Shown here: positions 1-38,897 of the stretch, piece by piece | How the letters are laid out: every line of letters starts with the position of its first letter | How positions within the stretch are numbered: the stretch's first letter is position 1 | Assembly: GCA_000991135.1 (NCBI GenBank) | Contig: LBST01000013.1 | Span: 1 to 38,897, forward strand | Origin: Candidatus Roizmanbacteria bacterium GW2011_GWC1_37_12 | GTDB taxonomy: Bacteria; Patescibacteriota; Microgenomatia; UBA1406; GWC2-37-13 | Direction of reading: 5' to 3' | DNA: 38,897 nucleotides | Position numbers and translations under genes: made by a program | Notes under the pieces: generated by a model | Database searches by the model: none | Told to the model about the DNA's origin: nothing | Seen by the model: the letters and a program-made list of their open reading frames with translations, nothing else

Positions 1-56
1 CAATCGGCCGTCACCGACTTGGTTTTATAGTTAATGATGATAATCGACAAATCCAT
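1..56 (-). CDS. Family 2 glycosyltransferase, N-terminal fragment cut by window edge
   Basis: Reading leftward from an ATG at 56-54, the first 18 codons give [18 protein letters not shown], the typical first beta strand of GT2 glycosyltransferases (pattern LSIIIVNYNT). The ATG shares its A with the stop codon of the acyltransferase upstream (TAATG), so the two genes are translationally coupled and probably belong to the same surface polysaccharide operon. The rest lies outside the window, so substrate and completeness cannot be judged. The call rests only on the N-terminal motif and on the context. Confidence 0.7.
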   Translation of the reverse strand, partial: MDLSIIIINYKTKSVTAD

Positions 57-652
57 TACTGAAACAGCCTCGCCCGGCCCAAGTGGTAATTTAAAACCTT
101 AGCCCGACGGTGGCCGATCGGTTCGGCCGGCACGCCGGCAACGATGGTTGAATCCGGAACGTCTTTGGTGACCACGGCTCCGGCGGCAACGACCGCTCCC
201 CAGCCAATGGTAACGCCGGGCAGAATAATCGCTCTGGGGCCGATGAAGACATAGTCAGCAATCTTAACCGGCGCGGTTATTGGTTCGAACGTGGCCGAAT
301 GAATATCGTGCTCACCGTTAAAAATCATCACTTCGCTGGCAATGTCGACGTGACTGCCGATAAAAAGTTCAGCTCTTCCGTCAAGAACCGCTCCCTCGCC
401 TACAATCGTATCCTCGCCAATCGTTATGTTTCTCGGGTCATAAAATCTCGCTTTCATGTGAATAGTTGATCCTTTTCCGATTTTGATCCCGACCATTCTA
501 TAAAAAAATCTTCGGCAGCTATGGCTGGGAATGCATCCTACCAAATGGAGCAAAAAAACCTCAAACTCAAGAAGGATATTTTTTATCCTATTTACGATTT
601 TTCCAAGAACTTCACCTATGCTTAAACTTCTTCCATCTTTGTCTTTAAACAT
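56..652 (-). CDS. Left-handed beta-helix (hexapeptide repeat) O-acyltransferase
   Basis: A 198-residue protein of the maltose/galactoside O-acetyltransferase type (WbbJ/WcaF-like). From about residue 70 onward it shows hexapeptide repeats of the [LIV]-G-x4 type, such as [17 protein letters not shown] and [16 protein letters not shown], followed by [13 protein letters not shown] and the closing AGVPAEPIG motif of this family. The loop FNGEHDIH carries a histidine in the position of the family's catalytic His. The first 60 residues are a less conserved, partly hydrophobic lead-in. The family transfers acetyl groups from acetyl-CoA to sugars. The coupling to a GT2 gene suggests modification of a surface glycan. 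Its GC content is visibly higher than that of the genes at 768-4523. The acceptor sugar is unknown. Confidence 0.9.
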
Positions 653-658
653 AAATCA

Positions 659-667
659 ATTATAGCA
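659..667 (-). promoter_or_regulatory. Extended -10 promoter of the acyltransferase gene
   Basis: On the minus strand the sequence reads TGC then TATAAT (-10 at 659-664), a perfect extended -10 element. Only 6 nt lie between the hexamer and the ATG at 652-650, so transcription would start at or next to the start codon and the mRNA would be leaderless. No good -35 is visible, as is common with an extended -10. Confidence 0.65.
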
Positions 668-752
668 AAGCAGCAAAAAATGGCATATTGAAGTTTTTCT
701 GTTGTCTTATGAAATTATTTATGATTCAATTATTATTTGTTATTTGTGGATT

Positions 753-761
753 TGTTATTAT
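753..761 (+). promoter_or_regulatory. Extended -10 promoter for the small gene at 768
   Basis: TGT followed by TATTAT (756-761) ends 6 nt before the ATG at 768. It matches the extended -10 consensus at TG and at five of six hexamer positions. The spacing matches that seen before other genes of the window and supports ATG 768 over the TTG at 702. Confidence 0.45.
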
Positions 762-767
762 TTATTT

Positions 768-1142
768 ATGTTCTATCGCTTGATCGTCATTGAAAATTCC
801 CTCATTGATAAATCTATCCTCAAGAAATATCCTGTTCTTTCGGAAACCGTTTTTGCCGCCAATGATCCCGAGCGAAAATCACGAATGCTCAAAATCCGCG
901 TTCCTGATCAGGACATTGACGAACTCGTTAACTCGTTAACTCACAACTTAATAACTCCCTATTATTGTCACCTCTATGTCGAAGATCCAATAGACGATTC
1001 ACTCATCGTCATTTTCTCCGGACAAAAATTCTTTGCCAAAAAATCCAACTACCAAAACGCCAAAGCCTACGGCCTCTCCCACGGCGTCACTGAAAATGAA
1101 ATGCAGATTTCTCCTGTAGAGGTTACGAAGGAAGAGTGGTAA
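768..1142 (+). CDS. Hypothetical protein, 124 residues
   Basis: I do not recognise a named family. The frame is open from a TTG at 702, but I place the start at ATG 768: the 22 residues before it are compositionally odd, and an extended -10 lies 6 nt upstream of 768. The product starts MFYRLIVIENSLID and appears soluble, mixed alpha/beta, without a signal peptide or membrane segment. The middle has an acidic, hydrophobic alternation (residues about 70-90, HLYVEDPIDDSLIVIFSG) suggestive of a central beta sheet. It stands alone, with the neighbours on both sides on the opposite strand. It could be a conserved small CPR protein; no function can be assigned. Confidence 0.6.
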   Translation: MFYRLIVIENSLIDKSILKKYPVLSETVFAANDPERKSRMLKIRVPDQDIDELVNSLTHNLITPYYCHLYVEDPIDDSLIVIFSGQKFFAKKSNYQNAKAYGLSHGVTENEMQISPVEVTKEEW

Positions 1143-1167
1143 ATAAATTGAGAATTTTACACCTCTA

Positions 1168-1178
1168 AGGTGGGAATA
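1168..1178. repeat. 11-bp direct repeat, copy 1 (left of unknown gene)
   Basis: AGGTGGGAATA occurs here and again at 1724-1734, on either side of the gene at 1182-1670. Copy 1 is also the right arm of a small hairpin, CACCT (1160-1164) with AGGTG (1168-1172). The paired position resembles a target-site duplication or a shared regulatory word, but chance is not excluded. Confidence 0.4.
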
Positions 1179-1181
1179 TAA

Positions 1182-1670
1182 TTAAAAACTTATTCCTTCA
1201 GGAATCATAATTCTAAAGACCTGTTTTTTCTCTTCTTTGACAAAAACCGATCCTTCCTCAAGTTTCAGCTTTTTCTCAATTATTTTAACGAGAATTTTTT
1301 TCGTTTCTTCTATTTTTCTATTTTTAGGTTGATAGTAGTAATTATTAAAATATCGGTCAGATGTCACAAAGAAAAAATGAATCGGGTGTTTTGACCTTTT
1401 CGCTTCACGTTCTACGTAATACGCAAATGCTCTCTCTTTTCGAAACCGGTAATGAAGAAAGTTATTTTTGAAAAGCAAAGAAAAAGGAAAATACCTTGTG
1501 ATCACCGGAATGATTTTTGGAAGATTTATCAAAAAAACCATCGGAACAAAAAATATGATTACTTTTATCAAATCAATCGTATTGACGTTCTTGGTCTTTT
1601 TATTCAACCTCTCAAACGAAGGATAAAAATTATCTACAACAAAATCAATCACCTTTCCTAGTTTAATCAT
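1182..1670 (-). CDS. Hypothetical basic membrane-associated protein, 162 residues
   Basis: I do not recognise this protein. Residues about 32-70 are strongly hydrophobic (IDLIKVIIFFVPMVFLINLP and following), enough for one or two membrane-inserted helices. The N-terminal part and the remainder are rich in Lys, Arg, Tyr and Phe. The C-terminal half, with KKILVKIIEKKLKLEEGSVFV, looks like a small cytosolic alpha/beta domain. Low GC and AAA/ATT-rich codons match the neighbouring accessory genes rather than the acyltransferase. It is bracketed by an 11-bp direct repeat. It is transcribed away from the aldolase gene at 1778 and has no evident operon partner. Confidence 0.55.
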   Translation of the reverse strand: MIKLGKVIDFVVDNFYPSFERLNKKTKNVNTIDLIKVIIFFVPMVFLINLPKIIPVITRYFPFSLLFKNNFLHYRFRKERAFAYYVEREAKRSKHPIHFFFVTSDRYFNNYYYQPKNRKIEETKKILVKIIEKKLKLEEGSVFVKEEKKQVFRIMIPEGISF

Positions 1671-1723
1671 CTATATATCCTGATTATGCACTAGCAGTAA
1701 CCCCAGTCAAATTTCAATTTCTC

Positions 1724-1734
1724 AGGTGGGAATA
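1724..1734. repeat. 11-bp direct repeat, copy 2 (right of unknown gene)
   Basis: Second copy of AGGTGGGAATA, identical to 1168-1178. It lies 54 nt upstream of the 1670 start codon on the far side of the unknown gene and just before the -35 of the aldolase promoter. Confidence 0.4.
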
Positions 1735-1738
1735 CTTA

Positions 1739-1767
1739 TTGGAAAATAGGCTTTAGGTTATTATAAT
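1739..1767 (+). promoter_or_regulatory. Sigma70-type promoter of the aldolase gene
   Basis: TTGGAA at 1739-1744 and a perfect TATAAT at 1762-1767 are separated by 17 nt. The hexamer ends 10 nt before the ATG at 1778, so the transcript would have a leader of only a few bases or none. No Shine-Dalgarno is present. Confidence 0.7.
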
Positions 1768-1777
1768 AACTAAACTT

Positions 1778-2659
1778 ATGGCAGAAAGAGGTAGTCTTGT
1801 AAGAAGAGAGTCGCTTCAACCTTCAGAATTTCAGGGAATTTTTATTCCAACCGTAACTCCATTTAAAAAAATGGGTAATCAAACTCACTTAGATTTGCCT
1901 AGTCATATTAGACACATTAGATATTTAGCTGATCCATTATCACAAGCTAGCGGTCTCTTTTTAGGAAGTAATGCTGGTCAAGGAAGGGATATGTCTCTGG
2001 GTATTTTAAAATTATCAATTTCAACCGGTATTGAAACAGTTCGAAAAACTAATCATGATTTACCAGTTGTAGTTGGAGCCTTAAGAAGTAGTCTATCTGA
2101 AGTTATTGAGGTCGTAGAATTTGCTGAAATTAGTGGAGCTGATGCAATTGTTATTGCTCCTGGACTTACCAAAGGTGTAGCTTCTGATATATTAAAAATT
2201 ATTAGTGAAATAACTGATCTACCAATTATTATCTATAACAATCCAGGATTTCAAGAAAGACGAGATTTACCTCTTGAATTTCTAAAAGAAGCAGCTGAAA
2301 ACCCAAAAGTAATAGGGATAAAAGACACTTCAGGTAAAGAAGAATATTTTCAGGAGGTTTTGAATATTTTCCATGCTAGAGGAAAAAAAGTCATGCAAGG
2401 TGATACTAAAGCAGGATTAAAACGAAGTATTCTTGATGCTGATGGTATGGTTCCGGTTGAGGCAAATCTTTATCCAAGAATATTAGCAGAGATATTTGAC
2501 AGAAGCCATAATTATCAATATCCAAACGATTTAGAAAAAGTTTTACAATTAATTGGTCAAGCAAAAGGAGATTTTGGTGGAACAACAGGCTACATCATTC
2601 ATAGACTTTGTGAAGAAGGAATTTTCGAATCTGAACAAACTTACCCAAAAGAAAATTAG
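1778..2659 (+). CDS. Class I aldolase of the dihydrodipicolinate synthase / N-acetylneuraminate lyase family
   Basis: A 293-residue TIM-barrel protein close to the family's usual length. Two catalytic hallmarks are clear: the tyrosine in IIYNNPGF (Tyr153) and the Schiff-base lysine in VIGIKDTSG (Lys182). The substrate-binding loop, usually GTTGE, here reads GSNAGQG (residues 63-69) with one residue more and no glutamate, so a pyruvate-type substrate is likely but classical DapA activity is doubtful. The family condenses or cleaves pyruvate adducts. No other lysine or sialic acid genes are seen in the window. The gene stands next to the methyltransferase/nuclease pair and shares their low GC and codon use, which suggests arrival by transfer. 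Exact substrate unknown. Confidence 0.85.
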   Translation: MAERGSLVRRESLQPSEFQGIFIPTVTPFKKMGNQTHLDLPSHIRHIRYLADPLSQASGLFLGSNAGQGRDMSLGILKLSISTGIETVRKTNHDLPVVVGALRSSLSEVIEVVEFAEISGADAIVIAPGLTKGVASDILKIISEITDLPIIIYNNPGFQERRDLPLEFLKEAAENPKVIGIKDTSGKEEYFQEVLNIFHARGKKVMQGDTKAGLKRSILDADGMVPVEANLYPRILAEIFDRSHNYQYPNDLEKVLQLIGQAKGDFGGTTGYIIHRLCEEGIFESEQTYPKEN

Positions 2660-2755
2660 ATATTGTCTCTAAAGAATTTTTCGTTTTTTATCCTATAAAA
2701 AAATGTGCTTGAAAATGAACTTTCGTTCACCTATTCTTAGATTAAATGCATTAGC

Positions 2756-2770
2756 AAATCTTTAAGATTT
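2756..2770. promoter_or_regulatory. Candidate operator overlapping the methyltransferase -35
   Basis: A 7-1-7 perfect inverted repeat, AAATCTT T AAGATTT, covers the -35 region (2762-2767) of the methyltransferase promoter. A symmetric site at this place would let a dimeric repressor block RNA polymerase. A second hairpin-like word, TGAAC-TTTC-GTTCA, lies at 2716-2729. No regulator gene is recognised nearby. Confidence 0.4.
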
Positions 2771-2790
2771 AAAAATGTATAGCATATAAT
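2762..2790 (+). promoter_or_regulatory. Promoter of the DNA methyltransferase gene
   Basis: TTAAGA (2762-2767, four of six matches to the -35 consensus), a 17-nt spacer, and a perfect TATAAT (2785-2790). Only 6 nt separate the -10 from the ATG at 2797, so the mRNA is probably leaderless. The remaining 2660-2755 spacer holds no gene I can support. Confidence 0.6.
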
Positions 2791-2796
2791 GTATAT

Positions 2797-3609
2797 ATGA
2801 AAAAGTCGACTAAACAAACTTTAAGTAAATACATTAACAGAGTTATTCAAGGTGATTGCCTAGAAGTAATGAGTAGTCTCCCAAATAGCTCAATAGATAT
2901 GATCTTATGTGATCTTCCTTATGGAACTACTCAAAATCCCTGGGATAGTGTTATTCCTTTAAATAAATTGTGGAAGCACTATCTAAGAATAATAAAAGAG
3001 AATGGTGTAATCGTACTCAACTCACAAGGTGTTTTTACAGCAAATTTAATTTTGAGTAATAAAGAATATTTTAGATATAAAATCGTTTGGGTTAAGTCTA
3101 AGGCCACAAATTTTCTAAATGCTAAAAAACAACCTCTAAGAAAACATGAAGATATTTGTGTATTTTATAAAAATCATAAAAGTCAACCTACATACAATCC
3201 TCAAATGACAAATGGAACTCCTTATAACAAAGGCATTAGAAAAAATCAATTAACTGGTAGTTATGGAGAATTTGGACCTGTTGAAGTAAAGAGTGATGGA
3301 ATAAGATACCCAACAGATGTAATTTACTTCAAAACCGCAGAAAGCGAAGGCAAGGTACTACATCCTACCCAAAAACCAGTTAAGCTTGGAGAATACTTGA
3401 TTAAAACCTATACTAATGAAGGTGATATTGTTTTAGATAATGCTTGCGGGAGTGGAAGTTATCTTATTGCTGCAATATTAACAAAAAGAAACTTTATTGG
3501 TGTTGAATTAAATAAAGATCCAATATTACATAAAAAATATAAAGTAAATTACATAAAAATATGTGAAAAAAGAATAAAAGAAGCCCAGTCGCAATTGACC
3601 CTTATCTAG
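2797..3609 (+). CDS. Site-specific DNA methyltransferase (beta-class, probably N6-adenine)
   Basis: A 270-residue amino-methyltransferase. Catalytic motif IV is DLPYGTT (residues 39-45), a known variant of the (D/N)PPY motif. The S-adenosylmethionine-binding motif I is LDNACGSGSY (213-222), preceded by HPTQKP (189-194). Motif IV before motif I marks the beta class, with the target recognition region expected in residues about 110-185. It probably modifies an adenine, less likely N4-cytosine. The gene converges with the putative nuclease at 3606-4523, and their last 4 nt overlap. The pair looks like a compact type II restriction-modification module. The recognition sequence cannot be read from the protein. 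Confidence 0.93.
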   Translation: MKKSTKQTLSKYINRVIQGDCLEVMSSLPNSSIDMILCDLPYGTTQNPWDSVIPLNKLWKHYLRIIKENGVIVLNSQGVFTANLILSNKEYFRYKIVWVKSKATNFLNAKKQPLRKHEDICVFYKNHKSQPTYNPQMTNGTPYNKGIRKNQLTGSYGEFGPVEVKSDGIRYPTDVIYFKTAESEGKVLHPTQKPVKLGEYLIKTYTNEGDIVLDNACGSGSYLIAAILTKRNFIGVELNKDPILHKKYKVNYIKICEKRIKEAQSQLTLI

Positions 3610-4523
3610 ATTCCTTCAAAATCCTTTTTTGTAAGTTCTTTTTCAAGATTTTTTATCTCTTTATTAGTAACTTGATTGTTTTCTTTTAACCATTTTAATA
3701 AATGATAATATTGATTTGGATGTAAAAAAGAAGAAACAGTCCCTTTAATATTAAGTTTATTTTTAATAAATTGAACGTGTCTCTCATTAAGGATTCCACG
3801 ACCTATTAGGTCATAAGAAATTCTTAAAGCATCCACAGAAGTTAAATTGAGATCTCCTTTTTTATTTTTATCAAAGTCGACATCACTTTTTTCAATCTTT
3901 AGTAAATCGGTCAATTCGGATAGTCCGTTTAGATTTTTATTATAATACTCAATCTCTTGTCCTCTATAAACAAACCAGTCATTTTTTCCTCGTTCAGTTA
4001 AAGAATAACGAGGTAAATAAACGCCTTGTTTTTTAGCCCTTTCCTTAGATAACCAACCGCATACATAAAGTACCCACTTTTTCTGTCTTTTTGTACCTGG
4101 AAGCCTATCTTCTTTTGGTGTTTCTAAATGGGTCATTAGATAAATATCTGCGTCTAAATTATCGTCATATACTTGTCTTGCAAAAAGATTATGTTTCGCT
4201 TCTCTTGGTAATCCATCATCCCTCAAGTAAGTTTCTTGAAAAGGTCGCCCTCCACCTCTACATTTAACGTCTACTTTTACCTTTGACGGCAATAAAATAT
4301 CATATCCAAATGGATGATCTTCTGGTTTTAATTCAGGCATCCTCAGATATTTTCTTATGACTATTTCTGCTAATGCTCCAAAACCTTGTTGTTCTTTACT
4401 TCCCCGTTCAGCTCCTTTACTAATATTAGCTGATACAAATTCTCCAGCTTTTTTCCTCAATTCAAAACCATTCGCATCTGCCAATTTTATAATGATAGGA
4501 TGTGGCGGAGAATATTTATACAT
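3606..4523 (-). CDS. Putative type II restriction endonuclease (PD-(D/E)XK-like)
   Basis: A 305-residue protein without a family I can name. It shows a plausible PD-(D/E)XK nuclease core: Glu53 in GALAEIVIRKYL, Asp75 in FGYDILLP, then a strand with Asp85-Val-Lys87 (KVKVDVKCRG), the D-x-K variant of E-x-K. A basic, glycine-rich loop follows, and a C-terminal helical part (about 215-305) could bind DNA. The location strengthens the call: it faces the methyltransferase tail to tail with a 4-nt overlap, and both are AT-rich. The ATG at 4523 is used because it is the first in frame. Alternatives are another PD-(D/E)XK nuclease or an unrelated accessory protein. Medium confidence on function. Confidence 0.7.
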   Translation of the reverse strand: MYKYSPPHPIIIKLADANGFELRKKAGEFVSANISKGAERGSKEQQGFGALAEIVIRKYLRMPELKPEDHPFGYDILLPSKVKVDVKCRGGGRPFQETYLRDDGLPREAKHNLFARQVYDDNLDADIYLMTHLETPKEDRLPGTKRQKKWVLYVCGWLSKERAKKQGVYLPRYSLTERGKNDWFVYRGQEIEYYNKNLNGLSELTDLLKIEKSDVDFDKNKKGDLNLTSVDALRISYDLIGRGILNERHVQFIKNKLNIKGTVSSFLHPNQYYHLLKWLKENNQVTNKEIKNLEKELTKKDFEGI

Positions 4524-4604
4524 TCAAATTAATAATAACAAATTTTTGCTAATTTTCCATTTTATAGAAAATAGTCTACATTTTGAGGCTAAAATTGGAA
4601 AGTT

Positions 4605-6353
4605 TTATTCCAAAAACCTCGACTTCATGGAGTAGTTGCGGGAGCCGAAGATGAAACGCTGGCGGGTGTAAGTTATAAAAAGGCGCTCTTTGGCGCGGGT
4701 GATGCCGACGTAGAAAAGACGGCGCTCTTCCTCAAGAGAATAGATGTCGTCGAAGGAACGGGAATGGGGAAGAATCCCCTCCTCGACTCCGACGATAAAG
4801 ACAACCGGGAATTCCAGCCCCTTTGCTTGGTGAAGAGTCATCAGGCGGATGCCGTTTTTGTTCTTGGCGCCTTTTTCGCCTTCGAAATATTCTGACTCGA
4901 CCAAAGCGATCTGCTCGAGAAACTGCGGCAAGGAAGGAAATGCCACGGCCACCGACTTTAACTCCTTGATGTTTTCGAGCCTCGAATAGTCCTCTTCGTC
5001 ATCAGGATTGTACTGCTTTAGATAATCCGTCGCCTGAAACACTTCCTCGATCGACTTTTCCGTGTTTTTGTCCTCCACCGAGTCCTTGTTTTCCTCATAA
5101 TACTTTTTGAACTTTTCGAAGCGGGTCTTTCCCAATTTCAAAATTCTTTCCTTGGACAACTTGTCAACCGGATTGACTAAAAGCCGAAGATAGCTCAAAA
5201 CGTCCTTTACCTCCTTTCTCTCGTAGAATCTCGTCCCGCCGATCAAGACATAAGGGATGCCATAGTGAAGAAACACTTCTTCGATCGCCCGCGATTGGGC
5301 GTTAGTTCGGTAAAGAACCGCCATCTCGTCCAGCCGGTGACCGGGTTTTAAATCATTGATCAGATTGGCGAGATAAATCCCCTCGTCCTCTTCGTTTGAA
5401 GCTTCGTAAAACACCACCTCTTCCCCGCCCTTTTTATCGGTAAACAAAGACAAGATCGGGTGAGTCTCGTTTTTGGAAATCACGCTATAGGCAAAATTGA
5501 GGATCGACTGGGTCGATCGGTAGTTTTTCTCAAGATAAAAAACCGCTGTGTTAGGAAAATCCTTCTCGAACTTTTCCAGATTTTTTATCTCTGCTCCCCG
5601 CCAGGAATAGATCGACTGGGAAAAATCACCGACGACCGTCACATTTTTGTATTTTTGCCCCAAAAGCTTCGTCAACAGGTACTGGACAAAGTTCGTATCC
5701 TGGAACTCGTCAACAAGAATGTATCTGTATTTGTCCTGATATTTTTCAAGAACCTGTTTGTTTTTCTGAAACAACTTGATCGTCACATTGATCAGATCAT
5801 CAAAATCCAAAGCGTTGTTTTCTTTCAGCTCTTTCTGATAAGCCTGGTAAACCATGTTTGTGTCTGACGAGGCATAGTCGGAAAAGACTTCAAGATACTT
5901 TTCCGGTGAAATCAGCTGATTTTTTGCCGAGGAAATCCTGTTTAGAAGATATGAAGGCGTATATTTTTTACCGAGATTGATCTTTTTCAAAACCGATTTG
6001 ACAACCCCTATCTGATCCTCCTCGTCGTAGATGAGAAAGTTCTTTTTCAAGCCGGCAAACTGGCCGTCGATCCGCAAGACCCTGGCGCAAAAAGAATGAA
6101 AAGTTCCAACATAGCCTAAAGAGTAGCTGACTCCTATTCTTGCCTTCATCTCGCCGGCCGCTTTGTTGGTAAAAGTTATCATCAAAATTGACTTCGGATC
6201 GACTTGATAATTTTTAATAAGATTGACTACTTTGGAGATGAGAACTCTTGTCTTACCTGATCCGGCACCGGCGAGAATGATCGAGCTGCCCCTATGATAA
6301 AGAACCGCTTCCTTTTGTTGAGAGTTCAATTGGGTAAGAATATCAACTGTCAT
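4605..6353 (-). CDS. UvrD/PcrA-type superfamily 1A DNA helicase, short C terminus
   Basis: An ATP-driven 3'-5' DNA helicase for repair and replication. Motifs in order: Walker A AGAGSGKT (28-35), Walker B VDEFQDT (214-220), motif III GDFSQSIYSWRGA (242-254), motif IV EKNYRST (275-281), motif V TLHQAKGLEFPVVF (near 500) and motif VI FYVGITRAKERL (near 550). At 582 residues it is well below the roughly 720 of PcrA/UvrD. It stops right after the SRFLE motif that ends the helicase core, so the C-terminal tail that contacts RNA polymerase and DNA in relatives is missing. The stop is 81 nt from the nuclease gene, where GC drops sharply. Catalysis should be intact. Confidence 0.95.
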   Translation of the reverse strand: MTVDILTQLNSQQKEAVLYHRGSSIILAGAGSGKTRVLISKVVNLIKNYQVDPKSILMITFTNKAAGEMKARIGVSYSLGYVGTFHSFCARVLRIDGQFAGLKKNFLIYDEEDQIGVVKSVLKKINLGKKYTPSYLLNRISSAKNQLISPEKYLEVFSDYASSDTNMVYQAYQKELKENNALDFDDLINVTIKLFQKNKQVLEKYQDKYRYILVDEFQDTNFVQYLLTKLLGQKYKNVTVVGDFSQSIYSWRGAEIKNLEKFEKDFPNTAVFYLEKNYRSTQSILNFAYSVISKNETHPILSLFTDKKGGEEVVFYEASNEEDEGIYLANLINDLKPGHRLDEMAVLYRTNAQSRAIEEVFLHYGIPYVLIGGTRFYERKEVKDVLSYLRLLVNPVDKLSKERILKLGKTRFEKFKKYYEENKDSVEDKNTEKSIEEVFQATDYLKQYNPDDEEDYSRLENIKELKSVAVAFPSLPQFLEQIALVESEYFEGEKGAKNKNGIRLMTLHQAKGLEFPVVFIVGVEEGILPHSRSFDDIYSLEEERRLFYVGITRAKERLFITYTRQRFIFGSRNYSMKSRFLE

Positions 6354-6361
6354 AAAGTATA

Positions 6362-6367
6362 ATTATA
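6362..6367 (-). promoter_or_regulatory. -10 element of the helicase gene
   Basis: On the minus strand TATAAT (6367-6362) ends 8 nt before the ATG at 6353-6351. No Shine-Dalgarno is present. The -35 region falls in the repeat array at 6375-6450 and has no clean TTGACA match. Confidence 0.5.
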
Positions 6368-6374
6368 AATTAAA

Positions 6375-6450
6375 TTGACCTAATTAACCTAATTATTCTA
6401 ATTGATCTAATTGGTCATTCTTTAGGTCAATTAGGTTAATTAGAAATTAG
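6375..6450. repeat. Symmetric CTAATT/AATTAG micro-repeat between divergent genes
   Basis: Four CTAATT words with a 9-bp period (6380, 6389, 6398, 6407) face three AATTAG words (6429, 6438, 6445). The outer words TTGACCTAA (6375-6383) and TTAGGTCAA (6422-6430) are exact inverted copies. The segment separates the divergent helicase and LytR-type genes, so it could be a shared regulatory region or a palindromic spacer element. Confidence 0.7.
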
Positions 6451-6458
6451 AAATTTAT

Positions 6459-7505
6459 ATGGCTCTAAGAGTTAAGCTTTTCATTACTGGTTTAGTAATA
6501 TTAATAATATTAATTCTCGTTGCTCGACCATATCTTGTTTTTATCAAAAAAACTCTCAAAATATCGATCGTCAAAACTCTCCTTTCAAAAGATTCGCTTG
6601 TTACCTACGACAATCAGGTCAATATTCTTTTGATGGGCATTGCCGGCGGCAGTCACGAAGGCCCTAATTTATCGGATACCAACATCGTTGTCAATTACAA
6701 TTTTAAAACGAATAAATTGACTACCATTTCCATCCCCCGAGACATCTGGAGCGAAACTCTAAAAGATAAAATTAACTCGGCTTATGCTTATGGTGAGGCT
6801 AAAAAACCCAACGGAGGAGGGTTTGTTCTGGCAAAAGCAGAAATCGAAGCGATCGTTGGATTACCTATTCAGTATGCCGCCGTAATTGATTTTCAACAAT
6901 TTAAAGAATTAATAGACTTTTTAGGAGGTATTGAAGTCGATGTAGAAAACTCTTTTGTCGACAAAAAATTCCCTATTGACGGAAAAGAAAATGACGAATG
7001 TAACGGCGATGAAACATTTGCTTGTCGCTTCGAAACAGTTTCTTTTACCAAAGGAAAAACTGTCATGGACGGCAAGACAACTCTCAAGTTTATTAGGTCG
7101 CGCAATGCCGAAGGAGACGAGGGAACCGACTTTGCCCGGGAAAAAAGACAGCAAAAAATGATCGACGGAGTAAAAAATAAATTAACAAAACTCATCATAA
7201 AACCTAATTTAAAAACTTACCAACAAGTCTATGATCTCCTAGATAAATTGATTAGGCGTGATCTATCAAACCAACAAGTAGCAATCATTGCTAAAAATAT
7301 ATTTTTCAAGGGAAATTCCAAACAAGAAAAGATCCTTCTTTCCGAAAACTTTTTTTCTAACCCGCCAATATCTGAAGAGTATGACAACCTTTGGGTGCTG
7401 ATACCAGCTGACAAAACCTATACCACAGTTCATGCATATATTGATTGTAATTTAAGATCACAATCAGACTGCGAAAGTTTAAAAAACAAAGGAAAAAAGA
7501 ATTAA
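6459..7505 (+). CDS. LytR-CpsA-Psr family glycopolymer phosphotransferase
   Basis: A 348-residue membrane-anchored enzyme of the family that transfers undecaprenyl-linked glycopolymers to peptidoglycan or protein outside the cell. An N-terminal transmembrane helix spans about residues 6-27. The domain then shows the family signatures: NILLMGIAGG, LSDTNIVV, the arginine motif SIPRDIW, KINSAYAYG, and the late GTDFAREKRQQKMIDGV with the conserved Arg-containing helix. Length fits a single domain with a short C-terminal tail. The C-terminal region holds two cysteines (IDCNLRSQSDC) that could form a disulfide. Its 3' end overlaps the convergent gene at 7479 by 27 nt. It likely works with the surface polysaccharide genes at 15-23 kb. 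Confidence 0.93.
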   Translation: MALRVKLFITGLVILIILILVARPYLVFIKKTLKISIVKTLLSKDSLVTYDNQVNILLMGIAGGSHEGPNLSDTNIVVNYNFKTNKLTTISIPRDIWSETLKDKINSAYAYGEAKKPNGGGFVLAKAEIEAIVGLPIQYAAVIDFQQFKELIDFLGGIEVDVENSFVDKKFPIDGKENDECNGDETFACRFETVSFTKGKTVMDGKTTLKFIRSRNAEGDEGTDFAREKRQQKMIDGVKNKLTKLIIKPNLKTYQQVYDLLDKLIRRDLSNQQVAIIAKNIFFKGNSKQEKILLSENFFSNPPISEEYDNLWVLIPADKTYTTVHAYIDCNLRSQSDCESLKNKGKKN

Positions 7506-8093
7506 AAACGAAGCCACTCCAAAAATAAGAAGGCTTGTATCGACAACTCCCGTAGTCGGCAAACTTGTTATCGACGTTGGATTTACTGTTAATGTTGGGG
7601 ACAAATTGGTTTTGGTAGTCGGCGACGGACTAACAACTGCTAAGACCACTTCTGTTGGAGAAAGTTTTAAACTAGGTAAAGATGTCGGAGTTAATGTAGA
7701 TTTTGGAGCTGATGTCGGGGTTGGAAATTTTGTCAGAATTACGGACGGCGTAACGTTAACAACGAGATCAACAGGAGCCGAAGGTTTTGACCTAAAACTA
7801 ATAACAAAAAATAGGGCTAGTGTTAAAACTGATAGAGCCGAAACTGCTATTATCAACGTCTTCCTTTCTTTTTTTATCGGAACCGGAGCAGACGCCAAAG
7901 TAGGCGGCAACTTACTATAATTGGAAATATCAACTTTAATATTTTCATCAAAATCAGGGATCACGGGTTTGCCGGCTTTTGGCGTCGATTCTTTTTTTAA
8001 AAGGTAGACTTGATAGAACAAAAAACCGGCGGTTATAAAAAAAGCTAGTAGGCTGATTTTATTGAGATATGAAAGTATTGTAAAAGCACCCAT
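7479..8093 (-). CDS. Membrane protein with LPTTG-type C-terminal sorting-like signal
   Basis: A 204-residue protein of unknown function. Two hydrophobic segments lie at about 8-30 and 79-100, separated by a Pro-rich charged loop. A Thr/Ser/Pro-rich stalk follows (about 105-177), then LPTTG (178-182) and a final hydrophobic stretch ending FSFVF. The order proline-rich stalk, LPxTG-like motif, hydrophobic helix is that of sortase substrates, but the basic tail that normally ends such signals is absent. The neighbour at 8120 ends in the same style. It lies at the 3' end of the rpsT-pilN-pilO operon, 26 nt after the previous gene. A weak TAAAAT lies 7 nt before its ATG. No sortase gene is in the window. 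Confidence 0.75.
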   Translation of the reverse strand: MGAFTILSYLNKISLLAFFITAGFLFYQVYLLKKESTPKAGKPVIPDFDENIKVDISNYSKLPPTLASAPVPIKKERKTLIIAVSALSVLTLALFFVISFRSKPSAPVDLVVNVTPSVILTKFPTPTSAPKSTLTPTSLPSLKLSPTEVVLAVVSPSPTTKTNLSPTLTVNPTSITSLPTTGVVDTSLLIFGVASFLILFSFVF

Positions 8094-8119
8094 ATATTAC
8101 ATTTTATCCATAAAAAATG

Positions 8120-9412
8120 TCAGAAAACAAGGAGAATTCCTCCTCCTATAATTAAAAAGGAGATAGCTCCAATAATAGACCAAGTACTTGCAATCCCGGA
8201 AACCGGAGGGGCAGCTGTTGGTGTCAATGTCGGATAAGAATATGAGGTCGGAGGTATAGCTGTTGGAGAGATGACAATCGTTGGCTCACCGCTGGCCGTT
8301 CCCAATACCTTTCCCTCATTTCCTTCGTTGGCGACTATAGTAAAACTTCTTAAAATAGTCACTTCTTTTCCATTATTGTCTTTGGTTTTGATTGTAATTG
8401 TATGCAAACCCAAATCGAGATCTTCTGGAACTAGATAGTTCCAATTGCCATTTTTGTCACTGATAATCCTGGCCGAATAGGTTTTGTTCGAATTAATAGT
8501 TATAAAAACTTCCTCATTGGGTAAAGAAATACCCTTTATCAAAGGTTTTCTTCCCGGTATAAGTGAGTTTTCCTCTGGATAAATTATCCTAATTTCACTT
8601 TCATTGCGATTATTTTTAAAGCCAGTAGAAGCTGACAAGACATCAGCGTCTTGAGTAAAATCATAGTTTTTTCCGATGATAATAGTTTCTGCGCTCAATG
8701 ATAGATCTTTCAATTTATTGACAATTGATGACATTTCGGCTTCTTCGTTGATAATTTCGATTCTGGCTTTTTCTTCTCCGGAAAAACTTTTTTCTTCTAA
8801 TGTCGATTTATCATAGAATGAATTTAAAGGAATAAGCCATTCGCCTGAATCTTTTGTCAGCGTCGATAAGGGAACGGTTTTCTCGTCGACATAAAGCAAG
8901 ACAGTCGCATTGACCAGGGGACTTAAGTTGGCATTTAATACTTTTCCTGTGGCTGGGTCAATCTTAGTTTTTGCCGAAGAAACTAGTGGCGTCGTAAACT
9001 CAAAAAAACTACCGTCAGGTCTTACTATTTTTTGATTTTGCGATATTACCGCATAATAATAATGAACGCCTGGCTTTAAATTACGAAGAGTGACATAATG
9101 ATTTAAGTAGGGAGACTTTTTCTCATTAACGTCTCGGTTGTCAAGAGCGATATTAACTAGCGCATCGCTTTTTTCTCCATAAACTATCCACCCCATCTCT
9201 TTATCTTGACCCTGCCAATAGATAGTTACCTGAATTGGACTTAGGTTCGTTACCTCGATTCTTCTTATATTAGATTTACTAGCTTTAGAAGGTATGGCTG
9301 AACGATTTAATATGTTCAAAAATAAGAAGACTATAAAAATAACTACGAACAAACCCAACAAAGTAGGAATTTTTTTATTGCCCGAGCCGATAAAAAGATC
9401 AGAATAAGCCAT
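8120..9412 (-). CDS. Surface protein with fibronectin III-like and Ig-like domains
   Basis: A 430-residue extracellular protein. A transmembrane helix near residues 17-36 is followed by a fibronectin type III-like domain (about 48-145, with YWQGQDKEMGWIVYG and LKPGVHYYYAV), a carboxypeptidase-regulatory-like beta domain (about 155-225, VLNANLSPLVNATVLLYVD), and a bacterial Ig-like domain (about 280-365, GRKPLIKGISLPNEEVFITI). A Pro/Thr linker leads to PPVSG (402-406) and a terminal hydrophobic helix without a basic tail. The gene begins 1 nt after the small gene upstream and is the last tightly coupled member of the pilN/pilO set, suggesting a pilus-associated or adhesive role. Domain assignments are by eye. 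Confidence 0.8.
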   Translation of the reverse strand: MAYSDLFIGSGNKKIPTLLGLFVVIFIVFLFLNILNRSAIPSKASKSNIRRIEVTNLSPIQVTIYWQGQDKEMGWIVYGEKSDALVNIALDNRDVNEKKSPYLNHYVTLRNLKPGVHYYYAVISQNQKIVRPDGSFFEFTTPLVSSAKTKIDPATGKVLNANLSPLVNATVLLYVDEKTVPLSTLTKDSGEWLIPLNSFYDKSTLEEKSFSGEEKARIEIINEEAEMSSIVNKLKDLSLSAETIIIGKNYDFTQDADVLSASTGFKNNRNESEIRIIYPEENSLIPGRKPLIKGISLPNEEVFITINSNKTYSARIISDKNGNWNYLVPEDLDLGLHTITIKTKDNNGKEVTILRSFTIVANEGNEGKVLGTASGEPTIVISPTAIPPTSYSYPTLTPTAAPPVSGIASTWSIIGAISFLIIGGGILLVF

Positions 9413-9413
9413 C

Positions 9414-9599
9414 TTACTGGTTTCTATTTTTTAATGTTTCTAATAGTTCTTTACTTATTTTATAATTGTTAAGCGTCGGGATGTTTACTTTAGACTTAAA
9501 TTTTTCTTCCGTCGTGGCATGATAAATATCAGCCACTAACCAAGCAACTACGGTCAAGAAAATACCTACAGACAAAAATAATATTTCTTTTTTATTCAT
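9414..9599 (-). CDS. Small single-pass membrane protein of the pilN/pilO cluster
   Basis: A 61-residue protein with one membrane helix (about residues 5-25, EILFLSVGIFLTVVAWLVAD) and a short basic, helical C-terminal tail. Its ATG overlaps the stop of the pilO-like gene by 4 nt, and the next gene starts 1 nt after its stop, so it is fully embedded in the operon. In type IV pilus clusters the place after pilO is usually taken by the lipoprotein pilP; this protein has no lipobox and is much shorter, so I do not call it PilP. A minor pilus assembly subunit is a reasonable guess. Confidence 0.65.
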   Translation of the reverse strand: MNKKEILFLSVGIFLTVVAWLVADIYHATTEEKFKSKVNIPTLNNYKISKELLETLKNRNQ

Positions 9600-10156
9600 A
9601 GATAATAACCATCAATCGCTATAATTACTTGCAGCTGACCCGAGGCGGTAGCTTCTTTGTCAAGATTGATAATCAAATTGTTAATGGTTTTCAGCCGACG
9701 CTGTTTAAATAGATCGTCTGTAAATTTCATTAGATTATCAAAGTTTGTTTTCCCTTCGATTATCAGTCTCACTTTATCTAATTTTTTTTTACTTTGCGAA
9801 AGACTGACCTCGTCGATGTTAGCTTTTCTAATCATAAGCGAATTCTTATCAGCGATTGTTTTGACGTCGTCAACCATCTTATTGACTTCAGGATATTCGG
9901 AAATCGCCTCGTTTATCAAAAATAGACTGTCGCGATTTTCTTCTATTTGAGACTGAATCGAAGAGATGTCCATAATTTTTTTTTCATATAGAGTATCAAC
10001 TTTTACTAAATCTTTCTCTTCTTTTTTTAAAGAAAATGCTGTCTTCAAAGACGGATTAATAGCAAAGATGATAAAAACAGAAAAAATCAAAAGAAATAAG
10101 ACTATAAAAGTATAATCTCTGGTTTTTTTGCTAAAAACTGATTTAGAAATGTTCAT
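9596..10156 (-). CDS. pilO: PilO-like type IV pilus inner-membrane assembly protein
   Basis: A 186-residue protein with the PilO/GspM plan: a short cytosolic start, one membrane helix (about 15-34), a coiled-coil segment (about 45-85, rich in Lys, Glu, Leu), and a ferredoxin-like C-terminal domain with VRLIIEGKTNFDNLMKFTDDLF, which resembles the PilO pattern in which a small group of residues leads into a helix of the form F..L..FL..LE. PilO pairs with PilN to align the pilus machinery between cytoplasm and envelope. The 4-nt overlap with the pilN-like gene and shared order support the assignment. Sequence similarity in this family is weak, so structure and context carry the call. Confidence 0.8.
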   Translation of the reverse strand: MNISKSVFSKKTRDYTFIVLFLLIFSVFIIFAINPSLKTAFSLKKEEKDLVKVDTLYEKKIMDISSIQSQIEENRDSLFLINEAISEYPEVNKMVDDVKTIADKNSLMIRKANIDEVSLSQSKKKLDKVRLIIEGKTNFDNLMKFTDDLFKQRRLKTINNLIINLDKEATASGQLQVIIAIDGYYL

Positions 10157-10677
10157 TTGAATTTGTTCAAAGACAAAATAAAATCATAACCAACCGCTGT
10201 CTTTTTGATACTCTTTAGTTCTATACTGGAAAAACGGTTTTCTTTTTTTAATAGAGCAAAAAAGGCTTGGAGATGACGCGAATTAAAAGCACTTCCGGTA
10301 ATCTTTAAAGTATCATCATCCGATGTTTCAAAATTAGACAAAGTGACTGTTTCCGGAAAAATAGACAAAAGGTATTTTAGCATCTCGTTAAAATTCTGTT
10401 GTTTTTTTATGACTTTATTGATCTCTTGACTTTTTTGATCGATCCTACTCGCTTCATTAAGAAGGGGTAAAACAATTTCAACAATTTCTTTTTTTTGCAT
10501 TACTGATTCTTTAAGGTCAATGATTTTTTGATCTATTTGAAATCTATAAAAAAAAACACCAATCACCACTAGTTGAGTGATAACAATAATATATCGTAAA
10601 TAATTGAGCAAAAAAAACATCACTTTTTCAGCGATCGTCGTTTCCTTTTGCGGCAAAAGATTAATCTTGTATTTCAT
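10153..10677 (-). CDS. pilN: PilN-like type IV pilus assembly protein
   Basis: A 174-residue protein beginning MKYKINLLPQKE: the INLLP motif near the N terminus is the PilN signature that binds PilM in the cytosol. A membrane helix (about 29-46) and a coiled coil (about 50-95) precede a small alpha/beta domain ending in YDFILSLNKFK. Its ATG overlaps the rpsT stop by 4 nt and it overlaps the pilO-like gene by 4 nt. The partner PilM, the ATPases and the pilins are not in this window, so they must be encoded elsewhere if the system is complete. Confidence 0.85.
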   Translation of the reverse strand: MKYKINLLPQKETTIAEKVMFFLLNYLRYIIVITQLVVIGVFFYRFQIDQKIIDLKESVMQKKEIVEIVLPLLNEASRIDQKSQEINKVIKKQQNFNEMLKYLLSIFPETVTLSNFETSDDDTLKITGSAFNSRHLQAFFALLKKENRFSSIELKSIKKTAVGYDFILSLNKFK

Positions 10678-10919
10678 TTAGAAGTCTTAAATTTCCTAAC
10701 CTTTGATTTTAGTCTGTCGCCTTTGTTTTTATGAATAATTTTATTCTTAACGGCCTTGTCTACTTGGGAATAAAAACGGCTAATTAATTCTTTGGTGTTT
10801 TTTCCTCCCCTTTTAAGCGAATTCAAAGTATCTTTATAGGCTTTAATATAAACAAGATTTTTCGATGTCTTTTTTTTGTCTTTCCTCATTTTTTTTCTGG
10901 CTGATTTGATTATTGGCAT
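10674..10919 (-). CDS. rpsT: 30S ribosomal protein S20
   Basis: An 81-residue, strongly basic, helical protein with the S20 pattern: an N-terminal run of SARKKMRKDKKKTSKN followed by KAYKDTLNSLKR and the late helix KAVKNKIIHKNKGDRLKSKV. S20 binds the 5' domain of 16S rRNA. The start is fixed by a near-perfect Shine-Dalgarno (GGAGGTG, minus strand, 10937-10931) 11 nt upstream, unusual for this window. The gene is the head of an operon with pilN- and pilO-like genes, coupled by a 4-nt overlap. The leader carries two hairpins, so S20 level might govern the operon. Confidence 0.95.
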   Translation of the reverse strand: MPIIKSARKKMRKDKKKTSKNLVYIKAYKDTLNSLKRGGKNTKELISRFYSQVDKAVKNKIIHKNKGDRLKSKVRKFKTSK

Positions 10920-10930
10920 AAATATTCAAA

Positions 10931-11027
10931 CACCTCCTTTTTCACGGGACAAAACCTATTGGTTTTTTCCCGACGATTTTCCTTAATTGTGTCGAAAGCT
11001 ATTCTACCTTAATGTCACGCTTTCGAC
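10931..11027 (-). promoter_or_regulatory. Structured rpsT leader with strong Shine-Dalgarno
   Basis: Two hairpins precede rpsT. The distal one pairs GTCGAAAGC (10991-10999) with GCTTTCGAC (11019-11027). The proximal one pairs CGGGA (10945-10949) with TCCCG (10968-10972) and AAAACC (10951-10956) with GGTTTT (10961-10966), and ends 7 nt before the Shine-Dalgarno GGAGGTG at 10937-10931. Neither is followed by a U tract in the direction of transcription, so they look like RNA control elements rather than terminators. Confidence 0.55.
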
Positions 11028-11056
11028 GATTTAAATTTCTAATTTTAAGCTTTAAA

Positions 11057-11518
11057 TTAAATCTCGTACTCTTTTTCAAATATCTTCTCTCCGTATTCTC
11101 CTGAGAATTTAAGCGTTAATTTTATCTTTCCAACGACTTGGTGATAGACGCAGGTACCGGACGAGCAGGTGCCAAGGGTTAGTTTTTTTTCTATGCTCGA
11201 TTTGCCTTCTGTCATGACTGTTCCAATGACTCCCTGCAGTCCTTGAGAGGCAGTCTGGTAAGATAATTCATAATCTACAGAGTCTGTTCCTGAAGGAACA
11301 TTAGTTACAGTAAGACTTACTTCACGGTTTCCACTGACGCCTTCTAACGTCACTTTTACCGAACTATCAACCGTCGGTAAAATCTCTTCGGTCGGTTCAA
11401 CATCGGTTGCCTGCTGTATCGATTTATTTCTGGCAAAAATTAAATAACCGACAATTAATAATAAAATAACCAAACCTCCGATCATTATATATTTCTTAAA
11501 TTCGGGCTTCATAGGCAA
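11057..11518 (-). CDS. Hypothetical membrane-anchored extracytoplasmic protein with a cysteine pair
   Basis: A 153-residue protein of no family I can name. One N-terminal membrane helix (about 10-28) is followed by an acidic linker (VEPTEEILPTV) and a beta-rich domain (about 52-153) with alternating hydrophobic residues, suggesting an Ig-like sandwich exposed outside the cell. Cys118 and Cys123 (GTCSSGTCVY) are placed for a disulfide within a turn. Its position between glyS and the rpsT leader gives no functional clue. A repeat-rich spacer lies directly upstream of its ATG. Confidence 0.7.
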   Translation of the reverse strand: MPMKPEFKKYIMIGGLVILLLIVGYLIFARNKSIQQATDVEPTEEILPTVDSSVKVTLEGVSGNREVSLTVTNVPSGTDSVDYELSYQTASQGLQGVIGTVMTEGKSSIEKKLTLGTCSSGTCVYHQVVGKIKLTLKFSGEYGEKIFEKEYEI

Positions 11519-11633
11519 TTTTCAATTTATAATTTACAATTTTCAATGAATTTACAATGTTCCAATGATTCAATTGTTTAAAAATTGAGTCAATGAAAAT
11601 TCAATGCAAATTGAAAACTGAAAATTGAAAATT
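11515..11633. repeat. Imperfect inverted spacer repeat built of CAATTTTCAATTT words
   Basis: The left arm (from 11515) repeats CAATTTTCAATTT and ACAATTTTCAATG; the right arm (about 11590-11633) repeats the reverse complement AAATTGAAAACTG and AAATTGAAAATT. The segment can fold on itself and reaches into the glyS stop codon (11634-11632). It is downstream of glyS and could serve as its terminator-like hairpin or be a palindromic spacer element. Confidence 0.65.
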
Positions 11634-12987
11634 ATTTTAACTTTTCATTAATATATTCCTCTAATTTACTAGCATTCACTCTTTCTTGCCTCATCGTATC
11701 CCGATCTCTAACGGTCACTGTATCATCATCCAAAGTCTGATAATCAATTGTAACACAATAAGGCGTCCCGATTTCATCCTGCCTACGATACATCTGGCCA
11801 ATATTTCCTGAGTCATCAAATCCGATCAGATATTTCTTTTTTAAGTCTTGATAAATTTTATAACTATAGGTTTTTAACTTATCATCTTTTTGTAAAGGAA
11901 ATACTGCTGCCTTAATAGGAGAAAAAACCGGTTTGATCTTTAATACTGTTCTTGACTTACCATTAACTTCTTCTTCATGATAAGCATTGACTATCATGGT
12001 AATTAAAAGCCGAGATAAACCAAATGTTGGTTCAATCACATGAGGAATAAACTTCACACTGGTTTTTGGATCTCGATAGTTCAAGTCTACACTTGATGAT
12101 TTCATGTGATTTTTCAGATCAAAGTCAGTCCGGTAAGCCAATCCCCACATCTCTTTCCATCCGAATGGATAATTATACTCGATGTCCATGGTTCTCTTAG
12201 AATAATGAGATCTTTCAAACTCTTCGTGTTCTCTCCATCGAATTTTATCTTTTAACAATCCTAGCTCTAGAGCCATATTCCACATAGTTTCCTTCCAATA
12301 TTCATAAGCTTTTTCCCAGTCGTTTTCCCTAACAAAATACTCAAACTCCATCAGGTCAAACTGTAAGGTCCTAAATACTCCTTGACCCAATGTAATTTCA
12401 TTCCTGAAACATATTCCTTGTGAAGCGATTCCAAAAGGAATTCTCACTCTCATTGAATCTGTAACCTGCTTGAAATTCATAAAAATTCCTTGGGCGAGTT
12501 CACCTCGAAGATATGCTAAAGACTTGTTTTCTTCAACAATGCCGATGTGAGTCTCAAAAAGAAGATTAAATCTTCTTGCGTCGGTCAAATCTATCGATCC
12601 GCACTTGGGACACTTAAGTTTATTCTCCCTGACTATTTTAGACAGTTCTTCAACTGACAACCCCTCGACTTTTTTGTTTAGTTTATCTTCTATCAAATGA
12701 TCTGCACGAGTTCTATTATGACATTTCTTGCATTCAACTAAAGCATCATTAAATCCTGTTACATGGCCTGATGCCTGCCAGACTTTTGGATTAAGAATGA
12801 CAGAGCTGTCAACTAAAACAATATCTTCTCTTTCCTGAATAATTCTCTTTATCCACCAATCACGAAGATTATTCTTCAGCAAGACTCCATAATGGCCAAA
12901 ATCCCAGGTATTTGCCAGTCCTCCGTAGATTTCCGATGAAGGATAAAAAAACCCTCGTCTTTTGGCTAAAGCTATAATCTTATCCAT
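11632..12987 (-). CDS. glyS: Glycyl-tRNA synthetase, alpha2 (single-chain) type
   Basis: A 451-residue class II synthetase that charges tRNA-Gly. The start KRRGFFYPSSEIYGG and WDFGHYGVLLKNNL are the standard motif 1 region of the dimeric (GlyQS/GRS1) type. Motif 2 is FRNEI (194-198) with VFRTLQF, and RGELAQGIF (161-169) precedes it. A zinc ribbon is formed by Cys86, Cys89, Cys126 and Cys129. Motif 3 includes GLSRLL. The C-terminal anticodon-binding domain (about 355-451) ends DTMRQERVNASKLEEYI. It differs from the two-subunit GlyQ/GlyS form of E. coli. It lies downstream of recO with a long hairpin between them. Confidence 0.96.
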   Translation of the reverse strand: MDKIIALAKRRGFFYPSSEIYGGLANTWDFGHYGVLLKNNLRDWWIKRIIQEREDIVLVDSSVILNPKVWQASGHVTGFNDALVECKKCHNRTRADHLIEDKLNKKVEGLSVEELSKIVRENKLKCPKCGSIDLTDARRFNLLFETHIGIVEENKSLAYLRGELAQGIFMNFKQVTDSMRVRIPFGIASQGICFRNEITLGQGVFRTLQFDLMEFEYFVRENDWEKAYEYWKETMWNMALELGLLKDKIRWREHEEFERSHYSKRTMDIEYNYPFGWKEMWGLAYRTDFDLKNHMKSSSVDLNYRDPKTSVKFIPHVIEPTFGLSRLLITMIVNAYHEEEVNGKSRTVLKIKPVFSPIKAAVFPLQKDDKLKTYSYKIYQDLKKKYLIGFDDSGNIGQMYRRQDEIGTPYCVTIDYQTLDDDTVTVRDRDTMRQERVNASKLEEYINEKLK

Positions 12988-12990
12988 GTT

Positions 12991-13101
12991 AATATGATGC
13001 GGATACTACGAATAAAGAAATGCGAATGATGCGGATTTGCTAATTCTGTATTTATCCGCATATCAGTAGATTCGCATTCATTCGTAGATTAGCATCATAT
13101 T
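12991..13101. repeat. Long multi-segment hairpin between recO and glyS
   Basis: Nested matching arms: AATATGATGC (12991-13000) with GCATCATATT (13092-13101), CTACGAAT with ATTCGTAG, ATGCGAAT with ATTCGCAT, and ATGCGGAT with ATCCGCAT. Together they fold about 110 nt into one interrupted stem filling the spacer. The arms are made of near copies of ATGCGGAT/ATGCGAAT. There is no U tract, so a dispersed palindromic element or RNA processing site is more likely than a simple terminator. Confidence 0.7.
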
Positions 13102-13104
13102 TTA

Positions 13105-13629
13105 TTATATAGCAATCGTTGGGATTTTTTCATTAATTAAATCGGAGATGATTGCTTCGAGCTCTATAAGATCGTGGTCTTTTTTTGTATAACCAAGTTT
13201 ATTTAATAGCCTATTGAGATAAAGAGGTAAAATATCATAATTTGATACTGATTTAGATAGTTTGATTAAGAACGATTTAGTAAGATTATAAACGACATCT
13301 TCTTTTTGATGTTCTGGAAGCAGTCGCTCCAAGACAAAGAAAAACTGATAAAGAATGTTTACTTTATTCTGATCTTTTTTCAACTCGGAGAAGCCGCTCA
13401 GAAGATTACTTCCTTCTAGGTAATTTCTATCTTTCTTCTTGTGTAGTTGAACGCTAATCAGGTTACCTGTCTCAAGATGAGGAGAACGCCTAGAAGTAAT
13501 CTTTTTTACTCCTTTGGCAATTACGTTTACCTTTCCTTCGCTTTCCGTAAACAGACTTACCAAAACGTCTTTTCCCAAAAGACTTCTTTTTCTCAACACA
13601 ATCGCCTCGGTCTTTAAGGATCTTGGCAT
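13105..13629 (-). CDS. recO: DNA repair protein RecO, short form
   Basis: RecO loads RecA on gaps together with RecR. The N-terminal OB fold is clear: TEAIVLRKRSLLGKDVLVSLFTESEGKVNVIAKGVKK, then SRRSPHLETGNLISVQL, a close match to the family pattern. At 174 residues it is much shorter than the usual 230-250: the helical region is reduced and the C-terminal zinc finger (CxxC...) is gone, with no cysteine at all. Such shortening is common in small genomes. It starts 3 nt after the DUF711 stop and is the second gene of that unit. Confidence 0.85.
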   Translation of the reverse strand: MPRSLKTEAIVLRKRSLLGKDVLVSLFTESEGKVNVIAKGVKKITSRRSPHLETGNLISVQLHKKKDRNYLEGSNLLSGFSELKKDQNKVNILYQFFFVLERLLPEHQKEDVVYNLTKSFLIKLSKSVSNYDILPLYLNRLLNKLGYTKKDHDLIELEAIISDLINEKIPTIAI

Positions 13630-13632
13630 AAG

Positions 13633-14646
13633 TTATAACGGTTTTACCACAACATCTTTTAAATATTGATTCTTGAAATCTGTTTTCCCGCCTATTTTTG
13701 TTTTTCCGTCGGAGACGAAACGAGCGGATAAGGGTTTTTGAAACTTATTAGACAAATTTTTGAGTAATTTTAATATTTCTAAAACCCGCTCTGGTTTTTC
13801 ATCTGTTCCTACAGGATACGTGTCAATCCCGACTCCACTCTGTAGAGATAAATATATGTTTCTTTCGATGTTAAAATTTCCTTTTTCATATTCTTCAGTT
13901 AGTTCGAAATCTTCCAAACAAGGAAACATTAAACCGCAAAGACCAGTTGATTTTGGATTTTCTTTCTTGATAAATCTTGTAATCTTTGTATAAATATCCG
14001 TTGTAGTTGATTTCTCAAAACTACCTGATAGTTTTTTTACAAAATTTATAAAACTGCTCTTTCTTGTAAAAAGCGGGGCAATCGACGAATCAATTCCCAA
14101 GAAATCTTCTTTTTGCTTTAATTGATTAAATAATTGAAACCAAACATTCTTCATGTTAACTAACCATTCGTCAAGAGTTTGACAGTTCTCTGCTAAATCT
14201 GTCGGCTGCAGTCCGATTGAGAATCCGTCTCTTTCATAATTTGCCGAAGGGAAAAAAGGACTTGAAGACGGATTATTAAATTCATATGCGAAGTTAAACG
14301 TTCTAGCGGGATTATTCTTGATTATGTCAAACAAAATTTGAATGTCATCTAAGTTTATTTCCCTGTCTGTTAAGTCAAGATTAAAATGGATATCTGCTTT
14401 TAAAATATTTAATAAATCTTTTTTAAGTACTTCTTCGTCAATCGTCCCTATCCCAAAAATATAACCTCTACCTGAATATTTGTTTGAAAGTTCAATCGTT
14501 TTTTCGATGTTTGAAGAACATAGACGCTTTGTCTGTATAGTAAATTCTGTTTTTAAAAGCACTTCTAACTCATCAAGTTTTTTTAATGATTCTCTACTTG
14601 GCTCTTTTTCAAAAAGACAGATCGAGCGGATAATTTTATTATTCAT
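13633..14646 (-). CDS. DUF711 (UPF0210) family protein
   Basis: A 337-residue protein with the signatures of DUF711: YERDGFSIGLQPTDLAE, GIDSSIAPL, GLCGLMFPCLED, GVGIDTYPVGTDE and the terminal LSARFVSDGKTKIGGKTDF. The family is related in fold to glycyl radical enzymes but has no proven reaction; it is widely kept in bacteria and archaea, usually around 450 residues, so this copy is shorter, mainly in its N-terminal half. A TATAAT lies 6 nt before its ATG. recO follows after 3 nt. Function unknown despite clear family membership. Confidence 0.9.
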   Translation of the reverse strand: MNNKIIRSICLFEKEPSRESLKKLDELEVLLKTEFTIQTKRLCSSNIEKTIELSNKYSGRGYIFGIGTIDEEVLKKDLLNILKADIHFNLDLTDREINLDDIQILFDIIKNNPARTFNFAYEFNNPSSSPFFPSANYERDGFSIGLQPTDLAENCQTLDEWLVNMKNVWFQLFNQLKQKEDFLGIDSSIAPLFTRKSSFINFVKKLSGSFEKSTTTDIYTKITRFIKKENPKSTGLCGLMFPCLEDFELTEEYEKGNFNIERNIYLSLQSGVGIDTYPVGTDEKPERVLEILKLLKNLSNKFQKPLSARFVSDGKTKIGGKTDFKNQYLKDVVVKPL

Positions 14647-14652
14647 TTCTTA

Positions 14653-14658
14653 ATTATA
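14653..14658 (-). promoter_or_regulatory. -10 element of the DUF711-recO unit
   Basis: TATAAT on the minus strand (14658-14653) ends 6 nt before the ATG at 14646-14644. No Shine-Dalgarno and no clear -35 is seen. Same geometry as at the other leaderless-type promoters of the window. Confidence 0.55.
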
Positions 14659-14687
14659 GTAAAAAGAATTATTTTAACTTTTTATAT

Positions 14688-14963
14688 TTAATCATACCTA
14701 ACCCATCTTCTAACTTTTAATCTATTTTCTATCTGTTTTTCTTTAATTTGATGACAGGTTATTAAATGATAGGTTTCATCTACTTTATCGTAAGCAACCA
14801 TAAAACAACGTGTTTTTAGTTTTTTCACGGCAATTAATGTTTTATGAAGATTGTCAAAAAAGATATAATCAGGTTTAATAACCGTTCCTTCAATTAATTT
14901 TTTAGATAAAGTTCGAAGTCTAATTTTACTTAGAAGATGCTTTGTATACTGAACGTTTATCAT
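14688..14963 (-). CDS. DUF4258-like small protein, putative toxin
   Basis: A 91-residue basic protein beginning MINVQYTKHLLSKIRLRTLSKKLIEGTVIKPDY. The layout, a helix with a conserved His, a xxP-DYxF segment, then the beta strands KTLIAVKKLKTRCFMVAYD and YHLITCHQI, resembles the DUF4258/BrnT-like RelE-superfamily fold of toxins. It overlaps the DUF2283 gene upstream by 38 nt, so the two are co-expressed. DUF2283 and DUF4258 genes are often neighbours and are suspected toxin-antitoxin pairs. The fold call is by eye. Confidence 0.65.
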   Translation of the reverse strand: MINVQYTKHLLSKIRLRTLSKKLIEGTVIKPDYIFFDNLHKTLIAVKKLKTRCFMVAYDKVDETYHLITCHQIKEKQIENRLKVRRWVRYD

Positions 14964-15174
14964 TAAGAATAAAACGTGGTAAATAGTCCGGTTTAATTTT
15001 ATTTAATAATGACTTTGAAGCATTCAAAATCTCTATTCCTATGGGTTCCTTACTTTTGTTATATTCTATGACAATATTAGGTTCTATTTCCTCAAAATAA
15101 TCCTCTCTTCCTGCTTTGAGGAAGATATATAGAGAATCAGATTCTTTGTCATATAAAACCTTTGATTTTTTCAT
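14926..15174 (-). CDS. DUF2283 family protein, putative antitoxin
   Basis: An 82-residue protein with the DUF2283 pattern: VLYDKESDSLYIFLKAG, then EEIEPNIVIEYNKSKEPIGIEILNASK. The family is small, acidic in its first half, and often encoded directly before a DUF4258-type gene, as here (38-nt overlap). That order, antitoxin-like first and basic toxin-like second, fits a type II toxin-antitoxin arrangement. It starts 6 nt after the DUF4012 gene stop and so can be read from the polysaccharide operon. No experimental function is known to me for the family. Confidence 0.8.
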   Translation of the reverse strand: MKKSKVLYDKESDSLYIFLKAGREDYFEEIEPNIVIEYNKSKEPIGIEILNASKSLLNKIKPDYLPRFILNDKRSVYKASSK

Positions 15175-15180
15175 ATTAGA

Positions 15181-16989
15181 TTATTTTACTTTAATCTCTT
15201 TGTCTTTTTCCAAAACTCCCTCAAAAACTTTTTTATTGTCTACTCTCACTGTCCATTCTTGACCGGTGACGCCCGGCTGTTTTTGAATCAATATCGAGTT
15301 AGTCGAAACATCAGACGGCAAAGTGTACTTGACTATAACAGTCGCCTTGCCTTGGGTTGGCACTTCAAGATATCCTTCAAAAACTGTTTTGCCTAGATCG
15401 TCATAGTTTCTTATCTTTTTCTGTGATCCTTGAAAGCTTTCCAACTTTGATCCTTTTGGCACATAGATTCTGATCCAGTTTCTCAAAGTCGCGTTTAAAC
15501 AAAGCCCTCCCCGCTCTAAATTACAGTCAGAATGCGGATAGGGGTTCTTAAAATCAACTGTTACTTCACGACTTTTGCCTTTTGTCACAGATTCTATTTT
15601 TTCTGAAACGAACATATTGGCTTTAGCACCGGCAAAATTGACATTGTTAATATGAAGATAGTCGCCTTGATGGTCGTTTATTCTTCCGGCAAAATTGATC
15701 TGTTCGACAGATTTCTGCAATTCATTATTCACAAAATACAGCAATATATGTTTTTCCTCCATGTTTTTATACATCGTCTGCATCAGTGTTCCCCAGTATT
15801 TGGAAGGCGAATAACCGATCGCTTTATAAAAAAGGGCGTACATTAAATCTCCCAAGATCCCTTTTCTGTTTGTTTTGAAATAATTCACCGGTCGGTCAAC
15901 AATGTCGAAAAGTGTATAGATGGCCTGTGGACAGTCGCACCTTTTATCTTCTTTTGAAGAAAAAGTCACTCCATTGACTTCCGTGTCGCCAAAAATTTCC
16001 AACATATCAACTAAAATCTTCGAATCCATGGCAATAATGCCATCGTACTTGACCTTGGCCCCACTGTTTTGATAAAGGCTGTCAAATAACTTAATGGATT
16101 CAAAATAATCAGGAGACAGATTGCTGTCTCTTATATAAAAAACGTTCACTTCTTTATGATAGGTGAGGATTTCTGTCGGTGTTTTTGGACGTTCGTTTAT
16201 CGTTGCATCAAGCGAATAGATATCATTTGAGCTGGCGATTGTAATTTTTCCGCCTTTTATTTTCATCACCGCATAAAAAGTCAAAAAACCGCCGGTTGCC
16301 CGTCTTTCTTTGTCATTTTGATAAAGGATCAAATATGTTTTTTCCTTTTTACTTCCCAAAATTTCCGGTAATTTTTTTATCAAAGGTTTAGCATTAACAA
16401 AAAGGGAGGCTGTTCCTTCAAACTGCTCCTTCATATTGGCAATATTTTCTCTAATGAGAGTTTTGCCAAGTTTCTTTGGATATCGATTAGGATTGATTTT
16501 GGCGATTTTTGAATTGGCCATTTCAATATCGGCGGCAATCGGATCGATCTTCTGGACTAATTTATCTAAAGTCAAAACAGCTGTCTGGAGCCTGTCCTCG
16601 GCTGATTTCTCTACAAATGAAGTCCCGCCTTTTTTAAAACCTATTAAGTCTGCGTATGGCTCTATCGTGACAATACTATCAACTCCTGCTTTTAGTAAGT
16701 AGTTTCCTGCTTCAACGCCGTTTCTAAAATCTGACACATAAGGAATAAAAGATGCCCAATAGATTGACTTAGCGGACTTCTCAAAGCCGTCATATTGTTT
16801 TGAAAAATCATTAAGCTTTGTTTTTAAAAGGGTGATATCGTTCTTGGCAAAAACCGACTTCATTTCTTTAGCTGAAGTCAATAGCGCTTTAGCATTTGAA
16901 CTTATGCTAAAAATCGGTCGAAAAATAAAAAAATATCCTAAAAGAAGAGTAATTAAAATCAAGAGTATTCTATTTCTTTGTTTTGTCAT
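15181..16989 (-). CDS. DUF4012 membrane-anchored protein of the polysaccharide locus
   Basis: A 602-residue protein with one N-terminal membrane helix (about 9-27) and a large extracytoplasmic part. It carries the DUF4012 features: an initial helical region (about 30-200), then KTYLILYQNDKERRATGGFLTFYAV, LSPDYFESIKLFDSLY and KYDGIIAMDSKILVDMLEIFG, a region with resemblance to LytR-CpsA-Psr domains, and a C-terminal beta domain (about 455-600). The family is frequent in Patescibacteria and Actinobacteria near exopolysaccharide genes, with no proven activity; a role in attaching or processing surface glycans is plausible. It is the last gene of the manC/sugar transferase run, 10 nt after its predecessor. 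Confidence 0.88.
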   Translation of the reverse strand: MTKQRNRILLILITLLLGYFFIFRPIFSISSNAKALLTSAKEMKSVFAKNDITLLKTKLNDFSKQYDGFEKSAKSIYWASFIPYVSDFRNGVEAGNYLLKAGVDSIVTIEPYADLIGFKKGGTSFVEKSAEDRLQTAVLTLDKLVQKIDPIAADIEMANSKIAKINPNRYPKKLGKTLIRENIANMKEQFEGTASLFVNAKPLIKKLPEILGSKKEKTYLILYQNDKERRATGGFLTFYAVMKIKGGKITIASSNDIYSLDATINERPKTPTEILTYHKEVNVFYIRDSNLSPDYFESIKLFDSLYQNSGAKVKYDGIIAMDSKILVDMLEIFGDTEVNGVTFSSKEDKRCDCPQAIYTLFDIVDRPVNYFKTNRKGILGDLMYALFYKAIGYSPSKYWGTLMQTMYKNMEEKHILLYFVNNELQKSVEQINFAGRINDHQGDYLHINNVNFAGAKANMFVSEKIESVTKGKSREVTVDFKNPYPHSDCNLERGGLCLNATLRNWIRIYVPKGSKLESFQGSQKKIRNYDDLGKTVFEGYLEVPTQGKATVIVKYTLPSDVSTNSILIQKQPGVTGQEWTVRVDNKKVFEGVLEKDKEIKVK

Positions 16990-16999
16990 ACTTTAAAAC

Positions 17000-17650
17000 T
17001 TAGATTGCTCCTTTTCCACTCACCATTATAATGGGAGTTTTTAATATAATTTTTAAATCCTTCCCTAAGGATATATTATCTACATAATCGGCGTCAATTG
17101 CAATCCTTTTGTCAAAATTGACTTCCGACCGACCAGATACCTGCCAAAGTCCGGTTATACCTGGTTTGACGGAAAGAACTTTAGTCACTAATTTTTTGGT
17201 GTGAGGATATTCTTTTAACTGATTCTCTAATTCGTCGGGATAATAAGCTCTTGGGCCAACCAAACTCATCTCCCCTTTGAAAACATTAATTAGTTGAGGG
17301 ATTTCGTCAATCGAATGACGACGAATAAACTTTCCCACCCAAGTAATTCTCGGGTCTTTTTTTAATTTATAGCTGCTTTTTTTATATTCGTGAAAGAGTT
17401 TTTTGAATCTTGGGTCGGTCCGAAGTAAATAATGGGCGTTAACAATCATCGACCTAAATTTATACATCTTAAATTTTCTTCCTTTTTCGCCTATTCTTTC
17501 CGGGACGTCGGCAAAAATAGTTCCCGGAGAATCTAGTTTAATTGCTAAAGCGGCGGCTATCGATATCGGACTAAAAATAACAAGAAGAATCAAACTGCTT
17601 AAAATGTCGATGACTCTTTTTAGACTTTTTTGATAAGCTTTTCCTTCCAT
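17000..17650 (-). CDS. Initiating undecaprenyl-phosphate sugar phosphotransferase (bacterial sugar transferase family)
   Basis: A polyprenyl-phosphate hexose-1-phosphate transferase, starting glycan assembly on the lipid carrier at the membrane. The hydrophobic hairpin (SLILLVIFSPISIAAALAI) is followed by the catalytic DxPE-type motif DVPERIG, KMYKFRSM, ITWVGKFIRRHSIDEIPQL, VGPRAYYP and KPGITGLWQVSGRS, matching the core of WcaJ/PglC-type enzymes; the extra N-terminal membrane domain of WcaJ is absent. I place the start at ATG 17650 (216 residues): it has AAAGG about 10 nt upstream and begins 1 nt after manC. The in-frame TTG at 17692 would overlap manC by 41 nt. Confidence 0.93.
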   Translation of the reverse strand: MEGKAYQKSLKRVIDILSSLILLVIFSPISIAAALAIKLDSPGTIFADVPERIGEKGRKFKMYKFRSMIVNAHYLLRTDPRFKKLFHEYKKSSYKLKKDPRITWVGKFIRRHSIDEIPQLINVFKGEMSLVGPRAYYPDELENQLKEYPHTKKLVTKVLSVKPGITGLWQVSGRSEVNFDKRIAIDADYVDNISLGKDLKIILKTPIIMVSGKGAI

Positions 17651-17651
17651 T

Positions 17652-18737
17652 TTAAATGTGCCTTTCGTTTTTCGTACCTCCAAAACTTTCAACTAATTTT
17701 TTTACTTTGGGCATAGAAGTCTTTTTAGCAATTAGGATAACGTCCGATGTATTAACAATAATATTTTCATCAAGATCAACAGCAACAATTAACTTTTTGT
17801 CGTCATAGTTATAGACAAGGCTATCTTTTACGTGTTCAAGATAAACTTTACCTCTGATGACATTTTCATATTGATGTATTTGCAAAGCTTCTTTTAAAGC
17901 TTCCCAGCTCCCAACATCGCTCCAGCCGATATCTTCAACGATGACCATTGCCTGATCTCTTTCAAGTTTTTCCAGAATGGCATTATCAAAACTAACACTT
18001 TTTACTTTACCATATTTCTTTTTTAACACCTCTAAATAGTTTGATTCCTCGTAAAACTTAAGTATTTCTTTAGTGTTGTTATAAATTTCTGGCGCTAATT
18101 TCCTAAAAGAATCAAGAATGAATTTTGGTGTCGTGACAAAATAACCTAAGTTCCATGAATAGTTTCCAGAAGAATAGAATTTTTTGGCGGTTCTTTCATC
18201 GGGACGATACTTCCATCCTTCAAACTTATGAAAAGTTAGTCCGTTTTTTTGAACAATAACTTTCCCAAATTTAATGTAACCTAGATTAACGCTCGCAAAT
18301 CGTGGTCGATGACTGATAAAAATAATTTTATTAAGATCCTTTTTAATTTCGGTGGCCGCAGATAAAAGTATTTTTTTAAATAGATTTACTTCTTTAACTA
18401 AATGATCGCTCCATAAAATAGCAATCGGTTCGTTAGGGTTGGATTTTGCAACAATTCCAACAGACAAGGCGATGGCCGGAGCTACGTCTTTTTTTTCTGG
18501 CTCAAAAAATAAATTCTTTTCAGGAATATTGGGTAATTGTTTTCTGATAATATTTCTATAAAGATTATTAGTAGAAATATAAATATCTTGAAATTTAAAC
18601 TCTGGTAATAAACGCTCTACTGCTAGTTGTAAGGTGGATTTATCACTGATCAGTTTTTCAAACTGTTTTGGTGACTTTTTTCGAGACAGAGGCCAAAGCC
18701 TTGTCCCTGTTCCTCCGGCAAAGATAATTGCTTTCAT
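17652..18737 (-). CDS. manC: Mannose-1-phosphate guanylyltransferase
   Basis: Makes GDP-mannose from mannose 1-phosphate and GTP. The nucleotide-binding signature FAGGTGTRLWPLSRKKSPKQ is at residues 6-25, followed by FEPEKKDVAPAIALS and ILWSDHLV (the metal-binding Asp region); later blocks include YSWNLGYFVTT and SVSFDNAILEKLE, then EDIGWSDVGSWEAL. At 361 residues it is the short form lacking the C-terminal phosphomannose isomerase domain of the long bifunctional ManC. Its start overlaps the GT4 gene by 4 nt. GDP-mannose probably feeds the mannosyl or fucosyl steps of the glycan made by the neighbouring transferases. Confidence 0.93.
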   Translation of the reverse strand: MKAIIFAGGTGTRLWPLSRKKSPKQFEKLISDKSTLQLAVERLLPEFKFQDIYISTNNLYRNIIRKQLPNIPEKNLFFEPEKKDVAPAIALSVGIVAKSNPNEPIAILWSDHLVKEVNLFKKILLSAATEIKKDLNKIIFISHRPRFASVNLGYIKFGKVIVQKNGLTFHKFEGWKYRPDERTAKKFYSSGNYSWNLGYFVTTPKFILDSFRKLAPEIYNNTKEILKFYEESNYLEVLKKKYGKVKSVSFDNAILEKLERDQAMVIVEDIGWSDVGSWEALKEALQIHQYENVIRGKVYLEHVKDSLVYNYDDKKLIVAVDLDENIIVNTSDVILIAKKTSMPKVKKLVESFGGTKNERHI

Positions 18738-19822
18738 AAAGCTTCTTTTTCAAAATATTTAATAAATTTTTCCTTGTTAAATCTGTCTATATTTTCTGGC
18801 CCAAATTTAGCCGTATTATTCTTTAAATTGTACTTGATAAGGGCGAATCTTTCAATAATCAGTCTCAGCGAATTTTCTGATTGCTCTTTAAAAAAAATTC
18901 CCGTCTTGCCATCGATGATAGTTTCTAAAGCTCCTCCTTTAGCGTATGAAATGACTGGACAACCGAAAAATTGTGCTTCAAGAGAAACATAACCAAAATC
19001 CTCCTCTTGCGGCATAATTAACGCTTCTGCTTGTGAATATAAATTAGCCAGTTCTTCATCTGTCAGTTTAGAAACAAATGTTATGTTTTTTTTTGAAATT
19101 TTTTTTAAATAATTTTCTTCTGTTCCTTCACCGACTATTATTAAATTAAATTTCGATCGATTAAACGATCGAATAACTAAATCAATTTTCTTATAAGGTT
19201 CTAGTCTGGATACAAGTAAGTAGAACTTTTGACTTTTGACTTTTGACTTAATATTCTTCCAGTATTCTACATCAAACGGCGGATAAACCATTTCAGATTT
19301 TCTCTTATAATATTTCAGACATCGGTCTTGAACAGTTTTCGAGATCGAAATAATTTTATCCGGTCTTTGACTGGCAACCAAATCCCACTCTCTTAAATGC
19401 TTCAGATATCTTTTATTAACAAAGCTTTCTCTAAAATATTCGCTTTGATGACTCCATAAAAATCGCGTTGGAGTTAGAAGATAACAGATGTGTTTGGTTT
19501 TTGGTTGGGTAATTACCGACTTGGCAAAGGCAGAAGTTATCGAAATTACCAAATCATAATCCTTAAAATCAAACGACTCAAAAGCATAAGGATAAAAAGG
19601 GAGGGAAACAATTCTGTTCCCTCTGATAAATTTTGGTAGTTTTTGGATAAAAGAGGTCTTTATTTTCAGATCTTTTGCCCAAGGAGCTCCTTCCGGATCA
19701 AAATACGAAGTATAAAAATCCGCTTCTGGAAACATTTCATGAAATGTCAACAAAACCCTCTCTACTCCACCCCACTTATCCAGCCAGTCATAAACAATGG
19801 CGATTTTTTGCTTCTTTGACAT
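18734..19822 (-). CDS. Family 4 glycosyltransferase (GT-B fold)
   Basis: A 362-residue retaining glycosyltransferase. The N-terminal Rossmann part starts KIAIVYDWLDKWGGVERVLLTF, a typical acceptor-side GT4 opening with the GG loop. The C-terminal donor domain has FYLLVSRLEPYKKIDLVI, LIIVGEGTEENYL and the E-x7-E motif in PQEEDFGYVSLEAQFFGCPVI. The gene is the first of the operon with manC, the sugar transferase and DUF4012, with 4-nt overlap to manC. Codons for KSKVKSQK are formed by a 7-bp tandem repeat (19225-19249). The sugar is probably mannose, inferred from manC only. Confidence 0.92.
   Translation of the reverse strand: MSKKQKIAIVYDWLDKWGGVERVLLTFHEMFPEADFYTSYFDPEGAPWAKDLKIKTSFIQKLPKFIRGNRIVSLPFYPYAFESFDFKDYDLVISITSAFAKSVITQPKTKHICYLLTPTRFLWSHQSEYFRESFVNKRYLKHLREWDLVASQRPDKIISISKTVQDRCLKYYKRKSEMVYPPFDVEYWKNIKSKVKSQKFYLLVSRLEPYKKIDLVIRSFNRSKFNLIIVGEGTEENYLKKISKKNITFVSKLTDEELANLYSQAEALIMPQEEDFGYVSLEAQFFGCPVISYAKGGALETIIDGKTGIFFKEQSENSLRLIIERFALIKYNLKNNTAKFGPENIDRFNKEKFIKYFEKEAL
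19225..19249. repeat. 7-bp tandem repeat inside a glycosyltransferase gene
   Basis: ACTTTTG occurs three times in tandem and then partially (19225-19249, plus-strand reading). Since 7 is not a multiple of 3, the units are read in three successive frames, giving KSKVKSQK in the protein between the two Rossmann domains. The word has the same style as the intergenic micro-repeats of this window. Confidence 0.75.
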
Positions 19823-19829
19823 ACTAATT

Positions 19830-19838
19830 ATTATATCA
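19830..19838 (-). promoter_or_regulatory. Extended -10 promoter of the GT4-manC operon
   Basis: On the minus strand TGA then TATAAT (-10 at 19835-19830) ends 7 nt before the ATG at 19822-19820. This perfect extended -10 has leaderless geometry. It is divergent to the promoter at 19849-19857, so the two units share a 42-nt intergenic region. Confidence 0.65.
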
Positions 19839-19848
19839 AGCCCTAATC

Positions 19849-19857
19849 TGATAAAAT
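19849..19857 (+). promoter_or_regulatory. Extended -10 promoter of the polytopic membrane protein gene
   Basis: TGA then TAAAAT (19852-19857) ends 7 nt before the ATG at 19865. No Shine-Dalgarno is present. A TTGACA at 19816-19821 is too far away (30 nt) to act as its -35. Confidence 0.5.
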
Positions 19858-19864
19858 ATTGTCC

Positions 19865-21232
19865 ATGTTTGTCTCTTTTATCTCATTTCTTTCTTTGATT
19901 TTCTTCATGTTGATTACTTTTGATGTTTCGCCGTATCTTAGAGGACCAGGAGTTTGGCCGCCGGAGTGGAGATGGCCCTATTTGTTTATCAATAGTTTCG
20001 ATCGGATCTGGTTACCCTTGGTAATAATCTCGATAATATTATCTATTGCCTATTACTTTGAAAAACGCAAAGTTAAATTAAACCAATGGATCTTGTTGGT
20101 CTCATTAGTCTTATTGACTTATTTTTTTCAGCTATCGATCCTTTATTTTAGCCGTAGCGGTATTGCGGTTTTAATTCACCGAATAATCAATCCTGACTTG
20201 AACGGATATTTTACCGAAGCAATCAAAATAAAAAATCTCGGAGGATTTTTGGCAGATTATCAAAAAAACGTTCTCGGTTTTTCCATGCACGCCACCGGAC
20301 ACCCGCCCGGTGGGATTATTTTCTTTTGGTTTATAGAAAAAATAGTAAACGTTATTTCGTCTTTGAAAACACTCGTTATTAACCTAGCCCCAAAACATCC
20401 TGATGTTCAAATAATCTGGAATAATTTAACTTTAAGTCAAAGGTCAACGGCAGTTTTTTCGGCTTTTTTTATCCCTTTCCTTGGATCGCTAAATATCATT
20501 CCTTTATTCTATTTAGCTAAAAAACTATTCGATGAAAAAACCGCTCTAAGATCAGTCTTATTAGCAGTTTTTATCCCTGCTTTAACACTATTTACCCCTT
20601 TACCTGATGTATTTTTTTCTTTATTTTTTTTATGGAGTTTTTATCTTCTTCAAAAAGGACTTAAAAACAAAAGTAAAATTTTATTTTTTGCTTCAGGACT
20701 AACCTTTTCTTTTGGATTATTTTTCAGCGTATCTTTACTACCATTGATTATCGTTTATTTTTATTATTTCTGGAGAAACAATAAAGTATTTCTTTATTTT
20801 TTATCAGGCTTTTCATTATTTTATTTGATTCTATTACTTTTTAAATATAATGCGGTTGCAGTCCTTTATACTCTCATGACAGGATTACCAAAAAACAGAA
20901 GTTATTTAAGTTGGATTTTCTATAATCTCTATGACTTTTTGTTATTTGCTGGGATGCCTACAGCGGTTTTATATTTTACGATGTTTTTTAAAAAAATAAG
21001 AGAACCGTTATTCGTTTCTTTTACATTAATGCTTTTGCTGCTAAATTTTTCCGGAGCCGTCAGGGGTGAAGTCGGGAGAATCTGGCTGCCATTGATGTTT
21101 CCCATGGTTTTAATCGTCGGTAATTTTTTGACTAACAAACTCAAGCTTTCGACAAAAAGTTTTTTAATAATTCTATTGATTCAAGCGATTCAGATTATTG
21201 TCATTCAGGAGTTTTGGGTAACTTTATGGTAA
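19865..21232 (+). CDS. Polytopic membrane protein, probable GT-C-type glycosyltransferase
   Basis: A 455-residue protein with about 10-12 membrane helices. An in-frame TTG lies 2 codons earlier, but the ATG at 19865 suits the promoter spacing better. The long first loops contain YLRGPGVWPPEWRWPY and, near residue 140, MHATGHPPGGIIFFW, a conserved-looking polar stretch on the presumed outer face, as expected for GT-C enzymes that use polyprenyl-phosphate sugars. It is the only rightward gene in the polysaccharide locus, and its 3' end overlaps the convergent GT4 gene by 28 nt. A flippase or polymerase role is an alternative; the number of helices is my estimate. Confidence 0.75.
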   Translation: MFVSFISFLSLIFFMLITFDVSPYLRGPGVWPPEWRWPYLFINSFDRIWLPLVIISIILSIAYYFEKRKVKLNQWILLVSLVLLTYFFQLSILYFSRSGIAVLIHRIINPDLNGYFTEAIKIKNLGGFLADYQKNVLGFSMHATGHPPGGIIFFWFIEKIVNVISSLKTLVINLAPKHPDVQIIWNNLTLSQRSTAVFSAFFIPFLGSLNIIPLFYLAKKLFDEKTALRSVLLAVFIPALTLFTPLPDVFFSLFFLWSFYLLQKGLKNKSKILFFASGLTFSFGLFFSVSLLPLIIVYFYYFWRNNKVFLYFLSGFSLFYLILLLFKYNAVAVLYTLMTGLPKNRSYLSWIFYNLYDFLLFAGMPTAVLYFTMFFKKIREPLFVSFTLMLLLLNFSGAVRGEVGRIWLPLMFPMVLIVGNFLTNKLKLSTKSFLIILLIQAIQIIVIQEFWVTLW

Positions 21233-22284
21233 ATCTTCAAAGTACTTGAAGTCATTTTTTCAAAAGAAAATTTCTTTAGAATACTTTCATAGCTAAATTT
21301 AGTTTTCTTCTCAATGAAAATACTGATCTTTTTAACTATGTCATTCACATCATTCGGGTTAAAAGAAAGATATTGCCCATCCCATAACTCTTTAAAAACT
21401 TCGATGTTTGAAGCTATAATTGGCGTTCCAAACGAAGCGGCTTCAATTAGCGGCAAACCAAAACCTTCAGACAAGGAAGGATGGATAATTGCTTTGGCAT
21501 TTTTATAAAAAAAGATTAAATTAGATAATGGCGGATTTTTAAACAAAAGAATCTTCTTGTTTAATTTTATTTTTCGCGAAAAATAATCATCTGGGCCAAT
21601 TAAGATTAATGACGATTTTGTCTTTAATTTTGAAAATGCTTTTAAAAGATTTTCTACATTTTTATGTGGATAAAAATTTCCGACGTAGATAAAAAAGTTC
21701 CTAAATTTGTTGCCAAGATTATTATTCTCTTTTGACTGAAAAAGTTTGTAACTAACACCTTCATAAATGGGGTGAATTTTTTTGGATATTCTTGAGCCAT
21801 ATATTTTGATTAGTTCGTTTTTGACTGTATTAGTTGGTGTAATAATTTCAACCGCTCTATTGACTTGTAAACGCAAAACAACTTTAAATAAGAAGTGTTT
21901 TATTTGATAGATAAAGGGGTTTTTTGTCGAAGCTTTGCCGGTTTTAAAAAGCAAGGGGGTTGTATCATGAATAGTAACCATAAATTTTCTCCAATAGAAA
22001 ATTGGGTAGCTAAAATAAGTAAAATGCATCAAATCAAGATTGTCTTTTAACAAAAGAGTCAAAAAACCTATCTGTTCAGAGAAACTGTGCCATTTTTGGT
22101 CAGCAATTCTTTTTATAATATATTTGCTTTTAAATCTAATTTTCTTGGCGTCTTGTTTACGTAAATATATGTAGTAAACCTCATTCTTAAATTTATTTTT
22201 ATCAAGATAAAATAGAAGATTTTGGAGGTATGTACCAACTCCTGTTTGATAATAGAGTCTGGCGTCAATGCCGATTTTTTTCAT
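21205..22284 (-). CDS. Family 4 glycosyltransferase (GT-B fold)
   Basis: A 359-residue GT4 enzyme. It opens with KKIGIDARLYYQTGVGTYLQNLL, the standard nucleotide-sugar GT4 start with the G-x-G-x-Y acceptor loop. The donor half has FFIYVGNFYPHKNVENLL, SLILIGPDDYF and the catalytic E-x7-E motif in HPSLSEGFGLPLIEAASFG. It resembles mannosyl- or rhamnosyltransferases of O-antigen clusters. Its start overlaps the GT2 gene stop by 4 nt, and the whole set follows the S9 gene, so it can be read from the ribosomal superoperon. Substrate not determined. Confidence 0.93.
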   Translation of the reverse strand: MKKIGIDARLYYQTGVGTYLQNLLFYLDKNKFKNEVYYIYLRKQDAKKIRFKSKYIIKRIADQKWHSFSEQIGFLTLLLKDNLDLMHFTYFSYPIFYWRKFMVTIHDTTPLLFKTGKASTKNPFIYQIKHFLFKVVLRLQVNRAVEIITPTNTVKNELIKIYGSRISKKIHPIYEGVSYKLFQSKENNNLGNKFRNFFIYVGNFYPHKNVENLLKAFSKLKTKSSLILIGPDDYFSRKIKLNKKILLFKNPPLSNLIFFYKNAKAIIHPSLSEGFGLPLIEAASFGTPIIASNIEVFKELWDGQYLSFNPNDVNDIVKKISIFIEKKTKFSYESILKKFSFEKMTSSTLKIYHKVTQNS

Positions 22285-23165
22285 TTGGCTAATTTGCTTT
22301 TCAAATCAATCGTTAAATAAACAAGTTTGTTAGTCAACCAACTGTGATTTTCGGCATAATGTTTTCGATAAAAAATCTTCATCGAATCATAAAAATGAAA
22401 GCTGGTCTTTTTTCTTATTTTTTTGTCAGTCTTTTTTAGCCCGGATACTGACTTAAGGTGAAGCACCTGCCATAAGGGATAGTAGATTATTTTGTAACCC
22501 AGTTTTTTTATCTGAAAAGCCATTTCAATATCTTCACCATAAGCAAAGTAGTCTCTGTCAAATCCGCCAATTTTATCGATTATGTCCCGCCTGCTAAACA
22601 AAAAGGCACCCGTCGGCACATCTATCTCATGAATCTCTCTTAAATTCAGGTTGACTAGATGATAACCGCCAAATATCATATTTAAAATTGGTATGTTCAT
22701 AAATATTTTCTCAAATCCTAGAAAATAAGAAAAAGACCGCCAAAGAGTCGGAAAACCGCGATGGGATGCCGGGTCAATTTCTCCAGTTGACAGGACAACC
22801 TTGACAGTCAAAGCGCCAATGTCTTGTCGAGTTTCAAAAACATTTATAAGATCGTTAAAGTCAATGTCGGTAACGATGGCGTCGGAATTGAGATATAAAA
22901 TATATTTCCCTTTTGAATTATTTACTCCCAAATTATTGGCCTTGCCGAAACCCAGGTTCTTCTTGGCCAAAATAATTTTTAAATTTTTCCAATCGTTTGC
23001 CATTTTTTTCAACATGGCAATACTCCCATCTTCCGACCTGTTATCAACTACGATTACTTGATAATTAAGAGGGTATTTTTTTAAATTTTTTTTTAGATTA
23101 ACAAGACATTTGTTGGTGATTTTTTCTGTATTAAAGGAGACAATTATTATGGAAAGATCGATCAT
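22281..23165 (-). CDS. Family 2 glycosyltransferase, rhamnosyltransferase-like (GT-A fold)
   Basis: A 294-residue inverting transferase. Motifs: DLSIIIVSFNTEKITNKCL at the N terminus, VIVVDNRSEDGS, NLGFGKANNLGV, the metal-binding LNSDAIV (DxD equivalent), DVPTGAFLFSRRD and DYFAYGEDIEMAFQIKKLGYK with the catalytic-base region. This set is typical of the WbbL/RfbF-like rhamnosyltransferases. The gene begins 8 nt after rpsI and is coupled to the GT4 gene downstream. It is cytosolic and probably acts on a lipid-linked glycan at the membrane. Confidence 0.93.
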   Translation of the reverse strand: MIDLSIIIVSFNTEKITNKCLVNLKKNLKKYPLNYQVIVVDNRSEDGSIAMLKKMANDWKNLKIILAKKNLGFGKANNLGVNNSKGKYILYLNSDAIVTDIDFNDLINVFETRQDIGALTVKVVLSTGEIDPASHRGFPTLWRSFSYFLGFEKIFMNIPILNMIFGGYHLVNLNLREIHEIDVPTGAFLFSRRDIIDKIGGFDRDYFAYGEDIEMAFQIKKLGYKIIYYPLWQVLHLKSVSGLKKTDKKIRKKTSFHFYDSMKIFYRKHYAENHSWLTNKLVYLTIDLKSKLAK

Positions 23166-23173
23166 AAATAAAA

Positions 23174-23623
23174 TTACCTCTTTGGTGACTGCTTGGCGCG
23201 TCTAGCCTTGCCACCAGTTCCAACTTTTCTTCTTTCTTTTTTACGAGGATCGCGCGTCAGGAATCCATTTTTTTTGAGCGCTGATCGGTAGTTTTCATCA
23301 ACTTTAGAGAGACTTCTGGAGATGCCGTGGACGATGGCTTCAAGCTGTCCATTTTTTCCGCCTCCGGACGTCTTTATTGAAATCGCAAATCTATTTTCGT
23401 TACCTGTTAATTTAAGCGGTGAAAAAATAAACTCCCGATGGTAACGAGAATATACCTTTTCAAAAGTGTTATTATTGATATAAATCTCTCCTAGTTTTAT
23501 CTTAGTATGGCCAACGGTTATCTCTTTATTTTTCCCCATTAGGTATAATCTTACTCGAGCAACTGCCTGTTTTCTTCTACCGATTCCTTCGTAAAACTCT
23601 AGATTTTTTGTCTTTTTAACCAT
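23174..23623 (-). CDS. rpsI: 30S ribosomal protein S9
   Basis: A 149-residue S9, slightly longer than the common 130. The start YEGIGRRKQAVARVRL, the central GGGKNGQLEAIVHGISRSL, and the C-terminal KKNGFLTRDPRKKERRKVGTGGKARRAKQSPKR are diagnostic; the basic tail reaches the P-site tRNA. The ATG directly abuts a repeat (23624-23650) and no Shine-Dalgarno is seen. rplM is upstream as in most bacteria, with two glycosyltransferase genes following downstream. Confidence 0.96.
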   Translation of the reverse strand: MVKKTKNLEFYEGIGRRKQAVARVRLYLMGKNKEITVGHTKIKLGEIYINNNTFEKVYSRYHREFIFSPLKLTGNENRFAISIKTSGGGKNGQLEAIVHGISRSLSKVDENYRSALKKNGFLTRDPRKKERRKVGTGGKARRAKQSPKR

Positions 23624-23650
23624 CTTTATAAACTTTATAACTTTATAAAC
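23624..23650. repeat. TTTATAAAG micro-repeat at the rplM-rpsI junction
   Basis: A run of near copies of CTTTATAAA / CTTTATAA fills the junction and includes the rplM stop codon (23637-23635) and its last codons (KFIKL). Its first 21 nt (23624-23644) recur exactly at 26850-26870 before rpsM. The repeat ends exactly at the rpsI ATG. Confidence 0.8.
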
Positions 23651-24069
23651 TTGTTTTTATACGGATGATTCTCATCCTTAAATACAAATAGCCTTTTTAG
23701 TCTTTCGTCCCTGTATTTATTTTTTGGCAGCATTCCAGAAACAGCATTCTTAATTATTAATTCCGGATTTTTTTCCAGGAGATTGTTAAAGCTAATTTTT
23801 TTTAAACCTCCAGGATATCCAGAATAGCGGGTGTAAACTTTTGTCTGACTTTTTTTTCCAGTAAGAATAACTTTTTTAGAATTGATGATAACGACATTGT
23901 CACCCATATCAAGATAAGAAACATAGTTGGCTTTATTTTTCCCCTGAAGAAGACGAGTGATTTCTGAAGCAATTCTCCCCAACACACGTCCTTTGACATC
24001 AATTAAATGCCAACCCCTTTGAATTTCTTTTAGTTTAACTGGTTTTGTCTGTTGAGTTAGATTTTTCAT
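23635..24069 (-). CDS. rplM: 50S ribosomal protein L13
   Basis: A 144-residue L13, close to the usual 142. Landmarks: RGWHLIDVKGRVLGRIASEITRLLQGKNKANY, then DNVVIINSKKVILTGKK, YSGYPGGLK, and AVSGMLPKNKYRDERLKRLFVF. I use ATG 24069; the frame is open from a TTG at 24102, but the extra 11 residues are not part of L13. The gene overlaps rplQ by 35 nt, so translation is probably coupled. The last codons are made of the TTTATAAAG repeat. Confidence 0.95.
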   Translation of the reverse strand: MKNLTQQTKPVKLKEIQRGWHLIDVKGRVLGRIASEITRLLQGKNKANYVSYLDMGDNVVIINSKKVILTGKKSQTKVYTRYSGYPGGLKKISFNNLLEKNPELIIKNAVSGMLPKNKYRDERLKRLFVFKDENHPYKNKFIKL

Positions 24070-24439
24070 CTTTAACTTTTTTAACTGGATAAACCCATTC
24101 AATTTTGGCGATCTGGGCGCCGTCAGTCCCCCTCATACCGAGCTTGACGATTCTCACATAACCTCCGTTTACCGAGGAGAGCGCTTTACCAATAGTATCA
24201 AAACCTGTGTTGATTATTTCTTGATCCCCTAAGAACTTCAATAAATAGTTCTTATTGGCTTCTGATTTGATTTTCATTTTTGAAACCATTTTTTCTAAAT
24301 ACGGTCTCAAAACCTTGGCTTTCGCTAGAGTCGTTTGTAAACGGCCCTTAGATAAAAAACTAACCGCTAATTTTCTCATTAGCATTCTATTAGCGTCGCG
24401 TCCATAATCAAATTTTATTTTTTTCATTCCATGTCTCAT
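24035..24439 (-). CDS. rplQ: 50S ribosomal protein L17
   Basis: A 134-residue L17. The start MRHGMKKIKFDYGRDANRMLMRKLA is the typical opening (MRHrxxxxxLnRxxxHRxALlrNLa), and the later GFDTIGKALSSVNGGYVRIVKLGMRGTDGAQIAKIEWV matches the conserved C-terminal block. The short acidic/serine-rich tail is not conserved. It follows rpoA after 4 nt, the usual alpha operon order, and its 3' end overlaps rplM. Confidence 0.95.
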   Translation of the reverse strand: MRHGMKKIKFDYGRDANRMLMRKLAVSFLSKGRLQTTLAKAKVLRPYLEKMVSKMKIKSEANKNYLLKFLGDQEIINTGFDTIGKALSSVNGGYVRIVKLGMRGTDGAQIAKIEWVYPVKKVKDEKSNSTDKTS

Positions 24440-24443
24440 ATGT

Positions 24444-25367
24444 TTACTCCAATCCTATTCCCATTTTCTTCAGCTCTTCTTCAATCAGCTGAATAGATTT
24501 CTTACCTACTCCTTTCATTTCGATCAGTCTTTCCTTACCTACTTTAATCAGATCGGCAACCGTTTCAATCTTTTCTCTTAACAGCGCATTGATAACGCGA
24601 GAAGGAAGATTGAGTTCGTCAATGATGACCTCAAATAGCTTCTTGTCAATCTCCTCTTGCCTTGCTTCTTCTACGGTTTTTTCTTTTTTAGCCGTGGGTG
24701 TATCTTTTCCCGATAGAATGTAAGCAAAATATTCGCTCAACAATCCTGACGCTTGCTTCACCGCTGAAGTCGGAGAAATTCCTCCGTCAGTCCATACTTC
24801 CAAGGTTAATTTCTCAAAATTGGCTTTTCTTCCGACTCGAGTTTCCTCAACCTTGACATTGATTTTTTTAATTGGTGAAAAAAAAGCATCGACATTAACA
24901 AAGCCATACTCTTTGTCTTCTCTTTCTTCAACTGTCGAATAACCTATCCCAACCTCAACTACTGCTTCCAAATTTAGTTTGCCCTTATCGTCGCTTATTT
25001 CGCCTAAATATAAATCTTTATTGACCGGTTTAATCTCGCCTTCAATGTCTTTACCATATAAATTACCTAATTTTTTAGCTGAAAGTGAGATTTTAAAAGG
25101 ACCACCATCCTTGACATCAAATTTAAGTTTTTTTAAGTTCAAAACAATCTCGAGAACCGATTCTTTGACTCCAGGAATCGTAGTAAAAAGGTGGGGGGCT
25201 CCGTCAACTTTTACTCTTGTCACCGCCGCTCCCTTTAAAGAAGACAAAATAGTTCTTCTCAAGGCATGACCGAGACTTTGGCCAAAACTCAGCGGCAATG
25301 GCTCAAAGATAAATTTTCCATAATTACCCTCTTCAGTTTTTTGGGTAAAAAAATTGGGTTTAAGCAT
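24444..25367 (-). CDS. rpoA: DNA-directed RNA polymerase subunit alpha
   Basis: A 307-residue alpha subunit. The N-terminal assembly domain includes FIFEPLPLSFGQSLGHALRRTILSSLKGAAVTRV (slightly modified from the usual GNALRR) and GVKESVLEIVLNLKKL. The C-terminal domain (about 245-307) has LNLPSRVINALLREKIETVADLI and the helix-hairpin-helix MKGVGKKSIQLIEEEL that binds UP elements and activators. I choose ATG 25367 (MLKPNF), the family start; the frame is open from TTG 25409, which would overlap rpsD. Length is a little short of the 315-330 norm. Confidence 0.96.
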   Translation of the reverse strand: MLKPNFFTQKTEEGNYGKFIFEPLPLSFGQSLGHALRRTILSSLKGAAVTRVKVDGAPHLFTTIPGVKESVLEIVLNLKKLKFDVKDGGPFKISLSAKKLGNLYGKDIEGEIKPVNKDLYLGEISDDKGKLNLEAVVEVGIGYSTVEEREDKEYGFVNVDAFFSPIKKINVKVEETRVGRKANFEKLTLEVWTDGGISPTSAVKQASGLLSEYFAYILSGKDTPTAKKEKTVEEARQEEIDKKLFEVIIDELNLPSRVINALLREKIETVADLIKVGKERLIEMKGVGKKSIQLIEEELKKMGIGLE

Positions 25368-25389
25368 ATTAAGATAAAAAAATTTGTAA

Positions 25390-26010
25390 TTATCGAGAAT
25401 AATATTCAATTATTAATCTCAAATTCAACTGTTTTGATAATTCATCCATCAATGGAACTGACGTTAATTTCCCGGCGACAGCTTTTTTTTCCAACCAAAT
25501 AGGAATAATAACGTCTTTATTAGCTAAGGTTTTCTCAATGTAGGGAATTTTTAAAGTCTTTTCGTTCAAAAAAGACACTTTTTGACCGATTTGTAATTGA
25601 TACGATGGAATTGTCAATTTCTTGTCATTTATAGCAATGTGTCCATGAGTTATCAATTGACGCGCCGAAGCTCGCGTCGGAGCAAAACCCAAACGATAAA
25701 CTATATTATCGAGTCTACTTTCCAAAAACTGGGACAAATACAAAGCTGTGTTTCCTTTTTTTATCACGGATTTTTTAAAATAATTTTTTAGTTGTTTTTC
25801 ACTCAACCCAAAAATAAATCTTAATTTTTGTTTTTCTCGGAGTTGCAGACCTCGTTCAGATATTTTTCTTCTCGTTCTTACTCCATGCTGGCCAGGGAGA
25901 ACGTTTAGTTTATTTAAAAGACGAGCATGGGATTTACTTCCAGGTGTCTTTAAACCTAGATCCGTTCCTTCTCTCCGAGCAATTCTATTTTTAGGACCTG
26001 TATATCTCAT
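25390..26010 (-). CDS. rpsD: 30S ribosomal protein S4
   Basis: A 206-residue S4 of the zinc-free type. MRYTGPKNRIARREGTDLGL, PGQHGVRTRRKISERGLQLREKQKLRFIFGLSEKQLKNYF and the S4 RNA-binding domain with LESRLDNIVYRLGFAPTRASARQLITHGHI are diagnostic. The N-terminal cysteines of zinc-binding S4 are absent. S4 nucleates 30S assembly, and in many bacteria it represses its own operon; no leader structure for this is seen inside the gene run. Confidence 0.96.
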   Translation of the reverse strand: MRYTGPKNRIARREGTDLGLKTPGSKSHARLLNKLNVLPGQHGVRTRRKISERGLQLREKQKLRFIFGLSEKQLKNYFKKSVIKKGNTALYLSQFLESRLDNIVYRLGFAPTRASARQLITHGHIAINDKKLTIPSYQLQIGQKVSFLNEKTLKIPYIEKTLANKDVIIPIWLEKKAVAGKLTSVPLMDELSKQLNLRLIIEYYSR

Positions 26011-26018
26011 TAATTTAT

Positions 26019-26393
26019 TCAGACCCTCCTTATTTTAGGTGGTCTAATACCGTTGTGTGGTATTGGTGTAATATCAACAATTCTATTAATTTCTATTTTT
26101 GACGCTTTGACAGCACGAAGAGAGGCTTCTCTTCCCGGGCCGATACCTTTAATAAAAATGTCGGCAGATTGGAAGTTAAAGTTTTCTATCGCTTTTCTTA
26201 AAGCCGCTTCAGTTGTCGTTGTCGCCGCATATGGCGTAGATTTCCTTGTTCCTGAAAAACCGTGCATTCCACAACTACCGACCACGATTGGGTCGCCATT
26301 TTCTGTAGTTATAGTCACCATTGTATTATTAAAAGTAGCGGTGATATAGATTCTTCCTTTTTCCACAAATTTTTTTGTTGGTTTTTTTGCCAT
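26019..26393 (-). CDS. rpsK: 30S ribosomal protein S11
   Basis: A 124-residue S11. GRIYITATFNNTMVTITTENGDPI, GMHGFSGTRKSTPYAA and the closing RIVDITPIPHNGIRPPKIRRV are the family blocks, with DITPIPHNG being nearly invariant. It binds 16S rRNA in the platform near the mRNA exit. It lies 8 nt before rpsD and 6 nt after rpsM, as in the usual alpha operon. Confidence 0.97.
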   Translation of the reverse strand: MAKKPTKKFVEKGRIYITATFNNTMVTITTENGDPIVVGSCGMHGFSGTRKSTPYAATTTTEAALRKAIENFNFQSADIFIKGIGPGREASLRAVKASKIEINRIVDITPIPHNGIRPPKIRRV

Positions 26394-26399
26394 ATTATT

Positions 26400-26846
26400 T
26401 TATTGATTTTTAGCCGTTGGTTTTTCTTCAGTTGTCGTTTCCGCACCTGTTTTTCCCTGTTCCATTTTTGCCCAAGCTTCTTTTCTTAGTGCTCCGACGG
26501 TTTTTCTTTTACCTCGTTTAGTGCGAGCGTTTGATTTGGTCCTTTGACCCCTTACCGGCAGACCCTTTAAGTGTCTAAGCCCACGAAAACTGCCGATTTC
26601 TCTCAATCTCTTTATATTCCCTGTAACTGCCTCTCTTAGATCTCCTTCGACTTTATAATTTTTTTCGATTATTTCGTTGATTTTTTTAAATTCCTCTTCG
26701 CTCAAATCCTTTACTCTTTTGTGAGAATCAATCTTAACCTGTTCTAAAAGACTTTTAACATTATTCCAGCCAATACCATAGAGCAAAGTAAGAGCATAAT
26801 CAATTCTTTTTTCATCCGGCAATGTGATACCTAACAATCTGGCCAT
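26400..26846 (-). CDS. rpsM: 30S ribosomal protein S13 with extended C-terminal tail
   Basis: A 148-residue S13, longer than the usual 118-125. MARLLGITLPDEKRIDYALTLLYGIG and RLREIGSFRGLRHLKGLPVRGQRTKSNARTKRG are diagnostic. The added tail after KRKTVGALRK is rich in Glu, Thr and Lys (GAETTTEEKPTAKNQ) and looks disordered; in other bacteria this tail contacts tRNA in the P site. The ATG is preceded, 3 nt away, by the same 21-nt repeat found before rpsI. Confidence 0.95.
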   Translation of the reverse strand: MARLLGITLPDEKRIDYALTLLYGIGWNNVKSLLEQVKIDSHKRVKDLSEEEFKKINEIIEKNYKVEGDLREAVTGNIKRLREIGSFRGLRHLKGLPVRGQRTKSNARTKRGKRKTVGALRKEAWAKMEQGKTGAETTTEEKPTAKNQ

Positions 26847-26849
26847 TTA

Positions 26850-26870
26850 CTTTATAAACTTTATAACTTT
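26850..26870. repeat. 21-nt repeat before rpsM, identical to that before rpsI
   Basis: Exact copy of 23624-23644 (words CTTTATAAA, CTTTATAA, CTTT), 3 nt upstream of the rpsM ATG in the rpmJ-rpsM spacer. It provides no Shine-Dalgarno better than AAAG. Confidence 0.8.
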
Positions 26871-26881
26871 AAAAACTTTTT

Positions 26882-26995
26882 TCATCCTTGCTTTTGCTTA
26901 TGTTTAACATTACTACAAATAACATATAGTCTTCCTTTTCTTTTAACCATTTTACACTTGGGACAAATTTTTTTTACCGACGACGCGATTTTCAT
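26882..26995 (-). CDS. rpmJ: 50S ribosomal protein L36
   Basis: A 37-codon gene, found by reading the gap between infA and rpsM. The translation starts [20 protein letters not shown] and continues [17 protein letters not shown]. The zinc ribbon ligands Cys11, Cys14, Cys27 and His32 are all present, giving the zinc-binding form of L36. Length matches the 37-38 residues of the family, and its place between infA and rpsM is canonical. Confidence 0.97.
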
Positions 26996-27014
26996 AGTTC
27001 GATAAACTCACTAC

Positions 27015-27230
27015 TCATATTCTATAGACTATTCTCCCTCGATTAAGATCATAAGGCGTAATTTCCGCCCTGATCTTATCACCCGGAAGGATCTTAATAT
27101 AATTTTTTCTCATTTTTCCTGACAAATAACATAAAATTACTTTTTCTGAATTGAAAAGTTTTACTTTAAAAAGTGTGTTAGGAAGGTTTTCTATTACCTC
27201 TCCTTCAACAACAATTACGTTATCTTTCAT
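27015..27230 (-). CDS. infA: Translation initiation factor IF-1
   Basis: A 71-residue single S1/OB-fold protein, the normal size. It reads [19 protein letters not shown], then [36 protein letters not shown], an almost standard IF-1 C-terminal block. IF-1 occupies the A site of the 30S subunit during initiation. It follows map by 23 nt and precedes rpmJ. Confidence 0.97.
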
Positions 27231-27253
27231 AAACCTAATATTTTATCATAAAT

Positions 27254-28009
27254 TCAGGTTAAAACCAAGCTATTTTTCTCCATTATCGCCACTGTGTGCT
27301 CAAAACAGGCTGATAGACTTCGATCTGCGCTTACTACCGACCAATCAGAATTTTTTTCATAAGCAATCTCTTCGCTTGACTTTGAATAAATTACTTCAAT
27401 GGCAATTACCAATCCTGGTTGTATTTTAATTGTCCTCTCTACAGGTCGCTCTCTGAAACCAAATACATAAGGGTCTTCGTGTAATTGTTTCCCGATGCCG
27501 TGACCGGTAAGTTCCTTCAAAACAAAGTATCCCTGACCGTAAATTTCTTTTTCGATAGTAGCCGAAATGTCTCCCAAACGATTTCCCGTCTTTGCTTTTT
27601 CGATTGCCAAAGCCAAGGCTTTTTTTCCTGTTTCTAAGAACCGTTTTGTTTCTTTATCCGGTATTTTACCGATATAAATCGTAGTTGCAAAATCAGTATG
27701 ATACCCTTTAAAATACATACCGATATCCAAGGTTAACAAATCTCCTTGATTTAGTTTTCTATTAGACGGTGGCGTATGGACAACCTGGTCGTTGATAGGC
27801 AAACAGGTCGTCCAAAAATAATCCTTAACCTTCTTAAAAGATGGTTCTCCTCCTTCTTTCTCTATTAAATTTTCTGCCAAATCATCTATGTGCTTGCTCG
27901 TCATTCCAACCGTAATGTCTTTTAAAAGTGCTTTGACAACCTTCTTTAATCTTATTCCCCCCTCTTTCATTATTTCTATTTCTTTTTCTGTCTTTAAATC
28001 AATGTTCAT
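27254..28009 (-). CDS. map: Methionine aminopeptidase, type I
   Basis: Removes the initiator methionine from nascent proteins. The 251-residue pita-bread enzyme shows the metal ligands Asp95 (LDIG), Asp106 (HTDFATT), His170 (TGHGIG), Glu205 (AIEVIY) and Glu237 (CFEHT), plus the substrate-binding His78 (NDQVVH) and His177 (LHEDP). The motif after the fourth ligand region is variant: IEVIY instead of the common IEPM. There is no N-terminal zinc extension. It overlaps the upstream adenylate kinase fusion by 4 nt, the usual adk-map order. Confidence 0.96.
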   Translation of the reverse strand: MNIDLKTEKEIEIMKEGGIRLKKVVKALLKDITVGMTSKHIDDLAENLIEKEGGEPSFKKVKDYFWTTCLPINDQVVHTPPSNRKLNQGDLLTLDIGMYFKGYHTDFATTIYIGKIPDKETKRFLETGKKALALAIEKAKTGNRLGDISATIEKEIYGQGYFVLKELTGHGIGKQLHEDPYVFGFRERPVERTIKIQPGLVIAIEVIYSKSSEEIAYEKNSDWSVVSADRSLSACFEHTVAIMEKNSLVLT

Positions 28010-29133
28010 GAATAATAAACTGTTCTGTAAACTTCTTCTAATTTATCATGAAAGTCTTGCAGAGAAAAATTATTTTTGACTAGGAAGTCCGCATAAGCAA
28101 TTGTTGGCGCCATATTAATGCCAATTAACTCGTCAAGATCCCGGTCTTCACCATAGAGTTTGTTTCTGTGAGATCTTTTGATAGAGCGCGACCATCTTAA
28201 ATGCTTATCAGCATGGATAGCTAGTAAATAAATTTTTACTTCGGGAAAAGTTTTTTTCAAATGAAGATATTCCTGCCAGCTTCTTACTCCGTCAATAACA
28301 ACAATCATGTTGTCGTTGAGGGCTTTTTTGATTTTTCCTTCGTTCATGATTGCCAAAGCGGCCATTCCGTGTTTTTGCCTCAATTCTAGGCGAACCTTCT
28401 TGTGAGTTTTCTCGATGTGCGGTAGATGATTTTTTTCAATATATTCATTAATTATTTGTCCAAAAGAAATCGAGGGAATGCCCTGTTTTTTGAAAAAATC
28501 GGTGGCATCGGTCTTGCCGACACCAGGTAATCCAACTATGGCAATGATTTTTTTATTTTTTATCGCCCAATTTTCTATTTTATTTTTGACCAGTTGCTTT
28601 CCCAAACTTTTCAAGATTTCTTGATTGACTGTCTCGATAGTTTGAATCCCATCTATTTCTACTAATTTTTTTTGCTTTCTATAAAAGTCTAAAACTGGTA
28701 AAGTAAATTTTTTAAAAGATTCTATCCTTTTTTTAATAGCTGGTATTGTCTCGTCTTCTCTCGCTTGGCTGTCTCTATAGACAAGACGATAAATAGCTTC
28801 TTTGTCAGGTATTTCTAAATAGATCACTTTGTCAACGTTGTTGATAAATTTTTTTGCTTGATTTATCGTTCTTGGAAAACCATCCAGGATATATCCTCCC
28901 TTATATTCAGGTCGGAAAAGGTAGGAATTGACAATTTCGATCGTCTTTTCGTCAGGTATTAACAAACCGGTATTCATTACAACCTTAATATAATGACCAA
29001 GCTTGGTCTTTTCCTTTGCTAACTGTCTAAATATATGACCAGTAGAGAGATAGGGAATGCCCAGCTGTTTAGACAACAGGTTTCCTTGAGTCGATTTACC
29101 CGAACCCTGAATACCGATGATGACTAATTTCAT
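28006..29133 (-). CDS. adk: Adenylate kinase fused to a UPF0200-like P-loop kinase domain
   Basis: A 375-residue two-domain protein in the adk position between secY/rpmG and map. Residues 1-180 form an adenylate kinase: P-loop GIQGSGKST (7-15), STGHIFR (30-36), LDGFPRT (83-89) and the arginine helix. The LID domain is missing: YRDSQAREDE (119-128) joins the flanking arginines directly. Residues about 192-375 hold a second P-loop kinase: GLPGVGKT (201-208), GIPSISFGQIINE, LRQKHGMAALA and VVIDGVRSWQEY (278-289), the pattern of the archaeal UPF0200 nucleotide kinase-like family, related in fold to dephospho-CoA kinase. A short Lys-rich linker joins the parts. The second substrate is unknown. Fusion is in one uninterrupted frame. 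Confidence 0.9.
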   Translation of the reverse strand: MKLVIIGIQGSGKSTQGNLLSKQLGIPYLSTGHIFRQLAKEKTKLGHYIKVVMNTGLLIPDEKTIEIVNSYLFRPEYKGGYILDGFPRTINQAKKFINNVDKVIYLEIPDKEAIYRLVYRDSQAREDETIPAIKKRIESFKKFTLPVLDFYRKQKKLVEIDGIQTIETVNQEILKSLGKQLVKNKIENWAIKNKKIIAIVGLPGVGKTDATDFFKKQGIPSISFGQIINEYIEKNHLPHIEKTHKKVRLELRQKHGMAALAIMNEGKIKKALNDNMIVVIDGVRSWQEYLHLKKTFPEVKIYLLAIHADKHLRWSRSIKRSHRNKLYGEDRDLDELIGINMAPTIAYADFLVKNNFSLQDFHDKLEEVYRTVYYS

Positions 29134-29138
29134 ATAAT

Positions 29139-29312
29139 TTAATCTAACTTTTTTACCTCTTTATGCTGTGTATGTTTCTTACACTTTCGACAATATTTTT
29201 TTAATTTAAGTCCTGTCGTGGTGTTGATTTTATTTTTCTCAACCACATAATTTTGACTTTTACAAACTTCGCAAACCAATCCTATTAGTATCCTTGAACC
29301 TTTTTTAGCCAT
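29139..29312 (-). CDS. rpmG: 50S ribosomal protein L33
   Basis: A 57-residue gene read from the gap between secY and the adk fusion. The translation starts [20 protein letters not shown], then [12 protein letters not shown] and [18 protein letters not shown], a full match to L33. Cys14, Cys17, Cys41 and Cys44 are all present, so this is the zinc-binding form. The position is unusual: rpmG is normally near rpmB, secE or alone. It starts 6 nt after secY and ends 5 nt before adk, so it belongs to the operon. Confidence 0.96.
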
Positions 29313-29318
29313 AATATT

Positions 29319-30605
29319 CTAATTTATAAATTTATCATAACTTTTCATTACCATCTGGGCTTCAACTGTCTTAAAAGTTTCCAATATCACCGAAACGACG
29401 ATCAAAATTCCAGTACCACCGATTACTAAGTTAGTCAGGCCCGTAAACTTTGACACCAAAACAGGCATGACGGCAATTATTCCTAGAAAAATTGCTCCAA
29501 CGCTAGTGATTTTATAAAGAATTTTTTCAAGATACTGTTTTGTCGCCATTCCTGGACGGATCCCTGGAATAAACCCGCCGTGTTTTTGAATTTCGTCGGC
29601 GATTTTTTGCGGATTAAAAACAACTACCGTATAAAAATAAGTAAAACCGATGACCAAAATAAAATAGAAGAAATTATAAAAAAATCCTGCTGGAGAGAAA
29701 AAACCCACTAGAAATCTTCCGATTGAGGCTAAAGAAGAATTCTGGACATTGGTAAGGAAATTACCAATCAACTGCGGAAAAAGAACAAAAGAGACAGCGA
29801 AGATAATCGGAATTACTCCGGCCTGATTCAATTTTAAAGGCAAAAAATTTGAGGCGCCCTGATAAAGACGATTGCCCTTGATCCTTTTGGCATAATAGAC
29901 TGGAATCTTTCTAACTGCCTCATTGATAAAAACTATCGAAGCAATGACAAAAATTGCTAAAGCAATAAAAGCCAAAATATTGAAAATTGTCTCCGGTGTA
30001 AAAACTGTAGCAGTTTTGGTTAAAACAACAGGAAGTCGTCCAACGATGCCGGCAAAGATTAGAATTGAAATGCCGTTGCCGACTCCAAATTCGGAGATCA
30101 ACTCACCAAACCAAACAAGAATAAAAGTGCCGACTACCATTGTCAAGACAAAGGAAAAAAACTCCAAGGGCGTTAGGCTGGAGATGATTTTTTGGTTTTT
30201 CAAAAGGACAAAAATGCCAATCGATTGAACAATTGTTAAAGGTAAAGTCAATAATCTGGTGTATTGGTTAATTTTGTGTCGACCATATTCTCCTTCTTTT
30301 GATAGCTGTTCTAAGGCCGGAAACATTACTGTTAACAGTTGAAGAACTATAGAAGCGTTTATATAAGGATTTAGTCCTAAGGCCATCACGGAAAAATTAA
30401 TCAATGTTCCTCCGGAAAAAATATCTAAAAGCGATAAAAACTGGTTGGTGGCAAAAAGAGCTTTTAATTTCGTCAGATCGATTGCTGGAACCGGCATGAA
30501 AGCAAATAATCGGAATGCCAAGAAAATAAACAAAGTAAAAAGAACTTTCTTTTTTAATTCCGGATCTTTAAAAAGAAGGTTAATTTTTTCTAGGATTTTT
30601 TTCAT
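29319..30605 (-). CDS. secY: Preprotein translocase subunit SecY
   Basis: The channel subunit of the Sec translocon, 428 residues and about ten membrane helices. Diagnostic stretches include [36 protein letters not shown] (helix 2 and plug), [32 protein letters not shown] and the C-terminal [20 protein letters not shown], the SecA/ribosome-contacting loop. The ATG at 30605 lies inside the rplO coding end, a 26-nt overlap. The order rplO-secY is canonical. Confidence 0.97.
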
Positions 30606-30852
30606 AGAATTTGCTTTTTTTTAATTTATAGTTCACTATTGATTTATTTTTTCCCTTACCGCGAAGAAGGGGGAAACGCTTGACCATTCTCCCTTGTCCA
30701 CCTTCAAAATGAAGAGGAATGCTCTCTCTAGCTTTTTGATGGCGAGTCGTTCCTCGACCGGATTTGGAACCCTTTCCACTTCCCAAACCGCGTCCCAGTC
30801 TCTTTTTTTTGAATTTTACGGTTTTTGGTAAATTAGATAAAAAATCAGTCAT
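30580..30852 (-). CDS. rplO: 50S ribosomal protein L15, C-terminal half missing
   Basis: Only 90 residues compared with about 145. The N-terminal half is normal: [35 protein letters not shown] and [20 protein letters not shown], the glycine-rich tail that threads into 23S rRNA. After residue 70 only 20 unconserved basic residues remain; the globular domain that binds the rRNA surface is gone. The stop lies 26 nt inside secY, so no space exists for lost codons: this is a deletion, not a frameshift. The start follows rpsE by 1 nt with no L30 gene in between. Confidence 0.92.
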
Positions 30853-30853
30853 A

Positions 30854-31309
30854 TCACCATTGTCTAAACATTTGTAATGCTTTCATTATTGCATAAGTAT
30901 TGACTACTTGATTTCGGGAACCAATGATTTTTCCTGAGGCGTTTTCCACACCGGCTAGATCTAATATCACTCGAGCGACGCTACCTACTTTCAAGCCTGT
31001 TCCCTCGGGAGCTGGCTTGAGAAGAATCTTTGACGCCTTATACTTTAACATAACTTGATGGGGCAAGGTTTTATTTTTAATAGGAACGGCAATTAAATGT
31101 TTTTTTGCATAAGTAATTGCTTTTTGAATCGCCGGCGGTACTTCCTGACCTCTCCCCAAACCTATACCTACTTTTCCCTTTTTATCACCAACAACAACTA
31201 ATGCTGAAAAAGTGACATAATTTCCTCCAGTAATTTTTTTAGAAACTCGCCTTATCAAAAGTACTTTCTCTTCTATTCCTCCTTCGTTTTGTTTTCTTTG
31301 CTGTCTCAT
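30854..31309 (-). CDS. rpsE: 30S ribosomal protein S5
   Basis: A 151-residue S5, short of the 165 norm. The N-terminal dsRNA-binding domain has EEKVLLIRRVSKKITGGNYVTFSALVVVGDKKGKVGIGLGRGQEVPPAIQKA, and the C-terminal domain has PAPEGTGLKVGSVARVILDLAGVENASGKIIGSRNQVNVV-like residues ending in QVVNTYAIMKAL. The usual basic N-terminal extension is reduced to about 12 residues. It lies 1 nt after rplR and is followed directly by rplO. Confidence 0.96.
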   Translation of the reverse strand: MRQQRKQNEGGIEEKVLLIRRVSKKITGGNYVTFSALVVVGDKKGKVGIGLGRGQEVPPAIQKAITYAKKHLIAVPIKNKTLPHQVMLKYKASKILLKPAPEGTGLKVGSVARVILDLAGVENASGKIIGSRNQVVNTYAIMKALQMFRQW

Positions 31310-31310
31310 A

Positions 31311-31655
31311 TTAAACTTTAATTCCTCCTTCCCTCAATCCCTCGGCCAGTGCCTTTACTCTTCCTTTATAAATGTAAATATTTCTATCAAAAACTACTTC
31401 GTCGATTTTTTTTTCTTTGAGGATTTTGGCTAATTGTAATCCTACTTCTTTGGCCTGACCGACCTTATTAGATTTAGCCAATTTTTGGCTTGAAAAAGAA
31501 AGGAGAGTCGTCTGTTTTTCATCATCGATTGCTTGTGCGTAAATATATCGATTTGATCTAAAAACAGAAATTCGAGGGCGTTTATCATTCCCTTTAATCC
31601 TCGTACTCACCCTTCTTTTTTTTCTTATTTTTTTGTTTAAGTTTATTTTCATCAT
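31311..31655 (-). CDS. rplR: 50S ribosomal protein L18
   Basis: A 114-residue L18, the 5S rRNA-binding protein. The basic N terminus (KIRKKRRVSTRIKG) and the blocks RPRISVFRSNRYIYAQAIDD, VGLQLAKILKEKKIDEVVFDRN and YKGRVKALAEGLREGG are diagnostic. Two ATG codons open the gene (MMKINL), either of which may be used. It is 5 nt after rplF and 1 nt before rpsE. Confidence 0.96.
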   Translation of the reverse strand: MMKINLNKKIRKKRRVSTRIKGNDKRPRISVFRSNRYIYAQAIDDEKQTTLLSFSSQKLAKSNKVGQAKEVGLQLAKILKEKKIDEVVFDRNIYIYKGRVKALAEGLREGGIKV

Positions 31656-31660
31656 GGTCT

Positions 31661-32218
31661 TTATGCGGCCGCGGCACCGGCGGCTTTGACTTTCTTGCCG
31701 GGCTTAATTCTTAATTTTTCCCCCTCGTATTGAATTCCTTTACCTTTGTAAACATCGGGTTTTTTTAGGATTTTAATTTGATAAGCAACTTGACCAACTA
31801 ATTGTTTATCTGATCCCAAGACAACTGCTTTATTATTTCCTTCTACTTGAAACTTTATGCCAGGTACTTTTTTGAAAATCACTGGATGAGAATATCCAAT
31901 CTTAAAAACTAAATCATCTTTATCCAATTTAACCGTGTAACCTGTGCCAACAATCTTTAATCTTTTTTCCCAAAGTTTTTGCACACCCAAGACAGCATTA
32001 TTAATCAGCTGACGATAAAGACCATGAATTGACTTGGTCTTTTTTTCTTCATTAGATCTTTTAACTGATAAGCCGTTTTCTTTTTTAATAAACTCAAGCT
32101 TATTGGGAATTCCAATTACTATTTCACCTTGAGATCCTTTAACAGTAACATTGTCCTTATCAAGGATAATGTTAACGCCTTGGGGAATTTCGATAATTTT
32201 TTCGCCTATCTTTGACAT
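31661..32218 (-). CDS. rplF: 50S ribosomal protein L6
   Basis: A 185-residue L6 with its two repeated domains: IEIPQGVNIILDKDNVTVKGSQGEI at the N terminus and, in the second half, LGSDKQLVGQVAYQIKILKKPDVYKGKGIQYEGEKLRIKPGKK, the signature block. The C terminus carries an added AAGAAAA tail encoded by very GC-rich codons, out of keeping with the gene. L6 sits near the GTPase centre of the 50S. It follows rpsH by 16 nt. Confidence 0.96.
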   Translation of the reverse strand: MSKIGEKIIEIPQGVNIILDKDNVTVKGSQGEIVIGIPNKLEFIKKENGLSVKRSNEEKKTKSIHGLYRQLINNAVLGVQKLWEKRLKIVGTGYTVKLDKDDLVFKIGYSHPVIFKKVPGIKFQVEGNNKAVVLGSDKQLVGQVAYQIKILKKPDVYKGKGIQYEGEKLRIKPGKKVKAAGAAAA

Positions 32219-32234
32219 AGTTCGACTTTATTCA

Positions 32235-32621
32235 CTACCAAATACTAAATAGTAACTCTCCGCCCAATTTTTGGTTTTTAGCCTCTTTGTCAGTAATAAT
32301 CCCTTTTGAAGTTGAAATTAGAGAAAAACCGTAACCGCTCAAAACAGGTTTTAAATCACGATAAGAAACATAATGACGACTTCCGGGACGCGAATAAATC
32401 CTAACATCCGAAAGAACAGGTTGTTTATTTTTATATAAAAGCTCTATCTTGATTTTTTGTGGCTGATCACCTTCGATTTTATAGCTTTTTATAATCTTGA
32501 GAGAAATAAGTTTCATAAGAATTTTCTCTCTCATTCGACTATAAGGAGATTCTATTATCTCCTTTCTGGCCATATAGCCGTTTTTAAGTCTGATTATAAG
32601 ATCAATTGCTGGGTTTCCCAT
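32235..32621 (-). CDS. rpsH: 30S ribosomal protein S8
   Basis: A 128-residue S8. I use ATG 32621 (MGNPAIDLIIRLKNGYMAR), which matches the family start; the frame is open from TTG 32645 inside rpsS. Conserved blocks: ESPYSRMREKILMKL, SRPGSRHYVSYRDLKPVLSGYGFSLISTSKGIITDKEA and the C-terminal KLGGELLFSIW. S8 binds 16S helix 21 and in E. coli also regulates the spc operon; no such site is evident here. It follows the displaced rpsS by 7 nt. Confidence 0.96.
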   Translation of the reverse strand: MGNPAIDLIIRLKNGYMARKEIIESPYSRMREKILMKLISLKIIKSYKIEGDQPQKIKIELLYKNKQPVLSDVRIYSRPGSRHYVSYRDLKPVLSGYGFSLISTSKGIITDKEAKNQKLGGELLFSIW

Positions 32622-32628
32622 AGTTTTA

Positions 32629-32913
32629 TTAGGTGGCTTCGACAACTTTCTTGGTTACCTTTCCATGACTTCTAAAGGTTCTTGTCGGAGCAAACTCTCC
32701 GAGCCGATGACCAACCATCGACTCCGAAACAAAAATTTCAATAAACTTTCTCCCATTATGGACTGCCAAATTATGACCGACAAATTCCGGGGCAATCTGT
32801 GAATCCCGAGACCAAGTCTTGATCGACTTGTTGTCATTAGATTCTTTTTGCTTCATAATTTTTTTAAAGAGTTTTTCGTCTATGTATGGGCCTTTTTTTA
32901 GTGATCGTGACAT
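32629..32913 (-). CDS. rpsS: 30S ribosomal protein S19, displaced to between S14 and S8
   Basis: A 94-residue S19 of normal length and sequence: [42 protein letters not shown] and [19 protein letters not shown] use ATG 32913; the frame is open from 32940 but the nine extra residues are not family residues. The normal place of rpsS is between rplB and rplV; here those two genes are separated by only 2 nt and rpsS lies after rpsN. Reading direction and spacing (20 nt after rpsN, 7 nt before rpsH) keep it in the operon. Confidence 0.97.
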
Positions 32914-32933
32914 ATAGTTTTTACAATTATTAA

Positions 32934-33119
32934 TTACCAAGACATTTTTTTTACCCCAGGAATTTCACCTTCCAACGCTTTTTCCCTAAAACAAATTCTG
33001 CACATTCCAAATCGACGCATATAACCTCTGGCTCGACCGCAAAAAGGACAACGATTGCGGTATCGAATCGAATACTTTTGTTTTTTTCTAAATTTTACTT
33101 CATCCGACGTTTTTGCCAT
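32934..33119 (-). CDS. rpsN: 30S ribosomal protein S14, zinc-binding (type Z)
   Basis: A 61-residue S14 of the short zinc type. Cys24-Pro-Phe-Cys27 and Cys40-Arg-Ile-Cys43 form the zinc ribbon; [26 protein letters not shown] and the end GVKKMSW are the family signature. It follows rplE by 2 nt. In the usual order it would be followed by rpsH; here rpsS intervenes. Confidence 0.97.
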
Positions 33120-33121
33120 AT

Positions 33122-33658
33122 TTATTTTTTAAATGGAATTCCCAACAACTCAAAAAGCTTCTTCCCTCTTTCGTGACTCTTGGCATTAGTAACAATCGTA
33201 ACCTCCAAGCCTCTTATTTTATCAATTTTATCAAACTCTATCTCGGGAAAAATTGTCTGTTCGCTAAAACCGATGTTTAAGTTGCCGTTCTGATCAATAC
33301 TATTTTGAGAAATGCCGCGAAAGTCTCTAAGTCTAGGAATAATAACTTTTATAAGTTTCTCTAAAAAACTCTCCATTTTTCTGCCGCGAAGGGTGACTTT
33401 GACTCCGATCGGGGTCCCTTTTCTAAGTTTAAAAGCCGAAACAGAAATTCTGGCTTTTGTAATTACTGGATTCTGACCTGTAATTATCGCTAAATGTTCT
33501 TTTATCTTATCTAATACTCCTTTACTAGCTATTGCTTCTCCGGCGCCAACGTTGACGACAATCTTGAGAATTTTAGGAACAGCCATAATATTGGATATTT
33601 TAAGATCAGTCATTAATTTTTTCTTAACCTCCTGATTATAATAATCTTTTAAATTCAT
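33122..33658 (-). CDS. rplE: 50S ribosomal protein L5
   Basis: A 178-residue L5 of standard length. [37 protein letters not shown] at the start, [34 protein letters not shown] in the middle and [32 protein letters not shown] at the end are diagnostic. L5 binds 5S rRNA and the P-site tRNA. It lies 2 nt after rplX. Confidence 0.97.
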
Positions 33659-33660
33659 AG

Positions 33661-33966
33661 TTATATTTTGCTGTCACACTTCTTACATACTCTAAGTTTT
33701 TTATTCTTTTCTATCTTAAACCCAACTCTTGTTGCCTTCCCGCATTTTGGGCAGATCAGCATTACTTTGGAAGCGTCAAGTGGACGAGGCACATCAACAA
33801 TACCTCCTTGAGGCATTTTTTCATTTTTTTTGACGTGGCGTTTATAGACATTGATATTAGATATCAAAATCTTATTGGATTTTTTATAGACTTTTTCCAC
33901 TTTCCCTTCCCTACCTTTATCTTTACCCGCCATCACTCTAATTTTGTCTCCTTTTTTAATCTTCAT
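33661..33966 (-). CDS. rplX: 50S ribosomal protein L24
   Basis: A 101-residue L24. The KOW motif is in IKKGDKIRVMAGKDKGREGKVEKV, followed by NVYKRHVKKNEKMPQGGIVDVPRPLDASKVMLICPKCGKATRVG. The C-terminal part has two CxxC pairs (CPKCG and CKKCD), so a zinc ribbon is likely, as in many bacterial L24. L24 is an early assembly protein of the 50S. It follows rplN by 5 nt. Confidence 0.97.
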   Translation of the reverse strand: MKIKKGDKIRVMAGKDKGREGKVEKVYKKSNKILISNINVYKRHVKKNEKMPQGGIVDVPRPLDASKVMLICPKCGKATRVGFKIEKNKKLRVCKKCDSKI

Positions 33967-33971
33967 ATTTT

Positions 33972-34346
33972 TTAATATATTTCCTCCGCCAAACTCGCTA
34001 TTTTATTAAATCCATTTTCTTTGATTTCTTTGGCAATCGGACCAAAAATTCTTGTTCCCTTTGGATCTTTAATATCGGGGCCAGCCAAGATAACACAGGC
34101 ATTGTCGTCAAATCTAATATAACTGCCGTCTTTTCTTCTTTTTTCCTTCTTGGTTCTGACAATAACCGCCTGTAAGACTTCGCCTTCTTTAACGGCCGCA
34201 TAAGGAATTGCCTCCATTACAGTAATGTTGATTATTTCTCCTAAATAAGCGTAGTGGCGATTTCCCTTTTTGGCCATGCCGATCATCGAGACTTTTTTAG
34301 CCCCGGTGTTATCAGCGACGTTTAAAACTGTTCTTAGTTGTAACAT
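33972..34346 (-). CDS. rplN: 50S ribosomal protein L14
   Basis: A 124-residue L14 of standard size. MLQLRTVLNVADNTGAKKVSMIGM (usual form MIQxxTxLxVADNSGAKxxxCI), VKEGEVLQAVIVRTKKEKRRKDGSYIRFDDNACVIL and PKGTRIFGPIAKEIKENGFNKIASLAEEIY are diagnostic. The protein lies at the subunit interface and binds the silencing factor RsfS in other bacteria. It lies 1 nt after rpsQ. Confidence 0.97.
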   Translation of the reverse strand: MLQLRTVLNVADNTGAKKVSMIGMAKKGNRHYAYLGEIINITVMEAIPYAAVKEGEVLQAVIVRTKKEKRRKDGSYIRFDDNACVILAGPDIKDPKGTRIFGPIAKEIKENGFNKIASLAEEIY

Positions 34347-34347
34347 A

Positions 34348-34584
34348 TTAGCTTTTTAACTTTTCAACAACAATAAAATGCTTATCTTTCGATATCGGCT
34401 TGGTTTCACTAATTTTAACGACATCTCCCACTCCTAGTTCCAAATTTTCATTATGAGCTTTATATTTTTTATGGCGGATGATTACTTTTCCATACCTTGA
34501 GTGGGTGAATTTTCTTTCTACTTTGACGACTACTGTTTTTTGCATCTTTGTCGATATAATTTCTCCAATCAGTGTTTTTTTCAT
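34348..34584 (-). CDS. rpsQ: 30S ribosomal protein S17
   Basis: A 78-residue S17. It reads KTLIGEIISTKMQKTVVVKVERKFTHSRYGKVIIRHKKYKAHNE, then LGVGDVVKISETKPISKDKHFIVVEKL, matching the OB-fold family through its whole length. It binds 16S helices 7 and 11 early in assembly. Its ATG overlaps the rpmC stop by 4 nt. Confidence 0.97.
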   Translation of the reverse strand: MKKTLIGEIISTKMQKTVVVKVERKFTHSRYGKVIIRHKKYKAHNENLELGVGDVVKISETKPISKDKHFIVVEKLKS

Positions 34585-34787
34585 AGTTTCTCTGTTTCTT
34601 TTTTCTCTGTCAAAATTGTTAATAAAACTGCTAATTGTTTTCTTTTTTTTATTAAAATATTAGTGTCTTTGGCTGGCGTTCCTTTTTGGACTAACCTTAG
34701 CTTGGTTATTTCTTCCTCTAATCCTGTAATTTCTTTTGTCAATTCCTTGACTGTTTTTTCGCGATACTGTTTGGTTAGTTTTCTCAT
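34581..34787 (-). CDS. rpmC: 50S ribosomal protein L29
   Basis: A 68-residue, two-helix L29. LTKEITGLEEEITKLRLVQKGTPAKDTNILIKKRKQLAVLLTILTEK follows the family pattern (L..L..EL..LR.Q.A.G....p..ir..rr.IAR..TvL.E). L29 sits at the polypeptide exit, where trigger factor and SRP dock in relatives. 4-nt overlaps join it to rplP and rpsQ. Confidence 0.93.
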   Translation of the reverse strand: MRKLTKQYREKTVKELTKEITGLEEEITKLRLVQKGTPAKDTNILIKKRKQLAVLLTILTEKKETEKL

Positions 34788-35194
34788 AATCCTTTTGTAA
34801 TAATTTTTGTCTTAACAGAAAGTTTAGAGGAAACATTTTTTAACACCTTGATACTTTCTTGACTGCTTAATCCATCTATCTCAAATAAAACTTTTCCTGG
34901 GACAACCGAAGCGACGAAATAAGCGACGTCCCCCTTGCCGGCACCCATAGTTACTTCCGGAGGTTTTTTAGTAAACGGTTTGTCAGGAAAAATTCTTATC
35001 CAAAATTTGCCGTACTTTCTGGTCGCTCTTGCAAAAACAACTCTCGTCGCTTCAATTTCCTTATCTTTGATCCAACCGGTGGCGGTTGATTTCAAACCAT
35101 AACCGCCAAAGTTTAATTTATCTCCCTTTGTCGCCAGTCTTCTCCAAGTCCCTCTAAACTGTTTTCGATATTTTTGTCTTTTTGGTGCTAACAT
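34784..35194 (-). CDS. rplP: 50S ribosomal protein L16
   Basis: A 136-residue L16 of normal length. LAPKRQKYRKQFRGTWRRLATKGDKLNFGGYGLKS, EATRVVFARATRKYGKFWIRIFPDKPFTKKPPEVTMGAGKGDVAYFVASVVPGKVLFEIDG are the family blocks. It helps shape the peptidyl transferase and A-site region. It starts 1 nt after rpsC and overlaps rpmC by 4 nt. Confidence 0.97.
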   Translation of the reverse strand: MLAPKRQKYRKQFRGTWRRLATKGDKLNFGGYGLKSTATGWIKDKEIEATRVVFARATRKYGKFWIRIFPDKPFTKKPPEVTMGAGKGDVAYFVASVVPGKVLFEIDGLSSQESIKVLKNVSSKLSVKTKIITKGL

Positions 35195-35195
35195 A

Positions 35196-35834
35196 TTATT
35201 TGCATATCCAGACTTTCACCCCTATATAACCTGACTTTGTCAGGGCCGGATAACGGGCAAAATCAACTTCTTCTCGTATGGTCGAGTTAGGAATTGTTCC
35301 TTGAAAATATTTTTCCCTTCGGGAAATTTCAGCCCCGGCAATTCTTCCTCCCAATTGTATTTTTACTCCCTTTCCTCCGGCTTCAGTTACACGATTCATA
35401 GCATTATGAACTACAGATCGATGAGGAAAATTTCTTACTAATTTTTCTGCAATCGACTGGCCAACAAAATAAGCATTCAAATATGGCTTCTTGACTGGTT
35501 CAATCTTGATATCGAGTTTTAGCTCTTTGTTTTTATCCAGTCCCTTGATATATTGACCAATATACTTTTTAATATCCTCCAGCCCTTTTCCACCCCGACC
35601 GATTATCATCCCTGGCTTAACAGAAAAAATAATCAGAGTGATTTTATTAATTGCTCTCTCAATGTCAATCTGGGTGACTGAAGCGAAAGCCAATTTATTC
35701 ATCAGGCTTTCTCTTATTTTGATATCAGATTGTAAATTGTCTCTATAGGCTCTTTTGTTGGAAAAAAACCAACGAGAACTCCAGTTATAAATGATTCCCA
35801 ATCTTAATCCTTTTGGATGTACTTTTTGTCCCAT
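35196..35834 (-). CDS. rpsC: 30S ribosomal protein S3
   Basis: A 212-residue S3. MGQKVHPKGLRLGIIYNWSSRWF opens it; the KH RNA-binding motif is SVKPGMIIGRGGKGLEDIKKYI; the C-terminal domain has GAEISRREKYFQGTIPNSTIREEVDFARYPALTKSGYIGVKVWI. The protein lies at the mRNA entry and has helicase activity with S4 and S5 in other bacteria. The ATG overlaps the rplV stop by 1 nt. The tail after VKVWI is nearly absent. Confidence 0.97.
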   Translation of the reverse strand: MGQKVHPKGLRLGIIYNWSSRWFFSNKRAYRDNLQSDIKIRESLMNKLAFASVTQIDIERAINKITLIIFSVKPGMIIGRGGKGLEDIKKYIGQYIKGLDKNKELKLDIKIEPVKKPYLNAYFVGQSIAEKLVRNFPHRSVVHNAMNRVTEAGGKGVKIQLGGRIAGAEISRREKYFQGTIPNSTIREEVDFARYPALTKSGYIGVKVWICK

Positions 35835-36223
35835 TATTTACTAGTTTTTTTAATTTGTAATTTCGATTTTGTCATTGATTTGTCATTTTCTGATTTAATA
35901 AGGACTATTTTAATATGGCTTCTCCTTTTTACAATTGGCTTTGGCGTTCCTCTTCCTCCTGGTCGGTATCTTTTTAATTTCCGTCCTTCTTCAATCGTAA
36001 AAACTCCAAATTTTAACAGATCGTCTTCTACTTTTAAAGACTGTTTGGCATTGCTTATGGCAGATTTTAAGGCTTGATAGAGAATTTTGGTGGCTTTTTG
36101 TTTTCCGTAAAAAAGATGATCGAGAGCTATTGCCGGACTCATTTTTTTTATTGATTCAATATAAAATCTAAGTTTCTTCGGCGACATGGCAATATTTTTT
36201 AAATAGGTCTTTGATTTTTCCAT
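35834..36223 (-). CDS. rplV: 50S ribosomal protein L22
   Basis: A 129-residue L22. TYLKNIAMSPKKLRFYIESIKKMSPAIALDHLFYGKQKATKILYQALKSAISNAKQ, and the exit-tunnel hairpin EGRKLKRYRPGGRGTPKPIVKRRSHIKIVL, are diagnostic. A basic tail of about 20 residues follows. The gene directly follows rplB by 2 nt: the rpsS gene usually found between them is elsewhere. Confidence 0.96.
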   Translation of the reverse strand: MEKSKTYLKNIAMSPKKLRFYIESIKKMSPAIALDHLFYGKQKATKILYQALKSAISNAKQSLKVEDDLLKFGVFTIEEGRKLKRYRPGGRGTPKPIVKRRSHIKIVLIKSENDKSMTKSKLQIKKTSK

Positions 36224-36225
36224 TT

Positions 36226-36978
36226 TTATTTTCTTCTTTTAATTACTAAGTGGCTATTCCAGGACTTTTTATTTCTTGTTCTTTTGCCGCGGGCTGGTTT
36301 TCCCCAAGGTGTTTTTGGATGCATTCCTTCACCGCTTCTGCCTTCTCCTCCTCCGTGAGGATGACTACGGGGGTTTTGGGCGGTGCCTCTAACCGTCGGC
36401 CTAATTCCCATCAAAATTTTTCTTCCGGCGCGACCAATCACTTCATCTTTGTGTTCTATATTTCCGACTTGACCGATAGTCGCCCAACAATCATTAAAAA
36501 ATCTCCTTATCTCACCCGACTGAAGTTTTAACTGTGTATATTTGTCTTCTTTGGCAACGACGACGGCTGTCGTCCCGGCGCTTCTTACCATCTGACCACC
36601 CTGACCAGGATAAATTTCTACATTATGTACCGAAACGCCAATCGGAACGTTTTTCAAAGGTATAGCATTACCTGTTTTGATGTCTGCCTTGACGCTGGCA
36701 ATCACTTTATCTCCTTCTTTTAGACCAACCGGTTGAATGATATATCTTAATTCGTTGTCTTTGTATTTAATTAAGGCGATTAAAGCGTTCCTATTTGGGT
36801 CCTTTTCAATTTTAACTACTTCCCCTTCTACGTCTTTTTTGTCCCTTTTAAAGTCAATCTGCCGATAATACCTTTTCTGTCGGCCGCCTTGATGACGCAC
36901 GGAAACCGACCCGGTATTGTCGCGCCCCGAATGCTTTTTAAGAATTTTAATCAAACTTTTTTCTGGTCTGTTTTTCAT
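36226..36978 (-). CDS. rplB: 50S ribosomal protein L2, N-terminal tail missing
   Basis: A 250-residue L2 against about 275 in most bacteria. It begins MKNRPEKSLIKILKKHSGRDNTGSVSVRHQGG, corresponding to about residue 25 of typical L2; the leading KKYKPTSPGRR segment is absent. The frame upstream reaches a stop within eight codons without a start codon, so the ATG at 36978 is real. The rest is normal, including the peptidyl transferase-region block MGIRPTVRGTAQNPRSHPHGGGEGRSGEGMHPKTPWGKPARG with the conserved His of the HPHGGG motif. Confidence 0.96.
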   Translation of the reverse strand: MKNRPEKSLIKILKKHSGRDNTGSVSVRHQGGRQKRYYRQIDFKRDKKDVEGEVVKIEKDPNRNALIALIKYKDNELRYIIQPVGLKEGDKVIASVKADIKTGNAIPLKNVPIGVSVHNVEIYPGQGGQMVRSAGTTAVVVAKEDKYTQLKLQSGEIRRFFNDCWATIGQVGNIEHKDEVIGRAGRKILMGIRPTVRGTAQNPRSHPHGGGEGRSGEGMHPKTPWGKPARGKRTRNKKSWNSHLVIKRRK

Positions 36979-36980
36979 AG

Positions 36981-37268
36981 TTAGGTTTGAGGAAAAAGAT
37001 CAATCTTCCCCTCTTTTAATTTAACAAAAGCAATCTTTTTGTCTGATAGTTTCATCGTAGTCATTCTTCGTCCGGCTCTTTTCGATTTTCCTTTTCTTAA
37101 CATGACTCTCACATCGTCAACTTTAACTTTATAGATTTTCTCTATTACTTCCTTTATTTGAAACTTATTGGCTTTTAGATTGACTTCAAACATATAAACC
37201 TGTTTTTTGACTAAATTAGTAGCCTTTTCTGTCAAAACCGGGGCGACGATAATATTATTTATTTTCAT
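36981..37268 (-). CDS. rplW: 50S ribosomal protein L23
   Basis: A 95-residue L23. IIVAPVLTEKATNLVKKQVYMFEVNLKANKFQIKEVIEKIYKVKVDDVRVMLRKGKSKRAGR follows the family pattern from the I.rP..TEKs motif to the K.V..V.T...G..kr loop. It forms a docking site at the tunnel exit. It overlaps rplD by 14 nt and ends 2 nt before rplB. Confidence 0.96.
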   Translation of the reverse strand: MKINNIIVAPVLTEKATNLVKKQVYMFEVNLKANKFQIKEVIEKIYKVKVDDVRVMLRKGKSKRAGRRMTTMKLSDKKIAFVKLKEGKIDLFPQT

Positions 37269-37950
37269 TTTTTAAAAAATGTTTTTTAAAAACGTCCATG
37301 GCACTTTCAAAAAAAAACAATTTTGTACTATTTAAAATTTGATATGTATTTAAAGACTGACAATCAATCAATCTTACTTTCGACAAATTTCTGCTCGCTA
37401 GAACAAAATTATTTTTTTCCAATTTTGGTAAAACAAAAGTAATTTTTTTCCCGCTGAATTTAAGAGCCTCTAAGAAGTCGGCGACGATTTTTGTCTTGGG
37501 TTTTATTTTTAGAGCTTCATCAACAATTCCCATGATATTATTTTCTTTAAGTTTTAATGTCAAGGCGCTAAAAAAAGCTTTTGTTTTTTGTTTTTTATTT
37601 ATTTTCAATGAAAAATCTTTCGGTTTTGGCCCGCCAACAATTCCACCTCCGACAAAAATTGGGGCTTTTATATCTCCATGACGAGCTCTACCTGTTCCTT
37701 TTTGACGATAGATTTTTCTAGTTGACCCGACGACTTCGCCTCTCGTCTTAGTCGAAGCTGTCCCTTGTCTTTGATTAGATTGATAGACTCTGACTGCTTG
37801 GGCTAAAAGAGCTTTGTTGATATCAACAGAAAATGCTTCTTTTGGCAAATCTAAAGTCCCTTTTTCTTTTCCAGATATCTCATAAACAGGAATTGCTAAA
37901 CCTTTGGTTTTCTTTGTTTCTAATTTTTCTGGTTTTTTAGCTTTAGGCAT
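37255..37950 (-). CDS. rplD: 50S ribosomal protein L4
   Basis: A 231-residue L4 with an N-terminal lysine-rich extension (about 15 residues) before the usual start IPVYEISGKEKGTLDLPKEAF. The tunnel loop is NQRQGTASTKTRGEVVGSTRKIYRQKGTGRARHGDIKAPIFVGGGIVGGPKP. In E. coli L4 controls its own operon by attenuation in the leader; here a terminator-like hairpin lies upstream of rplC, so the same logic is possible. 24 nt separate it from rplC. Confidence 0.95.
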   Translation of the reverse strand: MPKAKKPEKLETKKTKGLAIPVYEISGKEKGTLDLPKEAFSVDINKALLAQAVRVYQSNQRQGTASTKTRGEVVGSTRKIYRQKGTGRARHGDIKAPIFVGGGIVGGPKPKDFSLKINKKQKTKAFFSALTLKLKENNIMGIVDEALKIKPKTKIVADFLEALKFSGKKITFVLPKLEKNNFVLASRNLSKVRLIDCQSLNTYQILNSTKLFFFESAMDVFKKHFLKNENK

Positions 37951-37974
37951 AAATAGATTCTTAACTTATCACTT

Positions 37975-38667
37975 TTAACTTCTAACTTCTACTAGCCCCC
38001 CTTTGAATCCTGGAACTAATCCACTAACAACAATTCCATCTTCTTTAACTTCGACAACTTCCAATCCTTTGACAGTCACTCTGTCGTTACCCATTCTTCC
38101 AGCCATTCTCTTACCTTTAAAAACTCGTCCTGGAGTGGTCGTCATTCCGATTGATCCGGGAGCTCTTTCACCGTGGGACTGTCCGTGGGTGCGGGAACCG
38201 CCTTTAAAGTGATGTCTTTTAACAACTCCTTGGAATCCTTTTCCTTTGGAAGTTCCAGAAACCATTACCTTATCTCCCTTTTTAAAAAAAATCGTTGGCT
38301 TAATTTCTTGGCCAACGAGTATTTTTATTTCTCCGATTTGAACGCCTAATTTATTATTCTCATCGAGAAGTATAACTTTATCGCCCATACTTACCTGCCT
38401 GCCGGCAGGCAGGTCCATCCTGAACTCCCGTAAAAAACGAAGCGGGGTTTTTATCCCCGCTTTCTCTAGTTCTCCCATTCTCGGTCTTTTGATATTTTTG
38501 ATTTGACCAAATCCGAGCTTGACGCTAAAGTATCCATCTCTTGACGGAGTTTTGACGTCGGTAAGCCAACAGGAATTGGTTTTTATAAAAGTAGTCGGGA
38601 TCCTTTCGCCCTTATCATTAAATCTTTGCGATTGTGTAGATTTTGCACCTATTATAAAAGCTGGCAT
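37975..38667 (-). CDS. rplC: 50S ribosomal protein L3 with an inserted palindrome-coded segment
   Basis: A 230-residue L3, longer than the usual 205-210. Family blocks: MPAFIIGAKSTQSQRF at the start, FFKKGDKVMVSGTSKGKGFQGVVKRHHFKGG, and RAPGSIGMTTTPGRVFKGKRMAGRMG. Between LREFR (79-83) and VGQEIK lie some 34 residues where E. coli has about 8; they begin DLPAGRQV (85-92), encoded by a 22-bp perfect palindrome. The insertion sits in a loop of the outer beta barrel. The ATG follows an attenuator-like hairpin by 6 nt. It is the first gene of the superoperon inside the window; rpsJ is not found upstream. Confidence 0.96.
   Translation of the reverse strand: MPAFIIGAKSTQSQRFNDKGERIPTTFIKTNSCWLTDVKTPSRDGYFSVKLGFGQIKNIKRPRMGELEKAGIKTPLRFLREFRMDLPAGRQVSMGDKVILLDENNKLGVQIGEIKILVGQEIKPTIFFKKGDKVMVSGTSKGKGFQGVVKRHHFKGGSRTHGQSHGERAPGSIGMTTTPGRVFKGKRMAGRMGNDRVTVKGLEVVEVKEDGIVVSGLVPGFKGGLVEVRS
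38393..38414. repeat. 22-bp perfect palindrome inside rplC
   Basis: ACCTGCCTGCC is followed directly by its reverse complement GGCAGGCAGGT, a GC-rich island in an AT-rich gene. It is read in frame as DLPAGRQ(V). I recall the LPAGRQ peptide as an interrupting motif in other Microgenomates-type proteins, similar in concept to Rickettsia palindromic elements; that recollection needs a database check. Confidence 0.85.
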
Positions 38668-38673
38668 ATGACC

Positions 38674-38713
38674 AAAAAAAATAGCCCCAGATTGGGGCTA
38701 AAATCCAATCCGG
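38674..38713 (-). promoter_or_regulatory. Attenuator with alternative antiterminator in the rplC leader
   Basis: On the minus strand TAGCCCCA (38700-38693), loop ATC, TGGGGCTA (38689-38682) and then eight U (38681-38674) form a textbook intrinsic terminator, ending 6 nt before the rplC ATG. Alternatively CCGGATTGG (38713-38705) pairs with CCAATCTGG (38695-38687), nine base pairs including one G-U, which would break the terminator stem. A small hairpin CTTTG/CAAAG (38743-38739, 38730-38726) lies further upstream. Confidence 0.7.
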
Positions 38714-38763
38714 AAAATATTAATCCTTTGCTCCCGAACAAAGAACAATTAACATGTAGGCAA

Positions 38764-38792
38764 ATTATATACTATCAACTTATGGGGGTCAA
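38764..38792 (-). promoter_or_regulatory. Sigma70-type promoter of the rplC superoperon
   Basis: On the minus strand TTGACC (38792-38787), a 17-nt spacer and a perfect TATAAT (38769-38764). Transcription would start near 38757, giving a leader of about 90 nt that includes the attenuator. This is the best-looking full promoter in the window and places the start of the operon at L3, not S10. Confidence 0.8.
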
Positions 38793-38800
38793 ATGGATTT

Positions 38801-38833
38801 TAAACAGTTAAACAGTTAAAACCTAAACAGTTA
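38801..38833. repeat. Three copies of TAAACAGTTA upstream of the rplC promoter
   Basis: TAAACAGTTA at 38801-38810, 38809-38818 and 38824-38833, directly upstream of the -35. They may be an activator or UP-like element or a spacer micro-repeat. The remaining segment to 38897 contains nothing else I can support, and no end of a further gene is visible. Confidence 0.7.
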
Positions 38834-38897
38834 AAAAAACTATAAAACAAATCTTAAAAACATTTGGACTATTTACTTCTGACATTAGAAATGATTG

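Follow-up and report, generated by a model that had tools for sequence, protein, structure and literature searches.

The window, which here means the whole 38,897-nt stretch of DNA that was analysed, comes from a genome of the Candidatus Roizmanbacteria type (Microgenomates, CPR). Its minus strand carries a ribosomal superoperon whose genes encode L3, L4, L23, L2, L22, S3, L16, L29, S17, L14, L24, L5, S19, S8, L6, L18, S5, SecY, adenylate kinase, Map, IF1, S13, S11, S4, RpoA, L17, L13, and S9. A first-pass annotation of this DNA had named the superoperon correctly in outline; about 30 same-strand genes, up to rpsI, form a putative single transcript. The rpsS gene (S19; 32665-32907, minus strand) lies between the S14 and S8 genes; its usual place is between rplB and rplV. 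Upstream of rplC, the first gene of the superoperon, the contig edge is reached after 230 nt. In relatives, rpsJ (S10) is found immediately upstream, and thus the promoter and leader considered here sit between rpsJ and rplC.

The promoter of the rplC leader has a score of 11 out of 12 and is among the best σ70-like matches in a scan of the 20-kb half window. It had been described in the first-pass annotation as TTGACC and TATAAT separated by 17 nt and followed by a leader, about 90 nt long, that runs up to the rplC ATG; both are present on the minus strand (Table 1). The same is true of two RNA structures that had been assigned to the leader: an intrinsic terminator (8-bp stem, 3-nt loop, eight U residues) located 6 nt before the ATG, and an alternative 9-bp hairpin that shares bases with it, occupying the inner part and the loop of the terminator. 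In a comparison with 200 dinucleotide shuffles, the window leader folds more stably than 197 (z -2.8). Absent from the earlier account was an upstream reading frame (uORF) that covers much of the leader and contains a further hairpin, P1.

Table 1. Features of the rplC leader and of rplC (positions in the window)
Feature	Positions	Strand	Remarks
-35 hexamer TTGACC	38792-38787	minus	TTGACC/TTGACG/TTGAAC-like hexamers in most relatives
-10 hexamer TATAAT	38769-38764	minus	17-nt spacer from -35; predicted transcription start ~38757
Near-leaderless uORF, ATG TTA ATT GTT CTT TGT TCG GGA GCA AAG GAT TAA (MLIVLCSGAKD*)	38755-38720	minus	Frame and stop position kept across family and order
Hairpin P1, inside the uORF	38755..38717	minus	~-9 kcal/mol; hairpin in most relatives; possible pause hairpin
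Antiterminator 5' arm CCGGATTGG	38713-38705	minus	Begins 6 nt past the uORF stop
Antiterminator 3' arm CCAATCTGG	38695-38687	minus	Shares bases with stem and loop of the terminator
Intrinsic terminator hairpin TAGCCCCA-ATC-TGGGGCTA	38700-38682	minus	8 bp, loop ATC
Terminator U tract, T8	38681-38674	minus	6 nt before ATG 38667; T run behind the stem in relatives too
rplC (ribosomal protein L3), superoperon gene 1	37975..38667	minus	ATG 38667; without Shine-Dalgarno sequence
Terminator-like hairpin in rplC, AAGCGGGG-N7-CCCCGCTT-CG-TTTTTT	38462-38432	minus	Encodes AGIKTPLRFL

The 13-mer CCCCAATCTGGGG is present in exactly one copy per genome in 14 of the 20 genomes of the genus, and every copy lies in the rplC leader. 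A covariance model built from 11 leaders of the genus finds a single site in each of 53 of the 72 genomes of the family, nearly all adjoining rplC. Thus, the structure of the window leader is more than chance. A genome-wide family of terminators was also considered and was rejected, given that the 13-mer is present once per genome. When 66 rplC upstream regions of the family were read directly (some end at contig edges), a terminator was found in 52, and a complementary upstream arm is present in all 52. The complementarity score of this arm has a median of 22, versus 13 in shuffles, and is at least 18 in 40 of 46 leaders versus 5.8% of shuffles; the spacing between the two antiterminator arms ranges from 8 to 23 nt.

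Covariation, which the first-pass annotation had proposed to look for in both stems, is strong in the terminator. Among 39 representatives of the family and order, 4 terminator pairs have changed on both sides, in 21 cells versus 6.2 +/- 2.0 in shuffles; the covariation of 0.277, compared with 0.148 in shuffles, is reached by 0 of 500 shuffles, and the signal is lost on sliding. The rival hairpin, in contrast, is nearly invariant: it is 95% paired, most of its changes replace A-U or C-G by G-U, one change alone is two-sided, and no covariation beyond such wobble changes was found in it. The antiterminator is therefore backed by conservation and wobble rather than by covariation. The rplC leader forms a conserved RNA structure in front of ribosomal protein (r-protein) genes, and its antiterminator and intrinsic terminator are mutually exclusive, as in an attenuator. 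The attenuation that had been claimed on the basis of the two hairpins appears well supported by their conservation across family and order and by the compensatory changes in the terminator.

The ATG of the uORF is located 8 nt behind the -10 hexamer and about 2 nt behind the predicted transcription start. Among 46 leaders of the family the spacing between -10 and ATG is 9 nt in 19, 8 nt in 17, 7 nt in 8, and 10 nt in 2, which implies an untranslated 5' stretch of 0-3 nt, with the start site predicted from the -10. The reading frame was evaluated by the position of its first in-frame stop, which was expected to end 20-40 nt before the terminator loop, in these 46 leaders and in 1000 dinucleotide-shuffled sets. 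In the ATG frame the stop falls within this interval in 40 of the 46 leaders. The two alternative frames give 5 and 10, and the shuffled sets give 8.7 +/- 2.6, with a maximum of 18 in the 1000 sets. With weighting by genus, the count is 20.7 of 24 in frame, compared to 3.0 and 3.1 in the other frames and 4.5 +/- 1.7 in shuffles. In two further families of the order, fetched after the hypothesis was formed, the frame holds in 8 of 8 cases, versus 0 and 1 of 8. The uORF is 7 to 25 codons long, terminates with TAA (31), TAG (11), or TGA (4), and in 43 of the 46 leaders stops 1-15 nt before the antiterminator arm.

The peptides specified by the uORF, however, are wholly different across family and order (for example, MLIILCSGTKD, MLFSLVRCTSELS, MIFHKQRKKEKKF, and MPIDILVIGIRAQ), and no residue or codon beyond the start is shared by them. 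Within the genus, the variable sites of the uORF are even over the three codon positions (5, 6, and 4), without codon-position bias. Because the positions are kept while the peptides differ, these comparisons indicate that selection acts on the frame, start, and stop of the uORF and not on its peptide; conservation of stop-codon position can in this way expose uORFs whose peptides are not conserved. Thus far, promoter, uORF, stop position, and mutually exclusive hairpins are all found by comparing sequences. The leader has the short ORF between promoter and terminator that is typical of ribosome-mediated attenuators; regulatory codons for an amino acid made by the operon are lacking, since no codon is conserved in the family or order and the operon makes no amino acid. 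The rplC leader is an attenuator-like variant rather than a classical amino-acid attenuator.

Leaderless mRNAs, or leaderless AUGs, can be bound directly by 70S ribosomes (PMC9031893). In the window, a -10 hexamer stands 6-10 nt ahead of the ATG in many genes (for example, those starting at 652, 2797, 6353, 8093, 14646, and 19822), and Shine-Dalgarno sequences are rare. This suggests that leaderless transcripts are common in the lineage, and leaderless translation would thus seem to be normal for this organism.

When a stop codon occupies the A site, the ribosome masks roughly 9-12 nt of the RNA past it; the footprint used here, 9 nt beyond the stop, was assumed. Measured from the end of the uORF stop, the antiterminator arm lies at a median distance of 7 nt and the terminator stem at 26 nt, so that a ribosome at the stop would cover the 5' arm of the antiterminator without reaching the terminator stem. 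In 35 of the 46 leaders, no more than 9 nt separate the stop from the start of the arm. The antiterminator and terminator are about equally stable (medians of -13.3 and -12.7). In most leaders the equilibrium structure is the complete terminator, whether or not a ribosome is present. Equilibrium folding therefore does not discriminate and was set aside as evidence for a switch, whereas co-transcriptional exposure does. As the RNA grows, it is the antiterminator that forms first (mean of 0.96 with 4 nt exposed past the loop), before the bases of the terminator emerge. Masking by a stop-bound ribosome brings the terminator earlier; in the window leader it reaches 0.84 rather than 0.00 at 6 nt exposed, and 1.00 rather than 0.03 at 7 nt. 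The direct-path barrier out of the antiterminator, computed for three leaders, is about 17 kcal/mol in that of the window. Since the terminator wins at equilibrium regardless of the ribosome, attenuation by ribosomes needs kinetic trapping, and the modelled co-transcriptional folding supports a kinetic switch of this kind.

The best explanation for these features is that the rplC leader functions as a ribosome-mediated transcription attenuator, which on the sequence comparisons we consider probable. With transcription starting about 2 nt before the AUG, the nascent RNA would first offer a leaderless short ORF. A ribosome translating the uORF and standing at its stop would cover the 5' arm of the antiterminator, CCGGAUUGG; with this arm covered, the downstream terminator would fold and RNA polymerase would leave before rplC. 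If, instead, the ribosome is absent or held near the start, the antiterminator would pair first with CCAAUCUGG and trap the terminator sequences, and the operon would be transcribed. In such a system, the signal would be whether any ribosome initiates on the uORF and reaches its end, and ribosomes would thereby feed back negatively on their own synthesis. Because start and stop positions are conserved and peptide and codons are not, it is most likely translation capacity, and not a single amino acid, that the switch responds to; the quantity sensed is probably the supply of 70S ribosomes that can initiate on leaderless RNA. From the sequence, then, we infer translation of the uORF, regulated termination, the direction of control (more ribosomes, less r-protein), and the signal. 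This reading rests on features found across the order, and it predicts that a one-base mutation of the start codon raises read-through.

Several known systems share parts of this arrangement. In mycobacteria, leaderless uORF attenuators include polycysteine leaderless sORFs (Canestrari 2020, as cited in PMC13236596), and further candidates are found in PMC4633059; as predicted for the rplC leader, their transcripts open with a leaderless short ORF that acts on the operon that follows. However, the mycobacterial uORFs contain clusters of cysteine codons and control cysteine genes, whereas the rplC leader has no conserved codon and precedes an r-protein operon. The rplC leader also resembles attenuation of the trp/ilv type (M. 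tuberculosis ilvB1, PMC13236596), in which the uORF stop adjoins the antiterminator arm and a stop-bound ribosome blocks the antiterminator, allowing the intrinsic terminator to form. It differs in its lack of regulatory codons, its near-leaderless start, and its target, the ribosomal superoperon. The L10(L12)4 attenuator of B. subtilis rplJL likewise places a terminator/antiterminator switch before the genes of an r-protein operon; there, however, an anti-antiterminator is the binding site of the protein, and the leader peptide is encoded past the terminator (PMC4538822), while the uORF of the rplC leader precedes both hairpins and there is no known protein site. Finally, the L4 leader of the E. 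coli S10 operon exerts terminator-based control of the same gene cluster, but requires L4 and NusA and is confined to some gammaproteobacteria (PMC10931766). The rplC leader, unlike it, sits between rpsJ and rplC (in relatives) and has no Rfam similarity. A literature search, with most subscription journals outside its scope, gave no precedent for ribosome-mediated control of r-protein operons. To our knowledge, r-protein operons are controlled by a ribosomal protein binding its own mRNA. If true, the attenuator would let translating ribosomes feed back directly, and leaderless initiation would serve as the sensor.

The first-pass annotation had proposed L3 or L4 as the ligand of the switch. 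Autogenous attenuation of r-protein operons is indeed established (PMC4538822; PMC10931766), and L3, L4, or another product of the operon might bind P1 (loop UUCGGGAA) and promote termination, in the manner of L10 in B. subtilis rplJL or L4 in the E. coli S10 leader, the uORF being secondary. P1 forms a hairpin in most leaders, and the leaders of group B retain P1 and its loop without the terminator. Within P1, several genera show TYGGGA again, and its occurrence in each of the three reading frames is a sign of constraint at the level of RNA. The recurring element, UUCGGGA, in three reading frames, is not explained by ribosome-mediated attenuation. However, the loop is not conserved family-wide; P1 is a different hairpin in many other genera, with a stem of the UUUUCC/GGAAAA type. 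No Rfam r-leader matches the rplC leader: at the gathering threshold neither the window nor 12 related loci gave a match, and those at E up to 10 were weak chance matches. In addition, an r-protein ligand leaves unexplained why an open frame with a fixed stop is kept while the rest of the frame changes. The arrangement of the B. subtilis L10 type (AAT/AT/T), with an upstream hairpin that excludes the antiterminator, is not found here, as P1 ends at 38717 and the arm begins at 38713; an overlap of this kind was seen by eye in the g31 clade only. Thus, with no Rfam match, a sole candidate loop (UUCGGGAA) that is not kept family-wide, and a strong uORF that points to the ribosome, the proposed L3/L4 sensor found no positive support, and we regard control by an r-protein ligand as unlikely. 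A pseudoknot between the P1 loop and the antiterminator arm was considered by eye, but the loop is also kept where the arm is missing, in group B, and the idea was dropped. The P1 loop may resemble part of 23S rRNA domain VI; the sarcin-ricin sequence was looked for in the genome itself and gave no hit.

Other readings account for still less of the leader. In amino-acid or arrest-peptide attenuation, specific codons or the nascent peptide would stall the ribosome, and a peptide of the form MLxILCSGxKD does recur within the genus. However, the absence of any shared residue or codon after the start across family and order, together with the even spread of variable uORF sites over codon positions in the genus, makes such stalling very improbable. 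The location of rpsJ immediately upstream in relatives could also mean that the terminator is leaky, constitutive, and unregulated, a punctuation that insulates rplC from the rpsJ transcript. Yet a terminator placed downstream of the promoter of rplC would block that promoter as well, and it would require neither the complementary 5' arm, present in 52 of 52 leaders, nor a positioned uORF; simple punctuation is accordingly quite improbable. Lastly, the inverted repeat C(C/A)(G/A)GATTGG ... CCAATCTGG, which in the DNA lies just past the promoter, might be an operator for a dimeric transcription factor. Because the spacing of the arms varies from 8 to 23 nt, this is hardly credible; moreover, variation within the arms is largely G-U wobble, and the second half site always falls within the covarying terminator with its U tract.

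Ribosome-mediated attenuation, as preferred here, also has to accommodate leaders that depart from the common arrangement. Five members of the genus (L008, L014, L015, L016, and L019) have kept the promoter and uORF and lost the antiterminator and terminator. In these the uORF is 34-41 codons long and reaches 50 nt into rplC, out of frame with it, and could repress translation instead; in the same five leaders a U run is found directly behind P1. The uORF ATG is displaced or missing in six leaders (L012, L020, L178, L192, L194, and L197), and the stop lies beyond the antiterminator arm in two (L169 and L176). In L012, a seemingly truncated rpsJ is fused directly to the rplC antiterminator and terminator, without promoter and uORF, reflecting either a deletion or an assembly artefact.

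A second terminator-like hairpin is present within rplC itself (Table 1), and was found in 42 loci of the family; many other loci end before its position. Its stem codons and U run are nearly invariant at synonymous sites among 31 genomes, the identity of the stem codons being 0.87-1.0 compared to a median of 0.34 for 4/6-fold columns elsewhere. The codons are GCG in 29 of 30, GGG in 28 of 30, ACC in 30 of 30, CCG in 29 of 30, CTT in 30 of 31, and CGT in 28 of 28. The hairpin may act as a further terminator, one sensitive to translation.

Leaders with terminators are likewise found between rpsJ and rplC in other families of the class, with unrelated sequences; among 12 loci compared with Rfam, there was no match. 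In family f17 (L221, L223, L231, L235, L245, L255, and L261, joined by L246 from f29) there is a uORF M...EV..AT* and a terminator GCGACxCTATGTGGTCGC. Here the stop codon of the uORF is found inside the antiterminator arm GCTACATAG, which pairs with CTATGTGGT; the logic is the same in a different sequence. By eye, the arms change together between L221, L245, and L246 and seem to covary. Tentatively, and with somewhat less than even confidence, we propose that in the Microgenomates class (CPR) the ribosome pool sets the output of the superoperon through short ORFs of free peptide sequence set against antiterminators, in several lineages with unrelated RNA, and that a translation-sensitive terminator inside rplC adds a second gate.

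Additional conserved sequences were observed in the rplC leaders of other families. In several families (L215, L217, L221, L254, L264, and L267) the leader uORF contains GGAGGTG, often as ATGGAGGTG; this sequence is Shine-Dalgarno-like, has no start codon at the usual distance, and might bind 30S subunits. The rplC leaders of f4 (L224-L226, L228, L266, L271, and L272) share a large conserved element, CAGTAGATCGCGCGTC..GATACGGCGA..ACTGAGTGA..TCACTCTTTTT, which has no Rfam match and is a candidate r-leader. Three unrelated conserved elements occupy the rpsJ-rplC gap in f8 (L219, L227, L239, L242, L248, L249, and L251; GGTATACTT..CCAAAAGTCTCGGATG), f13 (L258 and L262; GTGGGCAGAGAGAATTGCCAAACTATTGCTCCGGTACCGTAAGG), and f18 (L259, L263, and L268; ATCGTGGATAAAGTTCGTCATTAGCCACG).
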